A stretch of DNA of 64,000 bases from contig SHZK01000002.1 in NCBI GenBank assembly GCA_009692305.1, positions 248,001 to 312,000 of the forward strand. Reading direction: 5' to 3'. The position numbers were made by a program, and so were the translations under genes. The notes beneath the pieces are model-generated. The model saw only the letters and a program-made list of their open reading frames with translations. It was not told the DNA's origin and did no database searches. This document shows, piece by piece, positions 1 to 64,000 of the stretch; position 1 is the first letter of the stretch, and every line of letters begins with the position of its first letter. Origin of the DNA: Gammaproteobacteria bacterium. GTDB taxonomy: Bacteria; Pseudomonadota; Gammaproteobacteria; Pseudomonadales; Pseudohongiellaceae.

Positions 1-683
1 GCCGATGCTGTTTGTTTGGCTCCATTCTCACTCAATATGCCATCTGGTAGGGTATCCAGACTATAGTCTCCACTTGGTGCGCCTGAAGTCGACCCTGAAG
101 CACTTGCATTCCCACTGTTAGCTCCAGATGTGGAGCTGTCACGACTGCCTGCAGCACCTGCCTGCGCGCCGGGTTGGCGAGACTGGGAACCTGCATTCTG
201 GCCTGGGCTACGACTACTGGTACTGGAACTGCTGGCTTGTTGCTCGGCCCGGGATTGTGACCCCGAGGCGCCGGCGGTTGGAAATGAGCTGGAACGGCTA
301 CCCTGAGCCGTGCTATTGGCATCTGCTGAGCTTTGTCCGGGGGTGCCTGCTGGCATACCGGGCGTGGAGCTGGAGCCGCTTTGAGCGCTACTCGACGGGC
401 GGCTTGACGAGCTGGAACTACTGCTCGAGGAGCTCGCAGATGGCATGCTCTGTGACGATGACGAGCTGGAGCTCGAACTGGAACTAGAGCTCGAGCTCGA
501 GCTGGGGCTAGAACTAGGGCTAGAGCTGGAACTCGGGCTAGAGCTGGAAGAAGAAGGCATCGATGGCATACTGCTGGAGGAGCTGGAGCTGGTGGATTCA
601 CACGCACTCAACGCCAGGCCGATGGCACTGGCCAACAGCAAGCGACTGAATTTTTTGGATCCTGTCACTATGACTCGTCCCAT
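1..683 (-). CDS. Lipoprotein with long serine-rich linker (5' part; runs off the window edge)
   Basis: Reverse-strand reading from ATG at 683 is open to position 1: MGRVIVTGSKKFSRLLLASAIGLALSACESTSSSSSSSMPSMPSSSSSSPSSS... Signal peptide with lipobox LSAC, then Ser-rich linker. Missing from the ORF track, probably because no stop lies in the window. Confidence 0.8.
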   Translation of the reverse strand, partial: MGRVIVTGSKKFSRLLLASAIGLALSACESTSSSSSSSMPSMPSSSSSSPSSSSSPSSSPSSSSSSSSSSSSSSSSSQSMPSASSSSSSSSSSSRPSSSAQSGSSSTPGMPAGTPGQSSADANSTAQGSRSSSFPTAGASGSQSRAEQQASSSSTSSRSPGQNAGSQSRQPGAQAGAAGSRDSSTSGANSGNASASGSTSGAPSGDYSLDTLPDGILSENGAKQTAS

Positions 684-828
684 AACTTCATCCTACGGTG
701 TTCGAAGAACACGATTATATCGATGCAAATAACAACAATTGCTAGCTTTTGAAGCCATTTTGGCGATTTAAGCTGCCGTTCGTGTCAAATCGCCCATTAC
801 AATATTGGCGCTTGCCACAGCCTTCATC

Positions 829-852
829 TATACACCTATATATACACCTATA
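829..852. repeat. Perfect 12-bp tandem duplication (tatacacctata x2)
   Basis: Read directly: tatacacctata tatacacctata. Confidence 0.9.
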
Positions 853-940
853 CCCCAGTTCCCCTTAACTGCGGCTTAACAATAAATCAACCCGCAGCGC
901 TAAGCTACAGCCATACTCACAATATGCGGGCCAGTCTGAC

Positions 941-2434
941 TTAGTACCAATAGCGATACCGAAAATAATTTCGATCAGAGCGCTGCAATTGTCCATTCTC
1001 AATTCTGGGCCTGAAGTAGGCACCGCGTATTTCCCGCTGCAACCGACTTAACAGAGAGGAATTGACGGCCGTTGCTTCCGTCAGAATCTCGATATTGCGA
1101 GTCGTGCCGCTGACCATGACGTCAAAAACCACGTCGGCATAGCTGTAATTCACCGTCTTGCCGTCGCTGGTGGTGATTGGCTGCGTCAGCAGGTTAGCCA
1201 CGGCGCTGCCAAAGGTCGGGATCGGTACTACCTGACCGAATAATTGCTGAATCCATTCATCACTGAGATCACTCTGTTGCAGAATCTCCCACGCCTCAAT
1301 ATACAAATTTTCAGCGTCCCGACGCCGTTCAAACATCAGATACCAGTCGCCAAGATCGGCCAGGGCTGACGCCAATTCAAATTGCGCAGCTTCCTGCTTC
1401 GCGTAATAGCTCACGATTTCACGCAGGGCAAGTTCACCTGCCTGAAAACCATGGATCTGCTCCAAGCCACCGGCGTCCAGCTTGCTCAGCAGGATGTCTT
1501 CGGCATTGCGATAATCCTGTTGCTGACTCTGGGCGATCAACTCCGGATGACGTGACGCGAGAAATGCCGAATTGGCAAGATTGCGGCGATAACTAATGTA
1601 ACGTTCATCATCTTCGCCAAAATGTACGGAAACCATGGTTGCAGCGGCGGTTTGCATGATCTGGGCGGAATTGAGGCGAAAACCCAATGCCTCACCATAG
1701 CCAATATTGAACGCCTGGATGTTCCAGGTCGCGAGTCGATCCAATACCGGGATCATGCGCGGGTCATTCGGTCCATAAGCCCGCTGCTGAATGTAAAATA
1801 AATAATCAAAGTAGGTATCTGCCCGTGCCCAATCACCCAGCGCCAGGTAGCTATCTATCATCCTTTCAATATTTGCAATCTGCTCCAGCGTATGCAACCC
1901 GGAATTGATACGATTAACATGAATAGCGCGATCAAAGATTTCGATGGCCTCAGCATGGTTACCCTGCTGTTGCTGCAGGACTCCGAGTGTCGCTAATTCC
2001 TCAATCAGAGCCTGGTTCCAGGCGCCACCGTCTAGTTCAATCTGTTCCAGCGCGGACTCGTAACTGGTGATGACATCCATGCGTGCAATGAACTCCGGGT
2101 CAGTTTCCGGATTTAACGCTGGTGGCACAGCAGGCAGCACGGGATCGAGTTCCGGTACAAACGGAACCGGCATCTCGACATACAATATCTGGGTCTGCTC
2201 CAAGGTAGGTGCCGCGGTAGCAGGCTCTGCTTCCTGCGCACCGGATTTGATTGCATTGGCAAGCAGCAGCGGACCTGCAATAAAAAGTGCACAGTGGCGC
2301 CATCTAATGTTGCGCACAAACCAGCCTTGCGCAACACCTGTTACAGGATTCGAATTCACGCTGTCTACGGTACTCTTATCCGCCTTCATTTGGAATAACC
2401 GGAAATTTGCCGATCTCACGCAAGCGCCCGTCAT
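941..2434 (-). CDS. TPR-repeat protein with TonB-like C-terminal domain
   Basis: ORF of 497 aa; TPR-like helices (LGVLQQQQGNHAEAIEIFDRAIHVN, ALGDWARADTYFDYLFYIQ) and C-terminal DVMVSGTTRNIEILTEA...FRPRIENGQ similar to TonB C-terminal domains. Confidence 0.65.
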   Translation of the reverse strand: MTGACVRSANFRLFQMKADKSTVDSVNSNPVTGVAQGWFVRNIRWRHCALFIAGPLLLANAIKSGAQEAEPATAAPTLEQTQILYVEMPVPFVPELDPVLPAVPPALNPETDPEFIARMDVITSYESALEQIELDGGAWNQALIEELATLGVLQQQQGNHAEAIEIFDRAIHVNRINSGLHTLEQIANIERMIDSYLALGDWARADTYFDYLFYIQQRAYGPNDPRMIPVLDRLATWNIQAFNIGYGEALGFRLNSAQIMQTAAATMVSVHFGEDDERYISYRRNLANSAFLASRHPELIAQSQQQDYRNAEDILLSKLDAGGLEQIHGFQAGELALREIVSYYAKQEAAQFELASALADLGDWYLMFERRRDAENLYIEAWEILQQSDLSDEWIQQLFGQVVPIPTFGSAVANLLTQPITTSDGKTVNYSYADVVFDVMVSGTTRNIEILTEATAVNSSLLSRLQREIRGAYFRPRIENGQLQRSDRNYFRYRYWY

Positions 2435-2443
2435 CGCAGGCTT

Positions 2444-4471
2444 TCAGCGCACTTCCCCCTGCGACAACAGCAAATTTCCAAAAGCATCCACCGTGGCACT
2501 CCACCATGGCGCAATGAATGTTGTTGCTGAATATTCAGTAACGATAGCGGGCCCTGCAATCAAAGTTCCGGGTCGCAGATTTTCCCGTTTATGCACCACC
2601 ACATCGCCAGTACTGGCAGGGACTGCCAATGCCGGAGCCATGCTCCCACTCTGGTCGGGGTCCGGCGACGACGGCACTCGCACAATCTTCGGCAATGAGA
2701 GTGCTACCGATTCTGCAACTACTTGTACGCGAATGTTTACCAATTCAGTCTCTTTATCCAAAGCGTAGCCATAGCGCTGCTCATGCATCTGATGAAAATC
2801 GGCAACGGCGGCGGCTGCATCGAGCCAGGGAATATTGAGGGTATATGACTGCCCGAGATAGCGCATATCGACACTGTGCTCGGAACGCAATTCCGCTGCG
2901 CTCAAGCCTTCCTGCAGCAGCTCTGTAGTTGCCGCCTGTTGCAGTTGCGCAAACGCCTCTTGTACAGCCGGCACATCCAGGACACTGCAACGCAAACTCA
3001 ATGTCCGGGAAAATTGCCTGCCGCGATTAGCAACCACCATGCCCAATGCCGACAGCACGCCACAGTATACTGGTACGATAGCGCGTCGCATTTGCATGGC
3101 TTCCGCCAGAGCGCACACGTGCAAACCGCCAGCGCCCCCAAAACACGCCAACACAAAAGCATTGGGATCGTATCCCCGATTCACCGAGATCAATCGGATC
3201 GCCTTCGCCATATGCTCATTGGCAATGATAATAATGCCCAGTGCTGTTTCGGAAACTGACAATTGCAGCTGGTCAGCGAGTTTGCGCACAGCGTGCGTCG
3301 CCGCATCAATATCGAGATGCAGATCACCTGCAAGTGCCGTGTTTCTATCCAGCCGACCCAAAACCAGATTCGCGTCAGTAACTGTTGCATCGGTACCGCC
3401 TTTACCATAACAAGCTGGACCTGGTTCTGCACCAGCAGACTGAGGCCCTACTTGCAACATGCCACCACTGTCGACATATGCAATTGAACCGCCGCCAGCA
3501 CCAATCGTGTGCATATCCACCATCGCTACACCAACGGGGTATTGCGCAAGCATGCCTTCTGTAGTGCGCGCAATTGCACCATCTACCAGCGCCACATCCG
3601 TTGAAGTACCACCCATATCGAAGCTTATGATTTTTCTGTAACCTGTCTGCTCACCAATAAACTGAATTGCTTTCAAGCCGCCGGCAGGACCTGACAACAA
3701 CAAATTCACAGCCGCAGTGGCGGCCTTGCTGGCACCGATCGTCTCGCCACTTGATTGCATGATCTGCAGGGAACAGCTGCCAAGTTGCGCACGCAAGCGG
3801 GTCAGGTAGCCACTGATTATCGGCCCCAGCGCCGCATTCAACCAGGTTGCTATGCCGCGCTCATATTCCCTGTATTCGGGTAGTACTCGCGACGAGCGAC
3901 TGACCAGTATTTCCGGCAAGTGCATTTGCAGTGCTGCTTCGATGCGGCGTTCGGCACTGTCGTTCAGAAACGAAAACAGCAGATTGATGGCAACTGCCTG
4001 CGGCGCCAGAGTCGCAACTTTTTTGATCAGTTCGTCGATTTCGATTGCCGTGAGCGGCTGCATGTCTTTGCCATCGGCACCGACCCGTCCGCCGGTTTCA
4101 AGACACAGCTCAGCAGGAACCGGAGGCGGCACTGCTGCAAATTCCAGTGCATATAATTGCGGACGAGTCTGGCGCGCGAGTCGCAGCAGATCAGCGAAAC
4201 CGTAATTGGTTATAAAAACTACTTTCGCCAATTTGCCTTCCAACACTGCATTGGTAGCGACCGTGCTGCCATGAATTATCTGCAAGTTTCCGCTTTGCGC
4301 CTGCGCCTCAAGCCCCATGGCGTGTATGCCATTTAGAATTGCCAACTCAGGTGCAGATGGCGTAGACGGCGTCTTGTGCAGAGTAATGGTTGTGCTTGCG
4401 CCAATTCGCACGCACACGAAATCGGTGAACGTGCCACCAGCGTCAATACCCAAATATATTTGTTCTGACAA
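2444..4471 (-). CDS. Hydantoinase/oxoprolinase family protein (HyuA-like)
   Basis: 675 aa; N-terminal YLGIDAGGTFTDFVCV, SGPAGGLKAIQFIGEQTG, SFDMGGTSTDVALV, IGAGGGSIAYVD are HyuA hallmarks. Confidence 0.9.
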   Translation of the reverse strand: MSEQIYLGIDAGGTFTDFVCVRIGASTTITLHKTPSTPSAPELAILNGIHAMGLEAQAQSGNLQIIHGSTVATNAVLEGKLAKVVFITNYGFADLLRLARQTRPQLYALEFAAVPPPVPAELCLETGGRVGADGKDMQPLTAIEIDELIKKVATLAPQAVAINLLFSFLNDSAERRIEAALQMHLPEILVSRSSRVLPEYREYERGIATWLNAALGPIISGYLTRLRAQLGSCSLQIMQSSGETIGASKAATAAVNLLLSGPAGGLKAIQFIGEQTGYRKIISFDMGGTSTDVALVDGAIARTTEGMLAQYPVGVAMVDMHTIGAGGGSIAYVDSGGMLQVGPQSAGAEPGPACYGKGGTDATVTDANLVLGRLDRNTALAGDLHLDIDAATHAVRKLADQLQLSVSETALGIIIIANEHMAKAIRLISVNRGYDPNAFVLACFGGAGGLHVCALAEAMQMRRAIVPVYCGVLSALGMVVANRGRQFSRTLSLRCSVLDVPAVQEAFAQLQQAATTELLQEGLSAAELRSEHSVDMRYLGQSYTLNIPWLDAAAAVADFHQMHEQRYGYALDKETELVNIRVQVVAESVALSLPKIVRVPSSPDPDQSGSMAPALAVPASTGDVVVHKRENLRPGTLIAGPAIVTEYSATTFIAPWWSATVDAFGNLLLSQGEVR

Positions 4472-4550
4472 ACTGCGCTCGTTGCTTCTAATTGAGTGGA
4501 GGAAAGATTATAACTGCAATTCAACACTATCTTATGCAAAGAGGTGATGG

Positions 4551-5375
4551 TTGCCTGAATTACCTGAAGTAGAAACCACCCGACGGGGAATATTACCGCA
4601 CATTGAGAGTCAGCGGGTGAGTCGGGTGGTACTGCGCCAGCGTCAATTACGCTGGCCGATTAGTGCTGAACTTGAAGCGGATCTTCCCGGTCAGATCATT
4701 CGTTCTGTGACACGCCGCGGAAAATATTTGCTGCTCAATACCGACATCGGCACTCTGATAATTCATCTCGGCATGTCCGGCAGTTTGCGCATTTTGGCTG
4801 GAGCATCCAGCAAGCAAGCACCGGGCAAGCACGACCATGTCGACATCGTATTTGCCAACCAGCAAATATTACGCTTCACTGATCCGCGCCGCTTTGGCTG
4901 CATACTCTGGCAAACTGATGCTATCGCGGAACATCCATTGTTGCGGACGCTGGGTCCGGAGCCGCTCGAAGCAGCATTTGATACACCCTACCTTTATATG
5001 CGCAGCCGCGGACGTTCCGCGCCGGTAAAGTCATTCATCATGGATAGTCGAATAGTAGTTGGTGTTGGCAACATCTACGCCAACGAAGCGCTATTCATGG
5101 CTGGTATTGCACCACGACGCGCAGCCGGCAAGATTTCCAGGCCACGGTACCAGACCTTGGTGAAGGCCATTCAGGAAGTATTGGAGAGCGCGATCGCAGT
5201 CGGCGGCACCAGCTTGCGCGATTTTACCAATAGCAGTGGTGAGCCTGGTTACTTCAAGCAATCTCTATGTGTGTACGGACGCGGCGGATTGCCCTGCGTG
5301 CAATGTCAGCAGGTCTTGACTGAAATTCGACTTGGACAGCGCAGCACGGTGTATTGCGCGCATTGCCAGAAATAA
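4551..5375 (+). CDS. mutM: Formamidopyrimidine-DNA glycosylase
   Basis: Starts (M)[12 protein letters not shown] from a TTG codon; C-terminal zinc finger C-x2-C...C-x2-C (CVQC...CAHC). Confidence 0.97.
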
Positions 5376-5380
5376 CCGAT

Positions 5381-5410
5381 CAAGCAGGCGCTAAACAAGC
5401 AAGCGCTAAA
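5381..5410. repeat. 15-bp tandem duplication (caagca[g/a]gcgctaaa x2)
   Basis: Two adjacent 15-nt units with 14/15 identity just after mutM. Confidence 0.9.
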
Positions 5411-5422
5411 AAAATAGGCCAG

Positions 5423-6957
<1,535 letters not shown>

Positions 6958-6959
6958 TT

Positions 6960-7595
6960 TTAGATTTCCGCCACAGCAGATGCACGATATAAACCAAAAC
7001 TTACATTGCCCGCTCGTTTAATTTTCAGCAACTGCCACTCTGCTGGCACTGCAAGCTGCGGCGCTGTCGCATCCGTTTCGATATAGATTTTAGCCGTGGG
7101 TTTCAGCAAGGCTGAGTCGGCGAGTTTGCGACAAACCTGTGGCAGCAAATTGTCAGTGAAGGGCGGATCAAGAAATACGATATCGAAGGCTTTTTCTGGC
7201 GCTAGCTGTCGCGCTATCCAGCGCAGCGCTTCTTCACAGTGGATAGCAGCATTGGTGAAATGCAATGTCACGAGCGCTTCGGTGAGTGCTGCTTTCGCAA
7301 CAACACTGTTCTCAACAAAATCGACCCAGCTCGCGCCGCGCGAGAGCGCTTCGAATCCGAGCGCGCCGCTGCCGGCGAATAGATCCAGACAGCTGGCGCC
7401 GTGCAGGTCATCTCTTAGCCAGTTGAACAGAGTCTCTCGGATGCGGTCAGACGTTGGACGCAGGCCCGGTGCATCCGGAAAATTGAGTTTGCGCGTGCGG
7501 TGCGTCCCGCCAATGATGCGCACCGTGTTGGGCCGGCGCTGCTTTGCTTGCGGTGATATGGATTTCGTCATAAGCCTTTCATTCAGCGAAAACAA
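6960..7595 (-). CDS. rsmD: 16S rRNA (guanine(966)-N(2))-methyltransferase
   Basis: RIIGGTHRTRKLNFPDAPGLRPTSDRIRETLFNWL, DLFAGSGALGFEALSRGA, DIVFLDPPF. Confidence 0.95.
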   Translation of the reverse strand: MFSLNERLMTKSISPQAKQRRPNTVRIIGGTHRTRKLNFPDAPGLRPTSDRIRETLFNWLRDDLHGASCLDLFAGSGALGFEALSRGASWVDFVENSVVAKAALTEALVTLHFTNAAIHCEEALRWIARQLAPEKAFDIVFLDPPFTDNLLPQVCRKLADSALLKPTAKIYIETDATAPQLAVPAEWQLLKIKRAGNVSFGLYRASAVAEI

Positions 7596-7785
7596 TTTCT
7601 TGCGTGGCGCAGCCTATCATTGACCAAGGCAGGTTTTACAGTGCGGCCGGCATTCCATGTGTATCCGCTGTCTCGGTAGTGTTAGCATAGCGCGCCTGTT
7701 TTCCCAATTCTGTCCTATTTAACCAATGTGGTTTTTATCCAGAGTTGTGTGCAAGCAGAGCTCCATCTATCAAGAGTCTCACCTG

Positions 7786-8919
7786 ATGTTCGGCTTCGGT
7801 AAAAAATCCAAATCCCCAGACGCGACCGCTACTGCATTGCAGAATGCGGAGTCGCCTGCGGTGACACCCAGTGCCAATGCTGCGGCTGTAGTACGAACTG
7901 TAGTACAAACTGAGGTGCGAACTGAGGTACGAACAGAGGTACGAACAGAAGCACCAGCAGGAGCGCAAACCGAAATACCAATCCAGGTGCAATCCAATGA
8001 AACTGGATTGTTCGCGCGCCTGCAGCAGGGCCTCAGTCGAACTCGCGGCAGACTCAGTGAAGGTCTGAGCGCGCTGATTCTCGGTGAGAAAACTATCAGC
8101 CATGAATTGCTGGAAGACGTTGAGACTCAGTTGCTGTCAGCAGATGTGGGCTTAGGGGCAACTGAGCAGATCATTGCCAATCTCAGCAAGAAACTGGCCC
8201 GCAAACAATTGGCTGAGCCGGCTGCATTCATGGCGGGGCTGAAAGAAGAATTGACGGCGATTCTTGCGCCCTGCGATAAACCTCTGACTATTCCCACTGA
8301 CTGCAAACCATTTGTCATTCTGATGGTCGGAGTTAATGGTGTCGGGAAAACTACAACTATCGGCAAGCTCGCCAAGCGCTTCCAGTCACAAGACCTGAAG
8401 GTGATGCTGGCAGCAGGCGATACGTTTCGCGCGGCGGCAGTGGAACAATTGCAGGTGTGGGGGGAGCGCAACCACGTGCCTGTGGTCGCACAAGCCAGCG
8501 GCGCGGACAGCGCGTCGGTTATTTTCGATGCCTACCAGTCGGCAAAGTCACGTGGTATAGATGTATTGATTGCAGACACAGCCGGTCGCTTGCATACCAA
8601 AGATAATCTGATGAATGAGCTGGAGAAGATCGTGCGCGTATTGCGCAAACAGGATGCAAGACTGCCTGACGAAATCATGCTCGTACTCGATGCCACCACA
8701 GGGCAGAACGCATTGAATCAGGCCGAGAGTTTTCATAATACGACGAGCCTCACAGGTATCACGCTGACCAAGCTGGATGGCACCGCAAAGGGCGGCGTGG
8801 TGTTCGCGCTCGCACAGCGACTGGGATTGCCGATTCGCTTTATTGGTGTTGGCGAGCAGGTGGATGACCTGCGGCCGTTTAATGCTCAACAATTCGTCGC
8901 TGCTTTGTTTGCGGAATGA
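7786..8919 (+). CDS. ftsY: Signal recognition particle receptor FtsY
   Basis: SRP GTPase motifs [38 protein letters not shown]; start taken at MFGFGKK. Confidence 0.97.
7888..7947 (+). repeat. Five 12-bp tandem units within ftsY encoding (V/E)V(R/Q)T
   Basis: gtagtacgaact / gtagtacaaact / gaggtgcgaact / gaggtacgaaca / gaggtacgaaca. Confidence 0.9.
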
Positions 8920-9608
8920 TCACATTCGATAAAGTCAGCATGCGTTATGGTGACGGTGGCGCCGCCCTGACGAACATCAGTTTTGAAATCAAAAAAGGTG
9001 AACTCGCTTTCGTCACGGGTCATTCCGGTGCCGGCAAGAGCACGCTGCTCAAGCTGATTCTGGCGATAGAAAAATCCAGTGGCGGGCAGCTTATCGTCAA
9101 CGGCGTGAATGTGAACCGCATTACACGACGTCGGACTCCCTATCATCGGCGCCAGATTGGCACTGTCTTTCAGGATCACCAACTGCTGCTCGATCGCACA
9201 GTATTCGATAACGTCGCCTTGCCACTGGAGATTGCCGGTTTCGATCCGCGTGATGCGGCGCGTCGGGTACGGGCGGCACTGGACAAGGTTGGCTTGCTGC
9301 ACAAGGAGCGACTCAATCCCGCCAAACTGTCCGGCGGTGAGCAGCAGCGCGTCGGGATTGCCCGTGCGGTTGTAAACCGGCCGCGTATCATATTGGCCGA
9401 CGAACCCACCGGTAATCTGGACCCCGAATTGTCAGCGGAAGTGATGCGTGTGTTCGAGCAATTCAAAAACGTTGGTGTCAGCCTGCTGGTAGCCAGTCAC
9501 GACGCCTCACTAATCACCAGCCTGCATTATCGCACACTCACCCTGGATCATGGCCGACTGGTGGCAGACCAGCCGGAGTTAAAGCATGGCCCGCAAGCCT
9601 CGCGCTAA
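8916..9608 (+). CDS. ftsE: Cell division ATP-binding protein FtsE
   Basis: ABC ATPase: [41 protein letters not shown]; located between ftsY and ftsX. Confidence 0.96.
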
Positions 9609-10545
9609 ACAAGACCGCAGCCTAGTGCGGATACATGCCATCAGACAGTGGTTGCTAACCCATGGACGGGTGGCGCGCAGCAGCGGTTGGCGCTTGCTGG
9701 CGCAGCCTGGTTCCAGTTTGTTGACCGCGTTTGTGATCGCTGTATCGCTGCTGCTACCCGCGCTCCTGTTCGCACTGAATTCCAACCTCACCCAGCTGCT
9801 GGCAGAATTTCAGCAAGACCCTCAGATTTCCCTGTATCTTCAGAACACTCTCACAGAAACAGAAGGTTTGCAGGTTAGTGAAGACCTACTTTCGCGACCC
9901 GACATAGCCACAGTAGATTTCATTTCCAGCGCCCAGGGACTGCTCGAATTCAGTGCCGCCTCGGGGCTGGGCGAGGTCTTGTTGCAGCTCCCAAGCAATC
10001 CTTTGCCAGCCACCATTCTGGTGACACCCGTGAGTGAGGAGGCGGCTCTAATTGACGCGTTGGCGACAGAGTTGGGACTGCATCCAGCGGTGGCGTTAGT
10101 GCAGATTGATCGACTGTGGCGGCAACGGCTGCAGGCAGTTTCGCGGTTGATTTCCGTGGCGGGTAGTGGTCTTGCAGTAATCGTGGTACTTGGGCTGTTT
10201 GTGATCGTCGGCAATACCATCAAACTTGCTATCGAGAATCGGCGGATGGAGATCAGTGTTATCAAGCTGGTCGGTGGCACCGATAGCTATATCGCCAGAC
10301 CGTTTCTCTATAGTGGCCTGTTCTATGACAGCGTCGGCGGCCTGCTCGCTACCGTATTGCAACTCATTGTTTTATATCTGGTTAATATACCCTTGCGGGA
10401 TTTGTTAAAGCTCTATGACAGCGCCTTTGTGCTGCAAGGATTCGACCTGAGCGGCGCCATGCTGTTGATTCTGGCAGGTACCAGCATCGGTTGGGTGGCT
10501 GCTTTGATTGCCAGCCTGCGCCATATCTGGAGCCTGGAACCCTGA
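9586..10545 (+). CDS. ftsX: Cell division permease FtsX
   Basis: Follows and overlaps ftsE; TM protein with QISLYLQNTLTETEG and ENRRMEISVIKLVGGTDSYIARPFLYSG. Confidence 0.95.
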   Translation: MARKPRAKQDRSLVRIHAIRQWLLTHGRVARSSGWRLLAQPGSSLLTAFVIAVSLLLPALLFALNSNLTQLLAEFQQDPQISLYLQNTLTETEGLQVSEDLLSRPDIATVDFISSAQGLLEFSAASGLGEVLLQLPSNPLPATILVTPVSEEAALIDALATELGLHPAVALVQIDRLWRQRLQAVSRLISVAGSGLAVIVVLGLFVIVGNTIKLAIENRRMEISVIKLVGGTDSYIARPFLYSGLFYDSVGGLLATVLQLIVLYLVNIPLRDLLKLYDSAFVLQGFDLSGAMLLILAGTSIGWVAALIASLRHIWSLEP

Positions 10546-10801
10546 AGGGTCCCTTGAAATCTTGCATTTCAGCCCAATAGATGGATCTGGATCAACTCAG
10601 ATTCTGGGGAGAACTGCTATATTTTTACCGTGAGGCTGCAGGTGGCCAACGAGCTTGAGCCCTTTAGAATAGAGGGGTTTACGAATTCCACCTGGTTGGC
10701 ACGATGAAATTTAGAGTGCTAGAATGCGGTCGCTGACCATTATTCAGAAACTTTTTTGGCAAATAGCTTAAATTTAGCTGGAACATAGACGGTTTCGCAC
10801 T

Positions 10802-11686
10802 ATGAACACTGGACTGAAGGAACATATGAAAACTGGAAAAAGCTTACAAGTTTTTGACCCAATCACGCCGGGTCGCGACCTCTCTGCGTACATTGCGTCA
10901 GTGAACGGCATTGCTGTGCTCACGCCAGAGCTGGAACTGGAGCTGGCCAAGCAGTATTACTACGACGGTGACGTGGATGCCGCGCGCCAACTGGTGCTGG
11001 CACATCTGCGATTTGTGGTGCACATGGCCAAGACCTACTCTGGCTATGGCCTCTCCCAGGCTGACCTGATTCAAGAAGGCAACGTCGGCTTGATGAAAGC
11101 CGTAAAGCGCTTCAATCCTGAAGTTGGCGTACGGCTGGTGTCATTCGCCGTGCATTGGATCAAGGCAGAAATGCACGAGTACATTCTGCGCAACTGGCGC
11201 ATCGTGAAGATCGCCACTACCAAGGCGCAACGTAAACTGTTCTTCAATCTGCGCAGCTCCAAGAAGCGACTGGGCTGGCTGAACAATGACGAAGCCGAAG
11301 CGATGGCACAAGATCTCGGTGTCGACGCCGCGGTTGTCAGACAGATGGAAGGCCGTATGAGTTCCTACGATACCTCCTTCGATGCTGATGCGGATGCGGA
11401 CGAAGAGGCAATTTATCGCGCCCCGGCTTATTATCTGGAAGATCAGGGTTCTGATCTGGCCGGCAATGTTGAAGATGCGGAATGGGAAGAAGTCACCAAC
11501 AACTCTTTGATGATGGCAATGGCTGACCTTGACGATCGCAGCAAGGATATTCTGAACAGCCGTTGGTTGGGTGACAACAAAGCCACCCTGCACGAAATAG
11601 CTGACAAGTATGGTATCTCCGCTGAACGTGTACGCCAGCTGGAAAAAAATGCCATGAGCAAGATCAAGATCCACATGGAAGCCTGA
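10802..11686 (+). CDS. rpoH: RNA polymerase sigma-32 factor
   Basis: [85 protein letters not shown]; start could also be the ATG at 10826. Confidence 0.97.
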
Positions 11687-11700
11687 TCTGATATCACCCC

Positions 11701-11732
11701 AAAAGCCGCGACTCGCTCGCGGCTTTTTTTTT
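11701..11732 (+). terminator. Rho-independent terminator after rpoH
   Basis: aaagccgcga-ctcgc-tcgcggcttttttttt hairpin with T-run. Confidence 0.9.
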
Positions 11733-11776
11733 GGGTGCTTTGCACTCGCCTTGTCTCCACTTGCAATGAGATCGCT

Positions 11777-12151
11777 ATGCCCAATTTGTTTCTAGCCCTC
11801 GCCAGCCTGAATGGTTTTCTCGCCGTCGCACTAGGCGCATTCGCGGCACATGCTTTGCGCGCGCAGCTTACACCGGAATTGTTAAATACTTTCCAGACCG
11901 GTGTGCAATATCACATGTACCACTCACTGGCATTGTTTGGGGTAGGAATGCTGAGCCTCCAATTTCCCACGGCCAACTTGCCACGCATCGCTGGTTATTT
12001 GTTCATGCTTGGAATAATTTTATTCTCTGGCAGTTTGTACACTTTGTCCCTTACTGGTGTACGCTGGTTGGGTGCTATCACGCCTCTGGGCGGCATCGCC
12101 TTCCTCGCCGCCTGGGGTTGTCTGTTCTGGTTCGCACTCAACCAACGCTAG
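11777..12151 (+). CDS. DUF423 family membrane protein
   Basis: LNGFLAVALGAFAAHALRAQLTPELLNTFQTGVQYHMYHSLALF is a DUF423/YgdD signature. Confidence 0.9.
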   Translation: MPNLFLALASLNGFLAVALGAFAAHALRAQLTPELLNTFQTGVQYHMYHSLALFGVGMLSLQFPTANLPRIAGYLFMLGIILFSGSLYTLSLTGVRWLGAITPLGGIAFLAAWGCLFWFALNQR

Positions 12152-12165
12152 CCGGGCAAAATATT

Positions 12166-12366
12166 ATGCAAGTGAATGTGAATGGGGCTGCACAAAAAAT
12201 AGCTACTGCCAGCACTGTGCAGCAATTACTGAATGAAGTGCATTTGGACAAGGGTCGTCTGGCGATCGAAGTAAATGGCGCAATAGTGCCACGCAGCACA
12301 TTTACGCAGCACGTCCTGCAGGAAGGCGACACGGTCGAAATCGTGCGGGCAATTGGCGGCGGATAA
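12166..12366 (+). CDS. thiS: Sulfur carrier protein ThiS
   Basis: Small ubiquitin-like protein ending AIGGG, directly upstream of thiG. Confidence 0.93.
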
Positions 12367-12397
12367 AATCCAATCGAAACCAACATTGAGCAATAAC

Positions 12398-13186
12398 ATG
12401 GACCAACAGCCTGATACGCTGACTATCGCCGGCATCGAGTATCAATCACGCCTCATCATCGGTAGCGGTAAATACAAGAACTTCCAGGAAAATCTGGCGG
12501 CACTGGAAGCCAGTGCCGCGGAAATAATTACGGTCGCTATTCGCCGTGTGAATCTCGGTCAAAATAAACACGAGCCGAGTCTGCTGGAAGTAATCTCTCC
12601 GCGAAAATATACAATTTTGCCAAACACAGCCGGGTGCTATAACGCAGAAGATGCCGTGCGCACCTGTCGCATGGCGCGCGAATTGCTGGACGGACACAAG
12701 TTGGTAAAATTGGAAGTACTGGGTGACCAGAAAACGCTGTATCCAAATGTCACTGAGACTCTGGTCGCAGCAGAGATTCTGGTGAAAGACGGATTCGATG
12801 TGATGGTATATACCAGCGATGATCCGCTGATTGCAAAACGACTCGAAGAACTTGGCTGCGTGGCCGTGATGCCACTTGGCGCCCCGATCGGTTCCGGTCT
12901 CGGTATTCGCAACCCCTATAACATTCGGATGATTCTGGAGAATGCCAGAGTGCCTATAATCGTCGATGCTGGTGTGGGTACCGCATCCGATGCCAGCATC
13001 GCCATGGAACTTGGTTGCGATGGCGTACTGATGAACACCGCAATCGCAGAAGCCAGGAATCCTGTGCTGATGGCCTCGGCGATGAAGAAGGCAGTTGAGT
13101 CGGGACGCGAAGCTTTTCTCGCCGGACGCATGCCGCGCCGTCTTTACGCGAGCGCATCGTCACCGATTGACGGTACGTTTTTTTAA
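12398..13186 (+). CDS. thiG: Thiazole synthase
   Basis: [69 protein letters not shown]. Confidence 0.96.
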
Positions 13187-13199
13187 CGGCCTTGATTCT

Positions 13200-13892
13200 G
13201 TGTCAATAGACCCTCCAGCAGAACGGCACCGCCCGATTCGCAGTTATGTACTGCGCTCAGGCCGCCTCACAGATTCGCAGCGCAAAGCAATTGATGACCA
13301 TTGGTCACGCTGGGTAGTTCCCACCGCTGATACGCAACTCGATCTCGCTGCACTGTTCCCGCAACAGGGAAAGCTTGTTATTGAAATCGGGTTCGGCATG
13401 GGCGATTCACTGCTGGCAATGGCCGTGCAGGAACCTTCCACTAATTTCATCGGCATTGAAGTGCATCGGCCCGGTGTCGGCAAGTTGCTGCACGGCATCG
13501 CAGAGCAGCAAGTGGCAAACCTGAAAATTATCTGCCGCGATGCCACCGAGGTTTTACTGCATTGTTTCCAGGCAAACACTATCGACAAGATCCAGATTTT
13601 CTTTCCGGACCCGTGGCCAAAGAAGAAACATCAAAAGCGCCGCATCGTACAACCGGAGTTCATGGGTTTACTGCGCGATCAGTTGCGGTCTGGTGGCCAG
13701 ATTCATCTGGCCACCGATTGGCAAGAGTATGCGGACTACATGCTGGAAGTCATGGAGGCAGCGCCCGGAATGCGTAATGGCGAAGGCGCCGGGAATTTTT
13801 GGGAGCACCCGCTGCGCCCTGACACGAAATTCGAGAATCGCGGCAAACGGCTCGGGCACGGTGTGTGGGATTTGCTGTACGTTAAAACTTGA
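13200..13892 (+). CDS. trmB: tRNA (guanine-N7-)-methyltransferase
   Basis: RPIRSYVLRSGRLTDSQ, EIGFGMGDSLLAMA, IFFPDPWPKKKHQKRRIVQ, LATDWQEYADYM. Start taken at GTG 13200 because the track start overlaps thiG by about 90 nt. Confidence 0.95.
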   Translation: MSIDPPAERHRPIRSYVLRSGRLTDSQRKAIDDHWSRWVVPTADTQLDLAALFPQQGKLVIEIGFGMGDSLLAMAVQEPSTNFIGIEVHRPGVGKLLHGIAEQQVANLKIICRDATEVLLHCFQANTIDKIQIFFPDPWPKKKHQKRRIVQPEFMGLLRDQLRSGGQIHLATDWQEYADYMLEVMEAAPGMRNGEGAGNFWEHPLRPDTKFENRGKRLGHGVWDLLYVKT

Positions 13893-13912
13893 GTGAAAGG
13901 CCGCGTTCGAGA

Positions 13913-14656
13913 CTAGATCCAGAACCGATGCTCGTGCTCTTTCAGCCAGGTCACATAGTGCTCTGAGTTGGGACAAAGTGAATCCACCAGATTCCAAAAG
14001 CGTTGCGAATGATCCATATGCAACATGTGGCACACTTCATGAGTAATCATGTAGTCGATGATGCTGTAGGGCGCCAGCATAATGAGATAGTTATACTGGA
14101 TGACACCCGTTGATGTGCAGTGCCCCCACTTCGACTTCGTTTTACGCAGTTTGATTTCCTTCAATTTACGATCTACACCCAGATAATGCGCCAGGCCACG
14201 AGCCCTCGGTATTATGTATTCACTGGCCTTGTCGATCAGGAATTCTTTCAGTTGTAATCTGGCTTTTGCCGGAGTCAACCGGTGTCCCTGAATGATAAAC
14301 TTGTCGGCATCAACCAGAATCCGCGCCTTGCGTCCTTCCCGGAATACTATGGTTAATTCTCTGGCTCGATAAAAAATCTTGGCACCGCGCTCGACGCGCA
14401 GTGCCTGCTTCAGGCGCACCGACTCCTCCACCATGCGCTGCTCAATCCAGGTCTTGTTCTCATTCAAAAAACCGGCGATCTGGGTAGTGGATGCCCGCGA
14501 CGGGCAGCGCACCACAACCTTGCCTTGAATGATATAAACCGCCAATGTCTTGCGCTTGCTGCGCTCTACCGCACAACCAAATGGCAGCGTCGAGCGAGTG
14601 CGTTGACGCCCAAAGTTCAGATTGGCAACTTTTAAATGTCTTTGTGATTGGCGCAC
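13913..14656 (-). CDS. YgjP/SprT-like M48-type metallopeptidase (DUF45)
   Basis: ITHEVCHMLHMDHSQRFW (HExxH variant) with KSKWGHCTSTGVIQYNYLIMLAP. Confidence 0.88.
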   Translation of the reverse strand: MRQSQRHLKVANLNFGRQRTRSTLPFGCAVERSKRKTLAVYIIQGKVVVRCPSRASTTQIAGFLNENKTWIEQRMVEESVRLKQALRVERGAKIFYRARELTIVFREGRKARILVDADKFIIQGHRLTPAKARLQLKEFLIDKASEYIIPRARGLAHYLGVDRKLKEIKLRKTKSKWGHCTSTGVIQYNYLIMLAPYSIIDYMITHEVCHMLHMDHSQRFWNLVDSLCPNSEHYVTWLKEHEHRFWI

Positions 14657-14658
14657 AG

Positions 14659-15210
14659 CTAGCTACTCAATTCCTGTGGTTTTCTGGCGATGATTTGGGC
14701 AACGGCACGTTGCGGATTGGTCAGTTCGCCTTCGTATTTATGCAACACTTTCCAATCCTTAAAAATGTGGGAGAGCTCTTCTGGCGACAATAGAAAATCA
14801 GGATTCGATGGTCGACCAAATTGCGCCTGTGCCACAGTAAACGTCTCATAACAAATAATGCCGCCGGGGCGTATTATCGATTTCAATTGCGGAAACAGGG
14901 GGCGATGCAGGTAGTTGAAGGCTACAACAGCATCGAAACTTTTACCTTGCAACACCGCAGTACCAGCTTGCTCCAGATCGACCTGCCAAATCTCACCGGC
15001 AAGCCCTGCATCTGCCAGCTGCGCTTTCACACGGGCCAATGCGACTTCATTGTTATCTGCAAAGGTGACCGGAATTTGATGCCTGGCCAGATATATTCCA
15101 TTGCGACCCGAACCACAGGCAAGATCCAGCACGCCATTGGTCATGGTCAGGTCTTGAAATAAAGCCAAGTGCTCGACTAATAGCCGGGCGACGGTAATTG
15201 AATGTGACAT
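14659..15210 (-). CDS. SAM-dependent methyltransferase, TehB-like
   Basis: VLDLACGSGRNGIYLARHQIPVTFADNN, RPGGIICYETFT. Start chosen at MSHSITVARLL because the longer track ORF runs antisense through cmoA. Confidence 0.8.
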   Translation of the reverse strand: MSHSITVARLLVEHLALFQDLTMTNGVLDLACGSGRNGIYLARHQIPVTFADNNEVALARVKAQLADAGLAGEIWQVDLEQAGTAVLQGKSFDAVVAFNYLHRPLFPQLKSIIRPGGIICYETFTVAQAQFGRPSNPDFLLSPEELSHIFKDWKVLHKYEGELTNPQRAVAQIIARKPQELSS

Positions 15211-15276
15211 GGATTGGCGGATAATACACGGGCCCGTATTTGATGGCCAAGATTTGATCCTGCAGAAAACCAGACC

Positions 15277-16029
15277 ATGAAAAAGACCGACCCAATAGCC
15301 GAAACCAAGCGCGATAATTTGTTTGCAGAAAAAATGTTGCCGGGCGATTTCGTGTTCGACGACAAGGTCGCTCAGGTCTTCGATGACATGATCAACCGGT
15401 CGGTACCGGGTTATAGCACGATCATCGCAATGATCGGGGTCATGGCAGAGCGCTATTGTCGGGATAACAGTAATATTTACGATCTCGGCTGCAGTCTTGG
15501 TGGCGCTACGCTCGCGGTAGCACACAAGGTGACTGTAAAGCACTACAGCCTTATTGCGATCGACAATTCTGCCGCGATGATTTCCAGGCTGCAAACCAGA
15601 CTTGCCAGGCTGAACTTCGCCAACGCAATGATTAAGTGCCGTTGTGAGGATATTCTGAACACGGAACTGGTAAATGCCTCGGTGGTCATTCTGAACTTCA
15701 CGCTGCAGTTCGTCCCGGTGGCGAGCCGCGAAGCGCTTATTCGGCGAATTTATACCGGTATGCGTCCCGGTGGGATTCTGATCATTTCAGAGAAGATTCA
15801 GTTTCCTGATGCCGAGTTGAACCGTCTGTTTATAGACCTGTACCATGGCTTCAAGGAAAACATGGGTTACAGCAAGCTGGAAATTAGCCAAAAACGAGCG
15901 GCATTGGAGCAGGTCTTGATTCCTGAAACCATAGACCTGCACCGACAGCGATTGACCGCTGCGGGGTTTCACTCTGTCGATGTCTGGTTCCAGTGTTTCA
16001 ACTTCGCATCCATGGTGGCCTGCAAATAA
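15277..16029 (+). CDS. cmoA: Carboxy-S-adenosyl-L-methionine synthase
   Basis: FVFDDKVAQVFDDMINRSVPGYSTIIAMIGVMAERY, YDLGCSLGGATL; followed by cmoB. Confidence 0.95.
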   Translation: MKKTDPIAETKRDNLFAEKMLPGDFVFDDKVAQVFDDMINRSVPGYSTIIAMIGVMAERYCRDNSNIYDLGCSLGGATLAVAHKVTVKHYSLIAIDNSAAMISRLQTRLARLNFANAMIKCRCEDILNTELVNASVVILNFTLQFVPVASREALIRRIYTGMRPGGILIISEKIQFPDAELNRLFIDLYHGFKENMGYSKLEISQKRAALEQVLIPETIDLHRQRLTAAGFHSVDVWFQCFNFASMVACK

Positions 16030-16033
16030 CCCG

Positions 16034-16996
16034 ATGCTGGATTTCAACCCTCTGCATGCAATTATCGACGGCACGCCACTGGCGCAGCTGCAGCCTTTCC
16101 TTGCGCCTGAATTTATAGCTCAGATCAAACACGGGGATTTGCCACGCTGGCAACAACTGCTGGCTGTGCTGCCAGCGCTGAGCGCATCTGTTATCACACT
16201 GGGAGACACGATCACAATTGGCAGCGAGACTGACATCGATGCGAGCCAACGGGCGGAGATGGAGCAGGCGCTGCGTGCTTTTATCCCCTGGCGCAAAGGT
16301 CCGTTCAATGTGTTCGGCATCCACATCGACACAGAGTGGCAGTCTCAATTGAAATGGCAGCGGGTCGCGCATGCCATTACCCCATTGGCTGGTCGCAAGG
16401 TGCTGGATGTTGGAAGTGGCAACGGTTATTACGGTTTTCGCATGCTCGAGGCAGGTGCCGCACTGGTGCTTGGTATTGATCCTCATATTGCTTATGTGGC
16501 GCAGTTCTGGGCGATCAAGCAATACACGCCAAAGTTACCGCTGTTCGTATTGCCGCTAACGCTTGAGCAAATACCGACACCGCTGCCACATTTCGATACG
16601 ATTTTTTCCATGGGAGTGTTGTATCACCGACGCTCCCCGCTCGATCACTTGCAACAACTACGGGAATGCCTGCGCAGTGGTGGTGAACTGGTATTGGAAA
16701 CCCTGTATGTGGACGGCGATGAAGGCTATTCCCTGGTTCCTGCATCGCGTTATGCACGTATGTCCAATGTGTGGTTTGTACCCTCAATCAAAACACTTGT
16801 CAGATGGTTAATGCGAAGTCGATTCGGTGACATTCAGATAATTGACGAATCTGTGACCTCACTGCAGGAACAGCGCAAAACCGACTGGATGCCGTTTAAT
16901 TCATTGCAAGATGCATTGGACCCATCGAATCCAGAACTTACAATTGAAAACTATCCTGCCCCTAAAAGAGTCGTTGTCATCGCACGAGCTCTATAA
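16034..16996 (+). CDS. cmoB: tRNA U34 carboxymethyltransferase
   Basis: RKGPFNVFGIHIDTEWQSQLKWQRV, VLDVGSGNGYYGFRMLEAGA, DTIFSMGVLYHRRSPLDHL. Confidence 0.96.
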   Translation: MLDFNPLHAIIDGTPLAQLQPFLAPEFIAQIKHGDLPRWQQLLAVLPALSASVITLGDTITIGSETDIDASQRAEMEQALRAFIPWRKGPFNVFGIHIDTEWQSQLKWQRVAHAITPLAGRKVLDVGSGNGYYGFRMLEAGAALVLGIDPHIAYVAQFWAIKQYTPKLPLFVLPLTLEQIPTPLPHFDTIFSMGVLYHRRSPLDHLQQLRECLRSGGELVLETLYVDGDEGYSLVPASRYARMSNVWFVPSIKTLVRWLMRSRFGDIQIIDESVTSLQEQRKTDWMPFNSLQDALDPSNPELTIENYPAPKRVVVIARAL

Positions 16997-17076
16997 CACT
17001 CGCGTTATATGACAAGCGGAAATTACGTTTTTCCAGTTATCAGAATTTAGTTCGCTTGGAATAATAAGTAAAAACC

Positions 17077-17109
17077 TTGTGTTTGCAGTGACACAAGAAT
17101 GTGTTGTGT
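17077..17109. repeat. Alternating TTGTGT / ACACAA / TTGTGT arms upstream of the RAYT-like gene
   Basis: TTGTGT 17077-17082, ACACAA 17091-17096, TTGTGT 17104-17109: two overlapping inverted repeats. Confidence 0.7.
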
Positions 17110-17159
17110 ATACGCAATTTCAACCTGTACGGAATTCCGCTGCAACGATGCCAATTGTA

Positions 17160-17189
17160 TTGACGCGTCTTTCCAATTGCGTTAACTAT
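17160..17189 (+). promoter_or_regulatory. Putative sigma-70 promoter for the RAYT-like gene
   Basis: TTGACG, 17-nt spacer, TAACTAT, about 95 nt upstream of the ATG at 17284. Confidence 0.4.
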
Positions 17190-17283
17190 ACGCGGCGACT
17201 CTGGCAAAGGGTCAGCTCTAATTCTATAGATATCCTGGTCGCATAAACCCGAAAATCCAAAAACTACAATAAGAGACGGCAAC

Positions 17284-18258
17284 ATGGCCAGACCCCTGAG
17301 GATAGAGTTCCCGGATGCGGTATATCATGTATTTAATTCCGGATTGGGCAAACAACACGTGTTTCCTGCCGCAAAGTATTTCGAGGCGTTTCTGGAAGGA
17401 TTAGGCGAAACGTGTTCCAGATTAAATGTTGAAGTACACGCGTATTGCCTGCTGAATGACAAATATCATCTCATCGTAAAAACTCCCGAAGCGAACCTGA
17501 GTCGTTTCATGCGTCAGGTCGACGGTCTTTACACCCAGAATTACCAGCGTCTGAAGGGTGCCGAAGGCTCCCTGTTCAAGGGTCGTTATAAAGCGGTGCT
17601 GGTACAGGCTGACAAGTGCTTGTTGCCTCTGTCCAGATTCTTGCACAGCAAGATCAAGGCTTCGGAGCTCAACAAGTATAAATGGTCTAGTTATGGTCTC
17701 TTCACCCACGCAGCCAAAACACCTGCCTGGTTTAACCGTGATGCCACCCTGAAGCAATTAACTAGTGTTGCTGCTGCCAGGCGTGCTGGCGCCTATGTAA
17801 AGTATGTGGCTGCAGGCGTTGATGTCGAACTCACGCATTTCTATGGCAAGAAGAACCTCTCTTCCATTATGGGGGACAGCAATTTCGTCAAGTCGGCCCA
17901 GAAACAGCGTTCAGCAAAGACTGTGCGCGGCGTCTCCCGTGGCGCACATGCGCAGTGGCGCCCCCCGTGCAAACAAATCATTACGGCGGTAGCGGGACAG
18001 TTCAAAGTAACTGAGAACAGTATCTACCAGGCCGCACGCGGCCCTGGATCCAAGAATGTACCGCGCTGGGTTGCGATGTATCTGTGTCAGGAGTTGTCAG
18101 CCGTGACTCTGCAATCGATTGCGAAGTTGTTCAAGCTGAAGCGGTATGGCACCGTGTCGACTACCGTTGGCAAACTGAAGCAGGAATTTGCGGTTGATCC
18201 AAAACTGCTTGCCACGGTCGAGAAGTTGGCAAAACAATTGAGCTACCACAAAAAGTAG
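17284..18258 (+). CDS. IS200/RAYT-like (Y1_Tnp) protein with degenerate catalytic motifs and DnaA domain IV-like C-terminus
   Basis: MARPLRIEFPDAVYHVFNSG and GSLFKGRYKAVLVQADK are RAYT family hallmarks; C-terminal PRWVAMYLCQELSAVTLQSIAKLFKLKRYGTVSTTVGKL resembles the DnaA domain IV helix-turn-helix. Confidence 0.88.
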   Translation: MARPLRIEFPDAVYHVFNSGLGKQHVFPAAKYFEAFLEGLGETCSRLNVEVHAYCLLNDKYHLIVKTPEANLSRFMRQVDGLYTQNYQRLKGAEGSLFKGRYKAVLVQADKCLLPLSRFLHSKIKASELNKYKWSSYGLFTHAAKTPAWFNRDATLKQLTSVAAARRAGAYVKYVAAGVDVELTHFYGKKNLSSIMGDSNFVKSAQKQRSAKTVRGVSRGAHAQWRPPCKQIITAVAGQFKVTENSIYQAARGPGSKNVPRWVAMYLCQELSAVTLQSIAKLFKLKRYGTVSTTVGKLKQEFAVDPKLLATVEKLAKQLSYHKK

Positions 18259-18312
18259 GCTTGATTGTAATAGTGTTGGTGTTGAATGGCTGACTGAGTT
18301 CTTCAATTCAAT

Positions 18313-18353
18313 AAAAAAGCCGGTATTTCTCGAAGGAAATACCGGCTTTTTTT
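18313..18353. terminator. Bidirectional intrinsic terminator between the RAYT-like gene and rpmG
   Basis: aaaaaagccggtatttc-tcgaag-gaaataccggctttttt: long perfect stem with A/T tails on both sides. Confidence 0.9.
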
Positions 18354-18371
18354 ATTCGGCTTGCGCGTTGA

Positions 18372-18527
18372 CTATTTGATCTTTGATTCCTTGTAGACCA
18401 CGTGCTTGCGTACCACCGGATCGTACTTCTTGATTTCCATCTTGTCCGGCATATTGCGCTTGTTCTTGTCTGTTGTGTAATAGTGCCCAGTGCCTGCACT
18501 TGATACCAGTTTGATTAAGTCTCTCAT
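18372..18527 (-). CDS. rpmG: 50S ribosomal protein L33
   Basis: Reverse strand reads [51 protein letters not shown] (51 aa). Missing from the ORF track because of length. Confidence 0.97.
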
Positions 18528-18553
18528 AATGAATCCTGCTCTTGTCTTAAGGG

Positions 18554-18790
18554 CTAAATGCTGACGCCGGTGTTACGGATATTTGCCAGTACCGCGTCGA
18601 TACCATTCTTGTCGATAATGCGCATTCCCTTGGTGGAAAGTCGCAGTTTGACGAAACGCTTTTCTGACTCTACCCAAAACCGATGGGTGTGCAGATTAGG
18701 TGAAAACCGGCGTCTAGTCTTGTTATGTGCGTGGGAAACGTTGTTTCCTGAAACCGGTTTCTTGCCAGTTACTATACAAACCCTGGACAT
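18554..18790 (-). CDS. rpmB: 50S ribosomal protein L28
   Basis: [68 protein letters not shown]; start at 18790 rather than track start. Confidence 0.97.
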
Positions 18791-19031
18791 GTTGCTGCCT
18801 CGTAATTCCAATATATTCAATGAGTTCTGATCTTGCCGGCCGCAGATCAGCAGTCGGGGGTCAAAAAAGAGCTGCGTTTTATACCAAAACGACCCAGTAA
18901 TAGCAAGAAACACCTGTGTTTTCGCTGAATTGCCCGGTACGGATCGCATATTAATCCGTCAGGACGCGGCTATCCAGCGCGCAGGTCTTTTTATCGAAGC
19001 CACTGAGCATACTCGGCAGCAGCACTTTAGC

Positions 19032-19707
19032 TCATATCAGATTCCGTTCCGCCAGGGAAATTACTTCTGAATCGCCAATTACCAGATGATCCAGCACCCG
19101 CACTTCAATAGTCTGCAATGCCGATTTGAGTTTTCGCGTGATTGCGATGTCGGCCCGGCTTGGCTCGGCCACTCCAGAAGGATGATTGTGGGCGAAAATC
19201 ACTGCTGCGGCGTTGTGGTACAGACAGCGCTTGACCACTTCCTTGGGGTAGACAGCCGCGCCATCAATGGTGCCATGAAACATCTCTTCCAATTTGACCA
19301 CGTGGTGTTGATTGTTCAGGAATAGACAGCAGAAAACCTCGCTCTGGTAGTGCCGAAAGCGGGCCCGCAGGTAGTTACGGGTAGCTGAGGAGCAGGAGAG
19401 GATGTCCCGTTCCTGGATCTGCTCCAGCATCTGGCGCTGGGACAGTTCGCGCATCGCACTAAAACGGGCAGCCTTGACCTTGCCGACGCCAGGGTGGGCG
19501 CACAGCTCCTGTTGATCGGCGGCCAGAATGCCGCGCAGCCCCCCCAAAGCTGGTGAGCAGGTCCCGCGCCAGATCAAGGGCGTTTTTGCCTTTGATGCCG
19601 GTTTGCAGCAACACTGCCAATAATTCGGCGTCGGACAGCACGGCAGGACCGCCGTTCAACAACTTTTCTGTGGGCCGCTCCAATGGCGGCGAGTCGGCGA
19701 TACTCAT
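19032..19707 (-). pseudogene. radC: RadC-family JAB/MPN protein, split by a +1 frameshift at a G7 run
   Basis: Frame [57 protein letters not shown]. Frame [27 protein letters not shown]...FAHNHPSGVAEPSRADIAITRKL. The frames meet at 19539-19545. Confidence 0.9.
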
Positions 19708-19866
19708 GGAATTTGCCTACCCGGTCGGTTGCGCAGCAGTTCCTGCGAAAGAGCCATTTCAGGATAGACGGAATCGCCAGTATTTCTTCACCAGCGCCCA
19801 AATTGCGTCACTCTGGCCTAACTGCTAGGCTAGCCGTCCCTGCAATCTCGAGTTGCCGCTGTCTTC

Positions 19867-21051
19867 ATGTTAAGTCTCACTAACAAGCGCATCATGATCG
19901 GTGTAACTGGCGGTATTGCCGCCTACAAATGTGCCGAGCTAACCCGCCTGTTTGTAAAAGCGGGTGCGGAAGTGCGCATCGCCATGACCCGCGCAGCCAC
20001 TGAATTTATTACGCCACTGACGATGCAGGCCTTGTCCGGCAATCGCGTGCACCTGGATTTGCTGGATTCCGAAGCCGAAGCGGCGATGGGGCATATTGAG
20101 CTGGCACGCTGGGCAGACCTGGTACTGATTGCCCCGGCGACCGCCGATTTCATCGCCCGCGTCACTCACGGCGAGGCCGGCGACATCCTGACCACACTGG
20201 TGTTAGCCACCGCAGCGCCGGTGGCCATTGCCCCGGCAATGAATCAGGGCATGTGGAGTAATGCCAGCACGCAGGCCAATATCAAAACCCTGCAGCAGCG
20301 CCACTATCTCATTTTCGGTCCAGCTAGCGGGGAACAGGCCTGTGGCGATGTCGGGATGGGCCGCATGCTGGAGCCAGAGCAATTGCTGGAGCACTGTGGG
20401 AATTTGTTCAAGGCTGGTTTTCTGGCGGGAAAGCACGTCCTCATTACTGGCGGACCAACGCGGGAAGCGATAGACCCGGTGCGTTTTATCAGTAATCACA
20501 GCTCTGGCAAAATGGCCTATGCTCTGGCGGACGCAGCGGCAGCTGCCGGGGCAAAAGTGACGCTGATTAGCGGTCCGGTGCATCAGGCAACACCTCGGTC
20601 TGTGACCCGCATCGATGTGGACAGCGCACAGCAAATGCTCGATGCCGTCATGGCCAATGTTGCGACTGCAGATGTGTTCATCGGCGTCGCCGCCGTAGCC
20701 GATTATCGTCCAGCGCACCCGGTTACCGACAAGATCAAGAAACACGCAGACACCCTGCAGCTGGAGCTGGTGAAGAATCCAGACATCATTCAGCAGGTAG
20801 CCAATTTACCGAAGCGTCCATTCGTCGTCGGGTTTGCAGCAGAAACCAGCGACATCGTGGAAAATGGCCGCCGCAAACTGGCGCGCAAGAAACTCGATCT
20901 GTTGTTTGCCAACAATGCCACTGCTACGTTCAATAGTGATGCCATCTCAGTGACCGCATTATCTGCCGATAAGGAAACGGAACTGACTCCTGGCAACAAA
21001 CACGTTGTTGCCCGCAACATGTTGCAACTCATCGCCAGTCGTCTGCCGTAA
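19867..21051 (+). CDS. coaBC: Phosphopantothenoylcysteine decarboxylase/phosphopantothenate-cysteine ligase
   Basis: [68 protein letters not shown]. Confidence 0.97.
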
Positions 21052-21121
21052 ACAAGCGTCAGCCGCGCGGTCAATAAAAGCCGCGACGAAAAATAAGGCT
21101 GCCGCCAGCCAGGCATTAGTC

Positions 21122-22534
21122 ATGACCTCGATCCCAATTCTCAAGCCAGACCCATCCGCTCCGACTATCCCGGCAGCTATCTTCAGGGCCTATGACATCC
21201 GTGGCATTGTCGACCAACAACTCAATGCCGCCAGCGTCATGCAGATCAGTCGCGCTATTGGCAGTGAAGCGTTAGCGCAAGGCATCAGCACGCTACTGGT
21301 CGGATGCGATGGGCGTCTGTCCAGCCCGGAGCTTTCAGAGGCTCTGATTGCCGGTCTATTGAGTACCGGCTGCAACGTGATCAACCTGAGTCGAGTGCCC
21401 ACGCCATTGCTCTATTTCGCCACGCACACAACTGCATGCTCGTCGGGAGTCATGCTCACCGCCAGCCACAATCCGGCGCACTACAATGGACTCAAGATTG
21501 TATTCGAGCGCAGCTCGCTCGCCGCACACCAGATCCAATCCATTCGTATCCGCATCGAACAACAACGCTTGCTTGTGGGCACAGGAGGCTATTCCGAGCT
21601 GGACGTGAAGCAAGCTTACATCGACAACATCGGTGCCAGCATCAAACCGGCACGGCGCTTGAAACTGGTAGTGGATTGCGCCAATGCCGTCGCGGGCGAG
21701 GTCGCACCGGCCTTGTTTGCGGCACTGGGCTGCGAAGTCGTGCCTTTGTATTGTGAGGTCGATGGGTCATTTCCCAATCACCATCCAGACCCAACTGTGC
21801 CTGCCAACCTGGCCAGTCTGGCGAAGATGGTGCTGGCTACGAATGCTGATCTTGGTGTGGCGCTCGATGGCGATGCGGATCGACTGGGAATCGTCACCAA
21901 TCACGGTGAGATTGTTGATGCCGACCGGATCCTGATGCTGCTCGCGCAACAAATCGCTCCGGCCTATCCCGGCGCTGCCATCGTGTTCGATGTGAAATGC
22001 AGCAGAAACCTGCCTGCGCTGATCAGCCAATTCGGATGCAAGCCAGTCATGCATCGCAGTGGCCACTCATTTATGAAGCAGAAGATGCAGGAGACCGGGG
22101 CGCCACTGGGTGGTGAATTCGCCGCCCATTTCTTTATCAAGGATCGCTGGTTTAGTTTTGACGACGGCATGTATGCCGCCGCTCGTCTCGTGGAAATTCT
22201 GTGCCGACAGGACCAGACTGCCACCAGGATATTCAGCCAGTTTCCGGAACTGCCCAGTACCCCGGAAATCAGCTTACCGGTGCCCGACCTGCAGAAGTTC
22301 GCACTGCTGGAAACGATTCTGCAACTCGCGCAATTTCCGGAAGCCAAGCTGATCACCATAGATGGGCTGCGCGCCGAATTCGAAGATGGGTGGGGGTTGG
22401 TGCGAGCATCCAATAGCAGTCCGGCCCTTTTGCTCCGTTTCGAGGCTGAAAGTGAGCATGCACTCACCGTTATACAAGCCAAATTTAAAGCTTTGATTCG
22501 CCAAGCAGATAAAAGCATTGAGCTGCACTTTTAA
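21122..22534 (+). CDS. algC: Phosphomannomutase/phosphoglucomutase
   Basis: IFRAYDIRGIVDQQL, GVMLTASHNPAHYNGLKIV, ALDGDADRLGIV, GEFAAHFFIKDRWFSFDDGMYAAAR. Confidence 0.93.
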   Translation: MTSIPILKPDPSAPTIPAAIFRAYDIRGIVDQQLNAASVMQISRAIGSEALAQGISTLLVGCDGRLSSPELSEALIAGLLSTGCNVINLSRVPTPLLYFATHTTACSSGVMLTASHNPAHYNGLKIVFERSSLAAHQIQSIRIRIEQQRLLVGTGGYSELDVKQAYIDNIGASIKPARRLKLVVDCANAVAGEVAPALFAALGCEVVPLYCEVDGSFPNHHPDPTVPANLASLAKMVLATNADLGVALDGDADRLGIVTNHGEIVDADRILMLLAQQIAPAYPGAAIVFDVKCSRNLPALISQFGCKPVMHRSGHSFMKQKMQETGAPLGGEFAAHFFIKDRWFSFDDGMYAAARLVEILCRQDQTATRIFSQFPELPSTPEISLPVPDLQKFALLETILQLAQFPEAKLITIDGLRAEFEDGWGLVRASNSSPALLLRFEAESEHALTVIQAKFKALIRQADKSIELHF

Positions 22535-22541
22535 CCAGTAA

Positions 22542-23492
<951 letters not shown>

Positions 23493-23496
23493 CCAC

Positions 23497-24123
23497 ATGG
23501 AAAGCACACCCAAACATTCGCGCAAAGAACAAATTCTGCAATCACTCGCTCGCATGCTGGAATCAGCGCCCGGTGAACGCATCACCACCGCCGCCTTAGC
23601 AAAAGAAGTCGGAGTCTCGGAAGCGGCGCTGTATCGGCATTTCCCCAGCAAGGCGAAGATTTTTGAGGGATTGATCAAATTTATTGAGGACACACTATTC
23701 CAGCGTATCACTCGCATCATGAATGAAGATCCCAGCGCCGAATCGCGCTGCGAAAAGATTCTGCTGCTGTTGCTGACATTTTGCGTGAAGAACCCGGGCC
23801 TGACCAGATTGCTAACCGGCGACGCGCTGGCCGGTGAAACCGAACGCTTGCGTGAACGCATCGCCCAATTTTTTGCTCGAGTCGAGGCGCAGTTGAAACA
23901 GATATTGCGCGAAGCGCAAATCAGGGAAAATCTGAAGCCGACAATTTCGCCGAGCGTGCTGGCGAACCTGATGCTCGCCACTGCCGAAGGGCGGCTGGTG
24001 CAGTTCGTACGCTCGGAGTTCAAGCAGTCGCCGCTGGAGAATTGGGACACGCAGTGGGAATATCTCAGCCGTTCCATGATGATTCCTTTCGATGAGGCCA
24101 TGGCGACAGCTCAGGCTAACTAG
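23497..24123 (+). CDS. slmA: Nucleoid occlusion factor SlmA (TetR family)
   Basis: TetR-type HTH ITTAALAKEVGVSEAALYRHFPSKAKIFEGLIKFIEDTLFQRI; located between argB and pyrE. Confidence 0.92.
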   Translation: MESTPKHSRKEQILQSLARMLESAPGERITTAALAKEVGVSEAALYRHFPSKAKIFEGLIKFIEDTLFQRITRIMNEDPSAESRCEKILLLLLTFCVKNPGLTRLLTGDALAGETERLRERIAQFFARVEAQLKQILREAQIRENLKPTISPSVLANLMLATAEGRLVQFVRSEFKQSPLENWDTQWEYLSRSMMIPFDEAMATAQAN

Positions 24124-24138
24124 TTTTCCGAATCGAGA

Positions 24139-24789
24139 TTACTGTACGCCAAATTCGCTTCGGTATACTTCTACTGCGTCCAGATGTTGCTTCAGCTCTG
24201 TGCTATCTGACTTCTTTAGATAGTCAGTAATACTTTGCAGATTGATTATGCTAACAACCTTTATTCGGTAGGTTTGTTCGATTTCCTGAATTGCTGAGAG
24301 TTTGCCAGTACCACGCTCCTGCCGATCCATCGCGATCACGATGGCGCTGAGAGCCGCGCCATTTCCGGTAATAATTGCGACCGCTTCTTTCACCGCAGTT
24401 CCGGCCGTAATGACATCGTCGATGACCAGGACCTTGCCGGATAGTTCGGCGCCAACAATCGTACCGCCCTCGCCATGGTCTTTCGCTTCCTTGCGATTAA
24501 AGCAGAATGGTTTGTCGATGCTATGATCGCGAGCAAGTGCCATCGCTGTGGTAGCGGCAAGCGGAATGCCCTTGTAGGCCGGACCAAAGATTACATCAAA
24601 TTCGAGGTCTGACGTGGCAATAGCCTGCGCATAGCAGCGCGCGAGGAAAGCGATTTTCCCACCGGTATTAAACAGGCCAGCGTTAAAAAAATACGGGCTC
24701 ACGCGCCCGGATTTCAAGGTAAATTCACCGAAGCGCAAAATCTTCTGTGTAATTACAAATTGCAGAAATTCAGATTGATAGGTTTGCAT
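24139..24789 (-). CDS. pyrE: Orotate phosphoribosyltransferase
   Basis: [51 protein letters not shown]. Confidence 0.96.
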
Positions 24790-24841
24790 CTGCGCTCCTG
24801 TTGCAACCCAATTCACCAAAGGTACTGCTTGTCCAGGGTGT

Positions 24842-25567
24842 TCAGGCAAGGCTCTGCTGTTGCAGAGCAATTAATTGTTTGATGCCGTGAGCCGCCAGCG
24901 CGATCATTTCCTGCAGCTGTGCATTCGTAAAATGGCCGTCTTCACCGGTGCCTTGCAATTCGATAAATCCGCCAGAGTCGGTCATCACAATGTTCATATC
25001 AGTTTCTGCTTTCGAATCTTCGGCATAGTCCAGATCGAGAACGGCATGACCGTTATAAATGCCGACAGAGACCGAGGCAATCATCTGTTTGATCGGGCTC
25101 GCCTTGAGCATGCCTTTGGCCAACATGTATTTCACCGCATCAACCAGCGCTACACAGCCACCAGTGATCGATGCTGTACGTGTACCGCCGTCTGCCTGAA
25201 TAACATCACAGTCGATCTTGATCGTGTATTCGCCAAGCGCTTTCAGGTCGATTGCCGAGCGCAACGAGCGGCCAATCAAGCGCTGGATTTCCAGACTGCG
25301 GCCAGACTGCTGCCCGCGTGCCGCCTCGCGATCCATTCGACTGCCAGTAGAACGCGGCAACATGCCATATTCCGCGGTAATCCAGCCCTGACCGGTACCC
25401 TTGAGAAAGCGCGGCACCGAGTCTTCAACCGACGCTGTGCAGATTACCTTGGTGTCGCCGAATTCAACCAAAACTGAACCTTCTGCATGTTTTGTGTATT
25501 TGGTAGTGATTACTATCTTGCGAAGTTCGTCGGGCAGGCGCTGGCTTGGTCGAATCAATGGAGTCAT
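24842..25567 (-). CDS. rph: Ribonuclease PH
   Basis: [70 protein letters not shown]. Confidence 0.97.
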
Positions 25568-25725
25568 CTGTATTCCGGTTTTGGATGTATAAAGAGATTG
25601 TGAATCAAAATAAATGTGCTATGAATTATCCTTGAATTTGCCGACTATTGCGAGCCGACAAAAGTTCACTGTGATTGGCCGGCTTTTACGCTAAAATGCC
25701 AGTACCGGATAATAGGACACAGCGC

Positions 25726-26592
25726 ATGATGTTGAGTATGACTGCTTTTTCGAGGCAGCAATTGGAAAAGGAATGGGGCTCCCTGACATGGGAGATTCGC
25801 TCGGTGAACCATCGTTACCTGGAAACCAGTATCCGCTTGCCGGAAATGTTTCGCGGACTGGAAAATCCTGCGCGCGAGGAGATTCGCAAACGCTTGAACC
25901 GCGGCAAAATAGAATGCTCGCTACGCTACCAGACTGCCGAAAAACTGAAGTCTGATCTGGAACTGGATCATGGGCTGATACGTAAACTGATTCACGCCAA
26001 TATTGAAATCGAAAATATTTCTGGCGTCTCGTCCAGGCTCGGCAGCGTGGATGTACTGCGTTGGCCCGGCGTTATCAAGGAAACTGAATTTGATACAAGC
26101 GTAATCGAAGTGACTGCGCTGCAATTATTTTCCCGCGCCTTGGATGAACTGATTGCCAATCGACTGCGCGAGGGCGATGAATTGAAGGGCATGCTGCAAC
26201 AACGCATCGTCAGCTTGCGGGCAATAGTCGCCGAAATAAGGGCCAGGATGCCGGAGATCATCGTGCGACTGCGCCAGAATTTGCTCGATCGGATCAAAGA
26301 TCTGAAAGTGGAACTTGATCCAAATCGGCTGGAACAGGAAGTAAGCCTGCTGGTGCAAAAGGCCGACGTCGCCGAAGAGCTGGATCGGCTTGACTCGCAC
26401 CTGAATGAAGTTGCTCGTGTGCTTGACGCCACGGACCAGAAAGGGCGCCGCCTCGATTTCCTGATGCAGGAACTGAATCGGGAAGCGAATACGCTCTCGT
26501 CAAAATCTGCCGTTGTGGAAACCACATTGCACGCGGTGGAATTGAAAGTGTTGATTGAACAAATGCGTGAGCAAATTCAGAATGTCGAGTGA
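25726..26592 (+). CDS. yicC: YicC-family endoribonuclease
   Basis: MTAFSRQQLEKEWGSLTWEIRSVNHRYLETSIRLPE, GRRLDFLMQELNREANTLSSKSAV. Confidence 0.94.
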   Translation: MMLSMTAFSRQQLEKEWGSLTWEIRSVNHRYLETSIRLPEMFRGLENPAREEIRKRLNRGKIECSLRYQTAEKLKSDLELDHGLIRKLIHANIEIENISGVSSRLGSVDVLRWPGVIKETEFDTSVIEVTALQLFSRALDELIANRLREGDELKGMLQQRIVSLRAIVAEIRARMPEIIVRLRQNLLDRIKDLKVELDPNRLEQEVSLLVQKADVAEELDRLDSHLNEVARVLDATDQKGRRLDFLMQELNREANTLSSKSAVVETTLHAVELKVLIEQMREQIQNVE

Positions 26593-26599
26593 CGCGTAA

Positions 26600-27229
<630 letters not shown>

Positions 27230-27404
27230 TGCTGCAGGAGAAATAACTGCTTTTTCACCCGGAATTCAGTAGAATCCCCGGTCCTCTTGACAGGGCCAGC
27301 AGCAAGATCCGCGGAATTCGACCGCAAATGGAACCAGGTCCCTCAAGTTCGGTATCAACAACGGCCTACCCGGCCGACATGCAACACTGTAAAAGGTATC
27401 AGTA

Positions 27405-27713
27405 ATGGCTAGAATCACCGTAGAAGACTGTTTAGACAAGGTAGAAAACCGCTTCCAACTCGTCATGATTTCCAGCAAACGCGCCCGTCAGCTCCAGACC
27501 GGTGGCCGTGATCCTCTGGTCGCTCCTGACAATGACAAGCCCACCGTTATCGCCCTTCGGGAAATTGCCGAGGGCCACATCAACGCCAGTATCCTGACCG
27601 AAAGACGGCACATGGAAATGGATAGCGAGACTGCGACTGAACAACTGGAAGCAGCGGTTGCCCAGCAAGCGGCCAATAAGGAAGCCCGCGCCGCTGAGGC
27701 TGACGAGGAATAG
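27405..27713 (+). CDS. rpoZ: RNA polymerase omega subunit
   Basis: [34 protein letters not shown]. Confidence 0.97.
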
Positions 27714-27749
27714 CGAACAGTTCCATGATCGCTATGCGGGAGTCGAATC

Positions 27750-29927
27750 ATGCAAGCCGACGCATTTGACACCATCGATTCGCTCGCGAATGACTTGTCC
27801 GGCTATCTGGGCAAGGAGCAAGTCAATCATGTACGCCGCGCCTACTATTACGCCGAACAGGCCCACGAGGGCCAGTTCCGGCGTAGCGGCGAACCTTACG
27901 TAACCCACCCCCTTGCTGTCGCCGGCATCCTCGGCGAAATGCACATGGACCATCAGAGCCTGATGGCAGCCATGCTGCACGATGTTATCGAAGACACTGG
28001 TATTTCAAAGACAGCCATCAAGAGTCAGTTCGGCAACACCGTGGCTGATCTGGTAGATGGCGTCAGCAAACTCAACAAGATTACCTTTAGCAGTCGCGCC
28101 GAAGCACAAGCCGAGAACTTCCAGAAGATGGCGATGGCCATGGCGAAGGACTTGCGGGTTATTCTGGTCAAGATCGCCGACCGCTTGCATAACATGCGCA
28201 CTCTGGATGTATTGACTCCCGATAAGCGTCGCCGCATCTCCCGCGAGACACTAGATATTTACGCACCGATTGCGAATCGACTCGGCATGAACAACGTGCG
28301 GATTGAATTCGAAGAACTCGGTTTCGCCTCATTGTACCCGATGCGTTCGCGCCGGATTCTGGCGGCAGTGAAACGGGTTCGAGGCAATCGCAAGGAAATC
28401 GTCTCGCAGATTCAGACTTCCCTTGAAGCCTGTCTCGAACGGGAAGGCTTGCCGGGCAGAACAATTGGCCGCGAGAAACACCTGTATAGCATCTACGAGA
28501 AAATGCGCGCCAAGCGCAAGTCGTTTTCCGAAATCATGGACGTATACGCGTTTCGCATCATTGTCGACAAGGCCGACACCTGTTATCGAGTGTTGGGGGC
28601 GGTGCACAGCTTGTATAAACCAGTCCCCGGTCGCTTCAAGGATTACATCGCAATTCCGAAGGCAAACGGCTATCAGTCATTGCACACATCCTTGTTCGGC
28701 ATGCACGGCGTGCCAATTGAAATCCAGATTCGCACTGAAGAAATGGAAGCAATGGCAAACAACGGTATCGCCGCGCACTGGCTGTATAAATCCAGTGACG
28801 ACCAGCCTAACAACGCACACGTGCGCGCCCGCGAATGGGTAAATGGATTGCTGGAGATGCAGAAACACGCGGGTAATTCTCTGGAGTTCATCGAACACGT
28901 CAAGATTGACCTGTTCCCGGATGAGATTTACGTATTCACACCAAAGGGTGCAATCTTCGAATTACCGGCTGGTTCCACCGCTGTGGATTTCGCCTATGCC
29001 ATTCACACCGACGTGGGCAATTCTTGCGTCGCCTGTCGCATCAGTCGCCGTCTGGCGCCGCTGAGTGAACCCTTGCAGAGCGGGCAGACTGTGGAAATCA
29101 TCACGGCCCCGGGCACACAGCCGAATCCAGCGTGGCTCAGTTTTGTCGTTACCGGCAAGGCGCGCAGTAATATTCGACATTACCTGAAGAACCAGAAGCA
29201 TTCGGAATCGGTGGCGCTGGGTCGACGTCTCCTGGACAAGGCATTGAGCGGTTTTGGCAGCCAGATCGAGACCGTACCGCAGGAAAGTCTGGACAACTTG
29301 CTCGCCCAGAACAACCTGAATGGACTGGACCAGCTGCTGGAAGAAATCGGACTCGGCAATCGCATGTCTTACATGGTGGCGCAGAAACTGGTGTCACAGA
29401 ACAAGACCGCAACCGTGCTGGAATCGACCGAGAGAGAACAGGAAGGATACATCGCGATTCGCGGCTCGGAAGGGATGGTGATGAATTATGCCAAGTGCTG
29501 TCATCCGATTCCGGGCGACCCGATTGTGGGTCACATCAGTTCCGGCCGCGGCATGGTGATCCACACCATAGACTGCAACAACATCGCCGACGTTCGCGAC
29601 AACTCGGAGAAGTGCGTGCCCGTGCGTTGGGATCCAGATGTCGTGGGTGAATTTTCCGTCGAATTGCGCGTGGAGCTGGAGAACCAGCGCGGCATCATCG
29701 CCACGCTCGCCACGACTATCACCGGCACCGAAGCAAATATAGAAAAGATCAGTACGCTGGAACGTGACGCCCGCTTCAGCATCGTAAATCTGTCACTGAA
29801 TGTACATAACCGCGTGCATCTGGCGCGCGTCATGAAACGGGTGCGTTTGATCAACGCGGTTTTGCGTGTCACCCGCGTCAAGAGCCGCAAGGCAAGCAAG
29901 ACGATCAAGAGCACCATCGGTACATAG
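27750..29927 (+). CDS. spoT: Bifunctional (p)ppGpp synthetase/hydrolase SpoT
   Basis: RelA/SpoT HD, synthetase, TGS and ACT domains; located rpoZ-spoT-ridA-recG. Confidence 0.96.
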   Translation: MQADAFDTIDSLANDLSGYLGKEQVNHVRRAYYYAEQAHEGQFRRSGEPYVTHPLAVAGILGEMHMDHQSLMAAMLHDVIEDTGISKTAIKSQFGNTVADLVDGVSKLNKITFSSRAEAQAENFQKMAMAMAKDLRVILVKIADRLHNMRTLDVLTPDKRRRISRETLDIYAPIANRLGMNNVRIEFEELGFASLYPMRSRRILAAVKRVRGNRKEIVSQIQTSLEACLEREGLPGRTIGREKHLYSIYEKMRAKRKSFSEIMDVYAFRIIVDKADTCYRVLGAVHSLYKPVPGRFKDYIAIPKANGYQSLHTSLFGMHGVPIEIQIRTEEMEAMANNGIAAHWLYKSSDDQPNNAHVRAREWVNGLLEMQKHAGNSLEFIEHVKIDLFPDEIYVFTPKGAIFELPAGSTAVDFAYAIHTDVGNSCVACRISRRLAPLSEPLQSGQTVEIITAPGTQPNPAWLSFVVTGKARSNIRHYLKNQKHSESVALGRRLLDKALSGFGSQIETVPQESLDNLLAQNNLNGLDQLLEEIGLGNRMSYMVAQKLVSQNKTATVLESTEREQEGYIAIRGSEGMVMNYAKCCHPIPGDPIVGHISSGRGMVIHTIDCNNIADVRDNSEKCVPVRWDPDVVGEFSVELRVELENQRGIIATLATTITGTEANIEKISTLERDARFSIVNLSLNVHNRVHLARVMKRVRLINAVLRVTRVKSRKASKTIKSTIGT

Positions 29928-29953
29928 AATATTTATAGATTGACCATATCCAG

Positions 29954-30020
29954 ATAGAACTTATATGGATAGAACTTATATAGATAGAACTTGTATAAAA
30001 TGAACTTACATAAAAAGAAC
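29954..30020. repeat. Degenerate 15-16 bp tandem repeat (about 4 copies) between spoT and ridA
   Basis: atagaacttatatgg / atagaacttatatag / atagaacttgtataaa / atgaacttacataaaa / agaac. Confidence 0.85.
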
Positions 30021-30064
30021 ATTGGTACTTACAACAGCCGTACTTAAATCAGGGAGATCCAGCG

Positions 30065-30454
30065 ATGAGTGCCCCGTACACCAAAAAAATTCATACTGAC
30101 TTCGCACCGGCCGCGATCGGACCTTACTCTCAGGCGATCAAGGCTGGCTCCACAGTATATCTGTCAGGCCAGATACCCTTGCAGCCCGACACCATGGTAC
30201 TGGTGGCTGGCGATACCGCCGCACAGACTCACCAGGTATTCGTGAATCTCACGGCCGTTGCGGTAGCTGCCGGTGGCACGCTGGCCAACGCGGTCAAGCT
30301 CACCATTTATCTTACCGACCTCAGTGATTTCGCCGAGGTCAATCGGGTGATGGCCGAGTATTTTGTCGAGCCCTACCCGGCCCGCGCGACAATTCAGGTT
30401 AGTGCACTTCCCAAAGGCAGCAAGGTTGAGATCGACGCGATCCTGGTTTTATAG
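30065..30454 (+). CDS. ridA: RidA family protein
   Basis: [48 protein letters not shown]. Confidence 0.95.
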
Positions 30455-30490
30455 ACGTTTTGCTCAGCAGCCGACCAGTATAAAAGCGCA

Positions 30491-32578
30491 ATGACCAGCC
30501 AGGCACTGGAGCAAATCCCACTTACCACACTGAAAGGTGTCGGCCCCGCGCTGGCAAAAAAACTCGAAGCAATTGGCATGCGCAATGTGCAGGACCTGTT
30601 GTTTCATTTGCCCCTGCGCTATGAAGACCGCACGCGTGTAAACCCGATTCGTTCGATCCATGCTGGTGACGTCGTACAAGTGCAAGGTGAAGTCGTGGAC
30701 TGTCGCCTCGCTTTCGGCAGACGTCGCAGTTTGCAGTGCACACTCTTCGACCAAACCGGCAGCATCGCGCTGCGGTTTTTCCATTTCAGCGCGGCACAGA
30801 AAAACGCGCTGGTGGTGGGCAGCCAGGTGCGTTGTTTTGGTGAAGTGCGGCGCGGACGTGCGGGGTATGAGTTATATCATCCGGAGTATCGGCTGCTGCG
30901 TGCTGGTGAGGATGAACCGCTTAGCGATGCACTCACGCCGGTATACCCGACCACCGAGGGACTGCAACAAGGTCGACTGCGCAACATTATTACGCAGGCA
31001 TTGGCCCTGCTGGAGCAGTCGGGTCGCGTACAGGATTATCTGCCACCAGCCATGCTCGCGCAGCTTGGTCTGCTGGAACTCGCGGCCGCCATTCGGTTGA
31101 TGCATCGGCCCCCGCTGGATGCCCCCTTGAGTTGGGCCAACAGCGGCATGAATCCCGGCCAGCGCCGTTTGGCATTTGAAGAATTACTGGCACATCGCCT
31201 GTGTATGCGCCGCTTCAAGAATGACTCCAGTAAACAACTGGCGCCTGCGCTGCCCGTGCGCGCGCCGCTGCAGCAACAGTTTCTGCAACAATTACCTTTT
31301 ACCCTGACGCGGGCTCAGCAAAAAACCTGCAACGAAATCGCCGGCGACCTGAGTGCCAGTACGCCGATGCTGCGCTTGCTGCAGGGTGATGTCGGTTCCG
31401 GCAAGACGGTAGTCGCTGCACTTGCTGCACTGCAGGCAATTGCGGCGGGTTATCAGGTGGCACTGATGGCGCCAACCGAAATCCTGGCCGAACAACACCT
31501 GACGAATTTCCAGCAATGGTTGCAACCGCTCGGCGTCGAAGTCGGCTGGCTCAGCGGCAAGGTCAAAGGCACTGCGCGCGAAAAATTGCTGAAAACCCTC
31601 GCGACCGGAACCTGCCAGCTACTTATCGGTACTCACGCCCTGTTCCAGGATGATGTGATCTACCAGAAACTCGGGCTCATCATCATCGACGAACAGCATC
31701 GCTTCGGCGTGCATCAACGTCTCGCGTTGCGTGACAAGGCAGTGCAGGACAAGCTCAACCCCCACCAGCTGGTGATGACCGCGACGCCCATACCCAGAAC
31801 ACTTGCTATGAGCGCCTATGCCGATCTGGACAGTTCAGTCATAGATGAATTACCTCCTGGTCGAACCCCGGTGAATACGGTGATCATCTCCAGCGAACGC
31901 CGACCGCAAGTCATCAAACGTATCGAGCAGGCCTGCGCCGAAAAGAATCAGGCGTACTGGGTGTGTACGCTGATTGAAGAGTCTGACGTGTTGCAATGTC
32001 AGGCGGCGGAAGTGACGGCCGGGCAGCTCACACAACAATTACCCTCCATTGCCGTCGGCCTGATTCATGGGCGCATGAAGTCTGTTGAAAAGAAAGCTGT
32101 TATGGCTGCGTTCAAGCGTGGCGAACTGCAATTGCTGGTGGCGACAACCGTTATCGAGGTAGGTGTCGACGTGCCCAATGCCAGCCTGATGGTTATCGAA
32201 AATCCAGAGCGACTCGGTCTGGCCCAACTGCACCAGTTGCGCGGTCGCGTTGGTCGTGGCGCAAAGGAAAGTCATTGCCTGTTGTTATATCAGGCGCCCT
32301 TGAGCCAGCTCGCAAAGCAGCGCCTGGAGGTGATGCGTGCCAGCAATGATGGTTTTTATATCGCCGAGAAAGATCTGGAACTCCGCGGACCGGGTCAGGT
32401 ACTCGGTACGCAGCAAACCGGGTTAATGACCTTTCGCATTGCGGACATCGTCCGGGATGCGGTCGTACTGGACCAGGTAAAAGATGCCTCGGAACAGATA
32501 TTGACCCAACATCCGGACTTGATCGATCCACTAATTCAGCGCTGGCTGGGTGAGCGGACATTGTATGTAAATGTATAA
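30491..32578 (+). CDS. recG: ATP-dependent DNA helicase RecG
   Basis: LLQGDVGSGKTVVAALAALQAI, IIDEQHRFGVHQRLALR, TATPIPRTLAMSAYADLD, GRVGRGAKESHCLLLY. Confidence 0.97.
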   Translation: MTSQALEQIPLTTLKGVGPALAKKLEAIGMRNVQDLLFHLPLRYEDRTRVNPIRSIHAGDVVQVQGEVVDCRLAFGRRRSLQCTLFDQTGSIALRFFHFSAAQKNALVVGSQVRCFGEVRRGRAGYELYHPEYRLLRAGEDEPLSDALTPVYPTTEGLQQGRLRNIITQALALLEQSGRVQDYLPPAMLAQLGLLELAAAIRLMHRPPLDAPLSWANSGMNPGQRRLAFEELLAHRLCMRRFKNDSSKQLAPALPVRAPLQQQFLQQLPFTLTRAQQKTCNEIAGDLSASTPMLRLLQGDVGSGKTVVAALAALQAIAAGYQVALMAPTEILAEQHLTNFQQWLQPLGVEVGWLSGKVKGTAREKLLKTLATGTCQLLIGTHALFQDDVIYQKLGLIIIDEQHRFGVHQRLALRDKAVQDKLNPHQLVMTATPIPRTLAMSAYADLDSSVIDELPPGRTPVNTVIISSERRPQVIKRIEQACAEKNQAYWVCTLIEESDVLQCQAAEVTAGQLTQQLPSIAVGLIHGRMKSVEKKAVMAAFKRGELQLLVATTVIEVGVDVPNASLMVIENPERLGLAQLHQLRGRVGRGAKESHCLLLYQAPLSQLAKQRLEVMRASNDGFYIAEKDLELRGPGQVLGTQQTGLMTFRIADIVRDAVVLDQVKDASEQILTQHPDLIDPLIQRWLGERTLYVNV

Positions 32579-32658
32579 TTGCAGCAGCCTGGTATGCTAC
32601 GGTGCGTGGCGAATTTGACTCTAAACACCCTGAGAAACAGGGCACTTGACAGGATTAC

Positions 32659-33579
32659 ATGAATTTTCCAGAGCAGTATTGGGAACTGTTGCGCGCACGC
32701 TTTCGGAATCAGTTTCCTGAATTCTATGCGAAATTGCCGGCTCTGGCTGAGCTGATTCGGCTCAACAAGCCCATCGGCATTTATCTCCTGCTATGGCCGA
32801 CTATCGGCGCATTGTGGATCGCGGCGCGAGGCGTGCCCGATTGGTCCCTGTTGTTTATCTTTATAATCGGCACCGCCGTGATGCGCTCGGCTGGCTGTTG
32901 TGTGAATGATTTCGCCGATCATGTCATCGATGGACAGGTACGGCGCACGGAACAGCGCCCACTCGTGCGCGACGCTCTCACTCGTCAGGACGCCCTGCTC
33001 TGTTTCATTACCCTGTCGCTGCTGGGTTTTGCCCTGGTCTTGCTGACCAACCAGAAAACGATACTGCTGTCCTTTGCGGCGATAGCTCTCGTCGCCATCT
33101 ATCCATTCATGAAGCGTTACACGAATCTGCCGCAGGTAATCCTTGGCTTGGCGTATTCCTGGGGCATCCTGATGGCGTTTGCTGCGCAGACCAATGCGAT
33201 TCCACAAATAGCCTGGCTCTTGTTTGTCGCCAATTGTCTGTGGACCGTAGCCTATGACACACAGTATGCGATGGTTGATCGCGAGTACGACTTGCAAATA
33301 GGGGTCAAGTCTACGGCGATTCTGTTTGGCGACATGGACAAAATGATGATCGCGCTACTGCAGGGTATGTTCGTGTTTGCGTTGTGGCTGGCGGGGCGGC
33401 AGCTGGAAATGGGGCTGATGTTTAATCTGGGCTTGCTGGTGGCCAGCGCACTATTGCTCTATCAGCAATTCCTGATCAAGGACCGGTTTCCCGGCCCCTG
33501 CTTCAAGGCATTTCTCAATAACAACTGGGTGGGCGCCGTAATCTTTATCGGCGTGTTGCTGGGGATGCCAATTAATTAG
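32659..33579 (+). CDS. ubiA: 4-hydroxybenzoate octaprenyltransferase
   Basis: LIRLNKPIGIYLLLWPTIGALWIA, RSAGCCVNDFADHVIDGQVRRTEQRPL, DTQYAMVDREYDLQIGVKSTAILFG. Confidence 0.96.
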   Translation: MNFPEQYWELLRARFRNQFPEFYAKLPALAELIRLNKPIGIYLLLWPTIGALWIAARGVPDWSLLFIFIIGTAVMRSAGCCVNDFADHVIDGQVRRTEQRPLVRDALTRQDALLCFITLSLLGFALVLLTNQKTILLSFAAIALVAIYPFMKRYTNLPQVILGLAYSWGILMAFAAQTNAIPQIAWLLFVANCLWTVAYDTQYAMVDREYDLQIGVKSTAILFGDMDKMMIALLQGMFVFALWLAGRQLEMGLMFNLGLLVASALLLYQQFLIKDRFPGPCFKAFLNNNWVGAVIFIGVLLGMPIN

Positions 33580-33587
33580 TAACTTAA

Positions 33588-33640
33588 TAACTTAACTTTG
33601 GTGCTGCAGCGAATTCATGCTGTTCAGAAAAGTTAAGTTA
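33588..33640. terminator. Perfect 12-bp inverted repeat between convergent genes
   Basis: TAACTTAACTTT (33588-33599) and AAAGTTAAGTTA (33629-33640) with a 29-nt loop; AT-rich, so terminator function is uncertain. Confidence 0.45.
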
Positions 33641-33665
33641 CAGGTGTCGCCAAACGTCCTTACTA

Positions 33666-34299
33666 TCAGCCGCCAGCCTGCAGATTTTTAATCAGTGACT
33701 GCATCAGATCGCGGGTGCCATCAGGAAGCTCTGCTGTCGTCGAAATCGGGCAGATGCCGTTGGTGGTAAGGTGTCCGTCCTCGACGGTTCCGGTACCGGG
33801 AAACGTTGCGCCCCTGAAGCTGGGACGTGCCTCGGCATTGACCGCTGAGGCAAACGCATAGTTATGACCCTCAAGTACCCCTGCTTCTGCAAGGAACTCA
33901 ACCGAACTGCGCGATGCGGCGATGGGCTTGCCAGCGGCGTCCGCTGCCTTGACCAATTCCACTACCTTTGGCTTCCACGGTGGCGCCTGCAGCTGGTCCC
34001 ATGCAAGGCAGTAGCAGCCCGGCATAAGTGTCCATGGACAGATCAGCAACCACGTGGTCTACCTTCAAAGTGACGCCGTCGACAATGAGATCCTTGCCGT
34101 CCACCGTCGCGACCTCTACCACAAACCCGGCTGCTTCGAGCATTTGCTTCATGACCAGCACTTCATCGTGCACCATCAGCTCAAGGTCGCGCGAGCCGTC
34201 CCTGACAAACATCAGGACTTTTTCTGCATCCTGTGAAAACAGCATTGTGCTGGGGAACAGCAATGCGGCAATCAGAAGCGTTTTCAGGTATTTGTTCAT
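33666..34299 (-). pseudogene. Secreted DJ-1/PfpI-like protein, split by a frameshift
   Basis: Frame A: MNKYLKTLLIAALLFPSTMLFSQDAEKVLMFVRDGSRDLEL...DTYAGLLLPCMGPAAGATVEAK. Frame B: VVELVKAADAAGKPIAASRSSVEFLAEAGVLEGHNYAF. Junction at about 33965-33970. Confidence 0.8.
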
Positions 34300-34414
34300 G
34301 GTTTACCTTCTTCTTTTGAGAATAGTGAGTCTGCCAAGACAGCAGACATGGCGTTAGTTTCAGGACAATTGCTAGCATCGTCAAGCGTGGCCAGAGGCTG
34401 TTGCTGGGGACCCC

Positions 34415-35602
34415 TCAGGTAAACGCCTGAATTCCGGTTTGGGCCCGACCCAGAATCAACGCGTGAATGTCCTGGGTGCCTTCATAGGTATTCACCACTT
34501 CAAGATTTTGCAGGTGACGCATAATGGGATACTCATCGGAGATACCATTGCCGCCCAGCATGTCCCGCGCTTCCCTAGCTGCATCGAGCGCCTTCAAGCA
34601 GGAATTGCGCTTCAGCAGGGAAATCAGCGGTACCGGTAATTTGTCCTGATCACGCAGTCGACAAGCCTGCAGACACCCGAGCAGCGCCAGTGAAATATCG
34701 GTTTGCATGATTGCCAGTTTCTTCTGGATCAACTGATTCGCTGCCAACGGTCGGCCAAATTGTTTGCGATCCAGCGTGTACTGCAATGCAGTGTGCCAGC
34801 AGGTTTCAGCGGCGCCCAGCGCACCCCAGGCAATACCCAGGCGGGCGGAGTTGAGACAGCTGAAAGGTCCGGCCAGGCCCTTCGCGAGGGGCAACTTGTT
34901 CGCTTCCGGCACGAATACTTCGTCCATCACAATCTCACCCGTGACCGAGGCGCGCAGTGCCAGCTTGCCATGAATCTTCGGAGCACTGAGTCCCTTCATG
35001 CCCTTGTCCAGAATGAAGCCACAAATGACGCCGGCGTCATCTTTGGCCCATACGATAAAAACATCGGCAAAGGGTGAATTGCTGATCCAGTTCTTCGCAC
35101 CACTAAGGCTGTAACCGCCGGCTACCGAGCGGGCACGTGTGACCATGCCGCCGGGGTCAGAACCATGGTCGGGTTCGGTCAAGCCAAAACAGCCGATGTA
35201 TTCACCGGTCGCCAGTTTGGGCAGGTATTTCTGTTTCTGTGCTTCGGTACCGAACACGTTGATCGGATGCATCACCAGACTGGACTGCACACTCAACATG
35301 GATCTATAGCCGGAATCAACGGCCTCGACTTCACGTGCGATCAGACCATAACTGACGTAATTCACGCCGGCACAGCCATAGCCCTGAATAGTTGAACCCA
35401 GCAGGCCGAGTGCGCCCATCTCCCTGAATATGGCCGGATCAGACGTTTCGCTCTGGTAAGCCGCGCGTACTCTTGGCAGCAATTTTTCCTGAGCATATTG
35501 CCGTGCGGTATCACGCACGAGTCGTTCTTCCTCGCTCAGCATCTCTTCCATCAGGAAGGGATCCTTGAAATTGAACGGGGCATTGTCTGATCTGACGGAC
35601 AT
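34415..35602 (-). CDS. gcdH: Acyl-CoA dehydrogenase, glutaryl-CoA dehydrogenase type
   Basis: [75 protein letters not shown]. Confidence 0.88.
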
Positions 35603-35752
35603 ATCGGTCTCCTGTACTAAACTCTTTTATTACAGTGCATTTTTAACTGTGCCTGCTGCGGCCGAGAATCGTAACACAGAGAGTTGCAATGTCCGAAACG
35701 CAGCCCAGTTAAGTTATTACCTTAAGGGCATCCCCTGCTAGAATAGCGCGCC

Positions 35753-37963
35753 ATGGACGTATCCCACATTCTTGAATCCCTCAATGACGCGCAGCGCAAT
35801 GCAGTAGCGAACCCGACCAAGAATCTGTTGGTGTTAGCCGGTGCCGGCAGTGGCAAGACTCGCGTGCTGGTGCATCGGGTGGTGTGGCTGGTGCAGGCCG
35901 AACAGGTATCCCCTTTCTCCATTCTCGCCGTGACGTTTACCAACAAGGCGGCACGGGAGATGCGCGGTCGCATCGAGATGTTATTGGGGCAACCATCCGG
36001 CGGCATGTGGGTTGGCACCTTTCATGGTCTCGCCCATCGTTTGCTGCGCTTGCATTGGCAGGAAGCCGGTCTGCTTGAAGATTTCCAGATTCTCGATAGT
36101 GATGACCAGTTGCGCCTGATCAAGCGCGTAGTGCGCGCCTTGCAGATTGATGAAGACAAATTTCCGCCCAAGCAATGCCAGTGGTACATCAACGGGCAGA
36201 AAGACGAGGGCCTGCGCTCGCGCCACATCGAACATTTTGATGACGATTACACCAAGACCATGCTGCAGATTTATGCCGCCTATGAAGCAGCCTGTGATCG
36301 CGGCGGCATGATCGACTTTGGCGAGATCCTGCTGCGCGCCCACGAGCTGTGGCTGCACAATCCACAGATACTGGCGCACTACCAGCGCCGCTTTCGGCAC
36401 ATTCTGGTAGACGAATTTCAGGACACGAACTCCATTCAATACGCCTGGCTCAGAGTGCTCGCCGGTCATGACAACCAACTTATGGTGGTGGGTGACGATG
36501 ATCAGTCGATTTATGGTTGGCGCGGCGCCAAGATCGAAAACATACAACAGTTCAATGTGGATTTTCCCGGCGCGGAAATTGTGCGCCTGGAACAGAACTA
36601 TCGCTCCACCTCGACGATCCTGAATGCCGCCAACAAACTCATCGCAAACAATCAGGGTCGCCTCGGCAAGACCCTGTGGACCGAGGGTCGCGAAGGCGAA
36701 CAGATCAGCCTGTATGAGGCGTTCAACGAACAGGATGAGGCGCGCTTCATCGTCGACCGCATCCAGGACTGGTTCAACTCCGGCAATCGACGCTCCGATG
36801 CCGCAATTCTGTATCGCTCCAATGCCCAATCGCGGGAACTGGAAGAGGCCTTGCTGCGCGTGGGTATGCCTTACCGCATCTACGGCGGACAGCGCTTCTA
36901 TGAGCGTCTGGAAATCAAGAACGCAATCTCCTACTTGCGCCTGATCGTGAATCGCAATGACGACACGGCCATGGAGCGCGTGATCAATGTGCCAGTACGC
37001 GGCATCGGTGGACGTACCTTGGACAGCGTACGCTCGCTCGCCCGTACTGAAAATATTTCACTGTGGCAGGCCTGCGTGAAATGCATCAATGACTCCCTGT
37101 TCACTGGTCGTGGCGCCAATGCCGTACTTGGCTTTCTCAAACTCATCGATGACCTGCAGGAAGCCTGCGAGAATTTCGAGCTGCATGAAAAGGCCGATCT
37201 TATTATCAAGCGCACCGGCCTGATTCAACATCATGAAAAGGAAGGCGGCGAAAAGGCGCGGACACGTGTCGAAAACCTGGAAGAACTGGTGAACGCCGCC
37301 AGCAGCTTCGATGCCCCCGATCTGGAGGGCGAGATCGATCTGAAGTCCAATGCCTTTCTCGCCGCGTTCCTCGATCAGGCCGCACTCGATGCCGGCGAGA
37401 CCCAGGCCGACGCCAGCGAGGACGCGGTGCAGTTAATGACATTGCACTCAGCAAAAGGCCTCGAATTCCAACTGGTGTTTCTCGCAGGACTGGAAGAAGG
37501 GCTATTTCCCCACAAGATGTCTATGGACAATCTTTCTGGTCTCGAAGAAGAACGCCGACTCTGTTACGTCGGCATCACCCGCGCCAAGACCAAGCTCTAT
37601 TTGAGTCACGCCGAGTCGCGGCGCCTGCATGGCGATGTCAACCTGTGCCGGCCCTCGCGCTTCATCCGGGAGATTCCCACAGAATTGATTAATCCGGTGC
37701 GGCTAAAGTCCACAGTGACGCGCCATGCCTCGGCAATGCCTGCGAGTAGTGGCGCATTCAATAACGGCGTGAGGGGCAAGATCGACGTGCCGCAGACTGA
37801 GTTGTCACTGGGGCAACGTGTCGCGCACGGCAAATTTGGCGAGGGCGTGATACTGAATTACGAAGGCCAGGGCAGCAATGCCCGCGTGCAGGTGAATTTC
37901 AATACCGTAGGCAGCAAGTGGCTTGTGCTATCGTATGCAAAACTGGAAGTACTGGCCGGTTAA
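35753..37963 (+). CDS. uvrD: DNA helicase II
   Basis: LNDAQRNAVANPTKNLLVLAGAGSGKTRVLVHRVVWLV, VVGDDDQSIYGWRGAKIENI, LMTLHSAKGLEFQLVFLAGLEEGLFPH. Confidence 0.97.
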   Translation: MDVSHILESLNDAQRNAVANPTKNLLVLAGAGSGKTRVLVHRVVWLVQAEQVSPFSILAVTFTNKAAREMRGRIEMLLGQPSGGMWVGTFHGLAHRLLRLHWQEAGLLEDFQILDSDDQLRLIKRVVRALQIDEDKFPPKQCQWYINGQKDEGLRSRHIEHFDDDYTKTMLQIYAAYEAACDRGGMIDFGEILLRAHELWLHNPQILAHYQRRFRHILVDEFQDTNSIQYAWLRVLAGHDNQLMVVGDDDQSIYGWRGAKIENIQQFNVDFPGAEIVRLEQNYRSTSTILNAANKLIANNQGRLGKTLWTEGREGEQISLYEAFNEQDEARFIVDRIQDWFNSGNRRSDAAILYRSNAQSRELEEALLRVGMPYRIYGGQRFYERLEIKNAISYLRLIVNRNDDTAMERVINVPVRGIGGRTLDSVRSLARTENISLWQACVKCINDSLFTGRGANAVLGFLKLIDDLQEACENFELHEKADLIIKRTGLIQHHEKEGGEKARTRVENLEELVNAASSFDAPDLEGEIDLKSNAFLAAFLDQAALDAGETQADASEDAVQLMTLHSAKGLEFQLVFLAGLEEGLFPHKMSMDNLSGLEEERRLCYVGITRAKTKLYLSHAESRRLHGDVNLCRPSRFIREIPTELINPVRLKSTVTRHASAMPASSGAFNNGVRGKIDVPQTELSLGQRVAHGKFGEGVILNYEGQGSNARVQVNFNTVGSKWLVLSYAKLEVLAG

Positions 37964-38044
37964 GAGTTTGCGTATGGATGCTGCTCTCACACAACGAGCA
38001 GATTGCAGAAGACGAACAAGACCCGAATTATAAGGAATTCAGAC

Positions 38045-39154
38045 ATGCAGAAAATGTGGGCAGCATTATTTTCAATCCTGCTGGTTACCATGCTGGTCGC
38101 TTGTGGCGAGGCGCCCTCTTCGACAGGTGGCCCTGTGGCCGCAACCGAGCAGGCTGTCTATCAATGGAAGATGATCACCTCGTGGCCGAAGAATCTGCCA
38201 GCACTGGGAACCTCGCCGGTACATTTTGCCGACATCGTCAACAAAATGAGTAATGGCCGCATGCAGATTCGCGTGTATGGCGCCAATGAACTGGTGGGCG
38301 GCCTCGAAGTATTCGATGCCGTGTCGCAAGGCGTGGCCGAGATTGGCCACACCGGTGCCTACTACTGGCAGGGCAAGATTCCGGCCACACCCTTCTTCTC
38401 CTCGATTCCCTTTGGCATGACTGCCACCGAGATGAATGCCTGGCTGTCCTATGGCGGCGGTAATGAACTGTGGCGCGAGATCTATGCACCGTTCAACCTG
38501 ATCCCCACGCGTGGTGGCAATTCCGGCACCCAGATGTTTGGCTGGTTCAATAAAGAAATAAATTCCATGGCTGATCTGCAAGGCCTGAAGATGCGCATCC
38601 CGGGTCTCGGTGGTGAGGTGTTCAGCCGCGCGGGTGGCACGCCGGTAACGATGCAGGTGAGTGAGGTGTTCACGGCACTTCAGACTAGTGCTCTGGATGC
38701 GACCGAATTTGTCAGCCCGTATAACGACCTCGCGGCCGGCTATCACACAGTCGCGAAATATTACTATTACCCGGGCTGGCACGAACCGGGCTCCACCCTG
38801 GAAACCATTTTCAACAAATCGGCATTCGAGGCCTTGCCGCCCGACTTGCAGGCAATCCTGATGGCGGGCACCGAGGTGATGAACCAGTTGCTGCTGGATG
38901 AGTTCACGGCCAGGAACAACGAGGCGCTGCGCGTACTCGTGGAAGACCACAACGTGGAGCTGCGTAAATTACCAGACGAGGTGCTTACCGAGCTGCATCG
39001 CATCTCGGATCAGGTAGTTGCCGAACTGGCGCAGGCAGATCCCACCACGCGCCGCATTCACGAGTCATGGGCAAAGTTCAAGGAAGGCATCGGCAGCTAC
39101 CACGGAATCGCGGAAGACGCACTGGTCAATGCGCGCAATCTGCCACTGGACTAA
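38045..39154 (+). CDS. TRAP transporter substrate-binding lipoprotein (DctP/TakP-like)
   Basis: Lipobox LVAC; WKMITSWPKNLPALGTSPVHFADIVNKMSNGRMQIRVYGANELVGGLEVFDAVSQGVAEIGHTGAYYWQGK. Confidence 0.88.
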   Translation: MQKMWAALFSILLVTMLVACGEAPSSTGGPVAATEQAVYQWKMITSWPKNLPALGTSPVHFADIVNKMSNGRMQIRVYGANELVGGLEVFDAVSQGVAEIGHTGAYYWQGKIPATPFFSSIPFGMTATEMNAWLSYGGGNELWREIYAPFNLIPTRGGNSGTQMFGWFNKEINSMADLQGLKMRIPGLGGEVFSRAGGTPVTMQVSEVFTALQTSALDATEFVSPYNDLAAGYHTVAKYYYYPGWHEPGSTLETIFNKSAFEALPPDLQAILMAGTEVMNQLLLDEFTARNNEALRVLVEDHNVELRKLPDEVLTELHRISDQVVAELAQADPTTRRIHESWAKFKEGIGSYHGIAEDALVNARNLPLD

Positions 39155-39191
39155 TACCACTCATCGTACCACTCATTAGAGACTATTTGTT

Positions 39192-39464
39192 ATGGACTGG
39201 AAAATATTTGGTATGGTCTTCGCGACTGTGTTCGTGGCCGAGTTGGGTGACAAGACCCAGCTGGCAACCATGCTGTTCGCCACCGACAAGGAAGTGAGCA
39301 AACTGATGATCTTCGTTGCCGCATCGGCCGCATTGATCGTTGCCTCTGCGCTTGGTGTGCTGGCAGGGAGCCTGCTTTCAGAATATATCAATCCGCGTTA
39401 TTTGCATTACATTGCCGGAGTCGGTTTTATTGGCATCGGCGCATACACGCTCTATTCCGCTTGA
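39192..39464 (+). CDS. Half-size TMEM165/GDT1 (UPF0016) family transporter
   Basis: MVFATVFVAELGDKTQLATMLFAT carries the E-x-G-D-K-T/S family motif once; 90 aa. Confidence 0.9.
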   Translation: MDWKIFGMVFATVFVAELGDKTQLATMLFATDKEVSKLMIFVAASAALIVASALGVLAGSLLSEYINPRYLHYIAGVGFIGIGAYTLYSA

Positions 39465-39564
39465 ACCGAGCGTTAGTGCTGTGCTGTTTTCAGGGATTAT
39501 TTTTTCAAGCTTACCTGGCCTGCCGGCGGCATCCGGCGCGACAACAATGCACAGCTCAAAATCT

Positions 39565-40944
39565 TTACTTCAAAATTCCGGGTAACCAGGTAGCGAGACC
39601 CGGCTGCCACGCCAGTAACAGCATGAGTCCAATCTGCATTAGCACAAACGGTACCACACCACGGTAAATATCGGCGGTACTCACTTCCGGCGGCGCCACG
39701 CTGCGCAGATAAAACAGGGAAAAACCGAAGGGTGGCGTCAGGAACGAGGTCTGCAGATTGACCGCAATCATAATCCCCAGCCAGATCGGATCGACGCCCA
39801 TGCCCAGCAGTATCGGTCCAACGAGCGGCACCACCATAAACGTGATTTCAATGAAATCCAGAATAAAGCCGAGCAGGAAAATCAGCAGCATCACAATCGC
39901 CGTGGCGGTGATGACACCGCCGGGCAAACTGGTGAGCCAGCTTTCGATCAATATATCGCCACCGAAGCCGCGAAACACGGAAGAGAAAATGGCTGCCCCT
40001 ACCAGAATCAGATACACCATCGAGGTCACACGCAGTGTTTCCAGAGACACGGCATGCAGTACCGGAAGATTGAGCTCGTGCTTCAATAACGCCAACAGCA
40101 TTGCGCCCATGGCGCCGACGCTGGCCGCTTCAGTGGGTGTGGCAATGCCCATCAAGATCGAGCCTAGCACCGCGATCATGAGCAGTACCGGTGGCAACAA
40201 TCCTCGCAGCAAGGCCAGCGCAACTTCGGCTGTGGTCAGCGCCGGACCGTCCTGACGTAATGCGGGTGCCTGTTCGGGTTTAAGCAAGGCAATGACGAAG
40301 ACGTAGGCAGCGTAAAAGGCGACCAGCAACAGACCCGGTATAATCGCAGCGGCGAACAGATCACCAATAGACACGAAGTTAGGCGCAAACGAGCCACTGT
40401 CCAGTTGCGATTGCTGGTAGGCATTGGAGATTACCTCGCCTAACAACACCAGACAGATTGAAGGCGGAATGATCTGGCCCAGGGTGCCAGTGGCGCATAA
40501 GGTGCCGCATGCCAGTGAAGGTTTATAACCGCTCTTGAGCATGGTGGGCAGTGACAGAATCCCCATCGTCACCACAGTGGCGCCGACGATGCCGGTACTG
40601 GCAGCGAGCAGCATCCCCACCACTACTACCGAAATACCGAGGCCACCAGGGAAGCGGCCAAACGCGAGCGCCATATTTTTCAGCAAGTCTTCCGCGATGC
40701 GGGACTTCTCCAGCATCACGCCCATGAATACGAACAGCGGCACGGCGAACAGATTCTGGTTGATGAGAATTCCGTAGATGCGATTCGGAATCAGCGTGAG
40801 GTAGGCAGTATCAAATGTCCCCATCAACACGCCGAGACCAGCGAACAGCAAGGACACGCCGGCGAGTGACAGAGCCACGGGAAATCCGGCCATCAAGATC
40901 AGACTCACGACGAGAAAAAATAGCAGAGGTAATAACTGCAACAT
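39565..40944 (-). CDS. dctM: TRAP transporter large permease (DctM)
   Basis: Multi-TM; AVPLFVFMGVMLEKSRIAEDLL, IIPPSICLVLLGEVISNAYQQSQLDSG, TEAASVGAMGAMLLAL. Confidence 0.92.
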   Translation of the reverse strand: MLQLLPLLFFLVVSLILMAGFPVALSLAGVSLLFAGLGVLMGTFDTAYLTLIPNRIYGILINQNLFAVPLFVFMGVMLEKSRIAEDLLKNMALAFGRFPGGLGISVVVVGMLLAASTGIVGATVVTMGILSLPTMLKSGYKPSLACGTLCATGTLGQIIPPSICLVLLGEVISNAYQQSQLDSGSFAPNFVSIGDLFAAAIIPGLLLVAFYAAYVFVIALLKPEQAPALRQDGPALTTAEVALALLRGLLPPVLLMIAVLGSILMGIATPTEAASVGAMGAMLLALLKHELNLPVLHAVSLETLRVTSMVYLILVGAAIFSSVFRGFGGDILIESWLTSLPGGVITATAIVMLLIFLLGFILDFIEITFMVVPLVGPILLGMGVDPIWLGIMIAVNLQTSFLTPPFGFSLFYLRSVAPPEVSTADIYRGVVPFVLMQIGLMLLLAWQPGLATWLPGILK

Positions 40945-41468
40945 TATTTGTTACTGCCAGCAGCGCTCTGCCGAAACTTGAGCAGACTTTTACACAATTC
41001 CGATATGCCCTGTAGCAGTAGCAGCAGGGGCAGCACGATGATGCTCGACTTCAACAGAAACACATACGGCAGGCCGCTGGTTTCCGCCGAGCCTTCCCTG
41101 ATCTGCCAGGAGATCGCCACATAATCCCAGCTTATATAAATAATGAAGAGCATGGACGGAAACAGGAACAACAGGTAACCAGCCAGATCGATCAAGGCCT
41201 GCCCCCTGTCGCCAAGCTTGAGATAGAAAATATCCACCCGCACATGCCCCTGCTCCTTCAAGGTATAGGCCGCACCCAGCATGAAGATCATGGCGTTAAT
41301 ATAGATGACCGATTCTTGCAGCGAGATGGAGCCGGTGCGGAACAGATAGCGCATTAACACGATGAGCGCGGTCACCAATACCATAGCGAGTGTTAGCCAG
41401 GCGCTGCTGCGGCCGATGCCGGTAATAGTGCGATCGATCAGCGTGGCGAGTGGCTGTAGTAACGACAT
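40944..41468 (-). CDS. dctQ: TRAP transporter small permease (DctQ)
   Basis: 4-TM protein immediately upstream of dctM on the same strand; LQESVIYINAMIFMLGAAYTLKEQGHVRVDIFY. Confidence 0.9.
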   Translation of the reverse strand: MSLLQPLATLIDRTITGIGRSSAWLTLAMVLVTALIVLMRYLFRTGSISLQESVIYINAMIFMLGAAYTLKEQGHVRVDIFYLKLGDRGQALIDLAGYLLFLFPSMLFIIYISWDYVAISWQIREGSAETSGLPYVFLLKSSIIVLPLLLLLQGISELCKSLLKFRQSAAGSNK

Positions 41469-41524
41469 GATAGAGCGTGGTCCCTGGCAAAGCAGCAGCA
41501 CATTATCACACAAGGCCCGGACGA

Positions 41525-41887
41525 TCAGCCAACGGTACCGACCCTGAGTAATTCAAATGTAAGCAGGATGAGTGCGCCGCCCAGCGCCACCATGAGCAAA
41601 GACAGCAGCCATAAGGTGGTGTGCTGCACTTTATACGACAGCCGCGTACGCCAACCAGAACCGGTGGCGGGCCTGACCGGGATATGAGTAAACAGCACGG
41701 AAAAACCCAGCAGCGTGATGGACCAGGTGAAACAGAGCACGGCCGGTATGAGAAATTCGTCATGGGCTAACCAGGGGTCCTCCAACAAACTCAACAGCAA
41801 CACGCCAAAAGCAAGCAGCGCGATCAGCACCAGCGCCAATCGAAATGGCAGCAAATGGGTGGCAATTAGCCGTAGTCGCTCTATCAT
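41525..41887 (-). CDS. Hypothetical small membrane protein
   Basis: 120 aa with three or four hydrophobic segments; same strand as dctQM; no family recognised. Confidence 0.6.
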   Translation of the reverse strand: MIERLRLIATHLLPFRLALVLIALLAFGVLLLSLLEDPWLAHDEFLIPAVLCFTWSITLLGFSVLFTHIPVRPATGSGWRTRLSYKVQHTTLWLLSLLMVALGGALILLTFELLRVGTVG

Positions 41888-42049
41888 AGGCAGGACTTTG
41901 CGTAAGGAAAACCAGCTTACCTGCTCTGTTATGAATCATCCACCAGATAACCGAATTGAGGGCTTTACGAATCCAATCGAATCGCCCGCCCGCGCTGGGC
42001 CACCAGGGTAAATGCCAAACCACTAAAACCCCATGAGAGAAAAAGAATT

Positions 42050-42826
42050 ATGTTAGTCGTTGTATCGCCTGCCAAGACCTTGGACTTTGAATCCCCGGTA
42101 ACAACCCGCAAACACAGTGAGCCGGTGTTTCTGCAGGAAGCGACTGCGCTGGTGCAGCAATTACGACAGCTGCAACCAGATGACCTGTGCCAGCTGATGC
42201 AAATCTCTAGCAAGCTCGGAGAACTGAACTTCGATCGCTACGCCAACTGGCACACGCCGTTCACGATTCAAAATGCGCGTCAGGCAATCTTTGCTTTCAA
42301 GGGTGATGTCTATCTGGGTTTGAAAGCGGAAACTTTTACCACCGCTGATTTGAACTTCGCGCAGCAACATTTGCGTATTTTGTCTGGACTCTATGGCGTG
42401 CTGAAACCACTGGATCTGATGCAGCCTTATCGTCTGGAGATGGGCTCCGACTTCAAGCACAGCGGCGGCAAGAATCTGTATAAGTTCTGGGGAACCAAAC
42501 TCTCTACGCATCTGAACGCTGAGCTGGCACAACAGTCTGGCAAGAAAAAAGTAATCATTAATCTTGCGTCAAATGAATATTTCAGCGCACTGCAACCCGC
42601 GCACATTGAGGCTGACATCATTGCGCCTGTGTTCAAGGATTTCGCCAGTGGTCAATATCGCGTGCTCAGTTTCTTCGCGAAGCAAGCCCGCGGCGAAATG
42701 GCCGCGTACATTATTCGCAATCGCATTAATTCTCCTGCCGCGCTCAGGCAATTTGCTGTCGATGGTTATCAGTACAGCGTCGAGGATTCCACGGCGGCGA
42801 AGCCGGTTTTTCTGCGCACGCAATAA
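42050..42826 (+). CDS. yaaA: Peroxide stress protein YaaA
   Basis: MLVVVSPAKTLDFESP, LSGLYGVLKPLDLMQPYRLEMG, INLASNEYFSAL. Confidence 0.96.
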   Translation: MLVVVSPAKTLDFESPVTTRKHSEPVFLQEATALVQQLRQLQPDDLCQLMQISSKLGELNFDRYANWHTPFTIQNARQAIFAFKGDVYLGLKAETFTTADLNFAQQHLRILSGLYGVLKPLDLMQPYRLEMGSDFKHSGGKNLYKFWGTKLSTHLNAELAQQSGKKKVIINLASNEYFSALQPAHIEADIIAPVFKDFASGQYRVLSFFAKQARGEMAAYIIRNRINSPAALRQFAVDGYQYSVEDSTAAKPVFLRTQ

Positions 42827-42836
42827 GGCCTGAGTC

Positions 42837-43442
42837 ATGACAGAAGCATTGCCGTTCAGCCAGGCCTGTGAAAATAACAAGCACTCTATACTCGATGTAT
42901 TGCGACGGCATTTACTGCACAAGCAATCGCTGCTGGAGATTGCTGGAGGTACCGGTCAACACGCCGTGTTCTTCGCCGCACAGTTTCCGCAACTCAAGTG
43001 GCAATCTTCCGAGTATCCGCCGGCAGTAGACACGCTGAATCTGCGCCTGTCCCAATCCTCTTTGCCAAATCTGCCCGCGGCAATCGCAATCGATGTGAAC
43101 GCAGCCACCTGGAATTGCGCAGTGGTTGATGCTATCTACAGCGCCAATTGCCTGCACATAGTCTCGACTACTGCCGTGGAGAAATTCTTCGCCGGAGTCG
43201 GGCGCAATTTGCCGGTCGGGGATTTATTGCTGGTGTATGGACCGTTCAAGTATCGCGGTGAATTCACCACCGACAGCAATGCCCAGTTTGATCTCTGGCT
43301 GAAGAGTCGCAATCCCCTCAGTGGGGTACGGGATTTTGAATGGGTGAATGAGCTTGCGGAGAATATCGGACTGATACTGTTGGAAGACAATCCTATGCCG
43401 GCTAACAACCAGATGCTGGTCTGGCGCAAGACAGCGCTTTAA
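42837..43442 (+). CDS. DUF938 SAM-dependent methyltransferase-like protein
   Basis: LPFSQACENNKHSILDVLRRHL, LLEIAGGTGQHAVFFA, IYSANCLHIVS, LLVYGPFKYRGEFTTDSNAQFD. Confidence 0.9.
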   Translation: MTEALPFSQACENNKHSILDVLRRHLLHKQSLLEIAGGTGQHAVFFAAQFPQLKWQSSEYPPAVDTLNLRLSQSSLPNLPAAIAIDVNAATWNCAVVDAIYSANCLHIVSTTAVEKFFAGVGRNLPVGDLLLVYGPFKYRGEFTTDSNAQFDLWLKSRNPLSGVRDFEWVNELAENIGLILLEDNPMPANNQMLVWRKTAL

Positions 43443-43468
43443 ATATCAAGCGGCTGTTGCAGCGCCTG

Positions 43469-43532
43469 GCCGTTGCGTCAACTTGTTGTTACGTCAACTT
43501 GCTGTTACGTCAACTCGCTGTTACGTCAATAA
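43469..43532. repeat. 16-bp tandem repeat, four copies, overlapping the 3' end of the diguanylate cyclase gene
   Basis: gccgttgcgtcaactt / gttgttacgtcaactt / gctgttacgtcaactc / gctgttacgtcaataa. Confidence 0.9.
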
Positions 43533-44660
43533 CGTACCTGTCCCTTCCTGCCCGCTTGGCGCTATACAAATTTTGGTCAGCCAATTGCACCAGCTCATCG
43601 AATGACATGTCGTCGCTGTACATAGGCAGACCGGCACTCATGGTTACTTTGGTTTTCTTCCTGATATCTTTCAAAATACGTTCGGTTAGAACGGTAGCGT
43701 CTTTAAGATCTGAGGCTGGCAGCACGATCAGGAATTCCTCCCCGCCATAGCGAATCACCAGATCCTGGTCACGGGAACATTCATTGAGTATCTCTGCTAC
43801 TCTTATGAGTAACTGGTCACCTGCGCGATGGCCATAGGTATCATTGAATTTTTTGAAATGATCAATGTCCAGCAGGATGACGCTGAAGGGTTCCTTGCTA
43901 CGACGCGCTATAGGCAGCAGGTCGTCGATACTGATGCGCAGTCTTCTGCGATTACCGAGCTTGGTGAGCGGGTCCGTCAATGAGTGATATTTATTTTCGA
44001 TCTTGAGTGTGATGTTTTCCAGTAACAATTTGTTCAGTCTGGGAATTAATCTGGTCAACAATAAATAACCAAACGTCAATGTCAGGCCCAGTGCGACGAA
44101 TAGCGGATCGCGCACCCAAAAGCATTTGGCGATTAACGGCAAAATGGTGACGTTCATATAGAGGAAGATGTTTGGTAATGACGTGCTGTATGACAGGATA
44201 CCGCCTGACAGCAGGGTCATCACAATCACCGCATAATAAAGTACAGCATCCAGCGTCCCCTCCCCGTAGGGGATGAAAACGGCTGGGGAAAAGCACACAA
44301 AGGAGACCACGCTCGCCAGAGAAAAATACCGTTCCCAGGGTTTCACATTTTTTTCTGTGATTGACTGGTCGGCCATTTTTTGGCTGAACTTCAGCGAGAG
44401 AAAGAAACGTGGCAGATAACCCAGCGCCACGCAGGTTCCCCAGATTATCGCGTAAGTGGGTTCGCGGAGAGACGCCAGATGACGAACCCAAAAGAGAGCA
44501 CTGCCGCAGCAATGCCAATGTAACCATACTTGGCATTTTCATAGAGAAAGGTGATTCGTTCGAAATCAACTTCCAGATTATCGCTGCCATTTTTCAAATT
44601 ATTATTCTCCTTCGTCGCGACTACGTTACCGTAGCCATCGGCTCTTGCAGAGTACAGCAA
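43510..44660 (-). pseudogene. Membrane GGDEF diguanylate cyclase, apparently frameshifted near its N-terminus
   Basis: GGDEF core RDQDLVIRYGGEEFLIVLP (43510-44430, GTG start). A 71-aa ORF at 44445-44660 (VDFERITFLYENAKYGYIGIAAAVLSFGFVIWR) looks like the missing N-terminal TM segment in another frame. Confidence 0.65.
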
Positions 44661-44713
44661 TAATTCAAATAGCCCGCCATGCCTGCTGGTACACCCCTGA
44701 TTGATGCGGTAAT

Positions 44714-46141
44714 TCAGTTGCGTGAGAGCAGCATTTTGCGAATCCAGCCATCGCCCTTGGTAAGAAAGTATAGCTCGCCTTGTGAGTCCTGGCCGAGCCG
44801 CAGTCCGGCGCGGTTGCCGCGCGCATAGGTGTTGGCGAACCCCACTGCATCTGCGAAACGCTGCTCACTGCCATTGATAATGACACGCAGTTCCTGGATT
44901 AGTGCCGGACGATCCGGAATCAATGCCGCGGTTTCGATATAAAATACGCGACCTGACACCATGTCACTGAAGATATATTTACCCTGTAGCTCCGGAATCG
45001 CGCGGCCACGATAGACGAAGCCACTGCTGATGGCATTGCCTTCATCATGGTCGAACTGGGCCACCGGGTACGCAAACACCTGCTCGTCGACCGGTCGCGG
45101 ATAGACCGGATTCGGGCGGACATCGCCGATGCCGAAGGCGGTAGCGAATGTCCCTTCCCTCAGGCGCCACCCGTAATTTGCGCCGGGCACTCCAATATTT
45201 ATTTCCTCTATCTGGTTCTGGCCAATGTCATTGATATACAACGTGCCATCGATATCGAACGAAAAATGCTGTGGGTGCCGCAAGCCATAAGCCCAGATCT
45301 CAGGGGCCACGTCAACCACGCCGACGAAAGGATTCGTGGGTGGAATGCCATAGGCGGCAGAAGCATTACCACCCAACGGATCGATACGCATAATTACCGA
45401 CATCGGTGTGAGCAGTGACTGGCCATTTTCATTGGGATCATTCGCTCCGCCGCCATCACCGAGACTGGCATATAACAAGCCATATCTGGGGTCGCCGGGC
45501 GGGATAGAGCGATCGAAGGCGAGAGTACCGATGTTGTGGTTCTGCGCGAACTGGCCGATGCGAAATATTTCGCGAGACGTGCCGGCAAATACACCGGCGG
45601 CAGGATCAGTGACGGTCCACTCACGAATCACACTCTCGTGATTGTTCGCCACATCGTCAAGGTAGTTGGCGACGCCACTGTCGGTGGCGGCGCTGAATGC
45701 TGTGTAGAATTTGCCGAAGCCAGGTTGCCCGCGCACTGCGAAATCCGGATGAAATGCGAATCCGGCCAAACCAGTTTCATTGGGAAACATGGAGTCATCG
45801 AAGCCAACATTCTGTTCCCGCACATCGAGAAACAATGCGGGATCGCGTCCGGATTCATCGGTGATGTACAAGAGGCCGCGCAAATCGTTGATAACAAGCC
45901 GGCGAGAACCGTCCGGAATTGGCATCAGGTATTGAATGCGCGCGTAGGCATTATTGGTTTGCGGCACGACCGCAGAATCAGTTGTCTGCGGCACTCGCAC
46001 AAACTCAGAGGCGATTACTGCAATTGCACCCAACTGGATTTTTTCCGGTATTGGGTCCACCAGAGCTGCCACACTATTTTCTGCTGCATGCAGGAACGAG
46101 GGGTGAAGCAAGAGCAGTAACGCGTAAACCAGATGCTTCAT
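44714..46141 (-). CDS. PQQ-dependent sugar dehydrogenase (GSDH, glucose/sorbosone dehydrogenase family)
   Basis: Signal peptide MKHLVYALLLLLHPSFLHA; GLAGFAFHPDFA, LLYASLGDGGGANDPNENGQ, IWAYGLRHPQHFSFDIDGTLYINDIGQNQIEEINIG. Confidence 0.88.
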   Translation of the reverse strand: MKHLVYALLLLLHPSFLHAAENSVAALVDPIPEKIQLGAIAVIASEFVRVPQTTDSAVVPQTNNAYARIQYLMPIPDGSRRLVINDLRGLLYITDESGRDPALFLDVREQNVGFDDSMFPNETGLAGFAFHPDFAVRGQPGFGKFYTAFSAATDSGVANYLDDVANNHESVIREWTVTDPAAGVFAGTSREIFRIGQFAQNHNIGTLAFDRSIPPGDPRYGLLYASLGDGGGANDPNENGQSLLTPMSVIMRIDPLGGNASAAYGIPPTNPFVGVVDVAPEIWAYGLRHPQHFSFDIDGTLYINDIGQNQIEEINIGVPGANYGWRLREGTFATAFGIGDVRPNPVYPRPVDEQVFAYPVAQFDHDEGNAISSGFVYRGRAIPELQGKYIFSDMVSGRVFYIETAALIPDRPALIQELRVIINGSEQRFADAVGFANTYARGNRAGLRLGQDSQGELYFLTKGDGWIRKMLLSRN

Positions 46142-46155
46142 GGCAGGACTCCCGA

Positions 46156-46512
46156 TCAGACCAATTTGCTGCGAAACATAAAATACACGGCACCCAGTAT
46201 ACACAACCCGGCCCACAGGTAATCCAGCTTGAGCGGTTCTTTCAGATATATGATTGAAAATGGCACGAACACGGTCAGTGTAATCACTTCCTGCATGATC
46301 TTCAGCTGACCGATACTGAGCACGGTATAGCCAATGCGGTTCGCTGGTACCTGAAACAGGTATTCCAGCAACGCAATGCCCCAACTGACGAACGCCGCGA
46401 TGAGCCATGGCTTGTTGTTCAGTTCTTTTAAATGGGCATACCAGGCAAACGTCATGAATACGTTGCTGCAGATGAGCAGGAAAATGGAAATCAGAAGCGG
46501 CGGGAACGACAT
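46156..46512 (-). CDS. DMT family membrane protein (DUF486)
   Basis: MTFAWYAHLKELNNKPWLIAAFVSWGIALLEYLFQVPANRIGY...LKIMQEVITLTVFVPFSI. Confidence 0.93.
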   Translation of the reverse strand: MSFPPLLISIFLLICSNVFMTFAWYAHLKELNNKPWLIAAFVSWGIALLEYLFQVPANRIGYTVLSIGQLKIMQEVITLTVFVPFSIIYLKEPLKLDYLWAGLCILGAVYFMFRSKLV

Positions 46513-46602
46513 GGTTATACCCGGTAGCAGAGTGAGGTTCCTATTCTGGGTTGAGGCCGCGAGCCGAGGCAATAGCCGCGCCTCGCGACTCTTCAAAGCA
46601 GC

Positions 46603-48348
46603 CTATGGCAGTGCGTATACCACGAGCGCGGGACCGGTGTGGGGCAATTGCGCCAACGGACTCTGGGCGCCTCCGGTAAAAGCGCCGATTATAGCCATGT
46701 ATGTTCCCGCATGAATGGCTGCCTGACCGACGACAAGAGCGACATATTGCTTGCCATTGACGGCATAGGAAATAGGGAATGAGGCGGGCGTATCGCCAGT
46801 ATCTACCTGCCACAGTACCTCGCCACTGGTGTCATCCAGCGCCATGAGCTGGTTGTCCAGCGTGCCATTGAACACGAGGCCGCCGGCGGTAGCTAATGAC
46901 CCGGATGTGGCGGGCATCGTCTCCTTGTGATTCCAGGTGAGCACCTGCGTTTCCAGATTCACCGCCTGCGTGCGACCGTAGAAGCCATCATCAATGGGAC
47001 GCGGCACCGGATTCATTGGGGCGCCGGAAGTGAGGATGCTGTTGCCGCCGGTAGGTCCACCCATCATGCAGACTTCGGACAAAGGTACGAACAGGCTCTT
47101 CGTTAACGGATTGTAGGAAGTGGACTGCCAGTTGCGACCACCCAGAGCAAACGGACACACCAGCTGGGCGGTTTCGCTGCTGGGAACCGCGTTGGGATTG
47201 AGTGTCTTGTGGCCAGTAACAGGATCGATGGCAGCGACGATATTCTGAATGCCCATGTCGAAAGAGAACACATAGGCGCCGGTGGCCGCATCAACTGCAT
47301 CAAACAGCGCCATTTTGCCAGCAGTGAGAACTACCTTGCGCACAACACCCGCTACCTGGAGGCTAATGATCTGGCGTTCGTAGGCCCAATCCAGATCCCA
47401 TTGGTCATTTGCCATGTGTTGATAGTGCCACACCAGTTCACCAGTAGCCGGTCGCAGCGCAACGGTGGTATTGGTGTAGAGTGCATCATTCGTCACACCG
47501 GTCTTGTTCAGTTCAGGCAGCAGTGGTTTCGTGTCATAGGTAGGGCCGGAACCGAAGTAGACCAGCTCCAGTTCTGGATCATAGCTACCGGGCACCCACA
47601 CCGAACCGCCGCTGCGCTTGTCCAGTTCCAGTTCGTTCCAGCTATTGCCTGCCTGACTTTCCGGTCGTGCGACAGTGTGGAAGCGCCAGGACTCTTTGCC
47701 TGTTGCCAGATCGACGGCAATGATGAAGCCGCCTTCGGGTACCAGTGTTGCAGTGACGCCCTGTATCACCTGTCCATTGGCAATCAGGGGCGAGCTGCGT
47801 AACGAATAAGGCAGCGGGCCGGTACTCTGCGCATCGATTGCATGATCCCACACCACGGCTCCGGTTTTAGCGGAGAGCGCCAGAATGTGCAGATCCGAAG
47901 TAGGCACCAGCACCATGTCGTTATACAACGCTAGGCCGATCTTGGTGGCAGGCGGTGCGTTGTTCTCATGCCGGTAACTCCACAGTTGTTCTCCAGTAGT
48001 AGCATCGAGCGCCAATACCGTGTCGCGCGTACTGAGCAGGAACATCACGCCGTCGTGCACCAGCGGAGTAGCCATATTCGCGCCAGAGTCCAGCGTGACG
48101 CTATAGGCTTGCTGTAAACCGGACACGTTGCTTTTATTTATTTGATCCAACGGGCTGAAGCCATAGGCATCATATGTGCGTCGCCACATCAACCAGTCAG
48201 CTGCCGGTGGATTGGCGAGCATCGCATCTGTCACCGGCGCAAGACTGTTCAGTTTGGAGTCTGATGATTGTGCATACAGTGAACCTTGCATGATGCACAG
48301 CAGACAGGAAAATATAACATGCAGTTTAGGTTGTGTTTTCAGCAGCAT
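46603..48348 (-). CDS. PQQ-binding quinoprotein dehydrogenase
   Basis: Repeated beta-propeller blade motifs (LALDATTGEQLWSY, ALSAKTGAVVWDH, VDLATGKESWRF, LRPATGELVWHYQ, MALDDTSGEVLWQV) and DPELELVYFGSGPTY. Confidence 0.88.
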   Translation of the reverse strand: MLLKTQPKLHVIFSCLLCIMQGSLYAQSSDSKLNSLAPVTDAMLANPPAADWLMWRRTYDAYGFSPLDQINKSNVSGLQQAYSVTLDSGANMATPLVHDGVMFLLSTRDTVLALDATTGEQLWSYRHENNAPPATKIGLALYNDMVLVPTSDLHILALSAKTGAVVWDHAIDAQSTGPLPYSLRSSPLIANGQVIQGVTATLVPEGGFIIAVDLATGKESWRFHTVARPESQAGNSWNELELDKRSGGSVWVPGSYDPELELVYFGSGPTYDTKPLLPELNKTGVTNDALYTNTTVALRPATGELVWHYQHMANDQWDLDWAYERQIISLQVAGVVRKVVLTAGKMALFDAVDAATGAYVFSFDMGIQNIVAAIDPVTGHKTLNPNAVPSSETAQLVCPFALGGRNWQSTSYNPLTKSLFVPLSEVCMMGGPTGGNSILTSGAPMNPVPRPIDDGFYGRTQAVNLETQVLTWNHKETMPATSGSLATAGGLVFNGTLDNQLMALDDTSGEVLWQVDTGDTPASFPISYAVNGKQYVALVVGQAAIHAGTYMAIIGAFTGGAQSPLAQLPHTGPALVVYALP

Positions 48349-48427
48349 CAGTGTTCCCCAATTCCAGCCAGTGACGATTTCAGTTTAAATACTGCGCAAT
48401 GCAGCCATGGGCAGTAGTGCGTTGTTG

Positions 48428-49588
48428 TTATTGCTTGCCTAAATAGACGACCGCCTGTTTGTCCAGAATGCTGAGCAAATCGCCCATGCCGACATTTGCA
48501 TCCAACAGGTGCAAACCCCAACCGGCATCGGGCGTGCCCTCGGCGGTGAGGATATCACCGGCGATATCATCTGTGCGCGGGTCGGCTGCATTGGCATGAA
48601 CGCTTAGCTCGAGATAGTGGTGCGTGCCGGAGCTGACACAGTCAACGCTGAGCAAGCCTGGCGCCTTGGCAAAGGGTGTATCCAACTTGGGCTGTGCGCT
48701 GGTCCAGGCTGCCACTGCAGTACGCCCTTCCTGCACGGCGCTCAGGTAGGCGTCGGCTTCGTTACTTCCTGTCGCAAGCCAGGCCGGATTAGTACAGGCC
48801 GCCACGCTGTCGCGACCATTGCGGCCGAACAGCGCATTGGCTGTCGGCTCTATCGTGTCGCGAAAAGTCGCGTAGACGATGATGCACTGGATGTCACGGG
48901 CCGAGGTACACAATGGCATCTGTTTGAAGGCGCCGCCAACGACTTGACCCGCTGGTACCCGCACTGTGGTGCCAAGCAACATCGCTGAAATGATTTTTTC
49001 CTGCACCGGCTTGCCATCAATTTCGGCAGCGATCAGCTGGATCAACACGCCAGAACCCTGGGAATGTCGGACCAACACAACCCCACGAACATTGTTGTAG
49101 TTTGCAAGATAGTAGTTCCAGGCGCTCAGCACATCGTTATAGCCCAGAGTCCGATCCGCCCCGGCAATGCCGCCGCGCAAAGCACTGAGGGTGGACTGGC
49201 GATACATGGGTGCAAAGGTGGGGCAATGGGCGCCGAAACGGGCGAATTGCTGCAATACCACATTGTATTCCTCAGGTCCGGCCAGCAGGTCGCTGTTAGC
49301 GGTAGCGTCCAAGGAAACCGTGGGATAGACGTAGAAACAGTCAATCGGAGCGTCGGTGAACGGTGTAAACATTTCTGTTGTCAGGCGGCCGTCGGCGGCG
49401 ACTATGGTGGCGGTGAGGTCCACATGACAGGCGCCGAGGTCACTGTCGGCGCCTCGGCAGAGCCAGCTGTCTGCGTTGGCGTAATCGACGGGTACAGTTT
49501 GGGCGCTTACGCTGGCAGCCAGGGCCAGTCCGGCCACAGCAAGCAGGGCGAGGATTGGGAGTTTTGATTGAGGATGCTTAATATTCAT
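48428..49588 (-). CDS. DUF3089 secreted alpha/beta hydrolase-like protein
   Basis: Signal peptide; DCFYVYPTVSLD, VVLVRHSQGSGVLIQLIAAEIDGKP. Confidence 0.85.
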   Translation of the reverse strand: MNIKHPQSKLPILALLAVAGLALAASVSAQTVPVDYANADSWLCRGADSDLGACHVDLTATIVAADGRLTTEMFTPFTDAPIDCFYVYPTVSLDATANSDLLAGPEEYNVVLQQFARFGAHCPTFAPMYRQSTLSALRGGIAGADRTLGYNDVLSAWNYYLANYNNVRGVVLVRHSQGSGVLIQLIAAEIDGKPVQEKIISAMLLGTTVRVPAGQVVGGAFKQMPLCTSARDIQCIIVYATFRDTIEPTANALFGRNGRDSVAACTNPAWLATGSNEADAYLSAVQEGRTAVAAWTSAQPKLDTPFAKAPGLLSVDCVSSGTHHYLELSVHANAADPRTDDIAGDILTAEGTPDAGWGLHLLDANVGMGDLLSILDKQAVVYLGKQ

Positions 49589-49936
49589 AATTGTTGTGGT
49601 CTCGCGGAAATAGAATTTTAGAAGCAGCATTGTGGCCGGGCTTTATTGGGTGATGCCTCGAACTCGCATGCCCGATTGGGATTGGGCGCCTCTGGGAGGA
49701 GATGTGTTGCTGACCTCATATTTGCTCTCCTTGTTCAGGCGGAACATCTAATTCCAATTCGAACAAGCACAGCTTAGACTTCGAAAAATACCTCCAGCAA
49801 GTTAGCGTTGTGTGCATTGCAAGTCAATGATGCGGGCCGGCATGTCTTGCCACCTCTACATCACATTGACTATGCATCCAGCGCCTTGGACATTAGCTGG
49901 CCTCTTGGCTTGATACGGCGAGCACAGGAACACAGC

Positions 49937-50329
49937 ATGACGTTTGAACTCTGGTTACTTTTATATGCCTCACTACTCGGGCTGGTACATATGACAGCCG
50001 CTTCGTTTACTTTCAAGGCGCAGGTCGGCAACGCTTACACCGTCGGCGCGCGCGATGAAGCAATCCAACCTACCGGCGTAGCTGGGCGCCTGCACCGAGC
50101 ACAACAAAACTTTTTGAAAACTTTCCCGCTTTTTGCGGTTTGCGTTCTGATCAATTTTGTTACCGGGACCGCAGGCGCCCTCAGCTATTGGGGTTGCATA
50201 TTGTATGTGTCAGGTCGCACGCTTTTCCTTCCGCTCTATGCCGCCGGTATTCCCTGGATACGAACTTTTAGCTGGAACATCGCCACGCTCGGTCTGATGA
50301 TGGTTGGCGCGCAAGTGTTCTTTGTATGA
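49937..50329 (+). CDS. MAPEG family membrane protein
   Basis: GARDEAIQPTGVAGRLHRAQQNFLKTFPLFAVCVLI. Confidence 0.9.
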   Translation: MTFELWLLLYASLLGLVHMTAASFTFKAQVGNAYTVGARDEAIQPTGVAGRLHRAQQNFLKTFPLFAVCVLINFVTGTAGALSYWGCILYVSGRTLFLPLYAAGIPWIRTFSWNIATLGLMMVGAQVFFV

Positions 50330-50609
50330 AGCTCAATTTTTAGATCACGTAATCAAGTGCAATTCCGGCTCAGGTCTCGAGTTTCTTTAAAATGCACGAA
50401 TGCGAGAAAGCTAAGACCACTACCAAAGCGGACTACACTTTTGGGGGGCATACTTCTTAAATGTTTTCTGCAAAGCAGGTCCGCGGCGCAGGCCTCTTGC
50501 ATGCGATTGCAATATGGGTGCTGGTGATTTCTCTGCTGTTGATCAGGTTGGCAACTTGAAGTTTCTGGAGAGACTGCGTCATAGTCTATGTCATATGGCA
50601 CACTGCTCA

Positions 50610-52004
50610 TTAAAAATCCACGCCCGACACATTGCATTGCCCGTTTATACCAACGGAAATCCTTTGCAAGCCTGGGCCTGATGTAGTTGAGCAACTGTAG
50701 CCGCCTGGAATAAATTTATTCCCCCAGGCATTGCAATCCGCTATGGCGCAGAACTTGCCGGTGGTGCCCTGTGCGGCTCCCATGATTGTTGCGCACTGAG
50801 ACGAACTGCCACAACTCCAATTTGCATAGACAGAGCTACTACTAGGGGTCGGTGTAGGTGTTGGTGTAGGTGTAGGTGTGGCAGCCGCTATGTCCAACTG
50901 CACCCAGACGCAAGTTTGATTGCCGGATAAATCTACAGCACAGACCCGAAATTCCCTGCTCCGTCCTGAGGTTTTCGGAATACCACTTAATACGCCATTG
51001 GGAGCAAGAATAAGTCCGATTGGCGGAAACCCGCCAAAGGTAGCCAATTTGTAGTGATAGGGGGGATTGCCCCCACTTGCAATTCCGGAGAAATCTATCT
51101 GACCTTGAGCGCCTGCTCTGAAACCGGCCAACATGGGGTCGGGTTGAAACTACACTACCGGTATGTCATCAAATACAATTGTGTTGGTGCCCGTCGCAAT
51201 GGACGCCGTCAAGGCAGCAGGGTTGGGTGCAGACTCCGTTAGCTTAATCTCGAATGTGTAATTCCCGGTGGGCAAGGTTTTGGTGGGCAGATCGTAAAAA
51301 TCAGGAGCAATCACATCGCCCAGCGGAAACCGGGTCACTACAGCGACCGGACTGCTGGTCCAATCCAGGTTAGGGCTCAAGTAAAAAGGCAAGCTATTGT
51401 TCAGGCTCACACTGATGAAAAGATCTGCCAGTCTGCCGGCAGCTTCCATCGCATCAGTTTTTGCAGACAGTTTCAGCGCGTCTGCTTGATTCGTCTGATA
51501 GTGGTTTCTATTTCCGGCGATGATCGCAGATGGCGGCGCAATCGCTATGGAGCAGTTGCCGCCAGAACACTGCATGGTGTGGCCTTTGGAGGTAAGCGAA
51601 AAATCCACCGTGTACCAGGTGGTGCCGCTGTACTCTCTCAACAATAATGCAATATTCTAGGAGCCATTTGGTGGATACGTTCCCGCGACCGAACCACTGG
51701 AGACATTCGTCAGGGAACTACCACCATTCAGCGTGCTCATCTGATAAGTCGGGAGTCTGTAACCCGGTTGTGCACCGCCGTTGTAGGGCGTATCGAAAGC
51801 CCACAACTCCAATCGTAGAGTTCCAGAATTTCCACCGCTGGCAAAGTTGGTTATTTTGCCAGCACTTAAAACAACGGAGCTGCCACTGTATTGATAACTC
51901 CAGATGCCAGAGATGCGCACATCAGTAGCCGCACGGGAGAGCGAAGTAAAAGCACAGAAGAGACACAATAAAGCACAACGAAGTCGCGATAATTTGAGCA
52001 TCAC
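50610..52004 (-). pseudogene. Secreted multidomain protein (Ig/putative-Ig domain, PT-rich linker, Cys-rich C-terminal domain) with two in-frame TAG codons
   Basis: Track ORFs 51657-52004, 51150-51644 and 50610-51134 are in one frame. The intervening sequence is open apart from TAG at 51657-51659 and 51150-51152; the final stop is TAA at 50610-50612. Confidence 0.85.
50845..50880 (-). repeat. Hexanucleotide repeat encoding (TP)n linker
   Basis: ggtgtaggtgttggtgtaggtgtaggtgt, translated on the minus strand as TPTPTPTPTP. Confidence 0.9.
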
Positions 52005-52242
52005 GCTTACTCTTTTTAATGTAGTCGCAATACACGCATAAATGCTGGGGCCAGAGGCGGTGCGTTAATCGCTGGCAGGACTGCCGTACAGGTCAGCCGA
52101 GTCTAGCACCCCCGATTCATTAAATTCTATGGCTATTTCCAGGCAAGAATTTCCATAGATACTGACACAAGAAGCGCGCAAGCCAGCCCCAATGCCAAAT
52201 CGCAATTGTCAGAGACCCTGCCAGATTGTTACTCTCTCCCGC

Positions 52243-53514
52243 ATGAATGAAACGAGCACAGAGCAATTGATACAAGCGGCCGGGAAACTGGCCAACAGCG
52301 GTCGCTGGCAGGATGCCGAGCGTGTATGGCAGGAAGTGCAGAGACGGGAGCCGCAACATCCACAGGCACTTTATAGTCTGGGCATTCACGCACTGCAGCG
52401 CGGCGCCCTTGCCGAGGCGGAAAAATTACTCCGCGCCGGCCGCGCGGTGGCGCCGACGAATGTGTCCCTGTTGATGTCCTTGCGCGCCGTATGCCAACAA
52501 CGGGGTAATGTTGAGGGAGAACTGGAAGCGATCGACGCGGCGTTAATCGTGGATGCGTATTACTACCCTGCGCTACTGGCGCGAGGCAGCTATCTGGAAC
52601 GCACTGGCAACAACTATGACGCCATCAGCATTTACCAGAACGTGCTCAAGATCGCGCCGTTGCCTGCGCACTGGCCCGAGGGCTTGCGCGCACATCTGCA
52701 ACACGCACGCAATATGGTGGATCGTCACACCCAGGATTACTCTGCCTATCTTGCCAACAAACTGGCGCAGCTGCAGACCGCATTAACGCCTGACCTCGCT
52801 CCGCGCTGGCGTGAAGCGGCATCAATTCTGGCGGGAAAATCGCGGCCCTATGTGTCGGACAGCAATCAGTTATATGTCCCGCGCCTGCCCGCCATTCCGT
52901 TTTATGAGCGCGCACAGTTTCCGTGGCTGGCGGCACTGGAAGCCAAGACCGATAGCATCTGTGCGGAATTGCTCGCTGTATTGCAGGCTGATCGGGATTG
53001 CTTCACACCATATATCAAATACAATCCTGGCGAGCCAGTGAACCAGTGGCAGGAATTGAATCATTCCCTGCAGTGGAGTTCCTTCGACCTTTGGCGTGGC
53101 GGTATCCCGCAACAGGAAAATCTGCAGCGTTGTCCGGTAACAGGGCAGGCGCTACGCGAACTTGATGTCGCCGACATCGCCGGCTTGTGTCCCAATGCGA
53201 TGTTTTCCGCGCTGGCACCGAAGACTCACATTCCTCCGCACCACGGCGAAACCAATGCGCGACTGGTGGCGCACCTGCCATTAATCATTCCGGATAAATG
53301 TAAACTCAGGGTCGGGTTTGAAGAACGACAATGGGAATTGGGCAAGGTACTGATTTTCGATGACACGCTGGAACATGAAGCCTTTAACGACAGTGATGAA
53401 TTGCGGGTGGTGCTGATATTCGACACCTGGAACCCGTTGCTGACCCTGGAGGAACGCGCCATGGTGAGGGCGATGACCTCCGCCGCGCGCGACTACGCGA
53501 CCGACAGTAAATAA
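52243..53514 (+). CDS. TPR-containing aspartyl/asparaginyl beta-hydroxylase
   Basis: N-terminal TPRs; C-terminal CPNAMFSALAPKTHIPPHHGETNARLVAHLPLIIPDKCKLRVG...ILFDDTLEHEAFN-type core (HxxE...H). Confidence 0.9.
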   Translation: MNETSTEQLIQAAGKLANSGRWQDAERVWQEVQRREPQHPQALYSLGIHALQRGALAEAEKLLRAGRAVAPTNVSLLMSLRAVCQQRGNVEGELEAIDAALIVDAYYYPALLARGSYLERTGNNYDAISIYQNVLKIAPLPAHWPEGLRAHLQHARNMVDRHTQDYSAYLANKLAQLQTALTPDLAPRWREAASILAGKSRPYVSDSNQLYVPRLPAIPFYERAQFPWLAALEAKTDSICAELLAVLQADRDCFTPYIKYNPGEPVNQWQELNHSLQWSSFDLWRGGIPQQENLQRCPVTGQALRELDVADIAGLCPNAMFSALAPKTHIPPHHGETNARLVAHLPLIIPDKCKLRVGFEERQWELGKVLIFDDTLEHEAFNDSDELRVVLIFDTWNPLLTLEERAMVRAMTSAARDYATDSK

Positions 53515-53691
53515 TTTTCTCGCCCAGTTTATCAAAAGGGTATTGGCAGGTTTATTGGCCGGATGTGACCGAGGGTCTGCTTTGGGCCGTTGAATCCCGC
53601 ACTAAGAAAGGCTGGAATAGCTTTGTCCGGCATCATTACCATGCGATGTAATAACGCCTGGCTCTCTAGGGTTTCTGCCGCATCACACGCG

Positions 53692-54864
53692 CTACTTGGT
53701 GTCCACTTTCAGGTCGTGTTTGAAAGGCAGTAATTCGCCTGCCTGCTGTTGGTATTGCAGAATGTGTTGTTGCTCTGCTTCCAGAAAATGTTTTATCGCT
53801 TGCGCGAAACCAGCTGCCTTTATCCAGTGATTGGAGTACGTCAGTATCGGCACGAAGCCGCGCTGAATCTTGTGTTCGCCTTGCGCACCGGAGTCAAAAC
53901 CCTGTAGCCCGTGTTCGATGGCATAGTCCTGTCCCTGGTAGTAACAAGTTTCGAAATGCAGAAACTGGTAATCCTGACTGCTACCCCAGTAGCGTCCATA
54001 CAGAGTAGATTGATTCTTGAAAAATAGAGCTGCCGCTATGTCATTGCCGTCGGCGCGCGCCACGTTCATGAACAATTGCTCTGGCATGTGCCGGGATAAA
54101 TGCTCAAAAAACTCCAGCGTCAGGTACCCTTGCATACCGCGCATCTTGTAGGTGCTTTGGTAGTACATATAGAAGCGACGCCACAGCGCTGCATCGATAT
54201 TCGCCCCTTCGACTCGCGCAAAGGTAACGCCTGCATCGTGTACCCTGCTGCGCTCCCTGCGAATGTTCTTGCGCTTGCGGGAGTTCAGGGTCTCCAGAAA
54301 ATGTTCGAAGTCTCGGTAATCCTTGTTATACCAGTGAAACTGGCAACCAGTGCGACTCATCAGTCCGTGGGACGCGAAAGTGTCGAACTGGTCTTTTACC
54401 GGGAACAAGACGTGCCAGGAAGACGCCTGGATGCGTTGTGCCTGCTCCGCAATCTTGTCGAAAATCAGCTTGCTCACGGCAGCCAGTGTATAGCCCGGTT
54501 TAATGAAGAGCCGACTACCGACGCTGGGAGTAAACGGAACTGCCGTAACGAACTTCGGATAGTATTGAAAGCCATGGCTCTGGTAGGCATTCGCCCACGC
54601 CCAGTCGAAGACATACTCACCATAGGAATTGGTCTTCAGGTAGAGCGGCATTACCGCGACCAGAGTCCTGGCGCCATCCTGCAGCAGGTGTACCGTGACG
54701 TGATGCGGCTGCCAGCCGGTGCCTTTGCTGGTGCACCCGGTAAGTTCAAGCCCCTGCAGAAATTCGTAGCGTGTGAACGGGTTTTCTGTGCCAGACAGTG
54801 CATTCCAGTCTGTGGCACCGATGTTGGCGATGGAGTCTACGAAGCTGAGTTCTAATGTGGCCAT
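53692..54864 (-). CDS. GNAT-like / peptidogalycan biosynthesis (FemAB-like) protein
   Basis: RYEFLQGLELTGCTSKGTGWQPHHV, FLETLNSRKRKNIRRERSRV, GFDSGAQGEHKIQRGFVPILTYSNHWI. Confidence 0.87.
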   Translation of the reverse strand: MATLELSFVDSIANIGATDWNALSGTENPFTRYEFLQGLELTGCTSKGTGWQPHHVTVHLLQDGARTLVAVMPLYLKTNSYGEYVFDWAWANAYQSHGFQYYPKFVTAVPFTPSVGSRLFIKPGYTLAAVSKLIFDKIAEQAQRIQASSWHVLFPVKDQFDTFASHGLMSRTGCQFHWYNKDYRDFEHFLETLNSRKRKNIRRERSRVHDAGVTFARVEGANIDAALWRRFYMYYQSTYKMRGMQGYLTLEFFEHLSRHMPEQLFMNVARADGNDIAAALFFKNQSTLYGRYWGSSQDYQFLHFETCYYQGQDYAIEHGLQGFDSGAQGEHKIQRGFVPILTYSNHWIKAAGFAQAIKHFLEAEQQHILQYQQQAGELLPFKHDLKVDTK

Positions 54865-54931
54865 GGATTCGGATGCAAGCGCCAGACAAATTCAGTAGTA
54901 TCGTGGCGTCTTTTAATTTAACAGGTGCCGG

Positions 54932-55789
54932 GTGGATTCACCTAATCTGATACGACGTATCGCAGACAACATGACGTCTTTGCGCAAGTCCGAAGCAAAA
55001 GTCGCCAGTTATGTGCTTGAGCACGCGAATGATGTGATCAAAATGCGCATCGTTGATCTGGCGGCGAAGACCGGCGTCAGCGAGCCTACTGTTATTCGGT
55101 TTTGTCGTGCCGTTGGTCACGAGGGTTTTCTCGCTTTCAAACTGCAATTGGCTCAACAGGTCAGCCTCGGTGGCGTGTATACTCAGTTTGCCGTGGATGA
55201 CAAGGACACTGTCGAAGATCTGCGCAACAAGGTTTTCGATACCACGGTGGGTTCCCTACTCACGGTGCGCGACGAACTTGACCCTGCGGTACTTGAAATG
55301 GCTATCAAAATTATCAGCAACGCGAAGCGCGTGGAATTCTACGGCTTCGGCGCTTCCGGTTCCGTGGCGGCAGACGCCCAGCACAAGTTCTTCCGCTTAC
55401 AGCTGTCTACCGCTGCTTATACCGATCCTCACATACAACACATGTCGGCAATCTCGCTGGGCAAGAACGATGTGGTGGTGGCAATCTCCCAGTCTGGTGA
55501 GACCAGAGCGTTACTGCAGAGCGTGCGACTGGCGATGGAGGCCGGTGCTACCGTGATCGGTCTGGCACCAAAAGGTACGCCACTGAGTGAGCAGTGCAGT
55601 ATTCCGATCTATGTAAATATGGAAGAAGATCATCAGGCGTTCGCGCCTGTGTCGTCACGCATCGCACATCTGGTGGTTATCGATGTGCTGGCGACTGGTG
55701 TAGCACGCAATCGCAAGCCACTGTTGAAGGAACATCTGAAGCGACTGAACAGAAGCCAGAAGGCATTGCGCACTCCTGGCTCGAACTAG
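54932..55789 (+). CDS. hexR: HexR-type RpiR family transcriptional regulator
   Basis: RKSEAKVASYVLEHANDVIKMRIVDLAAKTGVSEPTVIRFCRAVGHEGFLAFKLQLAQ plus SIS domain (VEFYGFGASGSVAADAQHKFFRL). Confidence 0.88.
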   Translation: MDSPNLIRRIADNMTSLRKSEAKVASYVLEHANDVIKMRIVDLAAKTGVSEPTVIRFCRAVGHEGFLAFKLQLAQQVSLGGVYTQFAVDDKDTVEDLRNKVFDTTVGSLLTVRDELDPAVLEMAIKIISNAKRVEFYGFGASGSVAADAQHKFFRLQLSTAAYTDPHIQHMSAISLGKNDVVVAISQSGETRALLQSVRLAMEAGATVIGLAPKGTPLSEQCSIPIYVNMEEDHQAFAPVSSRIAHLVVIDVLATGVARNRKPLLKEHLKRLNRSQKALRTPGSN

Positions 55790-55795
55790 ACTGCG

Positions 55796-55822
55796 CTGCG
55801 GTTGTTCAGACCGCAGATTTTT
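55796..55822 (+). terminator. Intrinsic terminator after hexR
   Basis: CTGCGGT-tgttcag-ACCGCAG followed by ATTTTT. Confidence 0.75.
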
Positions 55823-55830
55823 CCCAACCC

Positions 55831-57663
55831 CTATTCGACTGTTACAGACTTTGCCAGGTTACGGGGGTGATCGACATCCGTTCCTTTGGTGATCGCGACA
55901 TGATAGGACAAAAGCTGCAGCGGAATGGTGAATACGATTGGATCGAGAATTTCCGGGCAATGGGGCACATTGATGACCTGCACATTTTTGTCGCTCTGCA
56001 GTTTGATACTCTCGTCAGCAAATACATAAAGCCTGCCGCCGCGTGCACTAACTTCTGACAAGTTTGCCTTTAGCTTGCCCAAAAGATCATTGTTGGGCGC
56101 TACGGCAATGACTGGCATGTTAGAGTCCACCAATGCCAGCGGGCCGTGTTTTAACTCTCCTGCTGGATAAGCCTCAGCGTGGATATAGGAAATTTCCTTG
56201 AGCTTCAGCGCACCTTCCTTGGCGATGGGATAGTGAATCCCGCGACCGAGGAACAAACTATGGAATTTGTTGGCAAACTGTTTGGAGGTTTTCTCTATCT
56301 GAGCATCCAGCTTTAGCGTGTTCTCGATCGAGCGCGGTAGTTTGCTCAGATCCCTGACCAGCTTGGCTTCCTGCTCCGGTTTCAAACCATTACGCCGTGC
56401 CAGCACAATGGTCAGGATTAAAAGGACGGCGAGTTGTGTAGTAAACGCCTTGGTTGAGGCGACGCCGATTTCCTGACCGGCCATCGTCAACAGGCAGAAG
56501 TCAGATTCGCGCACCAGCGAACTGGTAGCGACATTGCAAATCGCCAGGCTGCCAATATATTTTTCCTTCTTCGCATAACGCAGTGCCGCCAGGGTGTCAG
56601 CAGTTTCGCCTGATTGCGAGACAGTGACGAACAGGGTATCGGGCTGCACAATGATGTCGCGATAGCGATAGTCACTGGCGATGTCTACCTGACAGGGTAA
56701 GCGTGCAATAGATTCCAGCCAGTACTTTGCCACCATTCCCGCATGGAAACTGGTGCCACATGCCACTATTTGTACGACTCTGGTCTTGTCGAAGATGCCC
56801 TTCGCCTTGATTCCGAATGCTTCTTCCAGCACGCGCGTCGCACTGATGCGACCATCAAGCGTGTCTTTTATTACTTTGGGTTGCTCGAAGATTTCCTTCA
56901 GCATGAAATGCTTGAATTCCCCCTTCTCCGCATCAGCCATGTTGTTGTGCACCAAGGTGACTTTGCGTCTGACCTTTTTGTCACCATGCCAGATTTCATA
57001 GGAATTCAGCGTGACCTTGGCGATGTCACCTTCTTCCAGATACACATAACGGTCAGTCACCTGCCCCAGTGCGAGCGGGTCAGATGCGATGAAATTTTCA
57101 CCGATGCCTATACCAATCACCAGTGGACTGCCGCTGCGAGCGGCAATGATCTGGTCCGGTTGGGCATTGTCAATTACGCAGATACCGTAGGCGCCATGCA
57201 ATAATTTGATGGTGCGCTTTACCGCATCTAACAAGCTTACCTTGCCACCCTTGCGCGCCTGATGAATCAGGTGCGCGATGGTTTCAGTGTCAGTTTCAGT
57301 CTTGAAGGAGTAGCCGGCCTTGATCAGTTTATCGCGCAGGACTTCGTAGTTCTCAATGATGCCGTTGTGCACGACGGCCACGTCATCAGATTTATGCGGG
57401 TGGGCATTGGCTACTGTAGGTTTGCCATGGGTGGCCCAGCGCGTATGAGCGATGCCGAGAGTGCCCTTGGCTTTCGACTTCTTCGCAGCATCAATAAGCT
57501 TCTGTACCTTACCCACTGCCTTTATATGGTTGATCTGGCCATTGGTACGGTTGATCAGTGCCAGGCCTGCGGAATCATATCCGCGGTATTCCAGGCGTTT
57601 CAGCCCTTCCAGCAAGATGCCGGAGACTTCTCGCTCGGCGATTGCGCCTACTATTCCACACAT
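55831..57663 (-). CDS. glmS: Glutamine-fructose-6-phosphate aminotransferase
   Basis: MCGIVGAIAEREVSGILLEGLKRLEYRGYDSAGLAL...PRNLAKSVTVE. Confidence 0.97.
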   Translation of the reverse strand: MCGIVGAIAEREVSGILLEGLKRLEYRGYDSAGLALINRTNGQINHIKAVGKVQKLIDAAKKSKAKGTLGIAHTRWATHGKPTVANAHPHKSDDVAVVHNGIIENYEVLRDKLIKAGYSFKTETDTETIAHLIHQARKGGKVSLLDAVKRTIKLLHGAYGICVIDNAQPDQIIAARSGSPLVIGIGIGENFIASDPLALGQVTDRYVYLEEGDIAKVTLNSYEIWHGDKKVRRKVTLVHNNMADAEKGEFKHFMLKEIFEQPKVIKDTLDGRISATRVLEEAFGIKAKGIFDKTRVVQIVACGTSFHAGMVAKYWLESIARLPCQVDIASDYRYRDIIVQPDTLFVTVSQSGETADTLAALRYAKKEKYIGSLAICNVATSSLVRESDFCLLTMAGQEIGVASTKAFTTQLAVLLILTIVLARRNGLKPEQEAKLVRDLSKLPRSIENTLKLDAQIEKTSKQFANKFHSLFLGRGIHYPIAKEGALKLKEISYIHAEAYPAGELKHGPLALVDSNMPVIAVAPNNDLLGKLKANLSEVSARGGRLYVFADESIKLQSDKNVQVINVPHCPEILDPIVFTIPLQLLSYHVAITKGTDVDHPRNLAKSVTVE

Positions 57664-57746
57664 AATTTAAATCCTGCAGATTTGTTTGGTGCTAGCACTT
57701 TTAAATGCAGTGGCGCACTAATTCCAGACGCGCGCTTAATCAAAAT

Positions 57747-59144
57747 TTATTGGTCTTTTGCCGGTGACTTGACCGGTCGTTTCCAGCCGGCAATGTTGCG
57801 CTGCTTGCCGCGCCCCACTGCCAGAGCATCCGCCGGCACGTCCGTGTTAATGGCTGAGCCCGCTGCGACAAAGGCATTATCGGCCAAAGTAACCGGGGCG
57901 ATTAGCACGCTGTTGGAACCAACGAATACATTCTTGCCAATTGTCGTCTGGTGTTTATTCACACCATCGTAGTTGCAGATGATCGTGCCCGCGCCGATGT
58001 TGACGCCGGCGCCGATTACCGCGTCACCCAAATAGGCAAGATGACTGGCCTTGGCGCCCTTGCCGAGAATCGCATTTTTGGTTTCTACGAAATTCCCTAT
58101 CTTCACCTCATCATGTAGCACGGTGCCGGGTCGAAGCCTTGCATAAGGCCCGATACTGGCGTTACTGCCGATGGTGGCACCATCGATGATGCTGCCGGCG
58201 AGGATGCGGGTGTTATTGCCAATACTGGCATTCTTGATAATGGTATTGGCTTCGACATGTACCCCGTCACCGAGTGACACCGCGCCCTCGAAAATAACAT
58301 TTACATCGATCACCACATCGCTGCCACAGTTTAACTCGCCGCGCACATCTACCCGCGCGGGATCACGCAAGGTCACGCCAGCTTTAAGTAATTCGTTCGC
58401 GGTATTCATCTGGTAGTGTCTCTCCAGGCTGGCGAGCTGAACCTTGTCGTTAACCCCCTGCAACTCCATCAAGTCCATACTTACCAGGGGATTGATATCG
58501 CAGCCGTCATTTCGGGCCATGGCTATGATATCAGTTAAATAGTACTCGTCCTGCTTGTTGTTGTTACTGAGCTTGCCGAGCCAGCCCGCCAGTCGCGCGG
58601 ACGGAATCGCCATGATACCGCTGTTGATTTCCTGAATGGATCTCTGGGCATCGGTCGCGTCTTTTTCTTCCACAATGGCCAGGACCTTGCCCTGCTGGTC
58701 GCGAATGATGCGACCCAGCCCTGCTGGTGTCGGCGTCTGCAGTGTCAGTAATGCTATGGCGTTTTTATTTGCGCGACCTAATAATGCTTGCAGGGTTGCA
58801 GACTTGATGAGCGGCACATCGCCGTAAAGCACCAGCGTAAGATTGTCAGGGGTTGAGGTATTGATTGCGCCAAGTGCCTGCTGCACCGCGTGCCCGGTAC
58901 CTAACTGCTGTTCCTGCAACACCCAATTGCATTGCACTGGCTTCGCTGCTTTTTGAAAATGCTGTTTGATCTGCTCGGCGCCGTAGCCAATTACGCAATG
59001 TATGCTGACCTGCTCGAGCGACAACGCTGCATTTATCGCGTGTGCCAGCATCGCCTTGCCGCCAATCTCATGCAACACTTTCGGCTTGCTCGAATACATT
59101 CGAGTGCCTTTGCCGGCGGCTAAAATGACGGCGTCAACATGCAT
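57747..59144 (-). CDS. glmU: Bifunctional UDP-GlcNAc pyrophosphorylase/GlcN-1-P acetyltransferase
   Basis: VILAAGKGTRMYSSKPKVLHEIGGKAML and left-handed beta-helix repeats. Confidence 0.97.
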   Translation of the reverse strand: MHVDAVILAAGKGTRMYSSKPKVLHEIGGKAMLAHAINAALSLEQVSIHCVIGYGAEQIKQHFQKAAKPVQCNWVLQEQQLGTGHAVQQALGAINTSTPDNLTLVLYGDVPLIKSATLQALLGRANKNAIALLTLQTPTPAGLGRIIRDQQGKVLAIVEEKDATDAQRSIQEINSGIMAIPSARLAGWLGKLSNNNKQDEYYLTDIIAMARNDGCDINPLVSMDLMELQGVNDKVQLASLERHYQMNTANELLKAGVTLRDPARVDVRGELNCGSDVVIDVNVIFEGAVSLGDGVHVEANTIIKNASIGNNTRILAGSIIDGATIGSNASIGPYARLRPGTVLHDEVKIGNFVETKNAILGKGAKASHLAYLGDAVIGAGVNIGAGTIICNYDGVNKHQTTIGKNVFVGSNSVLIAPVTLADNAFVAAGSAINTDVPADALAVGRGKQRNIAGWKRPVKSPAKDQ

Positions 59145-59346
59145 CAGAATACTCTCTCTGCGCATGCGTAAATTTCTGCAATTCGGCGTTGGCTGGATGC
59201 TTTCATTACAAGTAGTAAAAGGATGTGCCCTGACACTTTAACCGCTTGGGGGAGTTCGATTGAATGAAAGAATAGCAATAAAAGGCCAGTGTGAGCTGCC
59301 TTTATTGCCTGGGTCGCTAGCGCGACTTGCGACTAATTTAAAACCT

Positions 59347-59763
59347 CTACGCCTTCTTGATTTGTCGCAAGGCGCGTAACTGTGCGGCGGCCTCTGCCAG
59401 CTGGGCAGCAGCAGCGGAATATTGGAATTCAGCGCCCTGATCCCGCATCGCGATTTCAGCAGCTTCCATGGCTTGTTGTGCAGCAGCTTCATCCACATCG
59501 CTGGCACGCAGGGCGGTATCGGCCAACAAGGTCACTACGCCGCGCTGTACTTCGAGGAAGCCGCCGGAAACATAGAACACTTCCTCCGCGCCGCCATTCT
59601 TGATTAATCTGACCGGGCCCGGGATGAGCGCCGTCAGCAAGGGTGCGTGGCCTGGCGCGATACCCAGATCACCTAATGAGCCGGTCGCCACCACCATTTC
59701 AACGAGACCAGAGAAGATGCTCCGCTCGGCACTTACGATGTCACAATGCATTGTCATGGCCAT
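59347..59763 (-). CDS. atpC: ATP synthase epsilon subunit
   Basis: [44 protein letters not shown]. Confidence 0.96.
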
Positions 59764-59883
59764 CTCTGCTTACCTGTCTTTTTACTTGTCTGTATGGCGT
59801 TCTGTTTACTTGAATCTGGCTACCCTGCGCGAATTATTGTGCTGCCTTAATTCGCGCCGGGGTGTTGAATGCAATTTGAATGC

Positions 59884-61299
<1,416 letters not shown>

Positions 61300-61334
61300 C
61301 TATCCAAATTCAATTCGTAATTGATTAAAAATGT

Positions 61335-62195
61335 TTACAGTGCGGCAGCGCCGCCGGCAATTTCCGACAGCTCCTGCGTAATCGAAGCCTGACGTGCCTT
61401 GTTATAAACCAGCTGTAATTCTTCAATAAGGTCGCTGGCGTTATCAGATGCATTCTTCATGGCAATCATCCGCGCCGCTTGTTCACAGGCATTGTTTTCC
61501 ACTACCGCCTGATAAACCTGCGATTCAATGAAACGCAGCAACAAACCATCCAGCAATTCCTTCGCATCAGGCTCGTACAAATAATCCCAGTGATGCTGCA
61601 GGTCTTCGTCCTTGGAAGGCAACAAAGGCAGCAATTGCAATACGACTGGCGTGTGCGTCATTGTGTTGACGAAATCGTTGCTAACAATCATTAGCTGGTC
61701 GAGTTGCTTGTTCTCAAACTTTTCCAGCATCACGCGCACGGCACCGATTACATCGGCAACTTCGGCTGTGTCGCCAATGCCGCGCACTGAGGCGACGACA
61801 TTGCCGCCATAGTTATTGAAAAATGTCGCAGCCCGTCCACCAATCGTGCAAATGTCGATTTCCGCTTTCTTCTCGTGCCATTCCTTCATGGAAACAACAG
61901 TGGCCTTGAATGCGTTTATGTTCAGGCCGCCGCAGAGGCCGCGGTCAGTTGAGACCACGATGTAACCAATGCGCTTGACCGGTCGCACGTCGAAAAACTG
62001 GTGATGATATTCGGGTGTTGAATTGGCGATGTGCCCGATCACGGAACGAATGCGATGGGCATAAGGCTTGCCCAGTTTCATGCGATCCTGTGCCTTACGC
62101 ATTTTGCTCGCCGAGACCATTTCCATAGCCTTGGTAATCTTCTGAGTATTTTTGATACTCGAGATCTTGGTGCGTATTTGTTTGCCGCCGGCCAT
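61335..62195 (-). CDS. atpG: ATP synthase gamma subunit
   Basis: [58 protein letters not shown]. Confidence 0.97.
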
Positions 62196-62278
62196 CGAAT
62201 TACCTTACTTTTATACTTTGTTCGTTAAAATCAAATTCCAAAAAGCATCACAGCGTCATGGTCCTCTGTCTTCTGAAC

Positions 62279-63823
62279 CTACCAGCTTTGGGTCGCCTTG
62301 AACTTCACAATTGCCGCTTTGAACTTTGCATCAATATCATCGCTGTAATCGCCGGTGGCATTGATGTGGTCCAACAGTTCCCCATGTTCGCTATGCATGT
62401 AGGACAACAGTGCGGCTTCGAAATCCAGCACCTTCTTCAGCGGTATGTCTTTCAGGTAGCCATTGTTGGCGGCGTAAATAGACACCCCCATCTCGGCGAT
62501 GGACATCGGTGAGTACTGCTTCTGCTTCATCAATTCAGTGACGCGCTGACCGTGTTCCAGTTGTGAACGCGTAGCATCGTCAAGGTCAGAGGCGAAGGCA
62601 GCGAACGCGGCCAATTCACGATATTGCGCCAAGGCGATACGGATACCACCACCCAGCTTCTTGATAATCTTGGTTTGAGCAGCACCACCTACACGGGATA
62701 CCGAGATACCGGGGTTCATCGCCGGGCGTATGCCAGAGTTGAACAAGTCGGTTTCCAGGAAGATCTGGCCGTCGGTGATAGAAATTACGTTGGTCGGGAC
62801 GAAGGCGGAAACGTCACCAGCCTGGGTTTCGATAATTGGCAGCGCGGTCAAAGAACCGGTCTTGCCCTTCACAGCGCCTTTGGTAAATTTCTCTACATAG
62901 TTAACACTTACTCGCGACGCACGCTCCAGAAGACGCGAGTGCAAGTAGAATACGTCCCCTGGATACGCTTCGCGGCCCGGTGGGCGGCGTAGCAGCAGGG
63001 AGATCTGGCGATAGGCCCAGGCTTGCTTGGTCAGGTCGTCATAAATGATCAGGGCGTCTTCGCCACGATCACGGTAATACTCACCCATGCTGCAGCCGGA
63101 ATAAGGTGCAATGAATTGCATAGAGGCCGGGTCGGAGGCGCAGGCGGCGACGACAATGGTGTATGCCATGGCGCCGTGCTCTTCCAGTTTATGTACCACG
63201 TTCGCTACCGAGGAAGCCTTTTGGCCCACGGCCACGTAGATACACTTAACGTTCTTGCCTTTCTGGTTGATGATGGTGTCGATAGCTACCGCGGTCTTGC
63301 CCACTTCGCGGTCTCCGATAATCAGTTCGCGCTGACCACGGCCGATTGGTGTCATGGAGTCGATCGACTTTAGGCCGGTTTGCACGGGCTGTGAAACTGA
63401 CTGACGATCGATAACCCCTGGAGCCACTTTTTCAACCGCATCGGTCATTTTGGTATTGATCGGCCCTTTGCCGTCGATCGGCTTGCCCAGGGCGTCGACG
63501 ACGCGACCTTCCAATTCCGGGCCAACCGGCACTTCGAGAATCCTGCCGGTACAGTGACAAGACTGGCCTTCCCTGAGGCTCAAATAGTCACCAAGTACCA
63601 CGGCGCCAACCGAGTCACGCTCGAGGTTCAGCGCCATTCCGAAGATACCGCCTTCGAACTCGATCATCTCGCCATACATGACAGCAGCAAGACCGTGAAT
63701 GCGGATAATACCGTCAGACACGGAAACAATAGTGCCTTCGTTTTTGGCCTGTGCCGACACATCGAGTTTGTCGATGCGTTGTTTGATGATTTCGCTGATT
63801 TCAGAGGGATTCAGTTGTTGCAT
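62279..63823 (-). CDS. atpA: ATP synthase alpha subunit
   Basis: [56 protein letters not shown]. Confidence 0.98.
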
Positions 63824-63849
63824 GCTTATGTCCTTTATTCCTGACCTGT

Positions 63850-64000
63850 TCAGGACTTCATTGATTCTGCTAACTTGGATAGCTTGCCGCGCACGGAGCT
63901 GTCTATTACCGTGTCTCCGGCCCGTATTACCGCGCCGCCAATCAGAGCCTGATTGACCCGCGTTACCATTTTGATGTCGCGCTGCAGACGAGTCTTCAGC
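63850..64000 (-). CDS. atpH: ATP synthase delta subunit (C-terminal part; runs off the window)
   Basis: Reverse strand ends [49 protein letters not shown], directly upstream of atpA. Confidence 0.93.

Follow-up and report, generated by a model that had tools for sequence, protein, structure and literature searches.

A catalytically degenerate TIRYT-derived protein of the Pseudohongiellaceae as a probable sequence-specific DNA-binding regulator

The window (the whole stretch of 64,000 nucleotides analysed here) carries a gene whose product is probably a TIRYT that has lost catalysis, been domesticated and now regulates by binding DNA sequence-specifically; it probably also controls its own expression through the remnant left end of the ancestral element. 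In the clade formed by this gene and its orthologues (the dead clade), the catalytic motifs have been lost and the recognition helix is frozen. The clade has a single origin, has been inherited vertically and is under purifying selection, and the gene is accompanied by a conserved leader element and by no right end. The features concerned, all in window coordinates, are as follows.

17084–17095, + strand: second conserved upstream element, TGCAGTGACACA; in its own genome it is present at this promoter alone
17160–17189, + strand: sigma70-type promoter, TTGACG (17160–17165) and TAACTAT (17183–17189), conserved in 77 orthologous upstream regions
17208–17227, + strand: leader element AGGGTCAGCTCTAATTCTAT, probable remnant of a left-end GGGGTCA repeat and candidate auto-operator
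17284–18258, + strand: catalytically dead, domesticated TIRYT/RAYT-derived gene, 324 aa
17284–17718, + strand: Y1/HUH-fold domain, aa 1–145 (PF01797; top fold match 4ER8)
17461–17469, + strand: degenerate H-x-H, K60-Y61-H62, aligned to H59-M-H61 of 4ER8
17638–17640, + strand: F119, in place of the catalytic Tyr (Y115 of E. coli TnpAREP, by alignment to 4ER8)
17956–18243, + strand: DnaA domain IV-like HTH, aa 225–320 (PF08299; fold matches 1J1V and 3PVP)
18136–18177, + strand: recognition-helix segment LKRYGTVSTTVGKL, aa 285–298, in which RYGTVSTT is unchanged in 90/90 members
18313–18353, + strand: intrinsic terminator, an inverted repeat followed by a T run, visible in the sequence

Loss of the catalytic motifs and the frozen recognition helix

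Pfam placed both halves of the 324-aa protein above cut-off, Y1_Tnp (PF01797) at 2.4e-5 with 24.9 bits (cut-off 23) and Bac_DnaA_C (PF08299) at 1.5e-9 with 38.2 bits (cut-off 31.5). A structure was modelled in ColabFold with 39 orthologues (mean pLDDT 82.9, pTM 0.71). Its best solved match was 4ER8, TnpAREP on its REP hairpin (TMt 0.72), and its C-terminal domain matched domain IV of DnaA (TMt 0.87 for 1J1V, 0.80–0.83 for 3PVP). These matches bore out the initial annotation, which had described a RAYT/IS200-like protein fused to a DnaA domain IV-like module; the open reading frame, the family N-terminus, LLNDKYHL, CLLPLSRFLHSKIKAS and the PRWVAMYLCQELSAVTLQSIAKLFKLKRYGTVSTTVGKL tail were likewise found where it had placed them. 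The NCBIfam model REP_Tyr_transpos (NF047646) gave 33.9 bits, short of its cut-off of 80, as expected for a degenerate member. The protein is not a DnaA, which would have an AAA+ ATPase domain together with domain IV: domain IV alone matched, and TIGR00362 scored 45.5 bits against a cut-off of 343.9. Of the features that define TIRYTs (RAYT group 1, TnpAREP subclass 2.1), the Y1_Tnp fold and the C-terminal HTH (Bac_DnaA_C here, out of Bac_DnaA_C, HTH_23 or HTH_28) were present, and the H-x-H, the catalytic Tyr and GGGGWSAS repeats at both sides were missing.

Active-site positions were read from a profile alignment of the intact relatives and the window protein to the solved TnpAREP 4ER8, in which window residues 60 and 62 aligned with H59 and H61, and residue 119 with Y115. 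The window copy has K60, H62 and F119, and lacks the NP that comes after the Tyr in its relatives; the aligned active site offered no other His or Tyr that could stand in. In E. coli TnpAREP, the Y115F change gives a catalytic mutant (PMC8266576). On the strength of K60, F119 and the missing NP, the window copy can be securely predicted to be catalytically dead. The earlier claim that its HUH motif had decayed to K60-Y-H62 was thus upheld by the alignment. The companion claim, that both candidate nucleophilic tyrosines had been replaced, stood for F119 and failed for C112, which replaces a family-conserved Tyr that is not the nucleophile and is still present in most dead orthologues.

The loss extended over the whole clade. 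Neither H-x-H nor NP was found in any of 90 distinct members, and N-H-Y-H, the Tyr and N-P were present in 21/21 intact outgroup relatives. Position 60 drifted across the clade (Q, E, G, R, K, S), Y61 was retained in 89/90 and H62 in 83/90, and position 119 held Y in 56 members, F in 30 and H in three. Lineage g2 (L112, L113, L143, L145), which is fast-evolving, had H-Y-Q and not Q-Y-H, with the first His present and the second lost, so that on this alignment its metal site is broken in another way than in the rest of the clade.

We found that constraint had shifted towards the DNA-reading domain. Mean pairwise identity of the HUH domain was 0.69 among dead-clade members versus 0.67 among the intact relatives, indicating that the two sets are equally diverged. 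For the HTH domain it was 0.77 in the dead clade versus 0.32 in the nearest full-length intact relatives and 0.41 in the GGGGTCAGGTCTT-type relatives, and for the recognition helix 0.965 versus 0.26 and 0.51, respectively. The helix of the dead clade was unlike that of the intact relatives, and its RYGTVSTT also differed from the DHTTVLHA of 1J1V, for which reason a DnaA box is not the expected target. The frozen helix is our strongest argument that selection would be preserving the reading of one particular DNA sequence.

Single origin, vertical inheritance and purifying selection

Of the 137 genomes covered from the GTDB family Pseudohongiellaceae, 93 had a full or near full-length orthologue, at 41–79% identity and in one copy per genome, except for genome G066 with two; Pseudohongiella nitratireducens and Pseudohongiella sp. 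O18 are among the named records. Synteny was fixed, the gene following cmoA and cmoB and being followed, in most genomes with enough flanking sequence, by rpmG-rpmB-radC-coaBC-algC-argB. At least some lineages of the window's genus are without the gene, and in gene-less genomes of that genus cmoB lies near rpmG. In a CmoB tree, whose root is uncertain, gene-less genomes fell among carriers at three places, which suggests repeated gene loss. In one genome of lineage g8 (G051:C19:36570-36977, locus L129) the dead gene was degraded and interrupted by several stops, indicating that it can be lost.

In the gene tree, the dead genes formed a single clade (100/100), separated from the intact relatives by a branch of 0.77. 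Across 18 independent pairs dN/dS was 0.007–0.14, with the HUH and HTH parts alike. Purifying selection on the orthologues, one of the checks proposed at the outset, was therefore evident, and the family-wide distribution, one origin and fixed synteny set aside the concern that this copy was a lone decaying pseudogene.

Promoter, leader element and search for target sites

The upstream regions of 77 orthologues were compared, the coding sequences of which were mostly saturated at synonymous sites. The TTGACG and TAACTAT promoter elements were conserved among them, in agreement with the plausible promoter of its own proposed earlier for the gene, and the proposed terminator was also seen. The 20-bp leader block lies about 2–20 bp 3' of the -10, at a usual distance of about 13–20 bp, and most commonly about 45 bp ahead of the ATG; its information content of 29 bits is inflated by the anchoring of the alignment on the first nine bases. 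It occurred once in each locus carrying it and, at no more than two mismatches, once in its own genome, and most gene-less genomes had no close match. The element was absent 5' of the gene in the divergent lineages g2, g3 and g8, whose recognition helix is the same, and across the genomes of these lineages its matches were near background. Either the leader is not a universal target, or autoregulation would have been lost there.

Upstream of the intact relatives, at about -45 to -140, stands GGGGTCAAGTCT or GGGGTCAGGTCTT; several also have it in inverted orientation downstream, and several are flanked by inverted GGGGTCA repeats. The GGGGTCA repeat stands at about -45 in the nearest of these relatives, and the GGGTCA of the dead-gene leader is most often at about -45. 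The published TIRYT motif is GGGGWSAS (PMC3733652; PMC6006769), and the upstream repeats of the intact relatives fit it. Based on the GGGGTCA-type repeat of the relatives and on this motif, the leader is probably the old left end of the element, although the match is short, consisting of GGGTCA plus loosely similar sequence. Promoter-like hexamers lie 3' of the repeat in the intact relatives, and the promoter lies 5' of it in the dead gene, so that the arrangement would have been rebuilt in the latter. The dead gene has only the left-end-like AGGGTCAG element: in 71 of 75 cases no right-end TGACCC was found in the 200 bp that follow the gene, and in the other four it overlapped the stop codon.

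Several further observations were made on these elements. The second upstream element, which lies some 65 bp 5' of the -35, was conserved across the genus of the window and was not detected in g6/g7; a GTCA is also present when it is read as the reverse complement. A structured 5' leader RNA was considered and rejected, as no Rfam family exceeded its gathering score and the folding z-score was 0.03. The genome of the window contains a second RAYT-type gene (L128, G000:C21:9552-10238) whose H-Y-H and Tyr motifs are intact and which is flanked on either side by GGGGTCA repeats. A single in-frame TGA, at codon 46, interrupts this gene, which is apparently a TIRtron that was broken recently. In genome G102 (L127, L211), many copies of GGGGTCARGTCT form inverted pairs about 40–60 bp apart, and cmoA and cmoB have one copy between them; elsewhere in the genus, most genomes have 0–6 copies. 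A correlation between absence of the gene and expansion of the TIR repeats was dropped, since G102 was the single genome behind it.

Further target sites were sought with 19-mers, which gave more matches than a reversed-pattern control in 41 genomes, including recurrent pairs 405 bp apart. In the regions retrieved, these sites sat inside conserved coding sequence, mainly pheT together with other coding genes, and were rejected as a regulon. No second recurrent promoter site was found, the apparent ones being coding-sequence coincidences, and with the g6/g7 version of the leader the gene's own promoter alone was above background. A GGGGTCAAG match at window position 33301 was also discarded, as it lies inside an open reading frame resembling UbiA (from reading of the sequence) and was one match versus 0.64 expected by chance. 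The initial suggestion that the protein is perhaps a regulator gained from the frozen helix and the conserved leader, and no regulon was found to go with it.

Proposed function, alternatives and relation to known systems

The ancestor would have been a TIRYT (TnpAREP subclass 2.1.2, RAYT group 1), that is, a HUH enzyme of the Y1 type whose C-terminus carries a DnaA-like HTH and whose gene has GGGGTCA inverted repeats on its flanks, which presumably became fixed between cmoB and rpmG in the ancestor of most sampled Pseudohongiellaceae. The first metal-binding His, the NP motif and the right-end repeat would then have been lost, as would the catalytic Tyr in many lineages. We infer that the protein binds duplex DNA sequence-specifically, with the DnaA-like HTH reading the sequence and the inert HUH domain contributing folding, dimerisation or hairpin contacts. 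With less certainty, it may bind the leftover left-end repeat AGGGTCAGCTCTAATTCTAT and repress its own transcription, the position 3' of the -10 being where a repressor would block promoter escape. Such binding combined with autorepression would tie the frozen HTH to the inert enzyme domain and to a unique element at a repressor-like position. The benefit to the host would have to come from further targets or from a DNA-structural role, neither of which the sequence searches revealed. The main weaknesses of the proposal are that the candidate secondary targets were coding coincidences, and that g2, g3 and g8 lack the leader despite their identical recognition helix.

Other explanations were weighed against probable regulation. 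The protein could instead be a structural or replication-linked binder, its HUH fold sitting on hairpins and its HTH on duplex DNA, with a role in the nucleoid or at the replication fork and with the leader regulated by another factor. The HUH domain is constrained like the rest, as expected if binding of single strands or hairpins persists, the sequence searches yielded no regulon, and DnaA-like domains may target the replication fork (PMC6006769). This explanation is nevertheless unlikely, in that a leader unique to this gene and without a close match in most gene-less genomes fits autoregulation, and the link to replication has no independent evidence. Less probable still is that the dead protein serves as a silencer derived from the element itself, competing for the ends of intact GGGGTCA TIRtrons and thereby stopping their spread. 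The GGGTCA core is common to the leader and the TIRtron ends, the window's own genome has the GGGGTCA-flanked relative that retains H-x-H and Tyr but is interrupted by a TGA, and G102, the sole gene-less genome with an intact relative, has 139 GGGGTCARGTCT copies versus 0–13 in all other genomes sampled. However, nearly all other gene-less genomes have 0–1 copies, so that the case amounts to a single genome and shows no trend; the dead clade and the intact relatives have different recognition helices; and the gene is retained in genomes almost free of the repeats.

Residual or altered catalysis, in which metal binding and nicking of single-stranded DNA would persist in members with Q or E60, H62 and Y119, leaving the window copy as an outlier, is very unlikely. 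This combination occurs in 43/90 members, beside the widespread retention of H62 and Y61, and, by sequence, residual metal binding might persist in these relatives. It cannot, as judged from its residues, apply to the window copy, which has K60 and F119 yet is intact and whose Tyr-to-Phe change is that of the E. coli catalytic mutant. In addition, NP is gone in 90/90, position 60 drifts, and F or H replaces the Tyr in 33/90. That the gene is a decaying pseudogene retained by chance has next to no probability: the broken copy in G051 and the several genomes without the gene would fit decay, but 93 genomes have a complete or nearly complete copy, the recognition helix is invariant, and a dN/dS far under 1 already refutes decay for the clade.

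The regulator proposed here resembles TIRYTs (RAYT group 1, TnpAREP subclass 2.1.2; PMC3733652, PMC6006769) in its Y1 fold, N-terminus, length, Bac_DnaA_C C-terminus and GGGGWSAS-like upstream element. It differs in lacking the H-x-H, NP, right-end repeat and, in the window copy, the catalytic Tyr, in its vertical inheritance at one locus, and in an HTH that is frozen instead of diverse. E. coli TnpAREP (4ER8) has the same fold and overall positions of active-site residues, but is an active REP-processing enzyme without an HTH; with DnaA domain IV (1J1V, 3PVP), the fold of the C-terminal domain is shared. Domesticated RAYTs and DnaA-tailed RAYTs were already known (PMC6006769, PMC3733652). According to one survey, every aligned member has conserved catalytic motifs (PMC3733652), and the tree of another kept only sequences with HuH and Y (PMC6006769). 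No description of a catalytically dead, family-wide RAYT clade with a frozen HTH was found in the open-licence literature searched. A parallel is offered by the TldRs, which belong to the TnpB lineage and are RNA-guided. The concept is the same, a transposon protein without catalysis becoming a regulator, but the window protein combines a Y1 domain of the TnpA type with an HTH. TldRs are nuclease-dead transcription factors (PMC13418256). More tentatively, and at somewhat less than even chances, the clade may represent a transcription factor family made from a TnpA/RAYT-type Y1 HUH transposase, with catalysis gone, a frozen DnaA-like HTH and the left terminal repeat turned into an operator, fixed across most of a bacterial family.

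RAYTs have been described as domesticated, with a host function that is unknown and generally assumed to require processing of single-stranded DNA. A clade that dropped catalysis and kept its DNA-reading domain under stronger constraint suggests that selection can act on DNA binding alone. The clade also points to GGGTCA-type ends as a possible target of the DnaA-like domain, a question left open in PMC6006769, and the leader offers a short probe for what that domain may recognise.
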